From: Mesoflavibacter zeaxanthinifaciens DSM 18436
GTDB lineage: Bacteria > Bacteroidota > Bacteroidia > Flavobacteriales > Flavobacteriaceae
Direction: 5' to 3'
DNA: 64,000 bases
Assembly: GCF_000422365.1 (NCBI RefSeq)
Contig: NZ_KE383820.1
Span: forward strand, 153,324 to 217,323
Shown: piece by piece, positions 1-64,000 of the stretch
How positions within the stretch are numbered: the first letter of the stretch is position 1
How the letters are laid out: every line of letters begins with the position of its first letter
Notes under the pieces: model-generated
The model's database searches: none
The model's input: the letters and a program-made list of their open reading frames with translations, nothing else
What the model was told of the DNA's origin: nothing
Made by a program: the position numbers and the translations under genes

Positions 1-947
<947 letters not shown>

Positions 948-948
948 G

Positions 949-2877
949 ATGAAATTAACTAAAAACATAGTGCTGTTTTTTGTAATGCTAACATTATGTT
1001 TTTCATGTAAAAATGAAGAAGGCCAAGCATTAAGTACTAAAACCGAAACAGTAACAGAAATTAAAAATGAAGTAAACCGTGTAGAGCCGCCACATTGGTG
1101 GGTTGGTTTTAAAGAGACATCACTTCAGTTATTGGTTCATCATCCAAATATTTCAAAAGCAACACCAAGTATATCTTATGCAGGTGTTGCTATTAAAAAA
1201 GTTAATAAAGCAGATAGCCCAAATTATCTATTTATTGATTTAGAAATTTCAGAAATAGCAAAATCAGGACAGTTTAATATTCATTTTAAATTTGAAGATG
1301 GTACTAAATTAGTACAAACCTATCAACTAAAAGACAGAGACAAAGCAGTAGACCAATTTGTTGGTTTTGACAGTAGCGATGCTATTTATTTAATCACGCC
1401 AGACCGTTTTTCTAACGGAAACCTAAACAACGATAGTGTTGAAGGTTTGCAGGAACAAGGTGTAGATAGAAATCATGATTACAAACGTCATGGTGGTGAT
1501 ATAACTGGGATTACTAATCATTTAGATTACATTAGCGATATGGGCTTTACACAAGTTTGGTCTTGTCCACTGCTAACAAACGATATGGAAAATGGCTCAT
1601 ATCATGGATATGCAATTACAGATTATTATCAAGTAGATCCACGTTTTGGAACTATGGAAGAGTACATTAATCTATCCCAAAAAGCTAGAGAAAAAGGTAT
1701 GGGAATGATTATGGATCAAGTCGCAAATCATTGCGGAGTTTCTCATTGGTGGATGAAAGATTTACCGTTTAAAGATTGGGTCAATCAGCAATCTAAATTT
1801 AAAAACGGAGCGCCTTTAAATAATTCTAATCACAGACGTACCGTTAACCAAGATTTATACGCATCAAATCAAGATAAAAATGAAATGACCGAAGGTTGGT
1901 TTGTCCCAACAATGCCAGATTTAAACCAGCGTAATCCTTTTATGGCTAAATACATTACGCAAAATAGCATTTGGTGGATCGAAACTTTAAAGCTTAGCGG
2001 AATTAGACAAGATACCTATCCATATCCTGACAAAGATTTTATGTCTAGTTGGGCAAAACAAATAATGACAGAGTATCCTAACTTTAGTATTGTTGGAGAA
2101 GAGTGGAGTTATAATCCATTACTTATTGGGTATTGGCAAGCAGGACATAAAAATAAAGATGGCTACAATGGGCATTTAAAATCGACAATGGATTTTGCAA
2201 TGAACCAAAATATTGTAGACGCTTTAAATCAAGACGAAGCTTGGGATCGTGGTTTGATTAAAATCTACGAAGGATTAGCTAACGATTTTAGTTATACATC
2301 ACCAAAAGACATCATGATTTTTTTAGATAATCACGATAAAAGTAGAGTTTTTACTCAGTTTGATGGTGATATAACAAAAACTAAAACAGCATTAAGTTAC
2401 ATGTTAACCTTACCAAGAATACCTCAAATCTATTACGGAACAGAAATTTTAATGGACGATTTTGAAAAACCTGGTGATCATGGATTAATTCGTACAGATT
2501 TTCCTGGCGGTTGGCAAGATGATGCTGTAAATGCGTTTACAGGTAAAGGGTTAACAGAAGAGCAATTAGATATGCAACGCTATATAAAAACATTACTTAA
2601 TTATAGAAAAGAAAGTAATGCCATACATAATGGTAAAACCATACATTTTGCACCATTTAATGGGACTTACTTTTTATTTAGAATTGCAGAAGATGAAACC
2701 GTAGTTCATATTATTAATAAAAACGAAAATCCAATAACAATAGACTTAAACCGTTATAACGAAGTTGGTTTAAAAGGAAAGACGTTAACCAATATCGTTT
2801 CTGGTCAAACTATAATTTGGGAAGACACAATTCAACTTGATAAAAAAGGAAGCTTAATACTAACAACTAAAAAATGA
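949..2877 (+). CDS. SusA-like GH13 neopullulanase/cyclomaltodextrinase lipoprotein
   Basis: This 642-residue enzyme hydrolyses alpha-1,4-glucans or cyclodextrins. Residues 1-19 are a lipoprotein signal ending in LCFSC, with Cys20 as the lipid site. An N-terminal cyclomaltodextrinase-type beta domain follows (about 45-120, with PPHWWVGF), as in Bacteroides SusA. The GH13 barrel carries region I DQVANH, region II GIRQD (nucleophile Asp355), region III VGEEW (acid/base Glu384) and region IV LDNHD (transition-state stabiliser Asp463). A short C-terminal beta domain ends the protein. It begins one base after the GH97 stop and overlaps the next gene by 4 bases (ATGA), so the genes are cotranscribed. 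Neopullulanase and cyclomaltodextrinase activity cannot be told apart by reading. Confidence 0.93.
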   Translation: MKLTKNIVLFFVMLTLCFSCKNEEGQALSTKTETVTEIKNEVNRVEPPHWWVGFKETSLQLLVHHPNISKATPSISYAGVAIKKVNKADSPNYLFIDLEISEIAKSGQFNIHFKFEDGTKLVQTYQLKDRDKAVDQFVGFDSSDAIYLITPDRFSNGNLNNDSVEGLQEQGVDRNHDYKRHGGDITGITNHLDYISDMGFTQVWSCPLLTNDMENGSYHGYAITDYYQVDPRFGTMEEYINLSQKAREKGMGMIMDQVANHCGVSHWWMKDLPFKDWVNQQSKFKNGAPLNNSNHRRTVNQDLYASNQDKNEMTEGWFVPTMPDLNQRNPFMAKYITQNSIWWIETLKLSGIRQDTYPYPDKDFMSSWAKQIMTEYPNFSIVGEEWSYNPLLIGYWQAGHKNKDGYNGHLKSTMDFAMNQNIVDALNQDEAWDRGLIKIYEGLANDFSYTSPKDIMIFLDNHDKSRVFTQFDGDITKTKTALSYMLTLPRIPQIYYGTEILMDDFEKPGDHGLIRTDFPGGWQDDAVNAFTGKGLTEEQLDMQRYIKTLLNYRKESNAIHNGKTIHFAPFNGTYFLFRIAEDETVVHIINKNENPITIDLNRYNEVGLKGKTLTNIVSGQTIIWEDTIQLDKKGSLILTTKK

Positions 2878-4064
2878 AAAATATAGTTGTCATATATTTT
2901 TTAACGCTATTTGTATGTTTTTCTTGTAAAAAGGAAAACGAAAATCCTATTTTAGGAGAAGAGGTTGTGACGTTTAAAATCAACAAACTTCCAGAAAACC
3001 ATAATTTTGAAGAAGACATTTTTATTTCAGGAGATTTTGAAGGTTGGTCTGGCGGAAGAGACCTATTTAAATTGAATAAAAAAGATGAAGTTTACAGTAT
3101 TTCTGTTCCTAAATACAGAGAGCAAATCAACTTTAAATTTACTAAAGGAAATTGGGAATCTGTAGAATGTCAATTAGACGGAAACCCAATAGAAAATAGA
3201 ACTTATAGTTTTGATGGTAAAGACGAAACTGTAAACGTTGAAATCGTTAACTGGAAAACAGAAGAAATGACTGAAAGTCCTTCAACAGCATCAAAAAATG
3301 TATCAATTTTTGAAGACAATTTCTTAATGCCTCAATTAGATAGACAACGCACTATTAGAGTTTATTTACCGCCAAATTATCATAATTCAGAAGACAATTA
3401 TCCAGTACTTTATATGCATGATGGTCAAAATGTATTTGATAAAAAAACATCATACAGTGGAGAATGGCAAGTTGATGAAACTTTAGATAAATTATACGAA
3501 GAAAAAGGCTTTAGTTTAATCGTTGTAGCGATAGATAATGGAGGAGATAAGCGGTTAAATGAATATTCTCCTTGGGATCATCAAAAGTTTGGTAAAGGTC
3601 AAGGTATGGACTACGCAAAATTTATAGTCAATACACTTAAACCAAAAATAGATGAAACTTACAGAACAAAAACTGATAAAAACAATACAGCAATAATGGG
3701 ATCGTCTATGGGTGGATTAATTTCTCACTATACAGCTTTACAATATTCAGATGTTTTTGGTAAAGCAGGCGTGTTTTCACCGTCGTTTTGGTATTCAGAA
3801 GAAGTTTTTGATTTCAGTAAAGAGCATTCAAATATTAAAGATTTAAGACTATACTTTTTAGCTGGCGGAAAAGAAGGTGGTAATCCAACTTTTGAAGGTA
3901 TTAGCAAAACCGCAAAAGACATGAATACTATGATCGAACTCTTAAAATCAGGAGGATTTCCTGCTCAAAATATTAATTCTAAAATAGAACCAGAAGGTAA
4001 ACACAACGAAAAACTTTGGAAAAATAGCTTTGAAGAAGCTATAACTTGGTTATTCAAACTATAA
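2874..4064 (+). CDS. Lipoprotein esterase with N-terminal starch-binding-like domain
   Basis: The 396-residue protein has a lipoprotein signal (CFSC, Cys18). A beta-sandwich follows at about residues 30-120 (FISGDFEGWSGG, then FKFTKGNWESVE) resembling the CBM20/CBM48/AMPK-beta glycogen-binding fold. Residues about 140-390 form an alpha/beta hydrolase of the Fes/esterase-D type, with the opening RTIRVYLPPNYH, the oxyanion region YMHDGQN and the nucleophile elbow GSSMG (Ser278). The likely acid and His lie in the last 70 residues (EGKHNEKLW). It overlaps the upstream GH13 by 4 bases and sits between two amylases, so it probably acts on an alpha-glucan or an acylated glucan. The real substrate cannot be read from sequence; related proteins are often annotated only as putative esterase. 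Confidence 0.85.
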   Translation: MKNIVVIYFLTLFVCFSCKKENENPILGEEVVTFKINKLPENHNFEEDIFISGDFEGWSGGRDLFKLNKKDEVYSISVPKYREQINFKFTKGNWESVECQLDGNPIENRTYSFDGKDETVNVEIVNWKTEEMTESPSTASKNVSIFEDNFLMPQLDRQRTIRVYLPPNYHNSEDNYPVLYMHDGQNVFDKKTSYSGEWQVDETLDKLYEEKGFSLIVVAIDNGGDKRLNEYSPWDHQKFGKGQGMDYAKFIVNTLKPKIDETYRTKTDKNNTAIMGSSMGGLISHYTALQYSDVFGKAGVFSPSFWYSEEVFDFSKEHSNIKDLRLYFLAGGKEGGNPTFEGISKTAKDMNTMIELLKSGGFPAQNINSKIEPEGKHNEKLWKNSFEEAITWLFKL

Positions 4065-4083
4065 AAACAAACAAATAATACAT

Positions 4084-5508
4084 ATGAAAAAAATATTCCT
4101 ATTAGTTGTATTAACAATGTTTTTTGCTTGTAAAGAAGAGCAAAAACAATCTATAGCAACAACGAATCAAGAAGACACATTTAAACCTATTACAGAAGAA
4201 GATATAGAAAGCGGAATTATTTACGAAGTCAATATACGTCAATACTCACCAGAAGGCACATTTAATGCGTTTACTAAAGATATGCCTGTTTTAAAAGATT
4301 TAGGTATAAAAGTGATTTGGGTAATGCCAATAAATCCAATCTCTAAAGTTAAAAGAAAGGCTACAGATGGTCAATTTACTAGCGATATTGAAGATGAAAA
4401 AGAACGCGAAAAATATTTAGGTAGTTACTATTCTGTATCAGATTATAAAGCCATAAATCCAGAGTTTGGTAATCTAGAAGATTTTAAAAATTTAGTAGAT
4501 ACTGCACATGATAATGGAATTTATGTAATTGTAGATTGGGTACCAAATCATACAGGTTGGGATCATCCATGGATTACTGCTCATCCAGATTGGTACACTC
4601 AAAACGATAAAGGAGAAATTATAGATCCAATCAATCCTGAAACAGGTGAATCTTGGGGATGGACTGATGTTGCCGATTTAAATTATGATAATACGGAGAT
4701 GCGTAAAGAAATGATTAACGATCTAAAATATTGGTTAACCGAAGCTAATATTGATGGTTACCGTATGGATGTTGCGCACAAAGTGCCACAAGATTTCTTT
4801 GAAGAAGTGACTAAAGAGTTAAAGCAAATAAAACCTGTTTTTATGCTTGCAGAAGCAGAACAACCAGCATTGTTAGAAAAGGCATTTGACATGCAGTATG
4901 CTTGGGAAGGACATCATTTATTAAATGAACTAGCTAAAGGAGAAAAAAATGCTGACGATTTTCAAGCGTATATTAAAAAGCAAGATACAGTGTTGCAAGA
5001 CGATGATATCAACATGAACTTTGTAACAAATCACGACGAAAACTCTTGGGCAGGTACTTTAAGAGAACGAATGCCAAATAATAAAGAGCTATTTACAGCT
5101 TTAACTTATACCATGCCTGGTATGCCTTTAATTTATTCTGGGCAAGAGTATGATTTAGATCACAGATTATTGTTTTTTGAAAAAGATAGCATCCCTAAAA
5201 CTAAAGGGGATTACTTTACGTTATTACAACGTTTAGGCGAATTAAAAAATACAAATTCAGCCTTAAACGGAGGTAAAGACGCAGCTGCTTACAATGCAAT
5301 AGACGCAGGACCAAGTGTGATTGCATTTAGCAGAACAAAAGGTGATGATGAGGTTGTTTTTATTGCAAACATTTCAGATGAAAGTATTAAAACTAGCATA
5401 CCTCAAAAAGGAAGTTATTTAGATTACATTGCTAATCAAACAATCCAATTAAAAGGCGATGCAATTGAGTTAGCTCCAAACACATACAAAATTTATGTAA
5501 AGCAATAG
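4084..5508 (+). CDS. GH13 alpha-amylase lipoprotein
   Basis: A 474-residue GH13 enzyme with a lipoprotein signal (MFFAC, Cys16). All four regions are present: DWVPNH, GYRMD (nucleophile Asp229), LAEAE (acid/base Glu257, in place of the more usual GE) and VTNHDEN (Asp318). It lacks the N-terminal beta domain of the SusA-like gene upstream, and the C-terminal beta domain is short. It is the last gene of the cluster, 19 bases after the esterase, and is followed by a strong terminator at 5533. Having two GH13 types beside a GH97 suggests endo-acting and exo-acting steps on starch. Exact product specificity is not decidable here. Confidence 0.92.
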   Translation: MKKIFLLVVLTMFFACKEEQKQSIATTNQEDTFKPITEEDIESGIIYEVNIRQYSPEGTFNAFTKDMPVLKDLGIKVIWVMPINPISKVKRKATDGQFTSDIEDEKEREKYLGSYYSVSDYKAINPEFGNLEDFKNLVDTAHDNGIYVIVDWVPNHTGWDHPWITAHPDWYTQNDKGEIIDPINPETGESWGWTDVADLNYDNTEMRKEMINDLKYWLTEANIDGYRMDVAHKVPQDFFEEVTKELKQIKPVFMLAEAEQPALLEKAFDMQYAWEGHHLLNELAKGEKNADDFQAYIKKQDTVLQDDDINMNFVTNHDENSWAGTLRERMPNNKELFTALTYTMPGMPLIYSGQEYDLDHRLLFFEKDSIPKTKGDYFTLLQRLGELKNTNSALNGGKDAAAYNAIDAGPSVIAFSRTKGDDEVVFIANISDESIKTSIPQKGSYLDYIANQTIQLKGDAIELAPNTYKIYVKQ

Positions 5509-5532
5509 TTTTACACTATTTATTTGAATTTT

Positions 5533-5560
5533 AAAAAGCGCCTTTTTAGGCGCTTTTTTT
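5533..5560. terminator. Bidirectional rho-independent terminator
   Basis: The stem AAAAAGCGCC (5533-5542) pairs perfectly with GGCGCTTTTT (5549-5558), with one extra T-A pair closing a four-base loop, and is followed by more T. The run of A on the left makes it work for the minus strand too. It separates the amylase cluster from the convergent HMA-like gene, whose stop codon overlaps the T tract. Confidence 0.9.
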
Positions 5561-5819
5561 ATAAAGGAAAGATAGATTTAGGAATGGCATGAAAACCAGT
5601 TTTATTAATCTCGTTTTCTATCGTAATAACCTCTACTAATTTAGAGGTTTGTACCGTAAATTGTTTTGGGTAGGTATCTGCATCTATAATCACTTTTTCT
5701 ACACCGTCAACTCTTAAAGCAGCGTTTTTAATTAACTCTAAATCTTCAAGTTGTTTTGCATTGGTTTCAAATACTTTCCCATGGTTACCAGGGATAACGT
5801 TTTCTGATATTAAACTCAT
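5559..5819 (-). CDS. HMA-like small protein lacking the CxxC metal site
   Basis: An 86-residue soluble protein. The order of predicted strands and helices (ELIKNAALRVDGVEKVIID, then FTVQTS, then IENEINKTGFHAI) matches the ferredoxin-like heavy-metal-associated fold, including the typical VDGVEKV and NKTGFHA segments. The CxxC metal-binding pair is absent; there is no cysteine in the protein. It may bind something other than soft metals or serve as an interaction module. It is the first gene on its strand after the terminator, with 110 bases of leader containing the palindrome GTTAGCTAAC at 5842. Function unknown. Confidence 0.75.
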   Translation of the reverse strand: MSLISENVIPGNHGKVFETNAKQLEDLELIKNAALRVDGVEKVIIDADTYPKQFTVQTSKLVEVITIENEINKTGFHAIPKSIFPL

Positions 5820-5930
5820 GATAATTGTTTTAGATTGGCTAGTTAGCTAACCATTTATTAAGTATCATAAAGTTACAAAATGTTAAAATACACTATTCCT
5901 AATTATTTTAACATTTGCGTTAAAATGCTG

Positions 5931-7292
5931 TTATATTTTAATGTTTTTTATAGTTTTTAGGTTGAAAATTTCACCAATAATAAATAGAAATACGATAGAA
6001 TATTCAATACCAATTAACCACAAGTTTTCGGTATTATCTTTATTTGCATATGCTAGGTAACTTAACACGATAACTAAGCTCCAGACTATTACATATTTGT
6101 AGTTAGAAAACACCGAAAGAAGTACCAATGTAGCTAAATACCATGGATGAACGGTAGTGCTTAATAAAAAGTAAACTGTCAAGCCTAAAAGCATGTTAAC
6201 TATTAATTGTTGCATATTATTTACTTTTCTAAACAAAGCTAAAGACCAAACAATTATAAAAATTAAAAGTGCTAAGCATTTACCAATAATAGCAATTTGA
6301 TTATATCCAGATATACTGTATCCAATAGCTCTTGCTATATAATAGATACTAGCATTAAATTCAAAATTATTAAACCAAAGCGCTGTTGTTTTAGAATAAT
6401 TTGTAATAAAATCAGAGCTTAAAAAGGGTAAAAATAATAGTGATACTGTAATACCAATAACTAAATAAAAACCAATTAAGTATTTTAAGTTGTGGTGTTT
6501 TAAAAACCATTTTATAAAAAATGGTAATAATAAAATAGGTATTAATTTTGTTGAAATTGCAAATGCAAAACATATAGCAGACCAAAACCATTTGTCTTTA
6601 TGAAGAAGGTAAAGACTAAATATGATAAAAAATATCATTATGCTTTCAAAATGCAAATTACCAGTTAATTCAATAATAATTAAAGGGTTTAACGCATATA
6701 GAAAAATAGAATTTTCTGGAAGTTGAAAAGCTTTTAATAATTTTCTACCATAAAATATCACTCCAATATCAGCAAGGATAATACATACGCGCATTCCAAT
6801 TATAGAACTTAGTATACTGCTTCCCGGAAACCAATTACCAAGTACAAAAAACAACTGATTAATAGGCGGATAATTACTGTTGTTACCTTGACTAAGCCAG
6901 CCCATACCATCGTAAAGTTGTTGCTGATTTGGAATGTTAGACACTAAGTTTTGATTAATAATTTCGGTAGCAGAATATAGGTATGGATTGATACCTAATT
7001 GATTAAGGTATCCGTCCCAAATAAAGCGATAAAAATCTTGTGATAGATTAGGAGTTGCTAATAAAAACACAAGCCGACATAAAATGGCTGCTACAAGTAA
7101 AAACTTAAAGTTACCACTAGTTATTTGTATTAATTTATAACTTACTATAAATAAAGCTACGTAAAGTGTTATAAGCTTAATATAGTCTGTCCGTGCTAAA
7201 TTATAGGCAAAACTAAAATAGAATAATAAACAAGCAAACGTAAGAAGTATTGAAATCTTATTTAGTTTGAAAAATGTCGTGTTGATTTGCAT
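5931..7292 (-). CDS. Polytopic GT87-like mannosyltransferase
   Basis: A 453-residue integral membrane protein with roughly 11-12 hydrophobic segments. An early loop carries NLSQDFYRFIWDGYL, the acidic motif expected of GT-C transferases that use polyprenyl-phosphate sugars, followed by a YPPINQLFF segment. It resembles the DUF2029/GT87 family and bacterial mannosyltransferases. It is the most downstream of three glycosyltransferase genes on this strand but is separated from the others by a 170-base gap holding a repeat. A DPM1-like gene in the same cluster could supply the lipid-linked mannose donor. Donor and acceptor are inferred, not seen. Confidence 0.78.
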   Translation of the reverse strand: MQINTTFFKLNKISILLTFACLLFYFSFAYNLARTDYIKLITLYVALFIVSYKLIQITSGNFKFLLVAAILCRLVFLLATPNLSQDFYRFIWDGYLNQLGINPYLYSATEIINQNLVSNIPNQQQLYDGMGWLSQGNNSNYPPINQLFFVLGNWFPGSSILSSIIGMRVCIILADIGVIFYGRKLLKAFQLPENSIFLYALNPLIIIELTGNLHFESIMIFFIIFSLYLLHKDKWFWSAICFAFAISTKLIPILLLPFFIKWFLKHHNLKYLIGFYLVIGITVSLLFLPFLSSDFITNYSKTTALWFNNFEFNASIYYIARAIGYSISGYNQIAIIGKCLALLIFIIVWSLALFRKVNNMQQLIVNMLLGLTVYFLLSTTVHPWYLATLVLLSVFSNYKYVIVWSLVIVLSYLAYANKDNTENLWLIGIEYSIVFLFIIGEIFNLKTIKNIKI

Positions 7293-7365
7293 TACTCAAA
7301 TATAGCTAATAAAGCTGTAAAGTAAGCTTTATAGTAGGTTTAGAACTTGTTGTTGGCAAGTACAT

Positions 7366-7454
7366 GCGTTAGCGATAGTAATGATTAGCTTTTGGCGAGG
7401 CTTGCATCGAGCCAAAACTAGTAATGGATAGCGCGACCACTTGTGGTAACGCCC
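7366..7454. repeat. Structured intergenic repeat element
   Basis: The element is bounded by GCGTTA (7366-7371) and its perfect inverse TAACGC (7447-7452). Inside is a hairpin with TTTTGGC (7390-7396) pairing to GCCAAAA (7411-7417), and a small ACCAC/GTGGT palindrome at 7436-7447. It is more GC-rich than its surroundings, has no reading frame of its own, and fills most of the 170 bases between two glycosyltransferase genes. From memory, sequences that read on the minus strand GGGCGTTACC...GTGGTCGCGCTATCC recur between genes in many flavobacterial genomes; only one copy is in this window, so copy number is not shown here. Flanking sequence from 7314 may belong to it as well. Confidence 0.6.
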
Positions 7455-7462
7455 AAAAAAAA

Positions 7463-8953
7463 CTAAGCTTTTGAAGTTAAAGACTTAAAGAATACAAATC
7501 CAAAACCAATTGTAAGCATTAAGTGGAAAGGGAATAATCCAAAATCACCACCTTGATCACCAACTATGAATGCACTGTACATTCCGAAAGCAAAATAAAG
7601 CATTAAAAGACCTTCAAAAACAACGTTAATACTTATGTTTTTACGTAAGTATTTATTGCCTTTCCAGCTATCTTTAAGTGAACTAATGTTGAATTTTGGC
7701 GTACGTACAAACTCGCTTCGTTTACCAATATGTCCTTCTAAAACTGCAATAGAATTATGTAAAGAAAAGCCCATTGCGATAGAGAAAAACGTAAAAAACA
7801 TACCAATATATTTGATAAAATCTTTAAACGTATTGCCATGACTACGTTTGTACATTATCCAATAACAAACAAAGAAGATAATAGTACTCATTACAAAAAA
7901 GCTCATAATGTAAAAGTATGGTCTTAAATGTGCATATTCGTTTTTAATGTAAAGCATTGGTATACTTAAAATACCAACAATTAATACGTTTAAAAACATG
8001 GTACTGTTTAACAAGTGTAAAATACCGTGTAATTTGGTTTTAGCAGAAATGTTCTTGCTAGTTAAAACGCGCCAAAGCATTTTTCTAAAGTTTTCTGCGC
8101 CACCTTTATTCCATCTAAATTGTTGTGATCTTGCTGCACTGATAACTACAGGTAATTCGGCTGGTGTTTCGACATCTTCTAGATATTTAAATTCCCAGTT
8201 TTTAAGCTGCGCACGGTAACTTAAATCTAAATCTTCGGTAAGTGTATCGCCTTCCCAATTTCCTGCATCAATAATACAATCTTTACGCCATACGCCAGCA
8301 GTACCGTTAAAGTTGATAAAATGACCTTTGCTATTACGTCCAACTTGCTCTAATGTAAAATGTGCATCTAAAGCAAATGCTTGTATTTTTGTTAATGTTG
8401 AATAATCGCGGTTGATATGTGCCCAACGTGTTTGTACAACACCAATTTTATCATTTTTAAAATATGGGATTGTTTTTTGTAACCAGTCGTGTTCTGGTAA
8501 GAAATCGGCATCAAAAATGGCAATAAATTCTCCTTTTGCAATTTCTAATCCTTCTTTTAATGCACCAGCTTTAAACCCTTGTCTGTTGGTTCTGGTAATA
8601 TGTTTGATGTCTAATCCTGTTGCTGCAAGCTTTTCTACGTGTGCTTTTGTTGTAATTACGGTTTCGTCAGTAGAATCATCTAAAACTTGAATTTCTAATT
8701 TATCCTTTGGATAATCTATTAAAGCAATGTTGTCTAATAATCTGTCCATAACATACAACTCGTTAAATACAGGAAGTTGTATGGTTACATAAGGTACTTC
8801 TTCTGGATTATTTAAATTGAATTTTGGACACTTATCCTTTTTACGTTGAGCCGCTAAATAATTAAACATTAAGTTTAATTGCGCTAACGCGTACATGAAT
8901 ATTAAAATTAGCGAAATGCTGTAAATGACTATTAATGTGGTTTCTAAAATCAC
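7463..8953 (-). CDS. CslA/CslC-like processive GT2 glycosyltransferase
   Basis: A 496-residue membrane GT2. One N-terminal membrane segment is followed by a cytosolic GT-A domain with QLPVFNE, LDDSTDET, the DADF metal site, the catalytic-base region TEDLD and QQFRW (the QxxRW motif of processive synthases), then at least four membrane helices (about 310-490). The overall match is to plant CslA/CslC and bacterial glucomannan or beta-glucan synthase-like enzymes. Translation starts at GTG (8951-8953), whose G is also the last base of the TAG stop of the upstream gene, so the two are translationally coupled. The sugar polymerised is unknown; a nearby GH113-like gene hints at mannan. Confidence 0.85.
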   Translation of the reverse strand: MILETTLIVIYSISLILIFMYALAQLNLMFNYLAAQRKKDKCPKFNLNNPEEVPYVTIQLPVFNELYVMDRLLDNIALIDYPKDKLEIQVLDDSTDETVITTKAHVEKLAATGLDIKHITRTNRQGFKAGALKEGLEIAKGEFIAIFDADFLPEHDWLQKTIPYFKNDKIGVVQTRWAHINRDYSTLTKIQAFALDAHFTLEQVGRNSKGHFINFNGTAGVWRKDCIIDAGNWEGDTLTEDLDLSYRAQLKNWEFKYLEDVETPAELPVVISAARSQQFRWNKGGAENFRKMLWRVLTSKNISAKTKLHGILHLLNSTMFLNVLIVGILSIPMLYIKNEYAHLRPYFYIMSFFVMSTIIFFVCYWIMYKRSHGNTFKDFIKYIGMFFTFFSIAMGFSLHNSIAVLEGHIGKRSEFVRTPKFNISSLKDSWKGNKYLRKNISINVVFEGLLMLYFAFGMYSAFIVGDQGGDFGLFPFHLMLTIGFGFVFFKSLTSKA

Positions 8954-9642
8954 TATTTAAAACTATATTTGAAAATCCAGGACAAAATTTTTATGCCTGC
9001 AAATATACTACCTTTTATGGTTCCTGAAACTTTTGAGACACCAATTCTATTTCTGTAGTTTACAGGTACTTCTGTATAACTAAGTTTTTGCTTTAATGCT
9101 TTTAACTGCATTTCTACTGTCCAACCGTACGTTTTGTCAACCATATTAAGGGCTAACAGCTTTTCGTACTTAATAGCTCTAAAGGGACCAAGGTCTGTAA
9201 ATTTAGCCTTAAAAAAAAGTGACATTAATTTGGTTGCTAGCCAATTTCCGAAGATTTGTTGAGGTGTCATAGCACCATCTTCTCTTAATTCTTTAACACG
9301 ACTACCAATAACTAAGTCAATATTATCTTCAATAATAGGAGCAATTATTTTAGTAAGCTCTTCTGGATAATCACTATAATCACCATCTAAAAATACAATA
9401 ATATCAGGTTTAGACTGTTGCTTAGAGATGTAATCCATACCTTTTAAACACGCATAACCATAACCTTTTCTGTTTTCTGTTAATACGGTTGCACCTGCAT
9501 GTTTTGCATTAACTTCTGTAAGATCTGTAGAATTGTTGCTAACTACAATAACTTCTTCTACTAAAGAAGGAATGTCTTGTATAACATTTGCAATTGAGTC
9601 TTGCTCGTTAAAAGCAGGAATAATGACTTTTATTTTGGGCAT
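8953..9642 (-). CDS. DPM1-like GT2 (polyprenyl-phosphate glycosyltransferase)
   Basis: A 229-residue cytosolic GT2 with KVIIPAFNEQDSI at the N-terminus, the FLDGDYSDYPEE metal-binding segment and GSRVKELREDG, close to dolichyl-phosphate mannose synthase-like proteins. These enzymes load a sugar, often mannose or glucose, onto polyprenyl phosphate. No C-terminal membrane domain is present beyond a weakly hydrophobic tail. It overlaps the CslA-like gene by one base and lies 42 bases downstream of the polyferredoxin gene. The choice of mannose is inferred from context. Confidence 0.82.
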   Translation of the reverse strand: MPKIKVIIPAFNEQDSIANVIQDIPSLVEEVIVVSNNSTDLTEVNAKHAGATVLTENRKGYGYACLKGMDYISKQQSKPDIIVFLDGDYSDYPEELTKIIAPIIEDNIDLVIGSRVKELREDGAMTPQQIFGNWLATKLMSLFFKAKFTDLGPFRAIKYEKLLALNMVDKTYGWTVEMQLKALKQKLSYTEVPVNYRNRIGVSKVSGTIKGSIFAGIKILSWIFKYSFK

Positions 9643-9684
9643 TTAGGCATTTAATCTTAGCGCAAAAATACAATTGTTTTTGGA

Positions 9685-11268
9685 TTATTTGTTATTTATT
9701 AAATCCATTAAATCTACATCGTTTCCAAGAAGGATTTCGTTAGGGTTTATACGTCCTTTCATGCTGTCGTTTTCTAATTTTAAAACGCCTCTTGGACAAA
9801 CTGCACTACAAATACCGCAGCCAACACAACTAGAACGTACAATGTTTTCGCCTTTTTGAGCATAAGCACGTACATCTATTCCCATTTCGCAATAGGTAGA
9901 GCAATTTCCGCAAGAAATACATTGTCCACCGTTGGTAGTAATTCTGAATTTTGAAAATAAACGTTGCTGAAATCCTAAAATTGCCGCCATAGGACAACCA
10001 AATCTACACCAAACACGACTGCCAAAAATAGGGTAGAAGCCAGTACCAATAACACCAGAAAATATAGAACCGATTAAAAATCCGTAGCTTTTTCTTAAAC
10101 TTTCAGATTTAAATAAAAATAACGAATTGTCTTTACCAAAATAGTGCAAAACAAATAACGCCATGATAATTACAAAGTAACCAATAGCACCATATTTAGC
10201 ATCTTTTGCTAGTTCATTTCTTTTAAAAATCATTGTGCCAGTAAAAATGATAGTTAAAAACGATGCAACAAAAATTAAAAACGATGATTTGGTAAGCCAA
10301 TACTTGCTAGTATCATTACCTAAGTAACTATGTATTACAGCTGTAGTCATAAGTACAACAAATACTAAAACCGAGTGAATTACCCAACGCTCTACTTTCC
10401 AAGCAAATTGAGATTTGTCACTTAATTGCCTAAAGCTATCACCAGCTGTTTCGGCTAATCCACCACAACCACAAACCCAAGAACAGTACCAACGTTTACC
10501 GTACTTATAAGTTAAAATAGGTGTAATAACAAATATTGAAACGATACCAAAAATTAGCATCGCTAATCCAATGTTTCCTGCGCTTATAAATGCTTTTACG
10601 CGATAACTTTCAAAATTATAATAATTAAGAGGCCAAATGTTTTTTAAATCGTAGTAAGGTAAATCGCTATTCATTACGTACATAAATTCTGGAATTAAAA
10701 ACGCAAAAGCCAATTGAAAAAACATGACCGAAATAGTGCGGATTTGCTCATAGCGATTATGTCTATATTTTAAAATGAATTTATAACCAAAGACCAAAAT
10801 CGCAACTGTATATAGCGTACCGTATACAAACCATTGACTGGCGTTTCTTCCGCTTAAAAGCTGACTTAAAGGATCAAAAAGAGCAACTAAACCTGTGTTT
10901 TCTTCACCTTTTTGAGCTAATCCTAAATATTGAGGGTAAAAATAAAGTACAATGTAAAATAAGGTTAAAACGACACCAATTAGCCAACCGACTAAACCTC
11001 TTGAAGATAAAGATTTAAACCAAACACCATCATTTTTAATGCCTTTAGATTTGTTTAAGTATAAACTATTAGAAAACCATATAGTCCCAATAAACATTAA
11101 GGTTAAAGCAATAGACGAAGCTATAGTCTTGTTAGGGAATTGAACATTAAATAATGCTAACACCAAAATAAAAAAACCTAACATACCAACTGCTGACGCT
11201 ATTTTTTGAGTTTTTGTTAATCCGTAAGAATTAGCTAAAGACATACTGTAATTTAATTTTAAGCTCAT
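9685..11268 (-). CDS. NapH/CcoG-type membrane polyferredoxin
   Basis: A 527-residue membrane protein with roughly 10 hydrophobic segments. Cysteine motifs are CSWVCGCGG (about residue 265), CRFGCP (about 425), and two 4Fe-4S ferredoxin motifs near the C-terminus, CISCGNCSTYC and CVGCGICSAVCPRG. NapH/CcoG-like proteins pass electrons through the membrane to or from cytosolic partners. The gene starts one base after the stop of the upstream FAD oxidoreductase, so the two are very probably a functional pair. Pairing of such a redox module with glycosyltransferases is unexplained. Quinol or flavin partners are not visible. Confidence 0.85.
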   Translation of the reverse strand: MSLKLNYSMSLANSYGLTKTQKIASAVGMLGFFILVLALFNVQFPNKTIASSIALTLMFIGTIWFSNSLYLNKSKGIKNDGVWFKSLSSRGLVGWLIGVVLTLFYIVLYFYPQYLGLAQKGEENTGLVALFDPLSQLLSGRNASQWFVYGTLYTVAILVFGYKFILKYRHNRYEQIRTISVMFFQLAFAFLIPEFMYVMNSDLPYYDLKNIWPLNYYNFESYRVKAFISAGNIGLAMLIFGIVSIFVITPILTYKYGKRWYCSWVCGCGGLAETAGDSFRQLSDKSQFAWKVERWVIHSVLVFVVLMTTAVIHSYLGNDTSKYWLTKSSFLIFVASFLTIIFTGTMIFKRNELAKDAKYGAIGYFVIIMALFVLHYFGKDNSLFLFKSESLRKSYGFLIGSIFSGVIGTGFYPIFGSRVWCRFGCPMAAILGFQQRLFSKFRITTNGGQCISCGNCSTYCEMGIDVRAYAQKGENIVRSSCVGCGICSAVCPRGVLKLENDSMKGRINPNEILLGNDVDLMDLINNK

Positions 11269-11269
11269 G

Positions 11270-12574
11270 TTAGTTAGTTTGTAAGGTGTTATTGTACGTT
11301 TCTTTTATCTCGTTTTCAAATCTTTTGTAAAATTCTGGATCAAAATTGGCTTGTTCTAGATGATTAATGACATAGTCTAAATCGCGTTTTTCGGTAAGCC
11401 ATTTGTCAAAAACTTCGTGTCGCATTCTTATGCCAAAGGTATTGATGCCTAAGAACTCGTTAGTGTCTCTGTGATAAGCTATGGTCATACATTTGGTGTC
11501 GTCTTCATGTTTCCAGTGAAAATGAGCTTCGTAATCCGGTTTTCCTTTTTTACCATGAACCCAACCATAGGTTTGGTATTCAATATCTAAAAATTTTGCG
11601 CTGTTAAACCAATGTCCTGGCTTATATTCTAGTTTATTGCCACAAATGGTTTGTGCTAAAGTTTCGCCCATCATACGTCCTGTGTACCAAACCGCTTCAA
11701 TTGGTCTACGATTACCAATCGCTTCGCGCTGTTCGGCACAATCACCAATAGCATACACATCTTTAATGTTGGTTTCTAAAAAACGATTCACCAAAACGCC
11801 TTTGTTGGTTTCAATATTACTTTCTTTTAAAAAAGAAATATTAGGTGAAACACCAGCAGTTAAGCCTACAAAATCACAAGGAATTTCTTCGCCAGTGTCT
11901 TTAATAATGATGGATTTTACTTTTCCGTTTTCATCAGAAATAATTTCTTTTAAATTAGTTGAAAGCCTTAAATCGATATGATGATTTTTAATGTGTCTGT
12001 TTATCATTTGGCTTTCGCCTTCTGGCAAAACGCTATTCCAAAAACTACTTTCACGCACCAAGAAAGTCACAGGAATATTTCTAGAATTCAACATTTCTGC
12101 CAGTTCAATACCAATTAATCCGCCACCAACAATGATGGCGCGTTTACAGACTTTGTTGTTAGGCGCATAAATTTCAAGGTTTTCTAAATCTTGTTTACTG
12201 TACAAGCCTTGTACGCCTTTTAGATCTTCTCCTGGCCAACCAAATTTATTAGGTTTACTACCTGTTGCGATGACTAATTTATCATAGCTCATTTGGTCAC
12301 CTTCTGTAAAATGAATTGTTTTATTGTCGGTATCAATACTGTTGACGTAGCCTTTTTTTAAGTCGATATTATTTTTCTTCCAAAACCAATTTTCATAAGG
12401 TTGTGTGTGCTCAAACTTCATATGTCCCATATAGACGTACATTAACGCCGTTCGCGAAAAAAAGTAATCACTTTCAGCAGAAATAATAGTGATTTTTTTA
12501 TCAGATAATTTTCTAATGTGTCTTGCTAAAGTCACGCCAGATATTCCATTACCTATTATGGCTATGTGTTCCAT
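11270..12574 (-). CDS. FAD/NAD(P)-dependent oxidoreductase, NirB-N/rubredoxin reductase-like
   Basis: A 434-residue pyridine-nucleotide-disulfide-type flavoprotein. The FAD site GNGISG is at residues 8-13, the NAD(P) Rossmann motif IIVGGGLIGIELAE at about 146-159, and the second FAD contact VYAIGDCAEQ near 270. No redox-active CxxxxC is seen, so it resembles the flavin domain of NADH-nitrite reductase or ferredoxin/rubredoxin reductases rather than a disulfide reductase. It is the first gene of its operon and is followed after one base by the polyferredoxin, its likely electron partner. The true electron acceptor is unknown. Confidence 0.85.
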   Translation of the reverse strand: MEHIAIIGNGISGVTLARHIRKLSDKKITIISAESDYFFSRTALMYVYMGHMKFEHTQPYENWFWKKNNIDLKKGYVNSIDTDNKTIHFTEGDQMSYDKLVIATGSKPNKFGWPGEDLKGVQGLYSKQDLENLEIYAPNNKVCKRAIIVGGGLIGIELAEMLNSRNIPVTFLVRESSFWNSVLPEGESQMINRHIKNHHIDLRLSTNLKEIISDENGKVKSIIIKDTGEEIPCDFVGLTAGVSPNISFLKESNIETNKGVLVNRFLETNIKDVYAIGDCAEQREAIGNRRPIEAVWYTGRMMGETLAQTICGNKLEYKPGHWFNSAKFLDIEYQTYGWVHGKKGKPDYEAHFHWKHEDDTKCMTIAYHRDTNEFLGINTFGIRMRHEVFDKWLTEKRDLDYVINHLEQANFDPEFYKRFENEIKETYNNTLQTN

Positions 12575-12668
12575 ACAATTAGTTTAGTTAGGCTTTAAGT
12601 CGAAGCTTTTGTTAAAACCTTAATTACATTATTCAACTTTGTTTAAATTTATAAATAAATTAACAGTT

Positions 12669-13673
12669 ATGAAGCACTTTTCACTTTTGTGTATGGTCTT
12701 ATTATTGGTTTCGTGTAGCATGACTTTGCCTAAAACAGAAAAAATTAATGGTGTAAGTTTTGTGGCTTCTCGCGATAGTATTTCAGAAGAACATACAAAA
12801 CCAGTAGTAAATTTAAATGCTAATTATGCTGCGATTATGCCATTTGGATTTATAAAAAGTTTAGAACATCCAGAAATTATTTATAATACCGATAGACAAT
12901 GGTTTGGCGAAACTGATAAAGGTGTAAAACAGTACATTAAAGCACTTAAAAAACAACAAATTAAAGTAATGATAAAACCTCAAATATGGGTTTCTCATGG
13001 TGCTTTTACTGGTTTTATAAAAATGAAAAGTGAAGAAGAATGGCAAGAACTAGAACAGACTTACGAAAACTTTATTTTAGATTTTGCTAAAGTAGCCGAA
13101 GACATCAACGCCGAAATGCTTTGCATTGGTACAGAACTTGAAAATTTTGTAACACATCGACCAAAGTTTTGGACGCAATTAATTAAAAAAATTAGAACGA
13201 TTTACAAAGGTAAACTTACATATGCAGCCAATTGGAACGAGTTTACAAAAACACCATTTTGGGCAGATTTAGACTACGTTGGAATAGATGCGTATTTTCC
13301 TGTAAGTGATTTAAAAACACCAACTGTAGAAGATTGTTTGCAAGGTTGGAATGCGCATTTATCAGATATTAAAAATGTTCAAAAAACCACAAAAAAGCCT
13401 ATTTTGTTTACCGAATTTGGTTACCGTAGTTTTGATTTTTCTGGAAAAAAACCATGGTTAACCGGTAATTACGACGCTAATCCAAACCTAGAAGCGCAAG
13501 TAAATACTACAAAAGCTTTATTTAAAACCTTTTGGGAAGAAGATTGGTTTGCAGGCGGATTTGTCTGGAAGTGGTTTCATAATTATGAGCAATCTGGAGG
13601 AGCAAAAGACAACATGTTTACACCACAAAATAAACCTGCCGAAGATATTATTAGGCAATATTATAAAAAATAA
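12669..13673 (+). CDS. GH113-like (beta-mannanase family) lipoprotein
   Basis: The frame opens at 12639, but the start at 12669 is preferred because it gives a compact lipoprotein signal MKHFSLLCMVLLLVSC (Cys16); the longer form adds ten residues in front. The mature part is a TIM barrel matching GH113: the acid/base Glu in IGTELEN (Glu156 from the chosen start) and the nucleophile Glu in LFTEFGYRS (Glu249), with the strand GIDAYFPV between. GH113 contains beta-1,4-mannanases. It is divergent from the glycosyltransferase/redox operon and 3 bases before the phosphatase gene. It might trim a polysaccharide made by the neighbouring synthase. Confidence 0.82.
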   Translation: MKHFSLLCMVLLLVSCSMTLPKTEKINGVSFVASRDSISEEHTKPVVNLNANYAAIMPFGFIKSLEHPEIIYNTDRQWFGETDKGVKQYIKALKKQQIKVMIKPQIWVSHGAFTGFIKMKSEEEWQELEQTYENFILDFAKVAEDINAEMLCIGTELENFVTHRPKFWTQLIKKIRTIYKGKLTYAANWNEFTKTPFWADLDYVGIDAYFPVSDLKTPTVEDCLQGWNAHLSDIKNVQKTTKKPILFTEFGYRSFDFSGKKPWLTGNYDANPNLEAQVNTTKALFKTFWEEDWFAGGFVWKWFHNYEQSGGAKDNMFTPQNKPAEDIIRQYYKK

Positions 13674-13676
13674 TCT

Positions 13677-14435
13677 ATGAGAACATTAGTTATTGGAGAT
13701 ATACATGGCGGATTAAAAGCGCTAATTCAACTATTGGAGCGCGCAAAAGTTTCAGAAGAAGATTGTCTTATTTTTTTAGGAGATTACGTAGATGGTTGGA
13801 GCGAATCTGCTCAAGTAATTCAATATTTAATAGCATTGTCTAAAACTAATACTTGTATTTTTATAAAAGGAAATCATGACGCTTGGTGTGAAGATTGGCT
13901 TAGAGAAAACTTGATTAATCAATCTTGGTATCAACATGGTGGAAAAGAAACTATTGAAAGTTATAATACTTTTTCTGATGAAGAAAAGCAGTATCACTTA
14001 CAATTTTTTGAAGCAATGCAAATGTATCACTTAGATGAACATGATAGGCTGTTTATTCATGCAGGATTTACATCTGTTCATGGTGTTGAAAGAGAATACC
14101 AGATTGAGAATTTTTATTACGATCGTACACTTTGGGAAATGGCAATAACCATGGATAAACGCATTGAAAAAGACTCAGAATTATACCCAAACCGATTAAA
14201 ACATTACACCGAAATTTTTATTGGTCATACACCAACTATCAGGTTTTCTCAAAATCAACCAATGCACGCTGTTAATATTTGGAATGTAGATACTGGTGCA
14301 GCATTTACGGGTAAATTATCGGCAATAGATTTGGATACAAAACAGGTATTTCAAAGCGATGAAGTTTACAAAATGTATCCTAACGAATCTGGAAGAAATA
14401 CTAATCCATATCGTTTAATTAAAAGAAAAAAATAA
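13677..14435 (+). CDS. PPP-type metallophosphoesterase
   Basis: A 252-residue cytosolic protein with the canonical calcineurin-like metal motifs: GDIHGG (Asp8, His10), LGDYVDG (Asp36), KGNHD (Asn66, His67), a His in FIHAGF and GHTP. It resembles bacterial PPP-family Ser/Thr phosphatases and Ap4A hydrolase-like enzymes. It follows the GH113-like gene by three bases and precedes a BamA-like gene by 96 bases. The substrate may be a phosphoprotein or a dinucleotide; the sequence does not decide. Confidence 0.85.
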   Translation: MRTLVIGDIHGGLKALIQLLERAKVSEEDCLIFLGDYVDGWSESAQVIQYLIALSKTNTCIFIKGNHDAWCEDWLRENLINQSWYQHGGKETIESYNTFSDEEKQYHLQFFEAMQMYHLDEHDRLFIHAGFTSVHGVEREYQIENFYYDRTLWEMAITMDKRIEKDSELYPNRLKHYTEIFIGHTPTIRFSQNQPMHAVNIWNVDTGAAFTGKLSAIDLDTKQVFQSDEVYKMYPNESGRNTNPYRLIKRKK

Positions 14436-14531
14436 GCTTAAAGGTTTAGTTAAGTATTTAAACGTAAGGTTGTAAAGATAGTTAAGACTAATAATTATCA
14501 AATTGAGTGATACTAACTAAACATCATTAAT

Positions 14532-15791
14532 ATGTCTATAAAATATTTACAAACCATTTTATTTTCATTGCTATTTACAATCGCTTTTTCTCAAAACGTT
14601 TCAAATTTTAAAATTGAAGGTAATAAAAAACTAAAGACTTCTTTTATAAATAAAGTTTCTCGGCTTTCAGAGCAATCTGTGTTAGATTCAACTTTAATAG
14701 AAGAAGATATCAAGCTTTTAAAACGCCTTCCATCTATTGCTCATGCAAATTATACAACTAAAAAACTACAAGACGGTACTTATGAAGTGGTTTACATTGT
14801 AGAAGAAAATTTTACAATTATTCCTTCAGTAAATGTGTATACATCTAATGATGATGAGTTTGCGTACAGATTAGGATTGTACGAGTTTAACTTATTTGGT
14901 CAAAACATGACTTTTGGTGGTTTTTATCAAAAAGATATTTATAGCTCATATGGTGTAAATTTTAGAGCGCCTTTTTTGTTTAATAGGAAATTTGGTCTTG
15001 CAGTAAATCATATGGATTGGCAAACACAAGAACCAGTGTTTTTTAATTCAGGAACTGTAAATTATAAATATCAAAATACATCTTATGAGGTACTTGGTTT
15101 ATATCAGCCAGATTTTAATAATCGACTAGAACTAGGATTAAACTTATTTAAAGAGAATTACGATTATCTAGAGGATCAAACCATTTCAAACCAGTTTAAA
15201 AATATTAGTGCTAATAAAGTGATGGTTAAAGGACTTTATGAGTATAATAATCTTGATTTTGAATATCAATACGTAACAGGTTTTAAAAGTTTGCTAAATC
15301 TGCAATATGTAATGTCTAATAATGATGTCTTACCAACATTTTTAATAGGTTGGAACGATTTTAACTATTACAAAAAAGTAGGAGAAAAAGGCAATTGGGC
15401 ATCAAGATTACGATTAGGTTTGGCTACTAATAATGATAGTGCTTTTGCACCGTTTTCTTTAGATAATAATTTAAATATTAGAGGTGTTGGTAACACCATA
15501 GATCGTGGAACAGGAGCAATAGTTTTAAATACAGAATATAGACGTACTTTATATGAAAAAGGTTGGTTTGTGTTGCAAGGTAATGCATTTGTAGATGCTG
15601 GAAGTTGGCGAAATCCTGGAGGGAATTTTACCGATTTTGTAACTTCAGATAACATTAGAGTTTTTCCTGGTCTAGGATTACGTTTTATACATAAAACTAT
15701 TTTTAATGCTGTATTTAGAATTGATTACGGTTACGGAATTTCTAAAAACGATGCAAGAGGTTTTGTGTTTGGTATTGGCCAATATTTTTAA
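14532..15791 (+). CDS. Short BamA/TamA-like outer-membrane protein
   Basis: A 419-residue exported protein with signal peptide (FTIAFSQ, cleavage near residue 21). One POTRA-like unit at about residues 22-95 (FKIEGNKKLKTSFI) is followed by an Omp85-type beta-barrel made of alternating strands, with GRGTG-like and NLNIRGVGN segments near the expected lid-lock region and a C-terminal strand ending in GIGQYF. Typical BamA has five POTRA units, so this is a reduced family member, more like small TamA or surface-antigen proteins. It converges on the TIGR04283 transferase gene with a 4-base overlap. Cargo is unknown. Confidence 0.8.
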   Translation: MSIKYLQTILFSLLFTIAFSQNVSNFKIEGNKKLKTSFINKVSRLSEQSVLDSTLIEEDIKLLKRLPSIAHANYTTKKLQDGTYEVVYIVEENFTIIPSVNVYTSNDDEFAYRLGLYEFNLFGQNMTFGGFYQKDIYSSYGVNFRAPFLFNRKFGLAVNHMDWQTQEPVFFNSGTVNYKYQNTSYEVLGLYQPDFNNRLELGLNLFKENYDYLEDQTISNQFKNISANKVMVKGLYEYNNLDFEYQYVTGFKSLLNLQYVMSNNDVLPTFLIGWNDFNYYKKVGEKGNWASRLRLGLATNNDSAFAPFSLDNNLNIRGVGNTIDRGTGAIVLNTEYRRTLYEKGWFVLQGNAFVDAGSWRNPGGNFTDFVTSDNIRVFPGLGLRFIHKTIFNAVFRIDYGYGISKNDARGFVFGIGQYF

Positions 15792-16597
15792 GAAATGTGC
15801 TTCTTGTAATACTTGTGCAAATCTATAGCCGAAGCGCCAAGCCATTTTTTTAAATATATCATCCAAAAATGATATTGAAGTTTAAACACACCATGTTTTT
15901 TATATAACCTTGAAGAAGTAATTATAGGTGTGTTAATTACAATAAATTGATTGCAATCATATAACTGACTTATAAAAATATTGTCTTCATAAATAATATA
16001 AGACTCATCAAAACCACCAATTTTATTAAACAATGCTTTTGAAACAAATAAACTTTGGTCGCCGCCACGACATGCTTTAAAATTAAATTTTGTAAACCAT
16101 CCAGCCATACGTAGCCACCAATGGTTACTATCAAATTTTAATCTAAAACAACCTGCGTGATTATCCTTTTGTATTTCATTTAAAATGAATTGATCAAAGT
16201 GTTTTGGAGGAAAAGAATCGGCATGTAAAAAATATAATATAGTTCCTGTAGCAGCTTTTGCGCCAATATTCATCTGTTTGGCACGTCCTTTTTTGGAATT
16301 CAATAAGACAATTTTTGTTCTATCTTCAGCGTCAGTTCGAGTGAAGTTTTCTGTTGGAAATTTTGTATCGAGAACTTTTCTAGCATCTCGATTCAATGCT
16401 TCATTACAATCAGAATCACTTGATGCGTCGTTAATCATTTTCTCAACTATTTCAACCGAATTATCAGTACTTCCTCCATCTATAACAATAAGTTCTAATT
16501 GGTCCTTTTGTTTAGCATTTTCAATAAGATATTGAAGCAATTTGCCAATGTGTTTTGCTTCATTTAACATAGGAATTATAATAGAAATTCTATTCAT
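15788..16597 (-). CDS. TIGR04283-type arsenosugar cluster GT2, with an unusual insertion
   Basis: A 269-residue GT2 matching the TIGR04283 family found with arsenosugar genes: IIIPMLNEAKHI, VIDGGSTDNS, KKGRAKQMNIGAKAATG and FLHADSFPP. Between the first beta-alpha-beta unit and the KIVLLNSKKGRAKQMN segment lies an extra stretch of about 40 residues (54-94) rich in D, N, R and T. It is not expected in the family and coincides with a repeat-like DNA element (see 16316-16438). The frame stays open, so the protein may still be made. It overlaps the upstream DUF547 gene by 8 bases and is last in the operon. Confidence 0.88.
   Translation of the reverse strand: MNRISIIIPMLNEAKHIGKLLQYLIENAKQKDQLELIVIDGGSTDNSVEIVEKMINDASSDSDCNEALNRDARKVLDTKFPTENFTRTDAEDRTKIVLLNSKKGRAKQMNIGAKAATGTILYFLHADSFPPKHFDQFILNEIQKDNHAGCFRLKFDSNHWWLRMAGWFTKFNFKACRGGDQSLFVSKALFNKIGGFDESYIIYEDNIFISQLYDCNQFIVINTPIITSSRLYKKHGVFKLQYHFWMIYLKKWLGASAIDLHKYYKKHIS
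16316..16438. repeat. Repeat-like element inserted in frame in a glycosyltransferase gene
   Basis: This span covers the family-foreign insertion. On the minus strand it contains GTTCTCGATAC and CTCGAACTGACG, separated by an A/T-rich spacer (16329-16378 on the plus strand), a pair I recognise from memory as a common intergenic repeat of Flavobacteriaceae. Next to it is an inverted repeat, ATCGAGA (16367-16373) with TCTCGAT (16386-16392). The exact edges are uncertain, and no second copy is present in the window to define them. The length appears to be a multiple of three, since the gene reads through. Confidence 0.6.
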
Positions 16598-17288
16598 TTA
16601 AATTCCAATTATAATCTTGATAGTTAATTTTTGCGTCTTTAGAAATTGTAGTTAAAGTGTATTGATTTATAAAATCAATAACAGATCCGTTAGTTTCAAA
16701 ATCTTTTCTAAACCACTTGAAAATTTTAGAGAGTTTTAATTGATTTTTAGTGATTTCATTTTTTGTATTATCAGCTAAAAATTCTTTTGTTGCTTTAGTT
16801 AATTGAGCATCTAAAGTATTTGCTTTAAAAGCTTTGTTTTGAAGTTTAGGACAAGAAATTGATGCGCAAACAATAGCAAAATGAATTCGAGGTTCGTTCA
16901 TTTTTCTTAGAATATCGTGTTCAATTTCATCTAAATTATAACTGAGATTTGCAGTTTTCCATAATCGTTGTTTCCAAGGATTTTTTATGTCTTTGATAGA
17001 TTTTATTGGGTAATGACGCACAATTAAATCTACAGTCAATACATTGTATTGATTAATCCAGTAGGCTAATTTTTCATTTTTAGTAGCATCATCTGAAGGC
17101 GTATTTTTAGCTAAATATGATATGTAGTCTTTAAGTTTTACAGAATCTTTTTTGAAAGACTTGTAATTTACTTCTCCAGATTCTGAAACGTGTTTAGATA
17201 ATAATTCTGACCATAATTTATGATCTAAATCTTGAGAAAAACCAAAAAACGTCCAACTAAAAATAAATAGATAAATAAAGTGTTTCAT
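16590..17288 (-). CDS. DUF547 exported protein of the arsenosugar cluster
   Basis: A 232-residue protein with an N-terminal signal (FIYLFIFSWTFFGFSQ). The DUF547 core is recognisable: LAYWINQYNVLTVDLIV, HYPIKSIKDI, the DEIEHDILR helix and HFAIVCASISCPKL, with conserved Asn, His and Cys residues that could form a papain-like or transglutaminase-like site. DUF547 members are of unknown function. It lies between ArsM and the TIGR04283 transferase, overlapping the latter by 8 bases, so it probably belongs to the arsenosugar operon. Its role there is unassigned. Confidence 0.82.
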   Translation of the reverse strand: MKHFIYLFIFSWTFFGFSQDLDHKLWSELLSKHVSESGEVNYKSFKKDSVKLKDYISYLAKNTPSDDATKNEKLAYWINQYNVLTVDLIVRHYPIKSIKDIKNPWKQRLWKTANLSYNLDEIEHDILRKMNEPRIHFAIVCASISCPKLQNKAFKANTLDAQLTKATKEFLADNTKNEITKNQLKLSKIFKWFRKDFETNGSVIDFINQYTLTTISKDAKINYQDYNWNLNE

Positions 17289-17349
17289 AATAATTTTAAG
17301 TTTTAATTAGACGTTTTTTGAATTTTAGATTTCTGCTTTCGCAGAAATT

Positions 17350-18318
17350 TTAGCAACATCCGCCACCATCGTAATGGAAGGTAGATTCGCTAATAAAAAT
17401 ATCATCTCTGCCAAGACTAGCTAAAGCGCCAGCAGTTTTATCGCAAATAGCCAATGGTTGGTTTTTTAATAAAACGTGACCAGCTTTATCATCAAAATAA
17501 TCGTCTTCACCATAATAAATAGCTGCTTTACCTGTAAAAATGCAAGGTCCATCTGCAGGCATTGGATCTTTTATAGCGGCTACTTCTATAGATTCTATAT
17601 AGATTAGCTCGTCTGTTGGGTAATGTTTTGGGTCTAAAATACGGTATGGTTTTCGGGCTCTAATTTCGATAGTTCCAAAACCAGCATCGGTTAAAGCTTT
17701 TACATACTCAGCAATTGGTAAACTACCGCTTAAACAAAGCGCACGTAATCTTTCGTCGTTGCGTAACGTATCATTCATTGGTTGTTCGCAAGTTGGATCA
17801 CTCATCACTAAACGACCATGAGGTTTTAAAACACGGTACATTTCGTCTATTGCTTTCTTTAATTCTTCAGCTTTAAAAATATTGAATAAGCAGTTTTGCG
17901 CTGCAACATCAATGCTATTATCTTCAACAGGTAAGTGTAAAGCATCTCCTTTTTTAAGATCTACAAATTCACTTTTAAACCAAGTGTTTTGAGCTTCGGC
18001 TTCTTTAAAATTTTTACGTGAAGCGTCTAACATTTCATCTACAACATCTACACCGATAACGCCATTTTTTTGTCGAGAAAAATAAGCGAATTGCAGTAAC
18101 TCCATTCCGCCACCAACACCAACGTAAAGTATTTTTGGACTGTTAGTTAAATCTCGAGGATGAACGGTTGATCCGCAACCATAATTCATCTCTTGCATAA
18201 TTTTTGGGATTTTTAATCCTGGTAATTCCCAAATAGGATTTGTAGTACAACATAAGCCTACATCTGGTGTTAGTGCAGCTTCTTTGTAAACGTCTTTTGT
18301 GGTGTTTAAGTAACTCAT
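17350..18318 (-). CDS. arsM: Arsenosugar biosynthesis arsenite methyltransferase ArsM
   Basis: A 322-residue SAM-dependent methyltransferase. The Rossmann motif ILYVGVGGGMELL (about 65-77) and VDVVDEM, then FVDLKKGDALHLPVEDNSIDV, define the SAM site. Cysteines expected to bind As(III) are present: Cys23-Cys24 (GLCCTTNP), Cys48 (NYGCGST), DPTCEQP, and a C-terminal GGGCC. ArsM methylates arsenite stepwise to dimethylarsenic, the substrate for the ArsS adenosylation step. It sits 74 bases after the PNP gene and 61 bases before DUF547. The identity rests on both sequence and the ArsS neighbour. Confidence 0.92.
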   Translation of the reverse strand: MSYLNTTKDVYKEAALTPDVGLCCTTNPIWELPGLKIPKIMQEMNYGCGSTVHPRDLTNSPKILYVGVGGGMELLQFAYFSRQKNGVIGVDVVDEMLDASRKNFKEAEAQNTWFKSEFVDLKKGDALHLPVEDNSIDVAAQNCLFNIFKAEELKKAIDEMYRVLKPHGRLVMSDPTCEQPMNDTLRNDERLRALCLSGSLPIAEYVKALTDAGFGTIEIRARKPYRILDPKHYPTDELIYIESIEVAAIKDPMPADGPCIFTGKAAIYYGEDDYFDDKAGHVLLKNQPLAICDKTAGALASLGRDDIFISESTFHYDGGGCC

Positions 18319-18392
18319 AGTTTAAGTATGCAGTTGGTAGAAATCAGTCTTTAGTTTTAATTATAAACTGAGTGCTGAAAAACTACTAACTA

Positions 18393-19205
18393 TTATAATG
18401 TTTCTATTAAATCTTTAAATAAAGTAATCATATCAGGTTCGGCTTTGTTAGCCATAGCTATAATTTCTTGTATATCTACTGGTTTTAAATTTTCTGGGTC
18501 ACATTCGTCTGTTAATACAGAGACTGCAGCAACTTTTAAATTTAAGTGATTTGCGACTATAACTTCTGGTACGGTGCTCATTCCTACAGCATCTGCGCCA
18601 ATAGTTTTTAGCATTCTGTATTCTGCTCTAGTTTCTAATTGCGGACCAACAACACTTGCATACACACCTTCATGTAAAGAAATATTATGTTTTTTCGCTA
18701 TAGTTTTTATTGCGCTGTTAATGTCTAAATTGTAAGGAGCACTCATGTCTACAAAGCGTTCTCCTAAAGCTTCTACACCTTGAAAAGCTAATGGCGAACT
18801 ACCTTGTAAGTTAATATGATCGTCTATTAACATAAGTTCGCCTTTTTTAAAATCTAAATTTATAGCTCCAGCAGCGTTAGAAACTAATAAAGTTTTTATA
18901 CCTAATTTTTCCATCACTCTAACAGGATAAGTTACATCTTGTAAGGTGTACCCTTCGTAAATATGAAAACGACCTTGCATGACAATTACTTTTTTGCCTG
19001 CTAGTTTACCAAAAATTAATTTGCCTTTATGAAACTCGACTGTAGCTGTAGGGAAGTGCGGAATATGATTATAACTTACTTCTGCAATGGTTTCTAGATG
19101 ACTTGGTAATTGTCCTAAACCAGTGCCTAAAATAATCCCTATTTCTGGTTGTTCAAATCCTTTATCTTTTAAATAATCTACAGTTTTATTAATGTATTTT
19201 ATCAT
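18393..19205 (-). CDS. Purine nucleoside phosphorylase
   Basis: A 270-residue type I (trimeric) PNP with IILGTGLGQLPSHLE, HFPTATVEFHKGKL, QGRFHIYEGY, VSNAAGAIN and the purine/ribose region GPQLETRAEYRMLK through VGMSTVPEVIVA. It cleaves purine nucleosides with phosphate to give the base and a pentose-1-phosphate. In the arsenosugar context it could remove adenine from the dimethylarsinoyl-deoxyadenosine made by ArsS. It overlaps the TIGR04282 gene by 4 bases, which supports a dedicated role, though it might also serve general purine salvage. Confidence 0.93.
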   Translation of the reverse strand: MIKYINKTVDYLKDKGFEQPEIGIILGTGLGQLPSHLETIAEVSYNHIPHFPTATVEFHKGKLIFGKLAGKKVIVMQGRFHIYEGYTLQDVTYPVRVMEKLGIKTLLVSNAAGAINLDFKKGELMLIDDHINLQGSSPLAFQGVEALGERFVDMSAPYNLDINSAIKTIAKKHNISLHEGVYASVVGPQLETRAEYRMLKTIGADAVGMSTVPEVIVANHLNLKVAAVSVLTDECDPENLKPVDIQEIIAMANKAEPDMITLFKDLIETL

Positions 19206-19810
19206 GGTTTAATTAATGCTTTTAAATCGTTATATTTTTCTATGTCGCTATAAACGTCAATATCGTTTAAGGTCTCTAACAAAAATACATTTTCTTGCTC
19301 TAAATTGTCTAAAGTTTCTTTTAAAACGCTACTTGTTCCCCAATTTTTATTTTGAAATAATTTAGCGTGTAATACCTTCATTCCTAATAAATAATAACCG
19401 CCATCTTCGGCAGGTCCAAGCACGACATCATTGTCTTCTAAAGCTTCAAACGCTTGGTTAATGTGTTCTATTTTTAAGTCGTAAAGGTCACTGCCAACTA
19501 TAACTATTTTTTCATAATCATTTTCAAAACCGTGTTTAAAAGCATTTGCCATTCTTTGACCTAAATCATTACCGTGTTGTTGATGTTTTTGATAAATAGA
19601 GTTGTCCCAAACGTCGTTTTCTCTAATTTTTACAGAATAATAGACAGCTTTATCGCAGGTTAATGGTCTCAACACACTTTCGGTATGCTCTAATAATTTT
19701 TTATATATCGCTAAAGCGGAAGGATTGCCAATAGTTTTAGCTAACCTTGTTTTTACTTTTCCTAATTCTGGATTACGTGTGAATGTTATGATGAGATTTT
19801 TCTGATTCAT
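19202..19810 (-). CDS. TIGR04282-type arsenosugar cluster glycosyltransferase
   Basis: A 202-residue GT-A/nucleotidyltransferase-like protein. It begins with IITFTRNPELGKVKTRLA, the NTP-binding loop of the TIGR04282/CofC-like family, followed by GNDLGQRMANAF, IVGSDLYDL (metal-binding Asp) and GPAEDGGYYLLG. The family co-occurs with ArsS and is named for arsenosugar biosynthesis; the exact reaction, probably attachment of a glyceryl or other aglycone or sugar activation, is not established to my knowledge. It overlaps PNP by 4 bases and abuts the rhodanese gene. Confidence 0.88.
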   Translation of the reverse strand: MNQKNLIITFTRNPELGKVKTRLAKTIGNPSALAIYKKLLEHTESVLRPLTCDKAVYYSVKIRENDVWDNSIYQKHQQHGNDLGQRMANAFKHGFENDYEKIVIVGSDLYDLKIEHINQAFEALEDNDVVLGPAEDGGYYLLGMKVLHAKLFQNKNWGTSSVLKETLDNLEQENVFLLETLNDIDVYSDIEKYNDLKALIKP

Positions 19811-20302
19811 TTAAAAAACTTTTTCACCTTTAGTTAACCATTTAGACCAATTTTTGTCGTAAACATGTACTTTTTCAGTTGCTTTTTCATTTAAATCAAA
19901 AACTGAAAAATTGTTATTTTTCCATTCAAAAATACCACCATACAAATTGAAAACATTGGTGTAACCTTCATCTTTTAATTGCTGAGCAATTTTTGCGGAT
20001 CGTACACCAATAGAGCAATACACGACAATTATTTCGTTTTTATCAGAAATAAGTTGAGCTGTTTTTTCTATGTCGAAATTTTCAAAATCTACAAATACAG
20101 CATCTTTTAGATGACTTATTTTATATTCTTCAAAACTTCTAGCGTCCAAAATTTTAGCTTTGGTTTTTGGCATTGCTAACTCTTGTACACTAATGTAAGG
20201 TATATCAGAACGATTGTGTTTTTTCAATACATCATTTAAAGTTTTTTGCCCAAAACTTTGAACTCCTATTAAGGTAAATATGTATAAAAAAACGACTTTC
20301 AT
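19811..20302 (-). CDS. Exported rhodanese-like protein
   Basis: A 163-residue protein with signal peptide (FLYIFTLIGVQSFGQ) and a single rhodanese domain: ILDARSFEEY, ISHLKDAVFVD, and the catalytic loop VVYCSIGVRSA (Cys96). Single-domain rhodaneses carry sulfur as a persulfide. It abuts the TIGR04282 gene and starts one base after the ArsS stop, so it is an operon member. A periplasmic sulfur carrier in an arsenosugar operon is suggestive, since thio-arsenosugars exist, but the role is inferred only from position. Confidence 0.87.
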   Translation of the reverse strand: MKVVFLYIFTLIGVQSFGQKTLNDVLKKHNRSDIPYISVQELAMPKTKAKILDARSFEEYKISHLKDAVFVDFENFDIEKTAQLISDKNEIIVVYCSIGVRSAKIAQQLKDEGYTNVFNLYGGIFEWKNNNFSVFDLNEKATEKVHVYDKNWSKWLTKGEKVF

Positions 20303-20303
20303 T

Positions 20304-21368
20304 TTAAGCTACAGTACCTTGACAACTACTTCCTGCGCCAGCAGTACAACCATAACAATGTTGAGAAATTATGATATCTCTGTTTTGTAAAACTTCTTCA
20401 TTATAGTTGCTAATATGTTTAGTTTTACTAGCGACTTTTAAATCTAGCATTTGATTAAAATCGCAGTCGTATAAATAACCATCCCAACTTACAGATAGTG
20501 TATTTGTGCACATTACATTTGCTACTGCCGAAGGATTAAATGCATCTACTAAAGCGTACATGTAATCTTCATAATTTTCACTAGCAATTAGGAAATCTAA
20601 AAAGCGGCTAATAGGTAAATTAGTGATTGAAAATAAATTATGAAATTGAATACCAAAATCTTCAAGCAAAGCCTTTTTAAAATCTTTTTCCATTGCAGCT
20701 TGATTAGCCGGTAAGAAAGCGCCAGATGGATTATAAACTAAATCTAATTTTAGATTGCTGTCTGGCATACCATATCCAACAGCATTTAAATCTTTTAGAG
20801 CTTGTATGGATTGGTCAAAAACACCTTCGCCACGTTGTTTATCTGTTTTTCCTCTTGTCCAGTGTGGCATTGACGATACTACATGTACGTTATGTTTTTT
20901 AAAGAACTCTGGTAAATCGTGATATTTTTTATTAGCTCGAATAATAGTTAAGTTAGAGCGAACAATAAAATCTTTAATTCCTACTTTAGCTGCCTCTTCT
21001 ACAAACCATCTAAAATTAGGATTCATTTCTGGTGCGCCACCAGTAAGGTCTAAAGTATGTGCGCCTGTAGATTTTATAACATCTAAGCATTGTTGCATAG
21101 TTTCTTTCGTCATAATCTCTTTACGGTCTGGTCCGGCATCTACATGACAATGCTCGCAAACTTGATTGCACATATATCCTACATTAATTTGTAAGATTTC
21201 TAAAGGTTTTGGTTTAAGGGGAAATTGATTGCTTTCTGCAATTTTATCTTTAAAAGTGGGTAATTCGCCATTAGCAAAAATGCCATTTGACAAAATCTCT
21301 AGCTGTTTATTGGTTTTTGCTAATTCACTATCGCGTTTATGTAAAGATTGAGTTTTTAATTTAGACAT
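20304..21368 (-). CDS. arsS: Arsenosugar biosynthesis radical SAM protein ArsS
   Basis: A 354-residue radical SAM enzyme. The cluster motif CNQVCEHC (Cys67, Cys71, Cys74) is followed by the family hallmark HVDAGPDR, the SAM-contact strand LDLTGGAPEM, and the C-terminal segment QHCYGCTAGAGSSCQG, which probably binds additional cysteine-ligated clusters. ArsS joins a 5'-deoxyadenosyl group to dimethylarsenic to give the arsenosugar core. It lies 3 bases downstream of the peroxidase-like gene. This is the diagnostic gene of the cluster. Confidence 0.95.
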   Translation of the reverse strand: MSKLKTQSLHKRDSELAKTNKQLEILSNGIFANGELPTFKDKIAESNQFPLKPKPLEILQINVGYMCNQVCEHCHVDAGPDRKEIMTKETMQQCLDVIKSTGAHTLDLTGGAPEMNPNFRWFVEEAAKVGIKDFIVRSNLTIIRANKKYHDLPEFFKKHNVHVVSSMPHWTRGKTDKQRGEGVFDQSIQALKDLNAVGYGMPDSNLKLDLVYNPSGAFLPANQAAMEKDFKKALLEDFGIQFHNLFSITNLPISRFLDFLIASENYEDYMYALVDAFNPSAVANVMCTNTLSVSWDGYLYDCDFNQMLDLKVASKTKHISNYNEEVLQNRDIIISQHCYGCTAGAGSSCQGTVA

Positions 21369-21371
21369 AAA

Positions 21372-21707
21372 TTAACCTTCTAATTTATTCACTTTATTCA
21401 TCATTTGCACACCATGTACTAAAGAGGCGCCGCCACGTATTGCACCAGCAACATGTAAGGCTTCCATCATTTCTTCTTTAGTGATTCCGCGTTGTAAACC
21501 GTCTCCAGTGTATGCATCAATACAATATGGGCATTGAATTGTGTGAGCAACAGCTAAAGCGATTAAAGATTTTTCTCTTTCAGATAATGCGCCTTCTTGA
21601 AAAACGGTATTGTAATAATCGAAAAATTTAGAACCAAGCTCTTCGTTCCAGTCAGAGATTTTTCCAAATTTTCTTAAATCGGTAGGATCATAGTAAGTTT
21701 TTGACAT
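21372..21707 (-). CDS. Arsenosugar cluster peroxidase-like (AhpD/CMD family) protein
   Basis: A 111-residue carboxymuconolactone-decarboxylase/AhpD-like protein. The redox pair is in CPYCIDAYT (Cys59, Cys62), with the following His of the family in EALHVAGAIRGGASL. Proteins of this type are commonly encoded next to ArsS and are annotated as peroxidase-like. It is the first gene of the operon and starts 134 bases downstream of the tRNA-Phe gene on the same strand, beyond the tRNA terminator. A role in thiol redox balance during arsenic handling is inferred. Confidence 0.88.
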   Translation of the reverse strand: MSKTYYDPTDLRKFGKISDWNEELGSKFFDYYNTVFQEGALSEREKSLIALAVAHTIQCPYCIDAYTGDGLQRGITKEEMMEALHVAGAIRGGASLVHGVQMMNKVNKLEG

Positions 21708-21810
21708 AATTGGTGTTTGTATTTAGTTACGTAAAAAGTGAAATTACAGTTTTATGTCGAAAAAAATATTGGCTTATTACATTTTTTTTAAAAGAAGATT
21801 GTAAAAACCA

Positions 21811-21839
21811 AAAAACCCGAACAAATTGTTCGGGTTTTT
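21811..21839 (-). terminator. Terminator downstream of tRNA-Phe
   Basis: The stem AAAAACCCGAACAA pairs with TTGTTCGGGTTTTT around an AA/TT-rich centre, ending just before the tRNA 3' end on the plus-strand map. Read on the minus strand it follows the tRNA by a few bases and ends in T. It isolates the tRNA transcript from the arsenosugar operon. Confidence 0.88.
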
Positions 21840-21841
21840 AG

Positions 21842-21917
21842 TGGTGGTGCCTCCAGGAATCGAACCAGGGACACAAGGATTTTCAGTCCTTTGCTCTACC
21901 AACTGAGCTAAGGCACC
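21842..21917 (-). tRNA. tRNA-Phe (GAA), CCA encoded
   Basis: On the minus strand the 76 bases start GGTGCC and end GGCACC-A-CCA. The D arm (AGCTCAGTTGGTAGAGC), the anticodon arm AAGGA-CTGAAAA-TCCTT with anticodon GAA, and the T loop GGTTCGATTCC fold normally. The 3' CCA is in the DNA. A strong terminator follows. Confidence 0.97.
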
Positions 21918-22077
21918 AGTTGCATTATTGCGGATGCAAATATATATTCATTTTTAAAACTGACAAAACAAAAAATGGAAAAAATAAAATTTGTTTTAAA
22001 ACTTTCATTGTTTGAATGTGTATTTGTCTCTAATTCAATATTATAAATAAATTAAGAAAATTTATGATTCGGTTTTG

Positions 22078-22085
22078 TAAATTTG
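22078..22085 (+). promoter_or_regulatory. Bacteroidota -7 element for coaX
   Basis: TAAATTTG matches TAnnTTTG exactly. No TTTG lies at the ideal 17-19 base distance upstream. Transcription would begin near 22091, 12 bases before the ATG at 22103 and downstream of the first in-frame ATG at 22064. This favours the shorter coaX start. Confidence 0.6.
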
Positions 22086-22102
22086 GCACTTTTGGTAATT
22101 GT

Positions 22103-22834
22103 ATGAACTTAATTATTGACGTAGGAAATACTAGTATAAAGCTTGCTGTTTTTGAAGAAAAAAAACTTTTGATTAAAAAGGTTGTTTTAGAAGAAGGTTT
22201 GATTGAAGCAGTAAATAATCTAAATAAAGATTATAAAGATATTAAACATGTAATAGTATCTTCTGTAGGAAATTTGGGAGAAGACATAAAAGCGTATTTA
22301 ACTAAAAATTATCAGGTTTTATTTCTTTCACATCAAACCAAAATTCCTTTTAAAAATTTATATGCAACACCAAATACATTAGGTATTGATAGAATAGCTT
22401 TAATAGCAGGTGCTGTAAATCAATTTCCTAATAAAAACGTATTAGTTATAGATGCTGGTACATGTATAACGTACGATTTTATTAATTCTAAAAATGAATA
22501 TTTAGGTGGCGCAATTTCACCAGGATTAAGAATGCGTTACAAGGCTTTACATAATCAAACAGCCAAATTACCGTTATTAGAAACTGAGGAGATTGAAAGT
22601 ATTACAGGTAATACAACCAAAACATCAATTAATAGCGGTGTTGTTAATGGATTAAGTGTAGAAATTGATGGGATAATAGCCCAATACAAAGAAAAATTTA
22701 GTGATTTAACAATAATTTTAACAGGCGGAGATGCTAATTTTTTGTCTAAACAATTAAAAAGTAGCATATTTGCCAACTCAAATTTCTTGCTGGAAGGCTT
22801 GAATTTTATTTTACTCAACAACATAAGCGAATGA
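22103..22834 (+). CDS. coaX: Type III pantothenate kinase
   Basis: The first step of coenzyme A synthesis. From the chosen start the protein is 243 residues and opens with MNLIIDVGNTSIKLAVF, the phosphate-binding loop of the ASKHA fold. GIDRIALIAGA, the catalytic-Asp segment DAGTCITYDF, GGAISPGLRMR and LTGGDA follow. The frame is open back to an ATG at 22064, but the extra 13 residues precede the conserved start, and a -7 element overlaps that region. The last 4 bases overlap the next gene. Confidence 0.94.
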   Translation: MNLIIDVGNTSIKLAVFEEKKLLIKKVVLEEGLIEAVNNLNKDYKDIKHVIVSSVGNLGEDIKAYLTKNYQVLFLSHQTKIPFKNLYATPNTLGIDRIALIAGAVNQFPNKNVLVIDAGTCITYDFINSKNEYLGGAISPGLRMRYKALHNQTAKLPLLETEEIESITGNTTKTSINSGVVNGLSVEIDGIIAQYKEKFSDLTIILTGGDANFLSKQLKSSIFANSNFLLEGLNFILLNNISE

Positions 22835-24147
22835 TAAAAAAACTTTTAATAGTTTTTATTGCATTAATAGCAATTCAAAGTAAAGCACAACAAGGAGGCG
22901 GATCTCCATATTCTTTTTATGGAATAGGAAGTTTGAAGTTTAAAGGATCTGTAGAGAATAGAAGTATGGGAGGAATGGCTGTCTATAAAGACAGTATACA
23001 TATTAACTTTACAAATCCAGCAACTTTTGGAGATAATAACATTGCTAGTTTTAAAAATGAAAGTAGACCTGTAAAGTATACAGTTGGAGGAAGTCACTCT
23101 GCATCAACATTAAAATCAAATTCTAGTAGTGATAAATCTAATACAACTTCTTTTGATTATTTAGCACTTTCTGTACCTATAAATAAGTTTGGTTTTGGGT
23201 TTGGACTTTTACCTTACAGTTCTGTAGGTTATAAATTAAACAACTTTTTAGATAATGGTAATCCAGAAGCTAGATATGAAGGAAGCGGAGGAGTTAACAA
23301 AGTATTTTTATCTACAGGATATCAATTAACAAAATCCTTAAGTATTGGTGCAAATGCAGATTATAACTTTGGTAATATAGAAAACTCAACGCTTGTTTAC
23401 GGATATAACACAGAAGGAGATTTATTATCATATCACTCTAAAGAAACAAACTCTTCTAGCTTAAGCGGTTTAAGTTTTAATTTTGGATTGCATTTTAGAG
23501 AGATGATTTCAGATAAACTAGAAATACAATCTTCTTTTACTTATGCGCCAGAGTCTAATTTAACATCAAAAAACGAAAGACTATTTTCTACAGTAACAAT
23601 AAATTTTGATGATGGTACCGAAACTTTTATAAATCAATTTGATGCAGACTTAGAAGCAAATAATTTAGATGAAACAACATTAACGTTACCATCTAAGTAT
23701 AGTATTGGCGTTGGTTTAGGACAACCACGTAAATGGTTTGCAGGTATAGAATATACAGCACAACAAACTAGTAAGTTTAACAATCCACTTTACGCAAATA
23801 CAGGTACGACTTTTGAAGACGCATCAAAACTATCTATCGGTGGATTCTACATACCAGAGTATAACGCGTTTTCAAGTTACTGGAAGAAAACAGTTTACAG
23901 AGCAGGATTGCGATTTGAAAATACTGGTTTAAATATCAATAATCAAACTATAAATGAGTTTGGCATGTCTTTTGGAGTAGGATTACCAGTAGGAACACCA
24001 AGAACACCATTTTCTAACGCAAATATAGGATTAGAGTTTGGAAAACGAGGGACAACAGATGCTAACTTAATAAAAGAAAACTTTGTTAATATCAATATAA
24101 GTTTATCGTTAAACGATTGGTGGTTCCAAAAAAGAAAATACAACTAA
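22831..24147 (+). CDS. Outer-membrane beta-barrel protein, FadL/PorV-like
   Basis: A 438-residue exported protein: signal peptide to about residue 19 (IQSKA), then GGGSPYSFYGIGSL and SMGGMAVYKDS, an N-terminal pattern shared with FadL/OmpP1- and PorV-type barrels. The remainder is alternating amphipathic strands rich in G, N and aromatic residues, ending in NISLSLNDWWF. It overlaps coaX by 4 bases and is 22 bases before the TPR gene. The cargo is unknown; FadL relatives move hydrophobic compounds and PorV works with type IX secretion. Confidence 0.72.
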   Translation: MIKKLLIVFIALIAIQSKAQQGGGSPYSFYGIGSLKFKGSVENRSMGGMAVYKDSIHINFTNPATFGDNNIASFKNESRPVKYTVGGSHSASTLKSNSSSDKSNTTSFDYLALSVPINKFGFGFGLLPYSSVGYKLNNFLDNGNPEARYEGSGGVNKVFLSTGYQLTKSLSIGANADYNFGNIENSTLVYGYNTEGDLLSYHSKETNSSSLSGLSFNFGLHFREMISDKLEIQSSFTYAPESNLTSKNERLFSTVTINFDDGTETFINQFDADLEANNLDETTLTLPSKYSIGVGLGQPRKWFAGIEYTAQQTSKFNNPLYANTGTTFEDASKLSIGGFYIPEYNAFSSYWKKTVYRAGLRFENTGLNINNQTINEFGMSFGVGLPVGTPRTPFSNANIGLEFGKRGTTDANLIKENFVNINISLSLNDWWFQKRKYN

Positions 24148-24169
24148 AACAAGATAAAAATTAATAATT

Positions 24170-25501
24170 ATGAAAACTAAGATTACATTACTAATCGCGC
24201 TATTTTTTAGTTTAAGCTTTGGTTTTTCTCAAAACGAACAAGAGTGTGGTACAAAATTATCTTTAATGGCAGAAGCTGCTAAAGCTAAAAACTATGAAGC
24301 TGCATATGCGCCATTTAAATGGTTAAGAGAAAACTGCCCAAAGTATAATCTTGCTATTTATCAATACGGAGAGAAAATTTTAGAAAACTTTGTTGAAACT
24401 AAAGAAGATAAAAAAACTTACATCTTAGAATTAACAGAGATGTGGAATGATAGAGTTCAATACTTCCCAAGTAAAACTGAAGCGGGTAAAGTAATGGTAG
24501 ACGCATGTCTTCTTAAGTACGACAATAAAGAAGCTTTAGGTTTATCTACTCAGCAATTATATGATTGTTTTGATAACGCTTACAAAACAGATAAAGAAAA
24601 CTTTACTAGTACAAAAGGTCTTTATTTATACTTTAAGTTAGCTGTAGATTTATATGATGCAGGAAGTATGACCGCACAACAGTTATTTGATAAGTATGAT
24701 GATGTTGCAGAAAAAATTGAATACGAAGTAGAAGATAACACTAACAAGTTAAACAAGTTATTAGCTAAAAAAGATGCTGGTACTGCTTTATCTAAGAGAG
24801 AAGTTAAGTATGAAAAATATCATGGTCAAATGATTGATGCTTTTGGTAAAGTAGCAGATGGTATAGACTCTCAATTAGGTAAAAGAGCAAATTGTGATAA
24901 TTTAATACCGCTTTATACTAAAAACTTTGATGCTAATAAAGATAATGCAGAATGGTTACAAAGAGCATTAAATAAAATGTATCAAAAAGAGTGTACAGAT
25001 GACCCATTATTCATTAAAATAGTAAATAGAAAATATGAGTTATCTCCAGATGCAGATACAGCATACTACTTATACTTAAAAACAGGAGAAGAAAGATATT
25101 TAACAGAGTCTTTAAACTTACAAACAGATCCGTTTAAAAAGTCTAAGTTAGTTAAGAAGATTGCATTAGGCCTTAAGAAAAGAGGTAGCTTTGGTAAAGC
25201 AAGACAATACTTCCAAGAAGCATTAAGTCTAAATCCATCAGATAAAACACCTCATATCTATATAGCTTCTATGTATGCTAGTAGTGCAAATAGCTGTGGT
25301 GATACAACTTTTAATAAGCAAGCTGTATTCTGGTTAGCTGCTCAAGAGGCTTCAAAAGCAGGTAGTGCTGGAGCTAAATATGCAGAGAGTTATAATGCAA
25401 AAGCACCTTCTAAATCTCAGATTTTTAACGAAGGTAACCAAGGTCAGACTATAAAAATTGGATGTTGGATTGGTAGAAGTGTAACAGTACCAAGCTTATA
25501 A
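24170..25501 (+). CDS. Exported TPR-like protein
   Basis: A 443-residue protein with signal peptide (LFFSLSFGFSQ). The body is helical; tetratricopeptide-like pairs can be picked out at about 25-100 and 330-385 (ARQYFQEALSLNPSDKTPHIYIASMY). Paired cysteines occur through the chain (ECGTK, ENCPK, RANCDN, KECTDD, SCGD, GCW), consistent with a periplasmic protein with disulfides. Its TAA stop shares its last base with the lptC start (TAATG). The function is not known; the position between a barrel protein and LptC suggests envelope work. Confidence 0.78.
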   Translation: MKTKITLLIALFFSLSFGFSQNEQECGTKLSLMAEAAKAKNYEAAYAPFKWLRENCPKYNLAIYQYGEKILENFVETKEDKKTYILELTEMWNDRVQYFPSKTEAGKVMVDACLLKYDNKEALGLSTQQLYDCFDNAYKTDKENFTSTKGLYLYFKLAVDLYDAGSMTAQQLFDKYDDVAEKIEYEVEDNTNKLNKLLAKKDAGTALSKREVKYEKYHGQMIDAFGKVADGIDSQLGKRANCDNLIPLYTKNFDANKDNAEWLQRALNKMYQKECTDDPLFIKIVNRKYELSPDADTAYYLYLKTGEERYLTESLNLQTDPFKKSKLVKKIALGLKKRGSFGKARQYFQEALSLNPSDKTPHIYIASMYASSANSCGDTTFNKQAVFWLAAQEASKAGSAGAKYAESYNAKAPSKSQIFNEGNQGQTIKIGCWIGRSVTVPSL

Positions 25502-26055
25502 TGCAAAATCAAAACTTACATATCATAAAAAACTCAGTCATAGCATTTGCTATGACTTTGTTTTTTGCATGTAAAGGCAATTTAAAGGACATTAAAAAAA
25601 TGGATATGTCTGCTAACGAGCCTGTAGGTATTTCAGATAGTATTAATGTAAAATATACAGATTCTGGTCGTTTAGCAGCTAATTTAATAAGTCCAAAAAT
25701 GTACGATTATAGTAATCGTAATTTTTCCTATAGCGAATTTCCTGATGGAATTTTACTTTACTTATACGATAAGCAAAATCAAAGAACAACAATTATTTCA
25801 GATTATGCTATTGTTTATAACGAAACAGATTTAATAGATTTAAGAGGTAATGTTGTTGCTGCAACTCCAGAAAAAGATACACTTTATGCAGAGCAATTAT
25901 ATTACGACCAAACCAAACAATGGTTATTTACAAACTTACCTGTTACCTTTAGATCTAAAGATTACGTAACTAATGGCGAAGGTTTTGACTCTGATAGAGA
26001 TTTTAATAAAGCCGAAGTTTTAGGAGTTACCGGTCAATTTGCAGTTACAGAATAA
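25501..26055 (+). CDS. lptC: LPS export periplasmic protein LptC
   Basis: A 184-residue lipoprotein-like protein (FFAC, Cys24). The mature part has the LptC beta-jellyroll repeat: LAANLISPKMYDY, SEFPDGILLYLYD, TIISDYAIVYNETDLIDLRGNVV, TLYAEQLYYDQTKQWLFTNLPV. LptC receives LPS from LptBFG in the inner membrane and hands it to LptA. Bacteroidota LptC often carries a lipoprotein-type signal as here. Start overlaps the upstream stop by one base. Confidence 0.85.
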   Translation: MQNQNLHIIKNSVIAFAMTLFFACKGNLKDIKKMDMSANEPVGISDSINVKYTDSGRLAANLISPKMYDYSNRNFSYSEFPDGILLYLYDKQNQRTTIISDYAIVYNETDLIDLRGNVVAATPEKDTLYAEQLYYDQTKQWLFTNLPVTFRSKDYVTNGEGFDSDRDFNKAEVLGVTGQFAVTE

Positions 26056-26079
26056 TTGTAGCACCTTTTACTTTTTTAG

Positions 26080-26087
26080 TATCTTTA
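26080..26087 (+). promoter_or_regulatory. Probable -7 element for 26111 operon
   Basis: TATCTTTA matches TAnnTTTG in all but the last base and lies 23 bases before the ATG of the small membrane protein. A TTG at 26056 is 21 bases upstream, slightly too far for a -33 box. Weak evidence. Confidence 0.35.
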
Positions 26088-26110
26088 CAGCCTAAATTAT
26101 AATTCATTAC

Positions 26111-26296
26111 ATGAAATTATTTAAATTATTTCAATACGCATATATCGTATTTGCTGTATTGTTTGTTTATGATGCGTTTGCAGAATACAATAGTACAGGA
26201 CAAGTAAAATACCTTTCATTATTCTTAGCGGCTTTAGCCGTATTTATGTTCTTTTTTAGAAAGAAATTCAACAATAAATTTGATAACAATAAATAA
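26111..26296 (+). CDS. Small two-helix membrane protein
   Basis: A 61-residue protein with two hydrophobic segments (about 7-23 and 35-50: FQYAYIVFAVLFVYDAF and LSLFLAALAVFMFFF) and a basic tail RKKFNNKFDNNK. Reality is supported by its position: its TAA stop shares a base with the ATG of the CNNM protein. No family recognised; small hydrophobic proteins in this position may assist the transporter-like partner. Confidence 0.75.
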   Translation: MKLFKLFQYAYIVFAVLFVYDAFAEYNSTGQVKYLSLFLAALAVFMFFFRKKFNNKFDNNK

Positions 26297-27585
26297 TGGC
26301 AACTTCAATAATAATTATTGTTTGTTCATTATTGCTATCGGCTTTTTTTTCGGGTATGGAGATTGCTTATGTGTCTTCAAACAAAATCCATATAGAAATT
26401 GAAAAAAAGCAAGAAGGTTTTTTAGCGCAAATACTAACAAAAATTACTGCTAAACCTTCCAAATTTATTGCAACTATGCTTATTGGTAATAATATAGCAT
26501 TAGTTATTTATGGGTTGTTTATGGGAGATTTGTTGGTGCAGTGGTTTCAAAGCTTTTTGCCTTCAGAAAGCGGATTTGTAACCTATTTGTTAACCGATTT
26601 AAACTTGTTGACCCAAACCATAATTTCAACATTAATTATACTGTTTACTGCAGAATTTCTTCCAAAAGTATTCTTTCAGATTTATGCCAATTCACTATTA
26701 AAAATACTAGCATTTCCAGCGTATTTGTTCTATGTGCTTTTTACTTTTATTTCAGATTTTGTGATTTGGATTAGTGATGTGGTACTAAAAAAATTCTTCA
26801 AAACAGAAGGCGATCAAGTTCAACTAGCTTTTACAAAAGTAGAATTAGGTAACTATATTAGTGAGCAAATGGAAAGCGTAGAAGAACATGAAGAAATTGA
26901 TACCGAAATTCAAATTTTTCAAAATGCGTTAGAGTTTTCCGAAGTAAAAGCACGCGAAGTTATGGTACCTCGTACCGAAATTACAGCGCTAGAACTTCAT
27001 GATTCTGTAGACGATTTAAGCAAATTATTTACAGAAACAGGCTATTCTAAAATTTTAATTTATAAAGAAACTATAGACGAAATTTTAGGTTACGTACATT
27101 CTTTCGATTTATTCAAAAAGCCAAAAAATATAGGCTCTATGATTATGCCTATAGAGCTGGTTCCAGAAACCATGCTTATAAAAGATATCTTAAATGTACT
27201 TATCAAAAAACGAAAAAGTATAGCAGTTGTGGTGGATGAGTACGGTGGTACATCTGGTATTATGACTGTAGAAGATATTGTAGAAGAATTATTTGGAGAG
27301 ATAGAAGACGAGCATGATAGCGTAGATTTAATTGAAGAACAAAAAGATGAAGATAATTTTGTGTTTTCTGCAAGATTAGAAGTAGACTACATTAACGAAA
27401 CCTATAAAATAGACTTGCCAGAAGGTGAAAATTATGAAACTTTAGGCGGTTTAATTGTAGACTTTACAGAAGAAATTCCGCAACAAGACGAAATCGTAAC
27501 TATTGACAATTTCGAATTCAAAATATTAGAAGTATCCAATACAAAAATAGATTTAGTAGCCTTAAAAATTAAAGAAGAAGATTAG
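26296..27585 (+). CDS. CNNM/CorC-type hemolysin-family membrane protein
   Basis: A 429-residue protein with three parts. An N-terminal DUF21/CNNM membrane domain (about 1-180, with LLLSAFFSGMEIAYVSSN and KFIATMLIGNNIALVIYG) is followed by a CBS pair (about 205-335: EVMVPRTEI, AVVVDEYGGTSGIMTVEDIVEELFGEI) and a C-terminal CorC_HlyC domain (about 345-429, YETLGGLIVD). Members are Mg2+/Co2+ transport or efflux factors. It resembles GldE of gliding bacteria in architecture, but gldD and ssb are not next to it, so I do not use that name. Confidence 0.9.
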   Translation: MATSIIIIVCSLLLSAFFSGMEIAYVSSNKIHIEIEKKQEGFLAQILTKITAKPSKFIATMLIGNNIALVIYGLFMGDLLVQWFQSFLPSESGFVTYLLTDLNLLTQTIISTLIILFTAEFLPKVFFQIYANSLLKILAFPAYLFYVLFTFISDFVIWISDVVLKKFFKTEGDQVQLAFTKVELGNYISEQMESVEEHEEIDTEIQIFQNALEFSEVKAREVMVPRTEITALELHDSVDDLSKLFTETGYSKILIYKETIDEILGYVHSFDLFKKPKNIGSMIMPIELVPETMLIKDILNVLIKKRKSIAVVVDEYGGTSGIMTVEDIVEELFGEIEDEHDSVDLIEEQKDEDNFVFSARLEVDYINETYKIDLPEGENYETLGGLIVDFTEEIPQQDEIVTIDNFEFKILEVSNTKIDLVALKIKEED

Positions 27586-27717
27586 CTTCAACTACATGAA
27601 AATCTTTATAATAGCTGCTTAATTTATTATTTGATTATTTATTATAAAAAGTACTTTTATTATTGAATAGAAAATGGTATTTTCGCCCACTATATTTCAT
27701 AAAATTTATCATAGAAA

Positions 27718-29844
27718 ATGGCAATTTTAAATAAAATAAGACAGAAAACAGTTGTATTAATTTTGGTTATCGCGTTAGCCTTATTCGCATTTATTTTATC
27801 AAGTTTATTTGATAACAAAGATGCATTATTTGGTAAATCTCAAGACGTAGTTGCAACCATTAACGGTAAAGACATAAGCAGAGTAGAGTTTATGAGTCTT
27901 GTAGAACAGCAACAACAACAAATGGGTGCAAACGCAACTTCAACTCAGGTAATGAACCGTGTATTTGATGCTAAAGTTAGAGAAGCTGTTATGGAAGGTC
28001 AGTTTGAAAAGTTAGGACTATCTATCGAAACTGATCAAATGAGAGATATTTTAAAAAATGCACTATCTACAAGCCCAGAATTTTTAAATGAAGCAGGTAT
28101 ATTTGATGAGTCTAAATTAAAAGTTTACATAGATAACTTAAAATCTACATCAGCTCAAGCATACCAAAACTGGGTAAATTATGAGCAGCAATTAGCAGTA
28201 GGAGCATTACAAACAGATTACTTTAACATGGTTAAAGCTGGTGCAACTGCAACTTTAGCAGAAGGAGAGTTAGATCATAAATTAGCTAATGATAAAGTAG
28301 ATATTAAATATGTACAAGTACCTTACAGTTCTATAGCAGATAGTACTGTTAAAGTATCAAAATCTGAAATTAAAGATTACATTTCTAAGCATAAAAAATC
28401 TTACGAGACAGAAGCTAGTAGAAGTTTTCAATATGTATTCTTTAAAGAAGAAGCATCTGCTGAAGACGAAAAGAATATCCAAAATAGTTTAAAAGAATTA
28501 TTAAACGATAGAGAAGTTTACGATGAAAATGCAGAAGACAAAAAACGTACAGAAATAGGTTTTATAAATACAAAAGATGTAGAAGATTTTGTTAATGCAA
28601 ATTCTGACGATATAAAATATAACGATAGATTTTTAAAGAAGTCTGCTTTACCAGAAACTATTGCAGATACAATTTTTAATCAAGAGATTGGCTTTATCTA
28701 TGGACCATACAAAGAAGGTAACTACTATAAATTATCAAAACTAGTAGATAGAACTACTTTACCAGACTCAGCAAAAACAAGACACATTTTAATACCATTT
28801 ATAGGAGCTTCAAGAGCACCAGCAGATGCTAAACCAAAAGCAGAAGCAGAAGCTTTAGCAGATAGTTTATTAACAGTTTTAAAATCAGATAAATCTAAAT
28901 TCTCTGAGTTTGTTACAGAATATTCTACAGACCAAGGAAGTGTAAACAACGAAGGTCGTTACGATTGGTTTGCTTACGACAGAATGGTGCCAGAATTTAG
29001 AGACTTTGCTTTTGAAGGTAAAACAGGAGATTTAGGTGTAGTAGAAACTGCATTTGGATTACATATCATTGAAGTTGAAGGTCAAAAAGGATCTTCAGAT
29101 ATGGTGAAAGTAGCAACTATAGCTAGAAAAATTGAACCATCAGAAGATACTAACGACAAAATATTTAGAGATGCATCTACTTTTGAAGTAAACTTAGAAA
29201 ATGCAGAATTTGCAACATTAGCTAAAGAGTCTAGTTATGATGTAAGACCAATGACAGCTAAAGAATTAGACGAAAGTATTCCTGGTATAGGTAACCAAAG
29301 ACAAATTGTACGTTGGGCTTTTGAAGAAGGTACAGATGTAGGAGACTACAAACGTTTTACAGTTTCTGGAGGTATAGTTATTGCACAATTAACTTCAAAA
29401 TCTGAAGCAGGGTTAATGAGCGTAGAAGATGCGTCTGTAACAGCTTTACCAGAGATTAGAAAAGAAAAGAAAGCTAAGTTAATCATGGATAGAGTAAGCG
29501 CAACTACTTTAGAAGAGTTTGCAAAAGCAGAAAATCAAAATGTAAGAAGCTCTGTAGCTATCAACATGAAAAACCCAACAATTTCTGGTGCTGGTAACGA
29601 GCCAATGGTTGTTGGTACAGCATTTGGATTAAATGAAGGAGAAACTTCTGGTTTAGTAAAAGGAAATACAGGTGTATTTATGGTACAAACAACTAAAAAG
29701 ACACCAGCAACAGAGTTAGAAAACTATCAGCCTTTTGCAAATCAAGTAAGTACACAAAAATTAAATTCTGTACAAAACAGATTGTACAATGCTTTAAAAG
29801 AAGCTGCTGAAATTGAAGATAACCGTGCTAATACAGTACAGTAA
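27718..29844 (+). CDS. PpiD/SurA-like membrane-anchored peptidyl-prolyl isomerase
   Basis: A 708-residue periplasmic foldase anchored by one N-terminal membrane helix (TVVLILVIALALFAFIL, about 10-28). A SurA_N-like helical region (about 40-200) precedes a parvulin domain (about 340-460: KTRHILIPF, FSEFVTEYSTDQGS, GRYDWF, VPEFRDFAF, GVVETAFGLHIIEV). A second, degenerate isomerase-like segment lies near 580-680. It is the last gene before a strong terminator at 29864. Acts in folding of exported and outer-membrane proteins. Confidence 0.9.
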   Translation: MAILNKIRQKTVVLILVIALALFAFILSSLFDNKDALFGKSQDVVATINGKDISRVEFMSLVEQQQQQMGANATSTQVMNRVFDAKVREAVMEGQFEKLGLSIETDQMRDILKNALSTSPEFLNEAGIFDESKLKVYIDNLKSTSAQAYQNWVNYEQQLAVGALQTDYFNMVKAGATATLAEGELDHKLANDKVDIKYVQVPYSSIADSTVKVSKSEIKDYISKHKKSYETEASRSFQYVFFKEEASAEDEKNIQNSLKELLNDREVYDENAEDKKRTEIGFINTKDVEDFVNANSDDIKYNDRFLKKSALPETIADTIFNQEIGFIYGPYKEGNYYKLSKLVDRTTLPDSAKTRHILIPFIGASRAPADAKPKAEAEALADSLLTVLKSDKSKFSEFVTEYSTDQGSVNNEGRYDWFAYDRMVPEFRDFAFEGKTGDLGVVETAFGLHIIEVEGQKGSSDMVKVATIARKIEPSEDTNDKIFRDASTFEVNLENAEFATLAKESSYDVRPMTAKELDESIPGIGNQRQIVRWAFEEGTDVGDYKRFTVSGGIVIAQLTSKSEAGLMSVEDASVTALPEIRKEKKAKLIMDRVSATTLEEFAKAENQNVRSSVAINMKNPTISGAGNEPMVVGTAFGLNEGETSGLVKGNTGVFMVQTTKKTPATELENYQPFANQVSTQKLNSVQNRLYNALKEAAEIEDNRANTVQ

Positions 29845-29863
29845 TTTTTAAATAAAATACTAT

Positions 29864-29897
29864 AAAAAAGCCTCTTGATTTTCAAGAGGCTTTTTTT
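29864..29897. terminator. Bidirectional terminator
   Basis: The stem AAAAAAGCCTCTTGA is matched by TCAAGAGGCTTTTTTT across a short T-rich loop. It ends the foldase transcript on the plus strand and the GYDIA/HMGR operon on the minus strand. Confidence 0.92.
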
Positions 29898-29927
29898 ATT
29901 GTGTTTGTTTTCAGCTTTAAATGAAAA

Positions 29928-30836
29928 CTATAAAACCATATCAGTATAACTTAAAATGGTGTCAAACCCTTTGCTTTTAAAATACTCAGTTGGATTACTT
30001 TTGGAAGCCACCAAAACAAAATCTCCGCCCCAAGCACCAAGACTTTTTATACTTCCTCCAAAATTTTCAAAAAGTAATTGCTTTATAGGTGTTTGATTGG
30101 TTACAGAAGCAATAATCTGTTCATGTTGGTCTATTAACGATTGAAACTTCTCTAAAGTCTCACAAATCATAATTTGTTCTGTAATTGCATTTATTGCAGC
30201 AATGGTTGCTTCTAAATTGTTTCTATTAGCTTTGTAATGTGCAATACCATCTCTACTATTTTGTTTTTTATTTAAGTGAACAAAATATAGATTATTTTTA
30301 AAATTAGGATTAAAATTTAAAGTTTCAATAACTCTTTTTTTATCATTTAATTGATAAGTTAAGGCTAGGTCTTCTTGTGCACACGCAATGTCGTAACCAC
30401 TACCGCCAAACGTTAATTCTAGTAATTTATAAGCATCAACATTAGCCCAGTTAGCAATATTATTAATTAAAGTTGAAGATGTGCCTAATCCCCAATTTTT
30501 AGGAAATTCTAATACAGTTGAAACTTTAAAACCTTCATCTATTAAAAAATTAGGGTTTAATTGTTTTACAGCTGTTATAATTTGTAATAAACGATCTGAG
30601 ATTTCAGGATTAGTTGTGTTTTCAATTGAAACAGATTTATCTTGAAATGAAAATTTTGCACTAAACCAAACGTTTTGATTATGGTCTAAGCTGTTCCAGG
30701 TCAGTTTGTTTATTGTTTCTTTTTCAACATGAAGTGATTGTCCAAATACAGTAGGAATAGCTAATGCTTTTGCTCCATCAAGCACCACATATTCTGCGGT
30801 TAGTAATAATTTTCCGTGACTGTAATAGGTTTTCAT
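29928..30836 (-). CDS. GYDIA-family GHMP kinase
   Basis: A 302-residue GHMP-superfamily kinase, named for its GGSGYDIACAQ motif near residue 145. The N-terminus YYSHGKLLLTAEYVVLDGA contains the GHMP N-box, WGLGTSSTLINNIANW is the ATP loop and KSLGAWGGDFVLVAS the C-terminal glycine loop. It begins directly after the stop of HMG-CoA reductase, so the two are cotranscribed. Members are uncharacterised as far as I know. With mevalonate kinase and mvaD elsewhere in the window, this is a good candidate for the phosphomevalonate kinase step. Confidence 0.87.
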   Translation of the reverse strand: MKTYYSHGKLLLTAEYVVLDGAKALAIPTVFGQSLHVEKETINKLTWNSLDHNQNVWFSAKFSFQDKSVSIENTTNPEISDRLLQIITAVKQLNPNFLIDEGFKVSTVLEFPKNWGLGTSSTLINNIANWANVDAYKLLELTFGGSGYDIACAQEDLALTYQLNDKKRVIETLNFNPNFKNNLYFVHLNKKQNSRDGIAHYKANRNNLEATIAAINAITEQIMICETLEKFQSLIDQHEQIIASVTNQTPIKQLLFENFGGSIKSLGAWGGDFVLVASKSNPTEYFKSKGFDTILSYTDMVL

Positions 30837-32135
30837 TTATCCTCTTAATTTTTCAATCTGTTCTACAACAGCGCTATGAGAAACAGTATTGTTTTTAAAA
30901 TGATCGACAATAGTTTCTTTTTCTTGTGGTGTAGCTTCAAATTGATTTAAAATATTCATTAAATGCATTTTCATGTGTCCTTCTTGAATACCTGTAGTTG
31001 TCAAGCTTCTTAAAGCAGCAAAGTTTTGTGCTAAACCAGCAACTGCTACAATTTGCATTAATTGCTTTGCTGTAGGATGATCTAGTAGATTTAAAGCTAA
31101 TTTTACTAAAGGATGTAAACTTGTTAATCCGCCAACAGTACCTAAAGCTAACGGGATTTCCATCCAAAAAGTAAACACACCATTTTCAACTTTAGCATGT
31201 GTTAAACTAGAATATTGTCCATTTTTTGATGCGTAAGCATGTACACCGGCTTCTACAGCTCTAAAATCGTTACCAGTAGCCAAAACAACAGCATCAATAC
31301 CATTCATTATACCTTTGTTGTGTGTTACAGCTCGGTAAGGTTCGATTTCGGCAATCTTTACAGCTTGTACAAACTTTTCGGCAAATGTATTTGGGTCAAT
31401 ATCTTTTTCGGCCAAATCTTCAACTTTGCAACTTACTTCAGCTCTAACTAAACATTCAGGTACGTAATTAGATAAAATACTCATCACAATCTCTACAGGC
31501 TCTGCAAGTTGTGTTTCAGCTTCAGCTTTAAATGTTTTTGCAAATTGCTCTAAACACGAATTAATAAAGTTTGCACCCATTGCATCTAGCGTTTCAAAAG
31601 TTGCATGCAATTGGTAGTAATTATCTAAATCTGTAGTTTTATCTATAAGTTGAATGTCTAAAATACCGCCACCACGTTTTTCCATGTTTTTGGTAATTGG
31701 CTTGGCATCTGTAATTAATTTCGACTTTATTTCATCAAAAAAAGAGGTTAAAGCTTCCTTTTTACCTTGATACATAAAATGAACTTGGCCAATTTTTGTT
31801 GTGCTAATCACCTTCGTTTTAAATCCGCCACGCGTTTGCCAAAATTTTGCAGCTTTACTTGCAGCTGCGACTACAGAGCTTTCCTCGATAGCCATAGGAA
31901 TAGTGTAAATTTTGTCGTTAATCACAAAATTAGGAGCAACGCCAAAAGGTAAGTAAAAGTTAGTTATGGTGTTTTCTATAAACTCGTCGTGTAACTGTTG
32001 AAGTTTTTCGTCAGAGTTCCAATATTGCTTTAAAGCTTGTTTAATAGAGTCGTTTTTAGAAAAATGATGAGTTACTAACCAATCAATTTTTTCGGTTTTT
32101 GATAGTTTAGAAAATCCAGAAACTAATGCTGCCAT
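30837..32135 (-). CDS. mvaA: Class II (degradative-type) HMG-CoA reductase
   Basis: A 432-residue soluble enzyme that makes mevalonate from HMG-CoA (or the reverse). It matches class II reductases: SGFSKLSKTEKIDWL at the N-terminus, AIEESSVVAAASKAAKFW with the catalytic Glu, DAMGANFINSCLEQ, the catalytic Lys region THNKGIMNGIDAVVLATGND, GTVGGLTSLHPLVK, and the C-terminal flap with catalytic His (EGHMKMHLMNIL). It has no membrane domain. Although this class is named degradative, the presence of later mevalonate-pathway genes in the window supports a biosynthetic role here. Confidence 0.94.
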   Translation of the reverse strand: MAALVSGFSKLSKTEKIDWLVTHHFSKNDSIKQALKQYWNSDEKLQQLHDEFIENTITNFYLPFGVAPNFVINDKIYTIPMAIEESSVVAAASKAAKFWQTRGGFKTKVISTTKIGQVHFMYQGKKEALTSFFDEIKSKLITDAKPITKNMEKRGGGILDIQLIDKTTDLDNYYQLHATFETLDAMGANFINSCLEQFAKTFKAEAETQLAEPVEIVMSILSNYVPECLVRAEVSCKVEDLAEKDIDPNTFAEKFVQAVKIAEIEPYRAVTHNKGIMNGIDAVVLATGNDFRAVEAGVHAYASKNGQYSSLTHAKVENGVFTFWMEIPLALGTVGGLTSLHPLVKLALNLLDHPTAKQLMQIVAVAGLAQNFAALRSLTTTGIQEGHMKMHLMNILNQFEATPQEKETIVDHFKNNTVSHSAVVEQIEKLRG

Positions 32136-32314
32136 GTAATTAAATTTAGAAATGCAAAGATACTACACTGAAGTTAACATTTTAAGTTTGGTGTAAAATT
32201 TGATTTAAATGATATTTGTAATGATGTTTTAAGTTGAATTTACTGTTAATATTTACGGTTTTTTGGCTAATTTTTAGTAAACTTGACATCCTTTTATTAA
32301 ATATTTAATTTTAG

Positions 32315-34501
32315 ATGAAAATATTCAAAATTCTTTCCCTTTTTTTAGTTTTAGCAACATCTGCTTTAACCGCTCAAAACAAGCAAATTACATTAGAAGA
32401 GATTTGGAACGGTACCTTTAGAACAGAAGGTTTACAAGCGTTACACTCTATGAAAAACGGTCAACAATATTCCGTTTTAAATTTTGATAGAGCCAATCGT
32501 GCAACAACTATAGATATTTACGATTATAAAACGTTAGAGAAGACTAAAACTTTAGTAAGTTCTGCAGATATAGATGCTATACCTTACTTTACAGATTATA
32601 CGTTTAGTGAAGATGAAAGCAAAGTGCTTTTAGCTACAGAAGAAGAGTCTATTTTTAGACGATCTACTTTAGGTAAATATTTTGTTTTTGATGCAGAAAC
32701 AGGAAAAACAACTTTAGTAACCGAAGACAAAATACAAGAGCCAACATTTTCTCCAGACGGAACAAAAATAGCTTTTGGTTTAAACAACAACTTGTATGTT
32801 AAAGATTTAAATTCTGGTAAAATTACTCAGTTTACTACAGATGGCGAAAAAAATAAAATCATCAACGGAATTACCGATTGGGTTTATGAAGAAGAATTTA
32901 GTTTTGTTCGCGCTTTCGATTGGAATGCAGATAGCAACAAAATAGCATTTATCAGATTTGATGAAACTGATGTTCCAGAATTTTCGATGGATGTTTATGG
33001 TCAAGATTTATACCCAACACAATCGGTGTTTAAATACCCTAAAGCAGGAGAGAAAAACGCAGAAGTGTCGCTTCATATTTATGATTTAAAAATAAATAAA
33101 GCAGAAGAAGTTAAAGTAGATAAAGCTTATAACGATTTTTATATTCCACGTATTAAATGGACCAACAATCCAGATGTTTTAAGTGCGCAATACATGAATC
33201 GTCACCAAAACGAATTAGATCTTTGGTTTATCAATGCAAAGAAAAATCAAGCTGAAATTGTTTTAGCTGAAACGGATAAAGCATACATAGATGTGACTTT
33301 CGATTTAACATTTTTAGAAGATGATAGTTTTATTTGGACAAGCGAAAAAGATGGATATAATCACATTTATCACTATGATAAAAACGGAAAGTTAATCAAC
33401 CAAGTTACCAAAGGAAATTGGGAAGTAACCAGTTACTACGGTTATGATAATAAAACTGGTAGAATTTTTTACCAATCTGTAGAAAACGGAAGTGTTAACA
33501 GAGATGTTTATGCTATAAAATTAAACGGAACTAAAAAGCAAAGATTAACAGATAAAACGGGAACAAACAATGCAGATTTTAGTGCAGATTTCACTTATTT
33601 TATCAATACCTTTTCAAATGCTTCAACGCCATATTTATATACTTTAAATGATGCAAAATCTGGTAAGGTTTTAAAAGCTATAAAAGATAATAGCGATTTA
33701 AAAAATCAATTAGCAGATTATCAATTATCAGAAAAAGAATTTTCTACAATAAATGTAAATGGAAACGACCTTAACATGTGGATGATTAAACCTGCAAATT
33801 TTGATGCTTCAAAACAATATCCATTGTTCATGTTTCAATATTCAGGACCAGGATCTCAACAAGTAGCTAACCGTTGGAACAGTGCTAACGATTATTGGTA
33901 TCAACTATTAGCTCAGCAAGGTTATATTGTTGCATGTGTTGACGGAAGAGGAACAGGATTAAAAGGAGCAGATTTTAAAAAAGTAACTCAAAAGGAATTA
34001 GGAAAATACGAAGTTGAAGACCAAATAGACGCTGCAAAATTATTAGGTCAAAGAAATTATATTGATGCGTCAAGAATAGGAATTTGGGGCTGGTCTTATG
34101 GTGGTTTTATGTCAAGTAACGCCTTATTTAAAGGTAATGATGTCTTTAAAATGGCAATAGCAGTAGCACCAGTAACTAGCTGGCGTTATTACGACTCTAT
34201 TTATACAGAACGTTACATGACAACACCACAAGAAAACCCAAGTGGTTATGACGAAAACTCACCAATTAATCATGTTGATAAATTAAAAGGCGACTTTTTA
34301 TTAATTCATGGATCAGGAGACGATAACGTACATGTACAAAATACAATGCGTATGGTAGAAGCGTTAGTGCAAGCAAACAAACAGTTTGAATTAATGATTT
34401 ACCCTGATAAAAATCATGGTATTTATGGCGGTAATACAAGATTACAGTTATATACTAAAATGACAAACTTTATAAATCGTACATTAGGCGATAAACTTTA
34501 A
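32315..34501 (+). CDS. Dipeptidyl peptidase 4 (S9B)
   Basis: A 728-residue exported serine peptidase; signal peptide MKIFKILSLFLVLATSALTAQ. Residues about 25-470 form the beta-propeller, with DWVYEEEF holding the Glu pair that binds the substrate N-terminus. The alpha/beta hydrolase follows with the triad Ser594 (GWSYGG), Asp670 (GSGDDNVH) and His701 (KNHGIYGG). DPP4 removes X-Pro or X-Ala dipeptides. The next gene, 25 bases on, is a POT peptide transporter, giving a coherent peptide-uptake pair. Confidence 0.95.
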   Translation: MKIFKILSLFLVLATSALTAQNKQITLEEIWNGTFRTEGLQALHSMKNGQQYSVLNFDRANRATTIDIYDYKTLEKTKTLVSSADIDAIPYFTDYTFSEDESKVLLATEEESIFRRSTLGKYFVFDAETGKTTLVTEDKIQEPTFSPDGTKIAFGLNNNLYVKDLNSGKITQFTTDGEKNKIINGITDWVYEEEFSFVRAFDWNADSNKIAFIRFDETDVPEFSMDVYGQDLYPTQSVFKYPKAGEKNAEVSLHIYDLKINKAEEVKVDKAYNDFYIPRIKWTNNPDVLSAQYMNRHQNELDLWFINAKKNQAEIVLAETDKAYIDVTFDLTFLEDDSFIWTSEKDGYNHIYHYDKNGKLINQVTKGNWEVTSYYGYDNKTGRIFYQSVENGSVNRDVYAIKLNGTKKQRLTDKTGTNNADFSADFTYFINTFSNASTPYLYTLNDAKSGKVLKAIKDNSDLKNQLADYQLSEKEFSTINVNGNDLNMWMIKPANFDASKQYPLFMFQYSGPGSQQVANRWNSANDYWYQLLAQQGYIVACVDGRGTGLKGADFKKVTQKELGKYEVEDQIDAAKLLGQRNYIDASRIGIWGWSYGGFMSSNALFKGNDVFKMAIAVAPVTSWRYYDSIYTERYMTTPQENPSGYDENSPINHVDKLKGDFLLIHGSGDDNVHVQNTMRMVEALVQANKQFELMIYPDKNHGIYGGNTRLQLYTKMTNFINRTLGDKL

Positions 34502-34526
34502 ATAAAAACTAACTAAATTATACATT

Positions 34527-36116
34527 ATGGAATTTAAATTTGGAGGTTCAGAAACCAATCAAAAGACTGTTTTAGGTCATCCTTCAGGGCTATTTGTCTT
34601 GTTTTTTACTGAAATGTGGGAACGTTTTTCTTACTACGGAATGCGTGCGCTTTTAGTGCTTTTTTTAGTGTCATCATTACTAGAAGAAGGTTGGGGCTGG
34701 GAAAGAAGTGATGCGTTAGTATTATATGCATGGTATACTGGATTAGTTTATTTAACGCCAATTATTGGAGGTTTTTTAGCAGATAAAATTTTTGGATATA
34801 GAAAAGCAGTTGTCCTTGGTGCATTTATAATGACGTTAGGTCATGCAAGTATGGCTTTAGAAGGTATGTCTAATATATTTTTCTATTTAGGTTTATTATG
34901 TTTAATATTAGGTAATGGGTTATTTAAACCAAATATTTCTTCTATAGTAGGTCAATTATATAAAGGAAATGGTAAAGAAAAAGATGCAGGATATACTATT
35001 TTTTACATGGGTATTAATGCAGGTGCATTTTTAGGAATTTTATTATGTGGTTATATTGGTGAAAAAGTTGGATGGCACTATGGTTTTGGATTAGCTGGGA
35101 TATTTATGTTCTTAGGAATGTTACAATTTTATTTTGCACAATCAATATTTGGAAACATAGGTTTGTCTCCTAAACAAACTCAAGATTTAGATGACTCTGT
35201 AGAAGATACCTTTGAAGAAATAGGTGAAAATATAGAAGATGTGGCAGATGAAGCTGAAAACTCTAAAGTGGTAAGAGATAGAATTACAGTTATTGGAATT
35301 TTTGCTGTATTTACAATCTTCTTCTGGTGGGCATTTGAACAAGCAGGAGGATCAATGACTATTTTTGCAGCAGATTATACAGATAGAGCTTTAGAAGGTA
35401 GCGCTGCAAATACATTTAAAATTGTAAATACAATTATTACATTAGTACCAATGGTAGTAATAACATGGGTATTAATAATGCTATTTAAACAAACTTTCGG
35501 AAAATATTCTATGTCTAATGTGTGGCTAGGTTTAAGCTTTTTAATTATTTGGGGGATTGTAATTTGGATGCTTAAAAAAGAATTCTCTTCTGATGCAACA
35601 GAAGTGCCAGCATCTTGGTTTTCAGTTTTAAACTCATTATTCATTATATTATTTGCTCCATTGTTTTCAAAGGTTTGGGAAAGTAAATTTAATCCATCAG
35701 GACCTATAAAATTTGCACTAGGTTTAGTATTGTTAGGTATTGGTTTTGCTGTTTTATCTTATGGAGCATCCGCAATTCCTGAAGGAGCAAAATCAGCTTC
35801 AGTAAGCTTAATGTTTTTAGTTGTAGCTTATTTATTTCATACGTTGGGAGAGTTATGTATTTCGCCAGTAGGTTTGTCTTATGTAAGTAAGTTAGCTCCT
35901 TTAAAATTAGTTGGATTGATGTTTGGTATATGGTTTATAGCAAACTTTATAGCAAACTTTTTAGGAGGTATTACAGGAAGTTATATAGATCAAATTTCTG
36001 AAGAGTATGGACTGTCAACATTCTTTTTAATATTTACAGTAATTCCTATCGCAGCAGCTGTTATATTGGTTGTTATTAATCCAATGATGAAGCGAATGAT
36101 GCACGGTGTAAAATAA
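34527..36116 (+). CDS. Proton-dependent oligopeptide (POT) transporter
   Basis: A 529-residue MFS protein with about 12-14 membrane helices. The POT signatures are FFTEMWERFSYYGMRALLVLFL-like at helix 1 (the E-x-x-E-R-F type proton motif, in FTEMWERFSYYG), GGFLADKIFGYRKAV and GNGLFKPNISSIVGQLY. An acidic cytosolic insert (about 215-245) follows helix 6. It carries di- and tripeptides with protons and follows DPP4 by 25 bases; a terminator at 36137 closes the unit. Confidence 0.94.
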   Translation: MEFKFGGSETNQKTVLGHPSGLFVLFFTEMWERFSYYGMRALLVLFLVSSLLEEGWGWERSDALVLYAWYTGLVYLTPIIGGFLADKIFGYRKAVVLGAFIMTLGHASMALEGMSNIFFYLGLLCLILGNGLFKPNISSIVGQLYKGNGKEKDAGYTIFYMGINAGAFLGILLCGYIGEKVGWHYGFGLAGIFMFLGMLQFYFAQSIFGNIGLSPKQTQDLDDSVEDTFEEIGENIEDVADEAENSKVVRDRITVIGIFAVFTIFFWWAFEQAGGSMTIFAADYTDRALEGSAANTFKIVNTIITLVPMVVITWVLIMLFKQTFGKYSMSNVWLGLSFLIIWGIVIWMLKKEFSSDATEVPASWFSVLNSLFIILFAPLFSKVWESKFNPSGPIKFALGLVLLGIGFAVLSYGASAIPEGAKSASVSLMFLVVAYLFHTLGELCISPVGLSYVSKLAPLKLVGLMFGIWFIANFIANFLGGITGSYIDQISEEYGLSTFFLIFTVIPIAAAVILVVINPMMKRMMHGVK

Positions 36117-36136
36117 TTATAAGTAATTAATATAAA

Positions 36137-36164
36137 AAAAGCGTCTCAATTTAGAGGCGCTTTT
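36137..36164 (+). terminator. Rho-independent terminator after POT transporter
   Basis: The stem AAAAGCGTCTC pairs with GAGGCGCTTTT (one T-G pair) around a six-base loop, followed by TATTTTTT. It closes the DPP4-POT unit. Confidence 0.88.
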
Positions 36165-36172
36165 ATTTTTTG

Positions 36173-36180
36173 TAAATTTG
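36173..36180 (+). promoter_or_regulatory. -7 element for the thioredoxin-like gene
   Basis: TAAATTTG matches TAnnTTTG exactly, 36 bases before the ATG at 36217 and just past the terminator. No TTTG at the ideal upstream distance is seen. Confidence 0.5.
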
Positions 36181-36216
36181 GAATACATTTTGCGACTACA
36201 ATAAAAAACAATATAT

Positions 36217-36759
36217 ATGAAAACATTTTTTATAGCCTTTACAATGCTTTTTGCATTAAATATTACCGCACAAGAAATTAATTGGATGTCTTTAGAAGAG
36301 GCTTTAGAGGCACAAAAAACTTCTCCTAAAAAAATATTTATAGATGCCTACACTGTTTGGTGTGGACCATGCAAAATGCTAGATCGTAACACATTTAAAA
36401 ATGAAGACGTTGTAAAGTATATTAACAAATATTACTACGCAGTCAAATTTAATGCTCAAGGAGATGAAGAGGTAACTTATAAAGGAAAAACATATTCTAA
36501 TCCTGGTTATGATCCTGCAAAAGCAAAAACAAGAAACGCTAATCATCAGTTATCTCGTGTTTTTGGTATAAGAGCATTTCCTACCTTAGTGTTTTTAGAT
36601 GAACAATCTAATGTGTTAGCTCCAATTGTAGGATATAAAGATGCTCAAGGCTTAGAATTATACTTAAAAATGTTTGCACAGAACGATCATAAGGAAATGA
36701 AAACTCAAGAAGATTTTAACGCATATTATGAGAATTTTAAATTCCAGTTCAAAAAATAA
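36217..36759 (+). CDS. Exported thioredoxin-like protein
   Basis: A 180-residue periplasmic protein with signal peptide (ALNITAQ) and a thioredoxin fold: IFIDAYTVWCGPCKML (redox pair Cys49, Cys52), NTFKNEDVVKYIN, and the cis-Pro strand GIRAFPTLVFLD. It belongs to the thioredoxin_7/DUF255-like group common in Bacteroidota. It is alone on its strand after the terminator and is nearly convergent with comEC. It probably reduces or isomerises disulfides in the envelope. Confidence 0.88.
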   Translation: MKTFFIAFTMLFALNITAQEINWMSLEEALEAQKTSPKKIFIDAYTVWCGPCKMLDRNTFKNEDVVKYINKYYYAVKFNAQGDEEVTYKGKTYSNPGYDPAKAKTRNANHQLSRVFGIRAFPTLVFLDEQSNVLAPIVGYKDAQGLELYLKMFAQNDHKEMKTQEDFNAYYENFKFQFKK

Positions 36760-36765
36760 AAGTAT

Positions 36766-38793
36766 TTAATCAATTATAAAAGCTCCCGTTTTTCCTGTTT
36801 GGTAAAACGGGATTTTTTGTTTTAAACAAGTAGTTTTCCAACGTAAAATATAAGATTTATAATTACTTCCATCTGCTATAATAGCTTTAGGCTGTATGCT
36901 GTCTATTAATCGATTTAAGTTAATTTTTGGCGATTGCGTAAGTAAAGCATAATCAATTTTTAATTTTTTTACTTGATATACGCCTAAACTATCAACAACT
37001 AAAAGTGTTTTGTTTTTTATATTGAAAATAGGCTGTATAGGTTTTGGTCTTTCAATGGTTAAATTATTTTTTACAGCAAAAGTTCTTGAGATTGTATTTG
37101 TTTCAACACTTTCAAAATTAGAATACAATTGAAGCTTTTTATCAACTTTTTTACCAATGATTGTGTATTTACTTTTGTGAAATACATACAAACTTTCACC
37201 TTTATTTTGACTTGTATTAAAGATGAAATTTGCTTGAAAACCAATAATTAATGCTAACGAATAGAATATCCATTTCGCTTTTCGGTTTAAATAAAATTGA
37301 TACAACGTAAAAATCAGTATATAACTTAAAATCACCTGAAATATATTGAAAGAAATGTCTTGAAATAAAAAGCTTTCTTGTCGTGCAATCCATTCAAAAA
37401 AAGTGTTCATCATTCTTATAACAAAAGAAAAAATATCGGCTAAAAACTCAGGTAACAAATCAATCAAAGCTAGCGTAATAACTAATAGACCTAAGCCTAA
37501 TATAATCCCTAAAACAGGAATAACCACCAAGTTTGATAACCAAAACAAGCTAGGAAATTGATGAAAATAATACAGGCTAATTGGTATGATTCCAAATTGT
37601 GCAGATACGGTAACTGTAAGTGTTTTCCAAAGTAAGTTAAGTAATTTGTTTTTTGGTTTTACTAATGGTTCTATAATAGGTTGAATACTGACTATTGAAA
37701 ATACAGCTGCATAACTTAATTGAAAACCTACATCAAAAATGAAGCTAGGTTTAATTAATAAAAGGACAAAAATTGAAGTCGCTAGTGTGTTGTAAATATT
37801 TGATGTTCGTTTTAAATTTAAACCAATAGCAACAATGCTAAACATAGTTGTGGCACGAACAATTGAAGCAGAACTACCCGCAATTATGGCATAACTCCAC
37901 AGTAGCAACAAAATGACAATTGTTTTTATAAAATAGCCATGTTTAATGCGTTCTAAAGGTTTTAAAACAAAACTTAAAATGAGTAAAATAATACCAACAT
38001 GTAAACCAGAAACTGCCAAAATATGTATAGCACCAGCATTGGTGTAACTATCGTAAAGATCTTTGTCAATACCTTGACGTTGTCCTAAAATTAGAGCATT
38101 AATTATAGATAGTTCGTCTTTAGTAAAATTGTAGTTTTTTAGCTTCTTATTGATAAGGTTTCTAAAATTGGAGGCGTGACCGCGTAGTGTATTTGTGTTA
38201 TTCTTTAAAAGGAAAAGCTCTGAATCTTTACTGTATAATTGATAAAAAACCTGTTGATTTTTTAGATAGTTTTTATAGCTAAATTGATCAGGATTTAAAG
38301 GAGATTTTATATCATATATTTCGGTTTTAGTTGTGTAAATATTATCAACTTTTAATGTGTTTGTAGTAGAATCTTTTTCAATATTTAATAATGCTTTACC
38401 GTTGGTGTTTTGATAGTCTACTTTTAAAATTTCAATATAATAACGGTCGCTAAAAGCATTTGGTTTTAAAAATTCTTTAACTTGAAAACTTATTAATTGT
38501 GGTTTTTGATTTTCTTCTTTAAAATGAAAAAAATGAGATTTTTCTAAAAGACTTTTATTGATTGTAGAGACAAAAATGCCTAAAATAATACAAGTTAAAA
38601 TTGCTGAAAAACCAAACCAAACTGTATTGTTGTATTTATCTTTAAAAATGAAGTAAACTCCAGTTGTAATTATAAAACTAGCGATAAGAATTACTAATGC
38701 ATAATTAATTTCTATCAGAAAGAATTCTGATAAAAGGATTCCAAAAATCAACCCTATGGTTAGTCTTACTATGCTGAATTTGAGAAGCTTCAC
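36766..38793 (-). CDS. ComEC/Rec2-type DNA uptake channel
   Basis: A 675-residue membrane protein. Two or three N-terminal helices are followed by the DUF4131 beta-rich region (about 95-205), then the competence domain with GAIHILAVSGLHVGII and further helices (about 265-510). The C-terminal metallo-beta-lactamase-like part that many ComEC proteins carry is reduced to about 150 residues and lacks an obvious HxHxDH motif, as is common in Bacteroidota. It would take up single-stranded DNA across the inner membrane. Alone on its strand unit with 70 bases to the next gene. Confidence 0.88.
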   Translation of the reverse strand: MKLLKFSIVRLTIGLIFGILLSEFFLIEINYALVILIASFIITTGVYFIFKDKYNNTVWFGFSAILTCIILGIFVSTINKSLLEKSHFFHFKEENQKPQLISFQVKEFLKPNAFSDRYYIEILKVDYQNTNGKALLNIEKDSTTNTLKVDNIYTTKTEIYDIKSPLNPDQFSYKNYLKNQQVFYQLYSKDSELFLLKNNTNTLRGHASNFRNLINKKLKNYNFTKDELSIINALILGQRQGIDKDLYDSYTNAGAIHILAVSGLHVGIILLILSFVLKPLERIKHGYFIKTIVILLLLWSYAIIAGSSASIVRATTMFSIVAIGLNLKRTSNIYNTLATSIFVLLLIKPSFIFDVGFQLSYAAVFSIVSIQPIIEPLVKPKNKLLNLLWKTLTVTVSAQFGIIPISLYYFHQFPSLFWLSNLVVIPVLGIILGLGLLVITLALIDLLPEFLADIFSFVIRMMNTFFEWIARQESFLFQDISFNIFQVILSYILIFTLYQFYLNRKAKWIFYSLALIIGFQANFIFNTSQNKGESLYVFHKSKYTIIGKKVDKKLQLYSNFESVETNTISRTFAVKNNLTIERPKPIQPIFNIKNKTLLVVDSLGVYQVKKLKIDYALLTQSPKINLNRLIDSIQPKAIIADGSNYKSYILRWKTTCLKQKIPFYQTGKTGAFIID

Positions 38794-38863
38794 TTCTCTA
38801 ATATAGCAAATAATTGATTATTCGTTCTATGTTGTAAGAAATATTTTAAGTTTTTAAAGTATC

Positions 38864-39442
38864 TTACAATACACGACGCGCTTGTACAAAAGCAAAATAC
38901 CAGTATTTTTCAGATAGTAAAGATCTAATAACACCACGACTTGTACTAGCATGAATAAATTCTACACGACCTAAACGCGCAGAAGTAACCAAACCAACGT
39001 GATTAACTTGCCTGCTATTTCTTCTAGTAGCAAAAAATAGTAAATCGCCTTCTTTTACTTCTTTTAAATCTACCCAATCTCCGTAAGTAGATAGCTGACT
39101 TGTGGTGCGAGGTAAGTTAATATCTTCTTCAGAAAAAGCAGTGTACATCAAGCCAGAACAATCCATTCCTTTTTTTGTAGTACCACCATATTTGTATTTA
39201 ACACCTTCGTAAGTGCTTGCGTTTTTAATGATTTTTTCAATTAATGCATTGTCAATTTCTTCTACAATAACTTCAGTTGAAGCTGTTGTTTTTTTAGTAG
39301 TTCCTCTAGTAGAAGGTTTGCGTATTTCTGGTGTTTTGGTAGTTTTTTCTTCCTCTTTTTTTGTAACAATAACATGTCTGTTTTTAGAGCCACCACAAGA
39401 AAAAATGGTAAGTAGTAATAAAATTAAAGCAGATCTTTTCAT
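38864..39442 (-). CDS. NlpC/P60 (C40) lipoprotein endopeptidase
   Basis: The frame is open from 39457, but the start at 39442 is preferred: it gives the lipoprotein signal MKRSALILLLLTIFSC and avoids overlap with lpxB. After a Thr/Lys-rich linker the C40 domain shows the catalytic Cys in YGGTTKKGMDCSGLMY, the His in RQVNHVGLVTS and the third polar residue in FIHAST. Such enzymes cut peptide stems of peptidoglycan. It lies 7 bases downstream of lpxB. Confidence 0.92.
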   Translation of the reverse strand: MKRSALILLLLTIFSCGGSKNRHVIVTKKEEEKTTKTPEIRKPSTRGTTKKTTASTEVIVEEIDNALIEKIIKNASTYEGVKYKYGGTTKKGMDCSGLMYTAFSEEDINLPRTTSQLSTYGDWVDLKEVKEGDLLFFATRRNSRQVNHVGLVTSARLGRVEFIHASTSRGVIRSLLSEKYWYFAFVQARRVL

Positions 39443-39449
39443 TAAAAGG

Positions 39450-40565
39450 CTAATCATTTAGAGACTCAAATATAAGAGTTGCTGTTTTTAAACTGGCACC
39501 TTTTCCTCCTAATTTTTTTTCTAAATCGTAATAATCAATAAAAAACTTAGTACGCTCGTATTCATCTAAAATGAGATCTAATTCTTTTTTTAGACGTTTT
39601 TTATTAAAATCATTTTGAATAAGTTCAGTAACAGCTTCTTTTTCTAAAATAAGATTGACTAAGCTTATAAAATCAAGGTTTACAACACGTTTCCCTATTT
39701 GGTAAGAAATCCAACTTCCTTTATAGCAAACCACTTGAGGTACTTTAAAAAGTGCTGTTTCTAAAGTTGCAGTACCCGAAGTTACTAACGCAGCTGTAGA
39801 TAAGCTTAGTAAATCATACGTTTTGTTACTTATAAAGTTAACGTTGTCTTGTTTTATAAACTGCTTGTAGAAGTCGTAATCTTGTCCTGGTGCGCCAGCA
39901 ATTACAAACTGATAATCTTCATAATCATTAACAAGACTTAGCATAACCGAAAGCATTTTTGTGATTTCTTGTTTACGGCTACCAGGTAATAATGCAATAA
40001 TTGGTTTATCACTTAAATTGTGTGTTTTTCTAAATTCTGAATCATCAATTTGTGTCCGGTTAGAAATAGCATCAATTAAGGGATGACCTACAAAATGAAC
40101 AGGAAAATTATGTTTCTTTTCATAAAAATCTTTTTCAAAAGGAAGGATCACATACATTTGATTTACATCTCGTTTTATGTCTTTAATTCTGCCTTCTTTC
40201 CAAGCCCAAATTTGAGGTGAGATGTAATAGTGTGTTTTAAAACCTTTTGCTTTTGCCCATTTGGCTATACGTAGGTTAAACCCAGGATAATCAATAAAAA
40301 TGATGGCGTCTGGATTGTAATTTTCTATATCTTTTTTACAAAACGACAAGTTTTTGGCAATGGTGCGTAAGTTCATCACTACTTCTACAAATCCCATAAA
40401 AGCTAATTCTTTGTAGTGCTTTACTAAAGTGCCTCCAACAGTTTCCATCAAATCTCCGCCCCAAAATCTAAAGTCTGCATTTGCATCTACTTTTTGTAAA
40501 GATTTCATAAGGTTAGAGCCATGTAAATCTCCAGAAGCTTCACCCGAAATAATATAGTATTTCAT
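39450..40565 (-). CDS. lpxB: Lipid-A-disaccharide synthase
   Basis: A 371-residue GT19 enzyme joining UDP-diacylglucosamine and lipid X in lipid A synthesis. Recognisable segments are IISGEASGDLHGSNL, FWGGDLMETVGG, YYISPQIWAWKEGRI, FVGHPLID, ALLPGSRKQEI and TSGTATLETALFKVPQVV. It follows surE by 19 bases and precedes the NlpC gene. Length and motifs are complete. Confidence 0.96.
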   Translation of the reverse strand: MKYYIISGEASGDLHGSNLMKSLQKVDANADFRFWGGDLMETVGGTLVKHYKELAFMGFVEVVMNLRTIAKNLSFCKKDIENYNPDAIIFIDYPGFNLRIAKWAKAKGFKTHYYISPQIWAWKEGRIKDIKRDVNQMYVILPFEKDFYEKKHNFPVHFVGHPLIDAISNRTQIDDSEFRKTHNLSDKPIIALLPGSRKQEITKMLSVMLSLVNDYEDYQFVIAGAPGQDYDFYKQFIKQDNVNFISNKTYDLLSLSTAALVTSGTATLETALFKVPQVVCYKGSWISYQIGKRVVNLDFISLVNLILEKEAVTELIQNDFNKKRLKKELDLILDEYERTKFFIDYYDLEKKLGGKGASLKTATLIFESLND

Positions 40566-40584
40566 TTATTAAATATATTAAAAC

Positions 40585-41361
40585 TTAATCGTTTAATTGC
40601 CAAGTATTAAGTTGCTGCATGTAATGGTGCGCAGTCAAATCAAATTGTACAGGGACAACAGAAACGTAACCTTCTTTTAAAGCCCATTCATCTGTATCGC
40701 TTCCATTATCGTAATTTACAAATTTTCCTGTAAGCCAATAATAATCTTTTCCTTGCGGTGTTTTTCGTTTATCAAATTTCTCTTTCCAATTGGCTCTAGC
40801 TTGTCTACATACTTTAATGCCTTTTATGTCTTTTTCTTCTAAATCAGGAATGTTAACATTCAAAATAACACCTTCAGCAATACCATGTTTTAAAGCGTTT
40901 TTTGTGATGCGTTTTACGTATTTTTTAGAGGCTTCAAAATTGGCTTCCCAGTTATAATTTAAATTAGAAAATCCTATTGCAGGTATGCCTTCTATACCTG
41001 CTTCAATCGCTGCACTCATCGTGCCAGAATAAATAACATTAATAGAACTGTTTGAACCATGATTAATCCCAGAAACACATAAGTCTGGCTTGCGGTCTAA
41101 TACCTCGTTTATAGCTATTTTCACACAATCTGCAGGTGTGCCGGAACAACTGTATTTTAGTGTTTTTTCACCTTTTTTAGAGACCTTATCTAAGTGTAAT
41201 GTGTTGTTAATAGTAATAGCATGTCCCATACCACTTTGTGGGCTATCTGGTGCAACTACAACCACATCGCCTAAAGTTTCCATAACTTCAATTAGAGCTA
41301 AAATACCTGGAGCTGTGATTCCATCATCATTAGTCACTAAAATTAAAGGTTTTTTACTCAT
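40585..41361 (-). CDS. surE: 5'/3'-nucleotidase SurE
   Basis: A 258-residue metal-dependent phosphatase of nucleoside monophosphates. Family motifs are ILVTNDDGITAPGI (metal-binding Asp pair), SGTPADCVKIA, VSGINHGSN and YSGTMSAAIEAG. It is the first gene of the surE-lpxB-NlpC unit. Length matches the family. Confidence 0.96.
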   Translation of the reverse strand: MSKKPLILVTNDDGITAPGILALIEVMETLGDVVVVAPDSPQSGMGHAITINNTLHLDKVSKKGEKTLKYSCSGTPADCVKIAINEVLDRKPDLCVSGINHGSNSSINVIYSGTMSAAIEAGIEGIPAIGFSNLNYNWEANFEASKKYVKRITKNALKHGIAEGVILNVNIPDLEEKDIKGIKVCRQARANWKEKFDKRKTPQGKDYYWLTGKFVNYDNGSDTDEWALKEGYVSVVPVQFDLTAHHYMQQLNTWQLND

Positions 41362-41512
41362 AATTAGATTTGTTTTTCCCTATTGCTAAAATACATAAAA
41401 ACTTCTGTAACCGCCTAATTTATTCAGTTTAACAAAAAATTAGTGCAAATAGATTTTATTGGCATAGTTTTTTCTTTACTTTAGTAGAAATTTCCCAATA
41501 AATAAGAAGAAA

Positions 41513-43648
41513 ATGAGAAGGAATTATAATATTTTGCTACTAGTTTTAGTGCTTGCATTTGGATCTTGTAGCTTTACCACTAAGGTAGACGATAACCCAG
41601 ATAAAGATAAATTATTAATTCAAATAATAACTTTGGCATTAGATCAACTTCATTTTGAGCCAAAGACTGTAGATGATGCATTTTCAAAAGAAATATTTGA
41701 AGATTATTTAGAGCAAGTAGATCCTTTAAAACGTTATTTTTTGAAGTCAGATATTGATGATTTTAAAAAATACGAAACTGAAATTGATGACCAATTAAAA
41801 GCTTATGATATTTCATTCTTTAACGCAGTACACGAACGATTAATAAAGCGTCAAGAAGAAGCAAAAGCTTATTATAAAGAGATTTTAGAAAAACCTTTTG
41901 ATTTTTCTAAGGATGAAGAATATAACGCAGATTATGAGAATTTAGAGTATTCAAAAAATAAAAAACAGCTTAAAGAAAGATGGAGACAACAATTAAAGTT
42001 TAATACACTATCAAATTATGAAACTTTAATTGAGCAACAAGAAAATGACGAAGCTAAAGAAGATAATACAGAAGCACCAAAGTCTTTAACCGAACTTGAA
42101 GATGAGGCTAGAAACGAAACCTTAAAAGCGCTTGATAATTACTTTACAGACTATATAGAAGATATGGAACGTAAAGATTGGTTTGCAATGTATGTAAACA
42201 CAATAGTAGAAGAGTATGATCCGCATACATCTTACATGGCGCCAGTAGATAAAGATCGTTTTGATCAACAGATGTCGGGTAAACTTGAAGGAATAGGAGC
42301 AAGACTACAAAAGAAAATGGATTACATTAAGATTGTCGAGTTAATCTCTGGTGGACCAGCTTGGAGAGACGGACAAATCGAAGTAGGCGATGTGATTTTA
42401 AAAGTACGTCAAGGTGACGAAAAAGAAGCAGTAAGCATTGTAGGAATGCGTATTGATGATGCTATAAAACTTATAAAAGGACCAAAAGGAACAGATGTTG
42501 TTTTAACCATGAAAAAGGTTGATGGTACCATCGAAGATATAAAAGTGACAAGAGATTTGGTAGAGTTAGAAGAAACCTACGCAAAGTCTTCAATTGTAAA
42601 AAAAGACGATAGAATTTATGGTGTAATCAACTTACCAAAGTTTTATGTAGATTTTAATGATTACAAAGAACGTAATGCTGCTTCAGATATAAAACTTGAA
42701 ATTGAGCGTTTAAAAGAGCAAGGTATCGAAGGTTTAGTTTTAGACCTAAGAAACAATGGTGGTGGATCTTTAAAAACCGTAGTTGATATGGCTGGTTTAT
42801 TTATAGAAGATGGGCCAATTGTTCAAGTAAGAGAAACAGGATCTCAAAAAGAAGTTTTAAAAGATACCGATAGAAGTATAACTTGGGACGGACCATTAGT
42901 AATTATGGTTAATGAGTTATCTGCATCAGCTTCAGAAATTTTAGCAGCTGCAATGCAAGATTATAAAAGAGCTATTATAATTGGTAGTAAACAAACCTAC
43001 GGAAAAGGTACTGTACAAAATGTACTTGACCTTAACAGAATGGTACGTAATAGTTCACACGGAGATTTAGGTGCTTTAAAATTAACAAGACAAAAGTTTT
43101 ACCGTATTAACGGTGGATCAACACAATTAGAAGGTGTAAAAAGCGATATAGCAGTTCCAGACAGATACAGTTTTATTGATATTGGCGAACGTGACCAAGA
43201 AAACCCTTTACCATGGGATAAAATTACCCCAGTAGATTATGATGTTTGGGATAGTTATTTTGATTATGATGCAACTATTTCAAAAAGTAAGCAGCGTATG
43301 GCAAATAACCAACAGCTTAAACTTATAGAACAAAGTGCAAAATGGGCTAAAAAGCAAATGGATGATAATACATATTCATTAAACTATAAAAAATATAAAG
43401 AAGAGTTAAAGCTTAACGAAGAGCAAGCTAAGCAGTTTGATGCTATTTCAGATTACAAAACCAATCTAACATTTAACTCTTTACCATACGAACAAAAAAT
43501 GTTTGAACAAGACACTGTATTAAAGCAAAAACGCGAAAGATGGCATGAAAATTTAAGTAAAGATGTTTATGTAGAAGAAGCTTTAAACGTGTTAGACGAC
43601 TTAAATAGTACTTACCGTATTAATAAAGTAGCTACAATTAAAGATTAA
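41513..43648 (+). CDS. prc: C-terminal processing protease Prc/Tsp (S41A) lipoprotein
   Basis: A 711-residue periplasmic protease with a probable lipoprotein signal (LAFGSC, Cys19). Tsp-type N-terminal helical domain (about 30-230, with the VDPLKRYFLKSDID and YDPHTSYM motifs), PDZ domain (about 255-350, including GIGARLQKK and GGPAWRDGQIEVGD) and the S41 domain with LVLDLRNNGGGSL, NELSASASE (Ser472 the likely nucleophile by alignment to E. coli Prc) and TYGKGTVQ (Lys498 the general base). It degrades or trims envelope proteins from their C-termini. Confidence 0.93.
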   Translation: MRRNYNILLLVLVLAFGSCSFTTKVDDNPDKDKLLIQIITLALDQLHFEPKTVDDAFSKEIFEDYLEQVDPLKRYFLKSDIDDFKKYETEIDDQLKAYDISFFNAVHERLIKRQEEAKAYYKEILEKPFDFSKDEEYNADYENLEYSKNKKQLKERWRQQLKFNTLSNYETLIEQQENDEAKEDNTEAPKSLTELEDEARNETLKALDNYFTDYIEDMERKDWFAMYVNTIVEEYDPHTSYMAPVDKDRFDQQMSGKLEGIGARLQKKMDYIKIVELISGGPAWRDGQIEVGDVILKVRQGDEKEAVSIVGMRIDDAIKLIKGPKGTDVVLTMKKVDGTIEDIKVTRDLVELEETYAKSSIVKKDDRIYGVINLPKFYVDFNDYKERNAASDIKLEIERLKEQGIEGLVLDLRNNGGGSLKTVVDMAGLFIEDGPIVQVRETGSQKEVLKDTDRSITWDGPLVIMVNELSASASEILAAAMQDYKRAIIIGSKQTYGKGTVQNVLDLNRMVRNSSHGDLGALKLTRQKFYRINGGSTQLEGVKSDIAVPDRYSFIDIGERDQENPLPWDKITPVDYDVWDSYFDYDATISKSKQRMANNQQLKLIEQSAKWAKKQMDDNTYSLNYKKYKEELKLNEEQAKQFDAISDYKTNLTFNSLPYEQKMFEQDTVLKQKRERWHENLSKDVYVEEALNVLDDLNSTYRINKVATIKD

Positions 43649-43654
43649 TAATCA

Positions 43655-44749
43655 ATGAGTAAAAACTCTAGCTCATTATCTCAACTAGCGCTTCAAAAGT
43701 TTAAAAAAAACTTTTGGGGCGTTTTTAGTTTGATATACATTGGCTTGGTTGGTATAATCTCGGTTTTTGCATATGTCTTTGCGCCAGACAGTTCGCAAAA
43801 TGCCAATCAAATGCATGTCTCTATTCACTCTAAATCACCTGGTTTTTCGGTTGATATGCTAACTATTCCTTCAGAAGTAGATAATGATCAAAATTGGTTT
43901 GATATTATTTTTTTTGGAAAGAAAAACACAAACACAGAAATACCTATTTCAAATTATAAATTAAAAGGTAATCAGCTAACTTATACCGAGTATGTTTCTG
44001 ATGGATTACAAGGTCAAACAAAAACCATAAAGGCTAATTTTATTTCAGATAATTCCGCAAAACAATTCATAAAAAAAAGAACATTTTATTTAGGAACAGA
44101 TAAATACGGAAGGGATTTATTAAGTAGGCTTTTGGTTGGTGCACGTATTTCGTTCTTTATAGGTTTTGTAGCTGTGTTTATTTCGTTAGTAATAGGTGTT
44201 TTTATGGGAAGTATTGCCGGTTATTATGGTGGTAAAATCGACGCAGCAATTATGTGGATTATTAACGTAACATGGTCAATACCTACATTATTATTGGTAA
44301 TTGCTATAACCTTAGCTTTAGGTAAAGGGTTTTGGCAAGTATTTATAGCAGTAGGCTTAACCATGTGGGTAGAAGTAGCAAGAGTAGTAAGAGGTCAAAT
44401 TATTAGTGCAAAAGAAATGCAATATGTTACCGCAGCAAAAGCGTTAGGGTTTAATGACTTTAGGATTATAACCAAGCATATTTTACCCAATATTTTAGCG
44501 CCAGTAATAGTAATTTGTGCAGCTAATTTTGCAGCAGCAATTTTAATAGAATCAGGTCTTAGTTTTTTAGGTATTGGTGCACAACCGCCAATGTCAAGTT
44601 GGGGAGCAATGATAAAAGATCATTACAATTATATTATTTTAGGTAAGCCTTACTTGGCAATTTTACCAGGACTTTGCATCATGTTTTTGGTTATGGCTTT
44701 TATGCTTGTTGGTAATGCTTTACGAGATGCTTTAGATGTTAAAGTCTAA
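43655..44749 (+). CDS. OppC/DppC-like ABC transporter permease
   Basis: A 364-residue inner-membrane permease. After a first helix (VFSLIYIGLVGIISVFAYVF) there is a periplasmic insert of about 90 residues, then the DppC-type core: GTDKYGRDLLSRLLVGARIS, five more helices and the EAA coupling loop AKEMQYVTAAKALGFNDF. It follows the protease by 6 bases. The other subunits (OppA, B, D, F) are not in the window, so the permease is encoded apart from them. Peptide specificity is inferred. Confidence 0.88.
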   Translation: MSKNSSSLSQLALQKFKKNFWGVFSLIYIGLVGIISVFAYVFAPDSSQNANQMHVSIHSKSPGFSVDMLTIPSEVDNDQNWFDIIFFGKKNTNTEIPISNYKLKGNQLTYTEYVSDGLQGQTKTIKANFISDNSAKQFIKKRTFYLGTDKYGRDLLSRLLVGARISFFIGFVAVFISLVIGVFMGSIAGYYGGKIDAAIMWIINVTWSIPTLLLVIAITLALGKGFWQVFIAVGLTMWVEVARVVRGQIISAKEMQYVTAAKALGFNDFRIITKHILPNILAPVIVICAANFAAAILIESGLSFLGIGAQPPMSSWGAMIKDHYNYIILGKPYLAILPGLCIMFLVMAFMLVGNALRDALDVKV

Positions 44750-45046
44750 TTAATTTCTTCATTAATTGTCTATTATACTAATTAAACATCTATAGTTTTT
44801 ATAATAACTAAAGTGTAATAGTTGTAAGTTATTTTATTTTTTAACGACAATCAATTATTAATTAATTTAATATCAGTCAATTAAGTAATCTTTTGCAAGA
44901 TTGTACTATTTAGGTAACTCATAGGTGTTATTATATATTGTCAACTAAATTAGTTATATTAAGAAGTATAGGTAATACAATAAATATTGTACATACCTTT
45001 GTAGTTTAAAAATATAAGAAGTTATAATAAAGACCTCAATATTTTT
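44750..45046. other. AT-rich intergenic region without recognisable gene
   Basis: About 300 bases between the permease and the GAF protein. I see no reading frame, tRNA or strong terminator. A TACCTTTG at 44994-45001 fits TAnnTTTG and may be an upstream promoter; the rest is A/T-rich sequence. Confidence 0.5.
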
Positions 45047-45054
45047 TAATTTTG
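45047..45054 (+). promoter_or_regulatory. -7 element for the GAF-domain gene
   Basis: TAATTTTG matches TAnnTTTG exactly and is followed by CA. Transcription from here would start about 9 bases before the ATG at 45070, a short leader typical of Bacteroidota. No clear TTTG box upstream. Confidence 0.5.
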
Positions 45055-45069
45055 CACAAATAAAATTAT

Positions 45070-47448
45070 ATGCTAAAAACTATAGACACAAGTATTACTT
45101 TCCCTTTTTCTGTAAAAATTGGTTTTAATAAATTATTAAACCAGTACGATGCTTTGTCTAAAAGTGAAAATGAAATTATAGCTAAAAAAGCTAAATCTAT
45201 ATTAGAAATTGCAGAACAAAACCCGATTCTAAAAGAAGGTTTTACAGATTATTCTATACTTTCTGAATATCAAAAAGAAGTTAAAATTATACTTCAAGAT
45301 GTATTTAGTGAAGTCTTAACTTTAAACGAAATAAAGTTTGCAACAATACCATTACAAAACATAGTTTTATCTTCTTCGCAACGTTTTAAAAATATAGTTA
45401 AAGAAGCTGGAAAAGAGTTTGATTTGGTAATAAAAAACATGCCAGATGATGATTTGTATATTTTTGGATGTACAATAATTATAAGCATGTACTATGGCTA
45501 TAAATTAAATTTTAAACGTCCTATTTATTACGATATACCTGATGGTAATGGAATTTTAAGAACTTATAAAGTCCTTTATAATGCAGATTTTATAGAGATT
45601 TTACCTACAAAAGATGCTCCAGAATTTACTAAAGCAGATTATGAAGAGTTATTAGATAATTTTGATAATATAGATCTGTGGAAAGAAAAATTTCCGCCAA
45701 ATAGTTATCAATTTAAAGGATTTGTAGTGTCAAGTATGTTTGATGTAACAGACGATCAGTCTATATCAAACATAAAATCAACTTTGATTCAAATAAATAA
45801 AAGAGAGAAGAAGACGTTTATAGAAAATTTTGAAAATGTTTTTCAAAGACTATTTAATAGTAATAATATAAAAGTTGGTTTTTCAATATTTACACAAGAA
45901 GACAATTCGCTTACTCAAGCCTATCAAAGTAATATAAAAAGTTTTTTATTAAACCATCAAGAAACAATACACTGTAAAGATGCACTTTGTATGTTTTCTT
46001 ATGATAAGTTAATAAAAGATAAAAATTATTACACAATCTCTGATGTAGAAAAGCTGTATCAATTAACACAAGGTAAAGAGCCACAACTTAAAGCTTTGCA
46101 CGAGCAAGGTATAGAAAGTGCTATTTTTGCTCCAATAGCAGAAGATGGACAGCTGTTAGCTATTTTAGAATTAGTGTCTAATCAAAAAGGAGAATTAAAT
46201 AGTATTAACGCAAATAAGTTAATAGACGTAATGCCTTTTATACTTACAGCTGTTAAACGCGCAAAAGAAGAGGAAGAAAACGAAATAGAAGCTATAATAC
46301 AAAGAGAATGCACATCTATACATCCAAGTGTAAGATGGAAGTTTGAAGAAGCAGCAAGATTATTTAAAAAAGAACAAGAAGAAGGTAAACGTAACCCAAA
46401 CTTTAAACGTATTAGTTTTGATAAAGTTTATCCATTATTTGGGCAAATTGATGTAAAAGGATCTTCAAAAGAAAGAAATGAAGCAACACTAAAAGACCTT
46501 CAATTACAACTTAAACTAGTAAAAAATATAATTGAAAAAGCTTCAACGCTAGAAGATTTAATAATTTACCAGCAAATTAAGTTTAAGATAGATCAATTTG
46601 AAGACCATTTAAAACAACAGTTTAAAGTAGATACAGAGCAAAAATTAACGCAGTTTTTTAATAGAGAAATAGAACCTATATTTAGATTTCAACTAAATAA
46701 ACAACAACAATTAAAGGAAGATATAGAAGATTACTTTAATAAGATAGACGATACTTTAAAAGTTATTTATTTTTATCGCAAAAATTTTGATGATACCATT
46801 AGCTTAATCAACAAAAACATGGCGTCTATTATAGATAGAAAGCAAATTGAAGCTCAAAGCATGTATCCTCACTTTTTTGAGCGTTTTAAAACTGATGGTG
46901 TAGAACATAACATGTACATTGGCGAGTCAATTACAAAGGAAAGTTCTTTTAACGAAATTTATCTTTATAATCTAAGGTTATGGCAAATGCAAGTCATGTG
47001 CGAGATGGAAAATACATACTACAACCATCAACATCAATATCCAAAAGCTTTAGATGTTGCATCAATGATATTGGTGTTTAATCAACCGTTATCTATTCGT
47101 TTTAGAACAGATGAAAAGCATTTTGATGTAGATGGTACATACAATGCAAGATATGAAGTAGTAAAAAAGCGAGTAGATAAAGCTTATATAAAAGGTACTG
47201 ACGAGAGAATTACCCAAAAAGGAAAGTTAACAATTGTATACTCTCAAAAAGAAGATGAAAAAGAATATTTACAATACGTTAAGTTTTTACAAGCAAAAAA
47301 ACGTTTAGCAAATAATTTAGAAATATTAGAGTTAGATGATTTGCAAGGTGTTACTGGTTTAAAAGCAATACGAGTAGATATTCTTTATAACGATAAAGCA
47401 GAAGATGTTTACTTTACTTATAAAGACATGCTTAAAGATAAAAAGTAG
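45070..47448 (+). CDS. Large GAF-domain protein of unknown function
   Basis: A 792-residue cytosolic protein without signal or membrane segments. An N-terminal helical region (about 1-200) leads into a GAF-like domain (about 265-400, with GIESAIFAPIAEDGQLLAILELVS). A long, charged helical and coiled-coil stretch follows (about 400-590), then a mixed C-terminal domain (about 600-790). GAF domains bind small ligands such as cyclic nucleotides. The gene ends inside a palindrome shared with the convergent HD-PycTM gene, with a 17-base overlap. The protein looks like a conserved Bacteroidota family, but I cannot assign a function. Confidence 0.78.
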   Translation: MLKTIDTSITFPFSVKIGFNKLLNQYDALSKSENEIIAKKAKSILEIAEQNPILKEGFTDYSILSEYQKEVKIILQDVFSEVLTLNEIKFATIPLQNIVLSSSQRFKNIVKEAGKEFDLVIKNMPDDDLYIFGCTIIISMYYGYKLNFKRPIYYDIPDGNGILRTYKVLYNADFIEILPTKDAPEFTKADYEELLDNFDNIDLWKEKFPPNSYQFKGFVVSSMFDVTDDQSISNIKSTLIQINKREKKTFIENFENVFQRLFNSNNIKVGFSIFTQEDNSLTQAYQSNIKSFLLNHQETIHCKDALCMFSYDKLIKDKNYYTISDVEKLYQLTQGKEPQLKALHEQGIESAIFAPIAEDGQLLAILELVSNQKGELNSINANKLIDVMPFILTAVKRAKEEEENEIEAIIQRECTSIHPSVRWKFEEAARLFKKEQEEGKRNPNFKRISFDKVYPLFGQIDVKGSSKERNEATLKDLQLQLKLVKNIIEKASTLEDLIIYQQIKFKIDQFEDHLKQQFKVDTEQKLTQFFNREIEPIFRFQLNKQQQLKEDIEDYFNKIDDTLKVIYFYRKNFDDTISLINKNMASIIDRKQIEAQSMYPHFFERFKTDGVEHNMYIGESITKESSFNEIYLYNLRLWQMQVMCEMENTYYNHQHQYPKALDVASMILVFNQPLSIRFRTDEKHFDVDGTYNARYEVVKKRVDKAYIKGTDERITQKGKLTIVYSQKEDEKEYLQYVKFLQAKKRLANNLEILELDDLQGVTGLKAIRVDILYNDKAEDVYFTYKDMLKDKK

Positions 47449-47467
47449 ATTTTTTATCTTTAAGCAT
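47428..47467. terminator. 17-bp palindromic terminator inside two convergent genes
   Basis: Left arm 47428-47444 (ATGCTTAAAGATAAAAA) is the exact inverse of 47451-47467, with a six-base loop. The plus-strand TAG stop is in the loop and the minus-strand TAA stop is in the left arm. As a result both proteins carry the C-terminal peptide DMLKDKK. A/T-rich ends suit termination in both directions. Confidence 0.85.
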
Positions 47468-48697
47468 ATCTGTTTTAATAATAGAAGTTGTGTCTAAAAC
47501 GTCTTCTATGTTAGTTCCAGGATTGTTCTTTACAGCAATTCCAAAAGCAATTAAAGACGTAATAATACCTATCATAAATACAGTATAAGTTATACGTAGT
47601 AATCTATATTTTCTTTCTAACACTTTACCTAAAAAATATAAGTCTTTAGTAAGGGATTTATAAACGTAGTTTTTATCTTTTAAAAGCTCTTCTATAGCCC
47701 ATTCGTATTCTTTTAAATCCATTTTATGGAAGTTACCAAAAAAGGTTAAGTTTACTTCTTTATTAGCGACATCTTCTTTGGTAAATTCTCCGCTAGTAAC
47801 GTTAGGACGAGTAGCTATTATCGACATTACCATAGAAATCACGCTAAATACAGTAAAAATTACTGTAGGCCAAGTCAGGTAAGGATTAGTATCTAATTTA
47901 GAAATTAAATTAGCCAAAACTACCGATATGATAATGGCATTTACAGACAGCAAAATATTAGCTTTTGTATCTGCAATGTCACTTAATTTAATATGGTTTC
48001 TTAAAGCAACTCTATAAAATGTTTGGATGCCTCGTTCTGGGCTTTCGTTTTTATATTGTGCTTTATATTTTGCCTTAATTTTTTCCTTTTTAATTTTTCT
48101 TTTGTGCTTCTTTTTAGTTTTAATAAGCTTAGCAAGATTTTTCTCTTTTCTTGGTTGCCAATTCTTTAAAGCATAATCTGTATAAAATCGATGCTTTTTT
48201 GATAGCATTTTAATGTTTTCGTCAAGCCATTCGCTAGGAGAAAATGTGGCAATACCGTTAACCTCAAGCTCTTTTCTTAAAAACTCACTAGCTTCGTTAA
48301 AGTATTTTTTTCCAAAATGAGACGCATCTGCATCACGTAAGATTTTATCAAGCTCAGTTTTAGGTTCGTTAGCTACTTTTGTAGCCATTATACAATCTTT
48401 TACGCTATCAATTACCTTTTGATCAGCACCTTCTTTTTTTAGAAAATCTTCTGCAATTTTGGCACTTTCATCTTCATGATCATCCCTAGTTTTGGTGTAA
48501 CCAGTGTCGTGTAATAATGCTGCTAGCATCAAAATTTCAGCATCATTAACATTAATTTCAGAATTTTCAATTATTTCTTTTGTACTTTTAAAAACACGCT
48601 TTGTATGTGTATGATTGTGATAAACTATCGTATCCGGTAGTTCATTTTTAAAAAGTTCAAATACAAAGGATTCTGTTTTTTCAACAAGCTTAGTCAT
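47432..48697 (-). CDS. HD phosphohydrolase fused to a PycTM (Pycsar effector-type) domain
   Basis: A 421-residue protein. Residues about 20-180 form an HD domain: YHNHTHTKRV, LAALLHDTGY (His63, Asp64) and RDADASHFG. A Lys/Arg-rich linker (183-212) follows, then the DUF5706/PycTM domain (about 223-395) with its hallmark LSDIADTKANILLSVNAI and three membrane helices near 247-267, 276-296 and 369-389. PycTM proteins are effectors of Pycsar anti-phage systems triggered by cyclic CMP or UMP, and HD domains often hydrolyse nucleotides. No pyrimidine cyclase is nearby, so a defence role is only a hypothesis. It converges on the GAF gene. Confidence 0.85.
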   Translation of the reverse strand: MTKLVEKTESFVFELFKNELPDTIVYHNHTHTKRVFKSTKEIIENSEINVNDAEILMLAALLHDTGYTKTRDDHEDESAKIAEDFLKKEGADQKVIDSVKDCIMATKVANEPKTELDKILRDADASHFGKKYFNEASEFLRKELEVNGIATFSPSEWLDENIKMLSKKHRFYTDYALKNWQPRKEKNLAKLIKTKKKHKRKIKKEKIKAKYKAQYKNESPERGIQTFYRVALRNHIKLSDIADTKANILLSVNAIIISVVLANLISKLDTNPYLTWPTVIFTVFSVISMVMSIIATRPNVTSGEFTKEDVANKEVNLTFFGNFHKMDLKEYEWAIEELLKDKNYVYKSLTKDLYFLGKVLERKYRLLRITYTVFMIGIITSLIAFGIAVKNNPGTNIEDVLDTTSIIKTDMLKDKKSTFYL

Positions 48698-48753
48698 TTA
48701 TAATTTTTTTAAACTAACCTAAAATAACCAAAAATTAACCGTAAATACTATTT

Positions 48754-51700
48754 ATGTCAAAAAATAACATAATTCTAACGTTTTTTATTATATTTTTAAT
48801 AGCTAGTTGTGCTTCTTACAAAGCACAATATAAAGAAGAAGATAATAAAATTCAACAACTTCCAGATAAACCAATAGATAAGACTTTTTATCTTATAGGA
48901 GATGCAGGTAAGTCGCCAATTAATGGCTATTCTAAAGGATTAAAAGCTTTTAAAAGTTTTATTAAAAATAAAAATACTAAAAATACTTATGCAATATTTT
49001 TAGGAGATAATATATATCCTGCAGGTTTACCTGATGAGGATGATGAAGACTATTCTGAAGCTAAAAACAACCTACAAGCACAAGTTAATAGTTTAGATGG
49101 TTTTGAAGGAGATGTGGTTTTTATTCCTGGTAATCATGATTGGTATGCAGATGGAGTAAAAGGTGTAAAACGACAAGAAAAATTTATAGAAGATGCATTG
49201 GGTAAAAACACCTTTCAACCAGAAAATGGTTGTCCGTTAGAAGATTATGATGTTGGGGAAAACACAAAGCTTATCATTATAGATACACAATGGTATTTGG
49301 AGAATTGGAATGATAATCCTACGATAAATGACAAGTGTGAAATAAAAACAAGAAAGCGTTTCTTTTTAGAACTAGAAGGCGAATTTAAAAAAGCTCAAAA
49401 TAAACGTGTTATTGTTGCAATGCACCATCCAATGTATACCAACGGTACTCATGGTGGATTTTACGAAAAATCAAAGCACTTATACCCAACGCAAAGCAAA
49501 ATTCCTGTTCCTATCCTAGCGTCGTTTTTAGTACAAGTAAGAACGCAAGGTGGTGTATCTATTCAAGATCGTTATAACGAAAGGTATAATGAGTTAATGA
49601 GTCGTGTAGAAACCTTAGCTTTAGAGTATGATAATATTGTCTTTGCATCAGGACATGAACATACCTTGCAATACATAGAAAACGATGGTATTAAACAAAT
49701 TGTTTCTGGTTCTGGAGCAAAAGAATCTGGTGCAGCATTAAGTAGAAATGGTTTGTTTGCTTACGGTAAGCAAGGTTTTGCAACATTAACGGTTTATAAA
49801 GACGGAGAAGCTTGGGTTAGCTATTACGGCGAAGAAAATGAAAATCCTAAATTATTATTTACACATCAAGTTTTTGAACAACGCAAACAAGAATTTGATG
49901 TTTCGACTTTACCAGATAATTTCCCTCAAACTATAAAAGCATCAGTTTACACTAAAGAAGAAACTGATAAATCTGGTGTTTATGAAGCCTTTTTTGGAGA
50001 GCGTTATCGTGATTTATATAGTACAAAAATAGATGTGCCAGTTGCAACATTAGATACACTTTATGGAGGTTTAGAAATAGTAAGAGAAGGTGGCGGACAT
50101 CAAACAAGATCCATAAGATTAAAAACCAAAGATGGAAGAGAATTAAATATGCGTGCATTGCGTAAAAGCGCAACGCAATATTTGCAAACAGTTTTATTTA
50201 AAGATAATTATCTAGAAGATGACTTTGATAAAACAACTGTAGAAAATTTAATTTTAGATTTCTATACAGCAGCACATCCATATGCATTTTTAGCAGTACC
50301 AGACTTGGCAGATGCAGCAGATGTATATCATACAAATCCAAAATTATATTATATACCAAAACATAAATATCTTGGAGATTATAATAAAAATTATGGAGGC
50401 GAATTATATATGATTGAAGAGCGTCCAGAAGAAAATTACACAAACGAACGTAATTTTGGATATGCAGATGATATAGAAAGCACACATGATATTATAGAGA
50501 AAATAAGAGATGACGAAAAATATAAAATTGACGAAAACTCTTATGTAAGAGCAAGGTTGTTTGATATGTTAATTGGTGATTGGGATAGACATCAAGACCA
50601 ATGGAGATGGGCGCAATTTGATCAACCTAATGGAGACAAGCTATTTAAACCAATACCAAGAGATAGGGATCAAGTGTTTTCTAATTTTGACGGAGCAATA
50701 CTTGATGTAACGCGTTTTCTGTCTGGCGCATCTAAGCAACTACAGGTTTACGACGATAAGTTAAAAGATGTAAAATGGATGAACAGTGCTGGCGTTAAAT
50801 TAGATAAGGTTTTAATACAACAATCAGATAAAGACGTTTGGTTAAAACAAGCTAAATTTATTCAAGAAAATGTAACAGATCAAGTTATAGAAAAAGCCTT
50901 TTCAAAATTACCAGAAGCATCAAAAAACGAATCTTTAGCTGAAATTAAAAAGTTTTTAAAAGGTAGAAGAGATAACCTTAAAGATATAGCAGAACGTTAC
51001 TATAAATATTTAAATGAATTGGTCATCTTAACAGGAACCGATAAAGATGATTTTATAGAAATTAACCGTATTGCAGATAATAAAACAAAAGTAACCATTT
51101 GGAGAAATAAAGACGGAGAAAAAGCAGACGTTATCGTAGATAGAGTTTTTGATAAATCGATAACAAAAGAGCTATGGATTTATGCGCTTGATGATGATGA
51201 TATCATTGAAGTAAAAGGAAAAGCCAATAATCTAATTTTTACACGTATTATTGGTGGACAAAATAACGATAAGTACATTATAAAAAATGGTAGACGCGTT
51301 CATGTCTACGATCACAAAACTAAGCCAAATGAAATTGTTGAAAATAAAGGTGCAAAAATAAGCTTAACAGATATCTACAATAATAACCTTTTCGACTTTC
51401 AACGTAATATTGTAAAGTCAAATATATTAGCGCCAAGTATAGGTTATAATCCGGATGATGGTATTTTATTAGGTCTTCAAGATACGTACACGGTTAAAGG
51501 TTTTAGCAGAAATCCTTACACGCAAAGACATAAATTTAAAGCTGGATATTACTTTGCAACAAGTGGTTTTAGTTTAGATTATAGAGGAGATTTTGCAAAC
51601 TTTACTAACGAATGGAATTTGCACATTACAGGTAAAGTAACTAGTGAGAATTTTACTAACAACTTTTTTGGATATGGAAATGAAACAGTAAACCTTGATG

Positions 51701-52464
51701 ATGATTTAGGTTTAGATTACAACCGTGTAAAAACAAGTACTTATGCGGCAAGTTTTGGTTTATCAAAACGAGGTAATTTTGGTAGTGACTATGGGGTAAG
51801 TATACTTGCAGAAGCTATAGAAGTAGAAGAAACACCAGATAGATACATTGAGGTTTTACAACCACAAAACGCTTCAGAAGAATTTTATGGAAGAAGATAT
51901 TTTGCTGGTGCACAAGGTGATTTTAAATATGAAAGTTTTGATAGTAAAATTACCCCAACAAGAGGTATGACGTTTAATATCTCTGCAGGAGCAAAAACAG
52001 AAATTGACAACAGTAAATATACATACGGTTTTATAGACAGTAATTTAGGGTTTTATAATGCCTTAACAACAAACAGAAAATTAGTGCTTAAAACAGATGT
52101 AAGAACACAAATACGTTTTGGAGACGATTTAGTGTTTTATCAAGCAGCTAATCTTGGTGGGCAAACAGGCTTAAGAGGGTTTAGATTACAACGTTTTACA
52201 GGACAACATAGTTTAGCCGGAAGCGCAGATGTACATTATAGATTAGGTTCTTTTAAAACAAAAACGTTACCATTGCAAATAGGTCTTTTTGCTGGAGGAG
52301 ACGTTGGTCGTGTATGGCTTAAAAATGACGAATCCGATAAGTGGCATAATGACTTTGGAGGCGGATTTACAATTGCTGCTGCCGAGACAATAGCAGGTAC
52401 CTTTAACTTCTTTAATAGTGTGGAAGGCTGGAGATTTTCCTTTGGGTTTGGTTTAAGTTTTTAA
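48754..52464 (+). CDS. Lipoprotein with metallophosphatase, kinase-like and beta-barrel regions
   Basis: A 1236-residue protein with lipoprotein signal (FLIASC, Cys19). Residues about 40-370 form a purple-acid/calcineurin-like phosphatase: YLIGDAGKS, FLGDNIYPAG, PGNHDWY, MHHPMYTNG, ASGHEHTLQ. A middle region (about 400-860) contains LIGDWDRHQDQWRW (Asp611, His613) and IPRDRDQVF (Asp637, Asp639), reminiscent of the catalytic GxxDRH and metal-binding motifs of Fam20/HipA-like kinases. From about 870 to the end are repeated strands ending in an Omp85/surface-antigen-like barrel with GGQTGLRGFRLQRFTG and FGFGLSF. Phosphatase motifs and barrel are clear; the kinase-like reading is tentative. Confidence 0.85.
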   Translation: MSKNNIILTFFIIFLIASCASYKAQYKEEDNKIQQLPDKPIDKTFYLIGDAGKSPINGYSKGLKAFKSFIKNKNTKNTYAIFLGDNIYPAGLPDEDDEDYSEAKNNLQAQVNSLDGFEGDVVFIPGNHDWYADGVKGVKRQEKFIEDALGKNTFQPENGCPLEDYDVGENTKLIIIDTQWYLENWNDNPTINDKCEIKTRKRFFLELEGEFKKAQNKRVIVAMHHPMYTNGTHGGFYEKSKHLYPTQSKIPVPILASFLVQVRTQGGVSIQDRYNERYNELMSRVETLALEYDNIVFASGHEHTLQYIENDGIKQIVSGSGAKESGAALSRNGLFAYGKQGFATLTVYKDGEAWVSYYGEENENPKLLFTHQVFEQRKQEFDVSTLPDNFPQTIKASVYTKEETDKSGVYEAFFGERYRDLYSTKIDVPVATLDTLYGGLEIVREGGGHQTRSIRLKTKDGRELNMRALRKSATQYLQTVLFKDNYLEDDFDKTTVENLILDFYTAAHPYAFLAVPDLADAADVYHTNPKLYYIPKHKYLGDYNKNYGGELYMIEERPEENYTNERNFGYADDIESTHDIIEKIRDDEKYKIDENSYVRARLFDMLIGDWDRHQDQWRWAQFDQPNGDKLFKPIPRDRDQVFSNFDGAILDVTRFLSGASKQLQVYDDKLKDVKWMNSAGVKLDKVLIQQSDKDVWLKQAKFIQENVTDQVIEKAFSKLPEASKNESLAEIKKFLKGRRDNLKDIAERYYKYLNELVILTGTDKDDFIEINRIADNKTKVTIWRNKDGEKADVIVDRVFDKSITKELWIYALDDDDIIEVKGKANNLIFTRIIGGQNNDKYIIKNGRRVHVYDHKTKPNEIVENKGAKISLTDIYNNNLFDFQRNIVKSNILAPSIGYNPDDGILLGLQDTYTVKGFSRNPYTQRHKFKAGYYFATSGFSLDYRGDFANFTNEWNLHITGKVTSENFTNNFFGYGNETVNLDDDLGLDYNRVKTSTYAASFGLSKRGNFGSDYGVSILAEAIEVEETPDRYIEVLQPQNASEEFYGRRYFAGAQGDFKYESFDSKITPTRGMTFNISAGAKTEIDNSKYTYGFIDSNLGFYNALTTNRKLVLKTDVRTQIRFGDDLVFYQAANLGGQTGLRGFRLQRFTGQHSLAGSADVHYRLGSFKTKTLPLQIGLFAGGDVGRVWLKNDESDKWHNDFGGGFTIAAAETIAGTFNFFNSVEGWRFSFGFGLSF

Positions 52465-52473
52465 TCAATTTAA

Positions 52474-53748
52474 ATGAAAAACTACTTATTAAGCTTAATA
52501 AAATACATCTATAAATTAGAAGGTAAAATAGCCTTTTATCCAACATTTTATAGTGTTATTGGTCTCGCTATTTCATTTTTAACTTATGGTGCAGAAAATT
52601 TAGGGGTATCAGAGTATTTATATAAAAATATTCCGCAACTAATTATTAATAGCACAGACACTGCGCTAAATATTTTAACAACATTTATTGCTGGGTTAAT
52701 ATCTATAATGGTATTTAGCTTTTCTATGGTAATGGTGTTACTTAATCAGGCTTCAAGTAATTTTTCTCCAAGAGTATTACCAGGTTTAATTTCTAATAAG
52801 CGACATCAAAAAATATTAGGTATTTATAATGCTACTTTGCTGTACTGTATTTTTACTTTGGTACAAATAGAACCTAACCAAGAAAAATTTCAGCTTCCAG
52901 GATTTTCGGTGTTATTAGCAATTGGATTTATGACTGTTTGTTTAGGTGCTTTTATATATTTTATTCATTCAATTTCTGAAGAAATTCAAGTAAATAATAT
53001 TATTTTAAACATATATAAAAAAGCTAAAAGTAGACTAGAAAAACTTATAGATTCTGAGGAAACTGATAATCTTAATTTCCCAGATTCAGAACAATGGAAT
53101 TGTTACAATACTAAAACTTCAGGCTATTTGCAAGATATTGTCTTAGGTGTTTTGTTAGATTTTGCAAAAGCGCATAATTGTAAATTTGAAGTATTACCTA
53201 TTAAAGGTAATTTTGTTTTAGAAGATGAGATTCTTTTTAAATGCAATAAAAAGCTAAATGAAGAAGAATTAAAAAAAGTTTATTCTTTGTTTAACTTTTC
53301 TAGTAGCCAGCGTATTGAAGAAAATTATGTTTTAGCTTTTAAACAAATGACAGAAATAGCTGTAAAATCTATGTCGCCAGGAATTAACGATCCAGGAACA
53401 GCGCTAATATGTATAGATTACTTAACACAATTATTTAATATTAGACTTAGTAAAAAGGATCAAATTATTTTATCTCAAGACGATATGGGTTGTGTAAAGA
53501 TTAATTCGGTAAGCTTTAAGTCGCTTTTATATTCTGTAATAACACCTATAAGAACTTACTCTAAGCACGATATAGTTATTGTTTTAAAATTATTTTCTAT
53601 GTTAGAATACGTATATCTTAACTCAAAAAATGAAGTGTATTCTAAAGCTATAAAAAAAGAAGCTAATTCTTTGTATAAAGATGCGAAGCAAGTTATTAAA
53701 AACGAAACTGATTTATCAAAATTAGAAACGGCTTTCTTAAAGTTTTAA
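52474..53748 (+). CDS. DUF2254 membrane protein
   Basis: A 424-residue protein whose N-terminal half has four hydrophobic helices (about 20-42, 62-88, 118-135, 145-168), including the FAGLISIMVFSFSMVMVLL-like segment and the family string NQASSNFSPRVLPGL. The cytosolic half contains a second conserved part, KSMSPGINDPGTALICIDYL. This matches DUF2254, of unknown function. It follows the phosphatase-barrel gene by 9 bases and its end overlaps the convergent propeller gene by 12 bases. Confidence 0.87.
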   Translation: MKNYLLSLIKYIYKLEGKIAFYPTFYSVIGLAISFLTYGAENLGVSEYLYKNIPQLIINSTDTALNILTTFIAGLISIMVFSFSMVMVLLNQASSNFSPRVLPGLISNKRHQKILGIYNATLLYCIFTLVQIEPNQEKFQLPGFSVLLAIGFMTVCLGAFIYFIHSISEEIQVNNIILNIYKKAKSRLEKLIDSEETDNLNFPDSEQWNCYNTKTSGYLQDIVLGVLLDFAKAHNCKFEVLPIKGNFVLEDEILFKCNKKLNEEELKKVYSLFNFSSSQRIEENYVLAFKQMTEIAVKSMSPGINDPGTALICIDYLTQLFNIRLSKKDQIILSQDDMGCVKINSVSFKSLLYSVITPIRTYSKHDIVIVLKLFSMLEYVYLNSKNEVYSKAIKKEANSLYKDAKQVIKNETDLSKLETAFLKF

Positions 53749-54543
53749 TACATAAATATTATTATCCTCTTTACCAGAATCTTCATCTGTTATAATTACT
53801 GTATTGTTATCTTTAAAGCAAATACCTTCTTTTTGAGAGTCGTGTTTAAAATCTACAGCTTCAACCTTTCCTTCAAAAAAGTTGTCGTCTTCAAAGTCTG
53901 TTAATTTCCATAATTTATCATGGTTAAGTAATACAACAGTTTTTCCATCATCACTAATATCTGCAGATGTTATTTTGTTGTGCTTTCCTTCTAAATTATA
54001 TTCCGTTACAAGTTTTGCTACATGTGTGCCTAGCGTATTCGGAACTTTTAAAACTTTAAAATTTTTGGTTTCTTTAGTAAAAATGTAAAAGTTGTTATTT
54101 AACAAAAAGAAAGCCTCAAAATCTTCAGATTTTACATTTTTTGGTAAGGTAAAATGAATAGTATCTGCTGTAGCTTTATCTTTTACCGAATTTATATCTT
54201 CAATTTTATAAATAAAAAAATGATCCCTTTTTCTGTTGTTGTTTCCAAAATCACCGATATATAGATTTCCGTCGTCATCACTAGTAAGATCTTCCCAGTC
54301 TTCATTTTTAACGTTGCTTACATCTATATCTCTAACAATATTTCCTTTGTAGTCCATACCATACACATTGTTTTTGTTACCAGCATCTTCAATAGTCCAA
54401 ACAATATTTGTGTGGTTAACTATTTCTGCAGCAGATGCTTCTTTTAAATCGCTATCAATGGACCCAACAACAGTAAGTTTTCCGCTTTGACAAGACATAA
54501 AAAGTAATATTAAAAAGACAGCAGGTTTTAACTTAAAAATCAT
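53737..54543 (-). CDS. Exported propeller-like lipoprotein, function unknown
   Basis: A 268-residue protein with lipoprotein signal (LLFMSC, Cys18). The rest is a run of short beta-strand blades, for example IVWTIEDAGNKNNVYGMDYKG, NEDWEDLTSDDDGNLYIGDFG, ADISDDGKTVVLLNHDKLW and EGICFKDNNTVIITDEDSG, typical of a beta-propeller (SdiA-regulated-like or Ca-binding esterase-like). No catalytic motif stands out. Single gene on the minus strand, overlapping DUF2254 at the 3' end. Confidence 0.75.
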   Translation of the reverse strand: MIFKLKPAVFLILLFMSCQSGKLTVVGSIDSDLKEASAAEIVNHTNIVWTIEDAGNKNNVYGMDYKGNIVRDIDVSNVKNEDWEDLTSDDDGNLYIGDFGNNNRKRDHFFIYKIEDINSVKDKATADTIHFTLPKNVKSEDFEAFFLLNNNFYIFTKETKNFKVLKVPNTLGTHVAKLVTEYNLEGKHNKITSADISDDGKTVVLLNHDKLWKLTDFEDDNFFEGKVEAVDFKHDSQKEGICFKDNNTVIITDEDSGKEDNNIYVLKL

Positions 54544-54628
54544 AAATTGTAAATTGTTAAATGAGAATAGAATATAAGTATTGTTGTATTTATATTAAAA
54601 AATAGACTCATAAAAAAATTATAAATTA

Positions 54629-55315
54629 ATGAAAAGTACCTTAAAAGTGGGACACAGAGGCGTAAAGGGTTACATATCAGAAAACACATTACCTTCAATA
54701 CAAAAAGCATTAGATTTAAATGTAGACGGAATTGAAATAGATGTGCATCTATGTGCGTCTGGAGAGTTAGTGGTGTTTCATGATTTTACTTTAGATAGAA
54801 TGACTAATGGTACTGGCGAAATCGGAAAACAAACTCTTAGTCAGTTACAAAACTTATTGGTAGATGGTAAGTATAAAATCCCAATGTTAACTGAAGTTTT
54901 GGACTTGATAAAAGCAAAATGTTTACTTAATATCGAGTTAAAAGGAGAAAAAACAGCGCTACCAACAGTAAAGTTGCTACATCAATATTTTGATAAAGGA
55001 ACTTGGACTTACAATGATATTTTAATAAGTAGTTTTCAAAGAAAAGAGTTAGAAGCTGTTTATAATTTTGATAAAAAAATGCCTTTAGGTGTATTAACCA
55101 AAGCAAGTGTAAATGCCTCTATACGTTTTGCAAAAACAATAGAAGCAGTTGCAATTCATCCTAATTTTGCACTTTTAAGTAAAAATAACGTAAAAGAGGC
55201 TCAAAACGAAGGTTTTAAAGTAAATGCATGGACTGTTAATGATTACGAGTCTATTGAGCGTATAAAGTCTTACGGTGTTGATGCTATAATAAGTGATTAC
55301 CCAGATAGAATATGA
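54629..55315 (+). CDS. Glycerophosphodiester phosphodiesterase
   Basis: A 228-residue cytosolic GDPD. Catalytic and metal residues are in GHRGVKGYISENT (His and Glu), GIEIDVHLCASGELVVFHD (Glu, Asp, His) and LLNIELKG (Glu). The end DAIISDYPDRI is typical. It hydrolyses glycerophosphodiesters from lipid turnover to glycerol-3-phosphate and an alcohol. No signal peptide, so it acts in the cytoplasm. Overlaps the flavoprotein gene by 4 bases. Confidence 0.93.
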   Translation: MKSTLKVGHRGVKGYISENTLPSIQKALDLNVDGIEIDVHLCASGELVVFHDFTLDRMTNGTGEIGKQTLSQLQNLLVDGKYKIPMLTEVLDLIKAKCLLNIELKGEKTALPTVKLLHQYFDKGTWTYNDILISSFQRKELEAVYNFDKKMPLGVLTKASVNASIRFAKTIEAVAIHPNFALLSKNNVKEAQNEGFKVNAWTVNDYESIERIKSYGVDAIISDYPDRI

Positions 55316-56517
55316 GGTATTTTGATGTAATAATAGTTGGTGGTGGCGCAGCAGGTTTTTTTGCGGCTATTAACATAGCAGAACAATATCCAGACGTAAC
55401 TGTAGCTATTTTAGAAAAAAGTAAAGAAGTACTGTCTAAAGTAAAAGTCTCTGGTGGTGGACGTTGTAATGTAACGCATGCAGAGTTTATTCCTCAAGAA
55501 TTAGTAAAAAACTACCCAAGAGGAGAAAAAGAATTACTAGGACCTTTTCATACATTTATGACAGGAGACACTATGGAATGGTTCGAAAAAAAAGGCGTAC
55601 CACTAAAAATAGAAGAAGATGGGCGTATTTTTCCAGAATCTAACAGTTCTCAAACTATCATAGATTGCTTTCTTTACGAAGCAAAAAAACTTGGTGTTGA
55701 GGTTATTAAACAACAAGTTGTAACAAATTTTAATAAAGATGAATATTGGCAAGTCAATACCAAAACAGACTTATATTCTTGCGAAAAATTAATAATAGCA
55801 ACAGGTAGTAGTACTAAGATTTGGACAGAATTAAATAAGCTTGGACATAATATCGTACAACCAGTTCCTTCATTATTTACGTTTAATATTAACGATTCTA
55901 GAATAAAAGAAATACCAGGTGTTGTGGCTCAAAATGTAACTGTAAAAGTGTTAGGGACTAATCTTGAGACTAATGGACCGTTGTTGATTACACATTGGGG
56001 AATGAGTGCTCCTGCTATACTAAAATTATCAGCTTTTGGTGCTGTAGAATTAGCTAAAAAGCAATATAATTTTCAAATTGAAATTAATTTTATTAACCAA
56101 GATTACGACGATGCTTTATCAACATTAAAACAAATAAAAATAGATCTTGCCAAAAAGGTTGTTGTTAATCACGCAATGTTTGATTTGCCAAAACGTTTAT
56201 GGAATCAATTAGTTTTAGCTGCACAAATAAGCGCTGAAGCAAGATGGGCAGATATAAATAAATATCAATTAGAGCAATTGTCAAATCAGTTAACAAAAGC
56301 AATATTTAATGTAAAAGGTAAAAGTACTTTTAAAGAAGAGTTTGTAACAGCTGGCGGAATAGACCTAAAAGAAGTAAACTTTAAAAACTACCAAAGTAAG
56401 CTTTTTGAAAACTTATATTTTGCGGGAGAAGTCATTAATGTAGACGCAATTACTGGCGGATTTAATTTTCAAAACGCATGGACAGGCGCCTATATATTAT
56501 CTAAAAACCTTTTTTAA
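55312..56517 (+). CDS. HI0933/BaiN-family flavoprotein
   Basis: A 401-residue NAD(P)/FAD-dependent oxidoreductase of the HI0933/YhiN group. FAD motif IIVGGGAAGFFAAINIA, the family signature KVSGGGRCNVTH, IATGSSTKIW, and the C-terminal FAVTAGGI-like FVTAGGIDLKEV followed by NLYFAGEVINVDAITGGFNFQNAW. Substrate unknown for most members. It overlaps the GDPD gene by 4 bases and precedes DUF1697 by 2 bases, forming a three-gene unit. Confidence 0.92.
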   Translation: MRYFDVIIVGGGAAGFFAAINIAEQYPDVTVAILEKSKEVLSKVKVSGGGRCNVTHAEFIPQELVKNYPRGEKELLGPFHTFMTGDTMEWFEKKGVPLKIEEDGRIFPESNSSQTIIDCFLYEAKKLGVEVIKQQVVTNFNKDEYWQVNTKTDLYSCEKLIIATGSSTKIWTELNKLGHNIVQPVPSLFTFNINDSRIKEIPGVVAQNVTVKVLGTNLETNGPLLITHWGMSAPAILKLSAFGAVELAKKQYNFQIEINFINQDYDDALSTLKQIKIDLAKKVVVNHAMFDLPKRLWNQLVLAAQISAEARWADINKYQLEQLSNQLTKAIFNVKGKSTFKEEFVTAGGIDLKEVNFKNYQSKLFENLYFAGEVINVDAITGGFNFQNAWTGAYILSKNLF

Positions 56518-56519
56518 AT

Positions 56520-57056
56520 ATGAAAACATATTTAGCCTTTTTAAAAGGTATTAATGTTGGTGGACATCATAAAATATTAATGAATGATCTTAGAGATTTG
56601 TTAAATAATTTAGGATTAAAGGATGTTAAAACATATATCCAAAGCGGTAATGTGATTTTTAAGACAGAAATAAAAGATAAAACAGTTGTAGAAAAACAAA
56701 TAACTACTGCAATTAAAAATAAATACAACTATAACATACAAGTAATTGTAAAACAACCCAAAGAAGTACAGGCTATTTTAGATAACTCACCATTTATACA
56801 AGAGAAAACGCAAGAGAGTTATTTTTTTATATTAAAAAACTCTCCATCAGAAAAAAGTATTGATCAAATACAATCAATAAGTTATCCAAATGAAGAGTTT
56901 TTTGTAACAAGTAAAGTTGTTTATTTTTATTGTAATGCTGGATACGGAAGAGCAAAATGTAATAATACTTTTTTTGAAAAAAAGCTCAATGTTATTGCTA
57001 CTGCACGTAATTACAAAACCATAAATAAAGTTTTAGAAATTAGTAAGGATGACTAG
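56520..57056 (+). CDS. DUF1697 protein
   Basis: A 178-residue soluble protein with the DUF1697 pattern: YLAFLKGINVGGHHKILM at the N-terminus, VKTYIQSGNVIF, and RNYKTINKVLEI at the end. Function unknown. It follows the flavoprotein by 2 bases and its stop overlaps the convergent TetR gene by 4 bases. Confidence 0.9.
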   Translation: MKTYLAFLKGINVGGHHKILMNDLRDLLNNLGLKDVKTYIQSGNVIFKTEIKDKTVVEKQITTAIKNKYNYNIQVIVKQPKEVQAILDNSPFIQEKTQESYFFILKNSPSEKSIDQIQSISYPNEEFFVTSKVVYFYCNAGYGRAKCNNTFFEKKLNVIATARNYKTINKVLEISKDD

Positions 57057-57613
57057 TGTTTTCTAACACAATCCCAAGCCATTTCTGTAACTTGCTTAAT
57101 TTCTTTTTCTGATAATTCTATTGCACCCATTTCTTTAAGCTTTACAGCAGATGTAATACAACCAGAAGCTGTTTGCATTAATAATCTTAACTCTACATCG
57201 TTTCTAAGATGGTCTTCATCAATTCCTTTTTGAAAAAAATCTCTTAATCCAGCTGTGTATTCTCTAACAGCTTCAACTAATTCTTTTGGCATTAACGGTG
57301 GTACAGCAACAAACTCCATAAACTTAAAAGCTAATGGGTTGCCAATGTAATAGTTAAAAAGATTTAAGCAAATTGCTTCAAATTGAGTTTTAAAATCAGT
57401 ATCAGGTAAATTAGCCATCAAAACAACACCATAATCTTGGTTAATCATTTTGTAAATTTCCTCTAAGATTTCTTGTTTGTTGTCAAAATAGTGGTAAATA
57501 GTACCAACTGCAACATTAGCCTCTTTTGCTACTTGTGACATAGGTGTAGCATAAACACCTTGTTTTACCACCAATTCTAGCATGGTAAAAATTATTCGTT
57601 GTCTTTTATCCAT
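57053..57613 (-). CDS. TetR/AcrR-family regulator
   Basis: A 186-residue regulator. The N-terminal HTH is clear (MSQVAKEANVAVGTIYHYF, about 24-42, then DNKQEILEEIY); the C-terminal ligand domain is helical and of no recognised subtype. It is divergent from mvaD across 201 bases, so it may control itself or the mevalonate genes. An inverted repeat in that gap (57740-57753) is a possible operator. Ligand unknown. Confidence 0.9.
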   Translation of the reverse strand: MDKRQRIIFTMLELVVKQGVYATPMSQVAKEANVAVGTIYHYFDNKQEILEEIYKMINQDYGVVLMANLPDTDFKTQFEAICLNLFNYYIGNPLAFKFMEFVAVPPLMPKELVEAVREYTAGLRDFFQKGIDEDHLRNDVELRLLMQTASGCITSAVKLKEMGAIELSEKEIKQVTEMAWDCVRKH

Positions 57614-57739
57614 TTGGATACAAAAAATTTGATAAGGTGAAAGAAGTTTTTGGTTAATTTTGGGAGTACTTCCACCTTAAGTTAGTTAATTAAACATTTA
57701 AATTTACACAAAGTGAATAAATAAATCAATTAATTAAAT

Positions 57740-57753
57740 TGAATGCCTATTCA
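57740..57753. promoter_or_regulatory. Possible TetR operator
   Basis: TGAAT-GCCT-ATTCA is an inverted repeat with 5-base arms in the divergent TetR/mvaD gap, about 36 bases upstream of the mvaD -7 element. Short palindromes arise by chance in A/T-rich DNA, so this is a suggestion only. Confidence 0.25.
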
Positions 57754-57788
57754 TTGTAAAACTACTAAAATTATAGAATAATAAAAAC

Positions 57789-57796
57789 TATCTTTG
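57789..57796 (+). promoter_or_regulatory. -7 element for mvaD operon
   Basis: TATCTTTG matches TAnnTTTG exactly, 19 bases before the mvaD ATG. No TTTG at the ideal distance upstream. Confidence 0.55.
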
Positions 57797-57814
57797 TCAA
57801 AAAATAAATAATAA

Positions 57815-58894
57815 ATGTTGATAGATCAGTTTTGTTTTTCATTAGATGTTAGTAAACTTAAGGAAGGAAGCGTGATTTGGGAATCTCCTAGCAATATTGC
57901 TTTAATCAAATATTGGGGAAAAAAAGAGCATCAAATTCCAGAAAATACATCAATAAGTTTCACTTTAAACCAGTGTAAAACAATTACAGAATTAACATTT
58001 GTTAAGAAAAATTTAACAGAAGAATTTTCATTTGATGTTCTTTTGGACGATCAAGCTAAACCAGAATTTAAATCTAAAATAGCTACATTTTTCAAGCGTG
58101 TAGAAGGTTATTTGCCATTTTTAAAACACTATCATTTTGTTATAAATACAAAAAATACGTTTCCTCATAGTTCGGGTATCGCTTCCTCAGCTTCTGGGAT
58201 GAGTGCTTTAGCTTTATGTTTAATGGATGTCGAAAAATTACATAATCCACAAATGACACAAGATTACTTTAATAAAAAAGCGTCATTTTTAGCAAGATTA
58301 GGTTCTGGCAGTGCCAGCAGGAGTATTGAAGGACCAATTGTAGTTTGGGGTAATCATCCAGAAATTGAAGAAAGCAGCGATCTTTTTGGTGTTAAATATC
58401 CGTATAAAGTACATGATAATTTTAGCAATTTTAACGACACAATTTTACTTGTAGATAAAGGCGAGAAACAAGTAAGCAGTACTGTTGGTCATAATTTAAT
58501 GCATGGACATCCATTTGCAAAAAATAGATTTATTCAAGCAGAAGAAAATATCTCTAAACTAAAATCTATTTTAGCGTCAGGAGATTTAAACGCATTTATA
58601 GAGTTAGTAGAAAGTGAAGCACTTACATTACACGCAATGATGATGACAAGTTTGCCTTACTTTATATTGATGAAACCCAACACACTTCAAATCATTAATA
58701 AAATTTGGCAATTTAGAAAAGAAACAGGTTTGCCAATTTGTTTTACATTAGATGCAGGAGCAAACGTTCATGTTTTGTATCCATCAAAAGAAGAAGAAAA
58801 AATATTAAAATTCATTAACACAGAGTTAGTTGCGTATTGCCAAAACGGTCATTATATTTGCGATAAAATTGGTTTTGGTGCTAAAAAGCAGTAA
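57815..58894 (+). CDS. mvaD: Diphosphomevalonate decarboxylase
   Basis: A 359-residue GHMP-family enzyme converting mevalonate diphosphate to isopentenyl diphosphate. Signature segments: SPSNIALIKYWGKK, PENTSISFTLNQC, FPHSSGIASSASGMSALAL (ATP loop), RLGSGSASRSIEGPIVVW and FTLDAGANVHVLYP with the catalytic Asp. It begins a same-strand run with mevalonate kinase, UbiA and a pseudouridine synthase. Confidence 0.95.
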   Translation: MLIDQFCFSLDVSKLKEGSVIWESPSNIALIKYWGKKEHQIPENTSISFTLNQCKTITELTFVKKNLTEEFSFDVLLDDQAKPEFKSKIATFFKRVEGYLPFLKHYHFVINTKNTFPHSSGIASSASGMSALALCLMDVEKLHNPQMTQDYFNKKASFLARLGSGSASRSIEGPIVVWGNHPEIEESSDLFGVKYPYKVHDNFSNFNDTILLVDKGEKQVSSTVGHNLMHGHPFAKNRFIQAEENISKLKSILASGDLNAFIELVESEALTLHAMMMTSLPYFILMKPNTLQIINKIWQFRKETGLPICFTLDAGANVHVLYPSKEEEKILKFINTELVAYCQNGHYICDKIGFGAKKQ

Positions 58895-58922
58895 ATTTAT
58901 ATAACCATTGCATTAATAGCTT

Positions 58923-59852
58923 ATGAAAGGTCCCTTATTTTATTCTAAAATTTTACTTTTTGGTGAGTACGGTATCATCAAAGATTCTAAAGGATTATCG
59001 ATACCATACAACTTCTACAACGGAGCGTTAAAAAAAGATAATAACTTGTCTAAAGAAGCTAAAGCATCTAACGAAAGTTTGAAACGTTTTGCTGACTATT
59101 TATCCAATATTAATAAAGATTTAGTGACTTTTGATATTGATGCACTAAATCAAGATATAGCGCAAGGTATGTTTTTTGACTCTTCAATACCTCAAGGTTA
59201 TGGAGTAGGAAGTAGTGGCGCTTTAGTGGCTGCTATCTATGATAAATATGCAGATGAAAAAATTACTGTTTTAGAAAATTTAACAAGAGATAAGCTATTA
59301 AAGTTGAAAGCTATTTTTTCTGAGATGGAATCTTTCTTTCACGGAAAATCTTCAGGATTAGACCCATTAAATAGCTACTTAAGCTTGCCAATTCTTATAA
59401 ACTCTAAAGAAAATATTGAAGCAACGGGCATACCAACTCAAAGTACAGATGGTAAAGGTGCTGTGTTTTTATTAGATTCTGGTGTTGTAGGTGAAACTGC
59501 ACCAATGGTTTCTATTTTTATGGAAAACATGAAACAAGAAGGTTTTAGAAACATGCTTAAAGACCAATTTATAAAACATACGGATGCTTGTGTAGAAGAC
59601 TTTTTAAAAGGAGATATTAAATCTCTGTTTAAAAATACAAAGCAATTATCTAAAGTCGTTTTTAATCATTTTAAACCAATGATTCCTGCACAATTCCATG
59701 AGCTTTGGAAAAAAGGTTTAGAAACCAATGACTACTATTTAAAACTATGCGGTTCTGGAGGTGGCGGTTATATTTTAGGATTTGCTCCAGATTTTAAAAA
59801 AGCAGAAGAAGCTTTAAAAGATTATAAATTAGAAGTGGTTTATAACTTCTAA
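58923..59852 (+). CDS. Mevalonate kinase-like GHMP kinase
   Basis: A 309-residue GHMP kinase: YSKILLFGEYGIIKDSKGL at the N-terminus, GYGVGSSGALVAAIYDKY as ATP loop, FHGKSSGLDPLNSYL, and KLCGSGGGGYILGF at the C-terminus, typical of Bacteroidota mevalonate kinases. It phosphorylates mevalonate. Located 28 bases after mvaD. It might instead be a phosphomevalonate kinase, but the position of the SSGLDP motif favours mevalonate kinase. Confidence 0.88.
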   Translation: MKGPLFYSKILLFGEYGIIKDSKGLSIPYNFYNGALKKDNNLSKEAKASNESLKRFADYLSNINKDLVTFDIDALNQDIAQGMFFDSSIPQGYGVGSSGALVAAIYDKYADEKITVLENLTRDKLLKLKAIFSEMESFFHGKSSGLDPLNSYLSLPILINSKENIEATGIPTQSTDGKGAVFLLDSGVVGETAPMVSIFMENMKQEGFRNMLKDQFIKHTDACVEDFLKGDIKSLFKNTKQLSKVVFNHFKPMIPAQFHELWKKGLETNDYYLKLCGSGGGGYILGFAPDFKKAEEALKDYKLEVVYNF

Positions 59853-59884
59853 AAATTATCATAAGCATAATTTACTTTAATTAT

Positions 59885-60790
59885 ATGCTGTCCAGAAAAC
59901 AAAAACATGTGTTGCTTAAATTTTTCAGCATGTTTTCTGTGGTAAGAGGTTATAATATTTTAGTAATAATTGTAGCGCAATACTTAGCGTCCATTTTTAT
60001 TTTTGCACATGATAAATCAGCAAAATCTGTTCTCTTAGATTTAAATTTATTAATGTTAGTTTTAGCATCTGCTGCTGTTATTGCTGGTGGATATATTATC
60101 AATAATTTTTACGATTCTGAAAAAGACTTAATCAATAGACCAAATAAATCTATGTTAGATAGGTTGGTTAGTCAAAATACAAAACTGTCCTTATATTTTG
60201 TGCTAAATTTTTCAGCAATAGTTATGGCTAGTTATGTGTCTTTTAAACCAGTCTTATTCTTTTCTGTTTATATATTTGGGATCTGGTTTTATTCTCATAA
60301 ACTAAAAAAAATGCCAATAGTAGGCAATTTAGTGTCAGCTATTTTAACAATAACGCCCTTTTTTGTCATTTTTGTGTATTACAAAAATTTTGATAATGTA
60401 ATATTAATGCATGCATCATTTTTGTTCTTAATACTTTCAATAAGAGAACTTACCAAAGACTTAGAAAATATTAAAGGAGATTTAACGCTTAACTACAGAA
60501 CAATTCCGATAGTTTATGGAGAGGCTACTTCAAAAAAAATGATTAGTGTTTTGGTTGCGCTTACATTAATACCTTCATATTTTTTAATTACACAGTATAA
60601 TATTGGTAAGATGAATTTTTATTTCTACATCTGTGAAATCTTATTGATAGTCTATTTATTTCTGCTCTGGAAATCTAAAACAAAGACCCATTACTTGTGG
60701 TTGCACAATATCTTGAAATTCATTTTATTGGCAGGTGTTTTAAGTATTGTTTTAATAGACTATAATGTAGTTATAGAGCGTATTTTGTGA
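59885..60790 (+). CDS. UbiA-family prenyltransferase
   Basis: A 301-residue membrane enzyme with about eight helices. First Asp-rich motif NNFYDSEKDLINRPNK (N/DxxxD) and second region RELTKDLENIKGD, both for binding the prenyl diphosphate with Mg2+. Close flavobacterial proteins are often named geranylgeranylglycerol-phosphate geranylgeranyltransferase, but the acceptor is unproven. It follows the mevalonate genes by 32 bases, fitting use of their product. Confidence 0.87.
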   Translation: MLSRKQKHVLLKFFSMFSVVRGYNILVIIVAQYLASIFIFAHDKSAKSVLLDLNLLMLVLASAAVIAGGYIINNFYDSEKDLINRPNKSMLDRLVSQNTKLSLYFVLNFSAIVMASYVSFKPVLFFSVYIFGIWFYSHKLKKMPIVGNLVSAILTITPFFVIFVYYKNFDNVILMHASFLFLILSIRELTKDLENIKGDLTLNYRTIPIVYGEATSKKMISVLVALTLIPSYFLITQYNIGKMNFYFYICEILLIVYLFLLWKSKTKTHYLWLHNILKFILLAGVLSIVLIDYNVVIERIL

Positions 60791-60801
60791 AAAATTCGTT
60801 G

Positions 60802-60809
60802 TAGCTTTG
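60802..60809 (+). promoter_or_regulatory. -7 element for pseudouridine synthase gene
   Basis: TAGCTTTG matches TAnnTTTG exactly and is followed by CA. A TTTG at 60784-60787 is only 14 bases upstream, shorter than usual. The ATG is 14 bases further on. Confidence 0.5.
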
Positions 60810-60823
60810 CAAAAAAATAAATT

Positions 60824-61666
60824 ATGAGTAGACATCAAGGTGCAAATGATAAGAGAAAAAACTCTGGAAGAGGCAGAGGAAACTCTAAAAGCAAAACTTA
60901 TGCAAGAGGTAACGCGCCAGTAAAACCTAAAAAGGTTTCTAAACAGGCGTCTTCAGATTCTGACTTAATCAGATTAAATAAATACATAGCTAACGCAGGT
61001 ATATGTTCTCGTCGTGAGGCCGATCAACATATAGCAATGGGTCTGGTAACTGTAAATGGTAATATCGTTACCGAAATGGGTTACAAAGTAAAGTTAGATG
61101 ACGAAGTGCGTTATGATGGAGCAAGAGTAAGTCCAGAAAAAAAGGCATATGTTTTATTAAATAAACCAAAGGGTTTTGCAACAACAACTAGTACAGATAA
61201 AGGTCGTACTGTTATGGATTTGGTTGCAAATGCAACAAGCTCTAGAATTAAGCCAATTGGTCGTTTAGGACGAAACTCAACAGGATTATTATTATTTACA
61301 AACGATGAAAAGATTGTAAAAAAGTTTACAAATTCTAAAAATGGCGTATCAAGATTATTTCATGTAGAATTGGATAAAAACCTTAAACTTGAAGATTTAA
61401 AGAAAATTCAAGAAGGATTTAAAGTAGACGATAAATTAATTACAGTAGAAGAGGTTAGTTATATTGATGGTTCTCCTAAAAAAGAAATAGGTATTAAAAT
61501 TAAAAATACAGGTAATACAATTTTAAGAACCATTTTTGATCATTTAAAATACGATATTGTAAAAATTGACTGTGTAGCAATTGCACATCTAACCAAAAAA
61601 GATATTCCTCGTGGTAATTGGAAGATCTTAACAGAGCAAGAAGTAAATACATTAAAAATGTTATAA
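60824..61666 (+). CDS. RsuA/RluB-type pseudouridine synthase with substituted catalytic motif
   Basis: A 280-residue protein: a basic, Gly/Arg/Ser-rich tail (1-45), an S4 RNA-binding domain (about 48-105: IRLNKYIANAGICSRREAD) and a pseudouridine synthase domain (about 110-275: AYVLLNKPKGFATT, GRLGRNSTGLLLFTND). In this family the motif is normally GRLDxxTxGLLLxTND with Asp as the catalytic residue; here residue 149 is Gly (codon GGA at 61268). The domain is otherwise intact. It may be inactive, or use another residue. The unit ends at the terminator at 61668. Confidence 0.9.
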   Translation: MSRHQGANDKRKNSGRGRGNSKSKTYARGNAPVKPKKVSKQASSDSDLIRLNKYIANAGICSRREADQHIAMGLVTVNGNIVTEMGYKVKLDDEVRYDGARVSPEKKAYVLLNKPKGFATTTSTDKGRTVMDLVANATSSRIKPIGRLGRNSTGLLLFTNDEKIVKKFTNSKNGVSRLFHVELDKNLKLEDLKKIQEGFKVDDKLITVEEVSYIDGSPKKEIGIKIKNTGNTILRTIFDHLKYDIVKIDCVAIAHLTKKDIPRGNWKILTEQEVNTLKML

Positions 61667-61667
61667 C

Positions 61668-61699
61668 AAAAAAGCCAACTTTTACAGTTGGCTTTTTTT
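61668..61699. terminator. Bidirectional terminator
   Basis: The stem AAAAAAGCCAACT pairs with AGTTGGCTTTTTT across a five-base loop, with a T tract. It serves the pseudouridine synthase gene and the convergent desaturase-family gene, whose stop is within its end. Confidence 0.93.
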
Positions 61700-62570
61700 A
61701 TTTTTCTTTCTTAAATCCGTAGGTGTTTTGACCAATAAAATCTTTAGGAAATTGGTCGTCACCTTCAAAACCAATTTCAATGGTACCACTATCTTCTGGT
61801 ACAAAATTAGTTTTAAATATATAATCCCATAAGCTTAAGCTAATTCCGTAGTTAATACCATGTCTACCTTCTGGTATAGTGTAAGCATGATGATAAAGAT
61901 GCATTACAGGATTATTAAAAATATATTTTAAAGGACCATAGGTTAGCTTTATGTTAGAATGATTTAGGTGACCAATAGTAATTGCAATAAAATGAACGAT
62001 ATAAGCTTGTTCAGGTTCAAAACCACCAAGAATCATAACGCCAAAAACCTTTAAAGGTTTGTATAAAACGTTTTCCATCCAATGGTAGCGTAAATGTGCA
62101 GCAAAACCCATTTCTTTAACGCTATGATGTACTTTATGGAAATTCCATAAGACTTCATAACGATGAAGTAGCACGTGTGTAAACCATTGTACAAAATCTA
62201 AGATCAAAAAGAAAACAAGTAGTTGTAACCAAGGCGACCAATTAGAAATATTTATTAATGCTAAGCTTTGAGTAGTTATATTAAATTCTGCAAAAAACAA
62301 ACTAATAATTTTATAAAAGCCACTTATAACTATAGAAAAAACAAAAAAGTTAAAAAACATATAGAAAGCATCTAACCAAAAGTCTTTTCTAATAATAGCT
62401 TGGTTTTTTCTCCATGGGAAAACAATCTCTAATCCCCAAACAAATAAAGATATAAAGATTAGTCCCCAAAAATAATTTGTATACCAAGGGACTTCAAAAA
62501 TTATAGATTTATAAGTCCAATTAACCGTTCCTAAAAAAGAGTTAATAAAAGCGTCTAAATATTTTTCCAT
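61698..62570 (-). CDS. Sterol desaturase/fatty acid hydroxylase-family membrane protein
   Basis: A 290-residue di-iron membrane enzyme with four to five hydrophobic segments. The His clusters are HVLLHRYEVLWNFHKVHHS (HxxxH and HxxHH) and HLYHHAYT, with a further His in HLNHSN, as in the FA_hydroxylase superfamily. It hydroxylates or desaturates a lipid; the substrate (fatty acid, sphingolipid or carotenoid) is not decidable. Single gene with a 396-base gap to arginine decarboxylase on the other strand. Confidence 0.9.
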   Translation of the reverse strand: MEKYLDAFINSFLGTVNWTYKSIIFEVPWYTNYFWGLIFISLFVWGLEIVFPWRKNQAIIRKDFWLDAFYMFFNFFVFSIVISGFYKIISLFFAEFNITTQSLALINISNWSPWLQLLVFFLILDFVQWFTHVLLHRYEVLWNFHKVHHSVKEMGFAAHLRYHWMENVLYKPLKVFGVMILGGFEPEQAYIVHFIAITIGHLNHSNIKLTYGPLKYIFNNPVMHLYHHAYTIPEGRHGINYGISLSLWDYIFKTNFVPEDSGTIEIGFEGDDQFPKDFIGQNTYGFKKEK

Positions 62571-62669
62571 TTATAAATTATGAAACTTGAATTTTAGTCG
62601 TGCAAAATACTAAATCTTACAGGTGTTTTTTGTGATTTTTGTTACAATTGAAAAAAAACAAAAAAAAGT

Positions 62670-62698
62670 TTTGCGTGTCAAAAAAAAAATTACATTTG
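62670..62698 (+). promoter_or_regulatory. Consensus Bacteroidota promoter (TTTG-17-TACATTTG)
   Basis: TTTG at 62670-62673 and TACATTTG at 62691-62698 are separated by 17 bases, matching the sigma-ABfr consensus TTTG-N17-19-TAnnTTTG in every fixed position. It is the only site I found in the window where both boxes match and are correctly spaced. Expected start near 62703-62706. It drives the structured region upstream of arginine decarboxylase. Confidence 0.8.
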
Positions 62699-62703
62699 TC
62701 ACG

Positions 62704-62880
62704 CATTTAGCTGAACATTTTGAAAACTGTTTCTATGTTCGGGCTTTTGAAAATTAGGAAGTCATATTCAAAAGCAGCTTACAGATTAAGTGACCGAATT
62801 TTAAAGCTAACTTCCGCATTTACTTCAATTTATGCTAGTCAGCATCAGCTTGGCTTTGTGCCAACTTATGACTTAAAAAT
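62704..62880 (+). ncRNA. Structured leader or small RNA candidate
   Basis: A perfect promoter lies just upstream. Elements: P1 GAACAT (62713-62718) with ATGTTC (62735-62740) plus inner GAAA/TTTC; P2 GCTTTTGAA (62743-62751) with TTCAAAAGC (62767-62775), nine perfect pairs; in the P2 loop AAGTCATA (62759-62766) is the exact inverse of TATGACTT (62867-62874), forming an 8-bp pseudoknot stacked on P2. Two small hairpins, ATGCT/AGCAT (62832-62845) and TTGGC/GCCAA (62850-62864), fall inside. GGAAGT (62757-62762) can instead pair with ACTTCC (62810-62815). No reading frame. The 3' end is uncertain; it may be the arginine decarboxylase leader or a separate RNA. Confidence 0.65.
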
Positions 62881-62966
62881 CCAAATTTGATATAATTCTT
62901 ATTATTTTTTTAACAGTAAATTTATACTGTTTTGGTAACTTTTTAGAAAATTTATAAAAAATAATA

Positions 62967-64000
62967 ATGAAAACTAAATACATAGATTTAATAAGTCAAA
63001 CTTTTGATTTTCCTCAAGAAGAGTTTGATTTAAAAAATAAAACATTACAATTTCATGACGTAGATTTAATGAAGTTGATTGAGGAATATGGTGCGCCATT
63101 AAAATTTACTTATCTACCTCAAATTTCTAATAATATCCAACGCGCAAAGCAGTGGTTTGCTAACGCGATAGATAAGCATAATTATAAAGGTAAATACAAC
63201 TATTGTTATTGTACAAAAAGCTCTCACTTTAAACATGTTTTAAATGAAGCTTTAAAAAACGATATTCATATAGAAACATCTTCTGCATTTGATATAGATA
63301 TTGTCGAAAATCTTAAAAAAGAAGGAAAAATTACTAATGATACCTTTGTTATTAGCAATGGTTTTAAACGTGAGCAGTATGTAACTAACATTGCTAGATT
63401 AATTAATAATGGTCATCATAATTGTATCCCTATAATTGATAATTATGAAGAAATTAATCTACTATCAGAAGAAATTAATGATAACTTTAAAGTAGGTATT
63501 AGAATTGCATCAGAAGAAGAGCCAAAATTTGAGTTTTATACCTCTCGTTTAGGTATAGGTTACAAAAATATTGTACCATTTTATAAAAACCAGATTAAAG
63601 ATAATCCAAAAGTAGAGCTTAAAATGCTTCACTTTTTTATAAATACAGGTATAAGGGATAATGCATATTACTGGAACGAGTTAATCAAATGTTTACGTGT
63701 TTATGTTAGCTTAAAAAAGATATGTCCAACATTAGATAGTTTAAATATTGGAGGTGGATTTCCTATAAAAAACTCGTTAGCTTTTGAGTTTGATTACGAG
63801 TATATGATAGATGAAATTTTAAATCAAATACAAACCATTTGTGATTTAGAAGGTGTAGATGTGCCAAATATTTTTACAGAATTTGGAAGTTTTACCGTAG
63901 GTGAAAGCGGAGGAGCAATCTATCAAGTGTTGTATCAAAAACAACAAAATGATCGCGAAAAATGGAATATGATAAATTCGTCTTTCATAACAACATTGCC
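62967..64000 (+). CDS. speA: Arginine decarboxylase (3' end cut by window)
   Basis: The frame starts at ATG 62967 and is open to the window edge, giving about 344 residues. It is a PLP-dependent alanine-racemase-fold decarboxylase of the Bacteroidota SpeA type. The likely PLP Lys is Lys84 in YCYCTKSSHF; HFFINTGI, LNIGGGFPI (phosphate-binding Gly stretch) and FTEFGSFTVGESG follow in family order. It makes agmatine from arginine, the first step to putrescine and spermidine. The leader is about 260 bases and strongly structured. The short basic N-terminus and the length fit the family; the C-terminal part is not visible. Confidence 0.9.
   Translation, partial: MKTKYIDLISQTFDFPQEEFDLKNKTLQFHDVDLMKLIEEYGAPLKFTYLPQISNNIQRAKQWFANAIDKHNYKGKYNYCYCTKSSHFKHVLNEALKNDIHIETSSAFDIDIVENLKKEGKITNDTFVISNGFKREQYVTNIARLINNGHHNCIPIIDNYEEINLLSEEINDNFKVGIRIASEEEPKFEFYTSRLGIGYKNIVPFYKNQIKDNPKVELKMLHFFINTGIRDNAYYWNELIKCLRVYVSLKKICPTLDSLNIGGGFPIKNSLAFEFDYEYMIDEILNQIQTICDLEGVDVPNIFTEFGSFTVGESGGAIYQVLYQKQQNDREKWNMINSSFITTL

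Follow-up and report, generated by a model that had tools for sequence, protein, structure and literature searches.

A conserved upstream ORF with an embedded pseudoknotted RNA as a putative cis-regulatory leader of the polyamine operon in Flavobacteriaceae

What kind of leader, if any, controls the arginine decarboxylase gene speA in Mesoflavibacter zeaxanthinifaciens DSM 18436 is the question raised by positions 62670–62966 of the window, that is, the whole 64,000-nt stretch of contig NZ_KE383820.1 analysed here (features are on the plus strand unless stated otherwise). A sequence-only reading had proposed a promoter followed by a noncoding, pseudoknotted RNA with two mutually exclusive pairings, possibly a riboswitch or regulated leader of a polyamine gene. 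The promoter, described as TTTG-N17-TAnnTTTG, was present at 62670–62698 as a Bacteroidota-type TTTG-N17-TACATTTG, read in the sequence with its boxes at 62670–62673 (TTTG) and 62691–62698 (TACATTTG). Within the 10–70 nt preceding the leader start codon, 138 of 156 speA leaders contained TnnnTTTG; TAnnTTTG occurred in 61 of the 156 (8.8 expected from a mononucleotide shuffle) and TTG-N18-22-TAnnTTTG in 12. From the promoter, the transcript is predicted to start just before or near 62700. One clade, comprising L017, L067 (plus strand), L221, L227, L228, L238 and others, has a different leader 5′ end (CGCATTGCC for TTTAGCTGAAC) with the TTTG box further upstream.

The gene downstream of the leader (62967–63998, running off the window) encodes a speA-type arginine decarboxylase, with PF02784 above its cut-off and the nearest NCBIfam models, PRK05354 and TIGR01273, both below theirs. 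The same two genes follow speA in the six named loci inspected; in L086, the one locus scanned, the first is an agmatinase (TIGR01230, above cut-off) and the next belongs to the deoxyhypusine-synthase family (PF01916 above cut-off, homospermidine model PRK00770 below), suggesting putrescine and, probably, homospermidine as the products of the operon. On the other side of the leader from speA lies a divergent fatty-acid-hydroxylase-type membrane gene (PF04116; 61698–62570, minus strand), which also stands beside the leader in the genus's second genome (L002) and gave no match in the other 15 loci of the first homologue set.

Comparison across relatives was needed to see the fold of the leader, since folding of the window stretch alone gave nothing significant (z −0.57). 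A DNA search of 60 genomes, the source genome included, found the core in 17, with speA directly downstream in 16 of these, and the 17 sequences were used to build a covariance model (R1, 122 nt, corresponding to 62700–62821). In Flavobacteriaceae, this core is a three-way junction with a loop–tail pseudoknot. Double-sided changes were seen in 13 of 25 base pairs in the first alignment of 17 sequences and in 24 of 25 in a larger alignment, where 91.7% of cells were paired and doubly changed cells numbered 272 as compared with 83.9 in shuffles; this alignment (A3) has 95 rows from 94 author-chosen loci fitted to R1, a model that leans towards helices Px, P2 and P3. As a control, sliding by one column lowered the paired cells to 51–56%. 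Specifically, Px (62738–62742 with 62794–62798) closes the junction, with double changes in 5/5 pairs and 97.5% of cells paired. P2 (62743–62751 with 62767–62775) is the perfect 9-bp hairpin with a 15-nt loop noted earlier from the sequence, and showed double changes in 9/9 pairs and 89.8% pairing. P3 (62778–62782 with 62786–62790), modelled with 5 bp and having 4 bp in the window, where the innermost pair is a mismatch, gave 5/5 and 84.8%. Some relatives have rewritten whole helices, as shown for Px in L078 and L081. A 5′ hairpin, P1 (62711–62716 with 62737–62742), considered as a rival of Px, was not supported, with double changes in 3/6 pairs and 2.8 in shuffles.

The two long-range pairings of the sequence-only reading exchanged their roles in this comparison. 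The P2-loop strand GGAAGT (62757–62762) pairs with the tail strand ACTTCC (62810–62815), and this helix, which was absent from the model used for alignment, showed double changes in 5/6 pairs and pairing in 95.6% of cells. In 151 of 156 leaders, at least 5 of its 6 positions were paired; it had been correctly identified, as a mere alternative, and is the actual pseudoknot. The pairing taken to be the main pseudoknot (62759–62766 with 62867–62874) does exist in the window and is not conserved, with at least 7 of 8 positions matched in 4 of 156 leaders. A switch between both pairings is thus not a conserved feature (4/156 vs 151/156). Covariation across the family bore out a conserved fold. Rfam, including 6S-Flavo, gave no match at the locus: two nearby matches were miRNA models far under their cut-offs, the one match in the window to reach a gathering score was a tRNA at a different place, and the 6S-Flavo RNA of this genome sits on another contig.

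The distribution of the RNA was closely tied to that of speA. R1 matched 190 of 397 Flavobacteriaceae genomes, 268 of which carry an arginine decarboxylase; the RNA was found in 185 of these 268 and in 5 of the 129 genomes lacking speA, an odds ratio of 55, for which the p-value overstates the association, as the species are related. One of the five speA-less carriers, G193, is 77% complete with its match at a contig end, so that the missing gene means little there. The speA start lay at most 600 nt downstream in 164 of 170 core matches examined, the six others being those of three genomes of genus g20 and of G301, the minus-strand copy in G202, and the match in G084 (L081), in which two ORFs of 138 and 143 residues stand between the RNA and speA and place the speA start about 1.4 kb past the core. 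Removal of identical cores left 164. Named carriers include Winogradskyella, Formosa, Psychroserpens, Tamlana, Bizionia, Olleya, Hanstruepera and Gaetbulibacter, and R1 matched 80 of 80 named loci, which were fetched by peptide similarity, favouring leaders with the peptide. Beyond the family, an order-level draw gave matches in 13 of 346 genomes, all 13 from Flavobacteriaceae (which the draw included), and a class-level draw gave 1 of 295, the source genome itself; the strict filters of these large searches lose weak copies, as shown by L214. Pathway genes with a 5′ leader that contains a conserved, structured RNA are what would be looked for in a riboswitch, and the proposal of a structured leader before a polyamine gene was in this respect strongly supported.

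The leader is in addition a coding sequence. Contrary to the description of the stretch as noncoding, it contains a 56-codon ORF conserved across leaders, running from TTG to TGA at 62720–62890 (LKTVSMFGLLKIRKSYSKAAYRLSDRILKLTSAFTSIYASQHQLGFVPTYDLKIQI). The 17 first homologues all share one [A/G/T]TG column as the start of the ORF, which extends across the core, the script having given an earlier in-frame start for L010 and L016. The script, which allowed a start 12–24 nt into the core, found the ORF in 169 of 170 core matches, and the one that it missed (L231) is visible by eye. The encoded peptide has 54–57 residues in 144 of 156 speA leaders (L167, whose ORF overlaps speA, being excluded from stop and length counts), ends in V or I in 153 of 157, and matched no Pfam or NCBIfam model above cut-offs. 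Its consensus end is YGF(I/V)PTTQxQI(Q/R)(I/V), more loosely GF[IV]PTTxxQI[QR][IV], then UGA, represented in the window by GFVPTYDLKIQI-TGA (62852–62890); some clades differ upstream of the end, e.g. AYWLNPIRI, and keep the last three residues in kind.

The selection acting on the two halves of this ORF was compared in 153 leaders of 50–60 residues. Where the residue was the same, codon identity was 0.817 in the RNA half and 0.517 in the last 14 codons, and in these 14 codons third positions were the most variable (0.60 vs 0.44 and 0.36), a mark of coding. The C-terminal end is selected as a peptide, with synonymous change free there. In the 80 named loci, an ORF of 40–75 residues ending in [ILFV][QR][IV] was found 30–200 nt upstream of 79 of 80 speA genes and of 0 of the 327 genes of other kinds; the first value is partly by construction, the loci having been fetched by peptide similarity, and the second is the informative control. 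A conserved short cis ORF upstream of the gene with C-terminal conservation, as expected of an arrest peptide, was thus found. An antizyme-like frameshift or leader–speA fusion was discarded, the frame difference being random over 157 leaders (61/51/45).

The stop codons were also biased. TGA closed the ORF in 145 of 156 leaders, or 40 of 50 once these were thinned at 80% core identity; the background was 11/464 for ORFs of at least 200 residues in the 80 named loci and 5/44 in the window; UAA or UAG was used in 11/156 and in 10/50 thinned leaders, so that UGA is not absolute. The base after the stop was U in 35 of the 50 thinned leaders. The start codon was UUG in 116/156 leaders and 26/50 after thinning, and less often AUG. 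UUG starts are weak, and this, like the stops other than UGA, speaks against the reading as an arrest leader given below.

Taken together, the region is probably a cis-regulatory leader of the polyamine operon that, by analogy with TnaC and Salmonella orf34–speF, on which the arrest model is patterned, would combine a putative UGA-arrest peptide with an embedded structured RNA. The ribosome would initiate at UUG, less often at AUG, about 20 nt into the core, and the first half of the ORF folds, as its covariation shows, into a junction locked by the pseudoknot, with a presumed role in sensing or timing. The peptide tail could then slow or block release factor 2 (RF2) at UGA in response to arginine or to a compound further along the pathway, and the state of the ribosome, stalled or released, would set the folding of the spacer and hence the transcription or translation of speA. 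The direction of control might be induction by substrate or repression by product. Possible roles of the in-ORF fold are to sense a ligand, to pace the first ribosome or to control initiation at the leader ORF; a binding function is favoured, because the fold is maintained by double changes and persists in copies that have lost the peptide end.

The possible read-out site in this model, the spacer between the leader stop and speA (62891–62966 in the window), is weakly structured. Spacers had a median length of 77 nt. The first 80 of 109 non-redundant spacers were scored, and their structure showed a modest excess over shuffles (mean z −1.47). No regular intrinsic terminator was seen, a terminator-like hairpin below −4 kcal/mol being present in 5 of these 80. 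The 7-bp hairpin proposed at 62912–62931 is real as an inverted repeat lying in the spacer; terminator-like hairpins are few in the family. With no regular terminator and only a slight excess of structure, the read-out of any stall is not visible, which speaks against the best reading.

The two components of the leader proved to be separable in natural genomes. In 83 genomes speA was present with no RNA match, and 22 of these were examined. The loose motif ORF was found in 11 of the 22 upstream regions as compared with 0.53 in shuffled sequences, and the strict motif [ILFV][QR][IV]-TGA in 6 of 22 as compared with 0.00; in the other 11 regions the script found no motif ORF, a point against the best reading. 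An unfiltered rescan gave weak RNA matches (E up to 0.0011) in L214, L262, L265, L266 and L272, all among the 11 motif-bearing regions, with the other six having no match at that level, suggesting that the RNA fades gradually and that the peptide can outlast it. Conversely, the RNA was kept at 104–133 bits in three g20 genomes and G301, where speA was not found; the peptide tail has been lost in g20 and still ends in QFRI in G301. Such RNA-only copies are not predicted by a purely speA-specific device. Five genomes carry a second copy of the RNA, of which L239 has no start codon, L240 ends in PVRI, and L238, L241 and L067 (minus strand) lack the motif. These second copies and those of g20 and G301 precede, on the same strand, two families of small acidic proteins, to which no Pfam or NCBIfam name could be given in scans of a single protein per kind plus two related ones. 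Since the copies before other genes retain the fold and have for the most part lost the motif, the peptide end is probably dispensable for the action of the RNA module.

Closer inspection of the genes next to these copies distinguished the two kinds of protein. The first is a very acidic protein of 92–103 residues with the sequence KR(I/V)IVD(Y/F).KL... or DRKIVDYQKL..., encoded downstream of the RNA in four speA-less genomes and of the second copy in G375 (L068, minus strand; L069, 2312–2590; L070, 2367–2645; L078, minus strand; L238, minus strand). The second comprises secreted-looking small acidic proteins, A(T/I)(Y/F)(D/E)G..(D/E)G.YYF..., downstream of the second copies in L067, L239, L240 and L241; similar-looking secreted-type proteins stand beside the RNA in g20 (L068, L070).

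A fuller version of the leader model, which we regard as less likely than not, places two sensors in the same ~170 nt, a pseudoknotted aptamer formed by the coding half of the ORF and an arrest peptide encoded by that ORF, which would read the state of the pathway at UGA. The RNA half would then be a new riboswitch class copied to genes for small acidic proteins, and the peptide half would give a Bacteroidota polyamine operon a leader that works by termination arrest. It is unlikely that the element is a riboswitch of the usual type, in which the junction and pseudoknot bind arginine, agmatine or a polyamine and control speA while the peptide is incidental; the compact fold, its strong covariation and its retention before other genes where the motif is mostly gone would be well explained, but the peptide C end and UGA are separately selected and are still present in leaders whose fold is weak or was not found.

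The RNA might instead act in trans, as a bifunctional or stand-alone small RNA whose gene usually lies beside speA. This is distinctly improbable. Retention in four genomes without detected speA and the second copies in five genomes speak for it; against this, all five second copies lie upstream of a same-strand gene, the speA leaders have no regular terminator after the RNA, and the association with speA is close. The stand-alone RNA that had been considered from the sequence, with an end near a T tract at 62904, is similarly weakened as an option: the T tract is present, and what remains in its favour are the copies in genomes without speA.

The conservation of the length and C-terminal sequence of the ORF could in principle mean that it encodes, in place of a leader peptide, a small protein that is stable and has a function in the polyamine pathway. 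This appears very improbable: protein function would not lead one to expect a bias for UGA, UUG starts predominate, and the central part of the peptide varies almost freely, with residues at codons 34–41 identical in 25% of comparisons. Least probable of all is that the fold is a protein-binding site which the ribosome merely passes, since, although maintenance through double changes implies that its shape matters, the peptide end and UGA would be unexplained and there is no candidate protein.

The cis-regulatory leader with a putative arrest peptide, our preferred reading, was then set against known systems. Among structured RNAs, the spermidine riboswitch likewise serves polyamine control but is a SAM-I variant, and Rfam gave no match to it here; a term search of the main text of its description found no speA, arginine decarboxylase, Bacteroid- or Flavobacteri- (PMC10853860), and its authors write that further polyamine riboswitch classes seem certain to await discovery (PMC10853860). 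6S-Flavo and other Bacteroidetes motifs are structured RNAs of the same phylum, 6S-Flavo being located elsewhere in the genome. By the same type of search, the main text of Weinberg et al. 2010 had no speA, polyamine or arginine decarboxylase (PMC2864571), and that of a Flavobacterium psychrophilum transcriptome paper did not contain ‘polyamine’ (PMC9723704). In the open-access literature searched, we found no prior description of this leader, no paper on a leader peptide with arginine decarboxylase in Bacteroidetes and none on a translation-arrest leader peptide in Flavobacteri-. A leader-peptide device for a polyamine decarboxylase is of an already known kind, and no precedent was found for a termination-arrest leader of a Bacteroidota polyamine operon.

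Among leader peptides, SpeFL/orf34 of speF in gamma-proteobacteria is also a short ORF before a polyamine-pathway decarboxylase, and Salmonella orf34 ends in UGA (PMC6386406). Translation of Salmonella orf34 to its stop affects Rho termination and leader folding (PMC6386406), and residues 23 and 24 of the 24 of TnaC are proposed to hinder RF2 at UGA (PMC8429421). The signal is ornithine for SpeFL and tryptophan for TnaC. SpeFL/orf34 acts in cis via ribosomes at its stop, and the same is proposed here by analogy. The differences are that SpeFL has 34 residues compared with about 55 here, precedes ornithine decarboxylase and not arginine decarboxylase, and belongs to another phylum; its key structures, as described, involve a hairpin past the stop and the speF ribosome-binding site (PMC6386406), whereas the covarying pseudoknot here lies within the ORF. 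Two of the leader peptides here matched no Pfam family up to E 10, including DUF2618, the family of SpeFL with its consecutive arginines. TnaC of tnaCAB is likewise a leader peptide ending at UGA and acting through ribosomes at that codon (PMC8429421), and hindrance of RF2 would be the shared step. It is a 24-residue, Rho-dependent tryptophan sensor as compared with a leader of about 55 residues here, and the proposed likeness to TnaC and SpeFL is one of action. We know of no conserved RNA fold embedded in TnaC, nor of any leader ORF of this type with a covarying pseudoknot inside it. Gene control in Flavobacteriaceae is little known and polyamine sensing by RNA is debated. A leader peptide and a riboswitch are as a rule two distinct devices; in this case a strongly covarying pseudoknot and a separately selected peptide are written in shared codons, and natural leaders having the RNA minus the peptide end, or the peptide with a weak or unrecognised RNA, offer clean tests.
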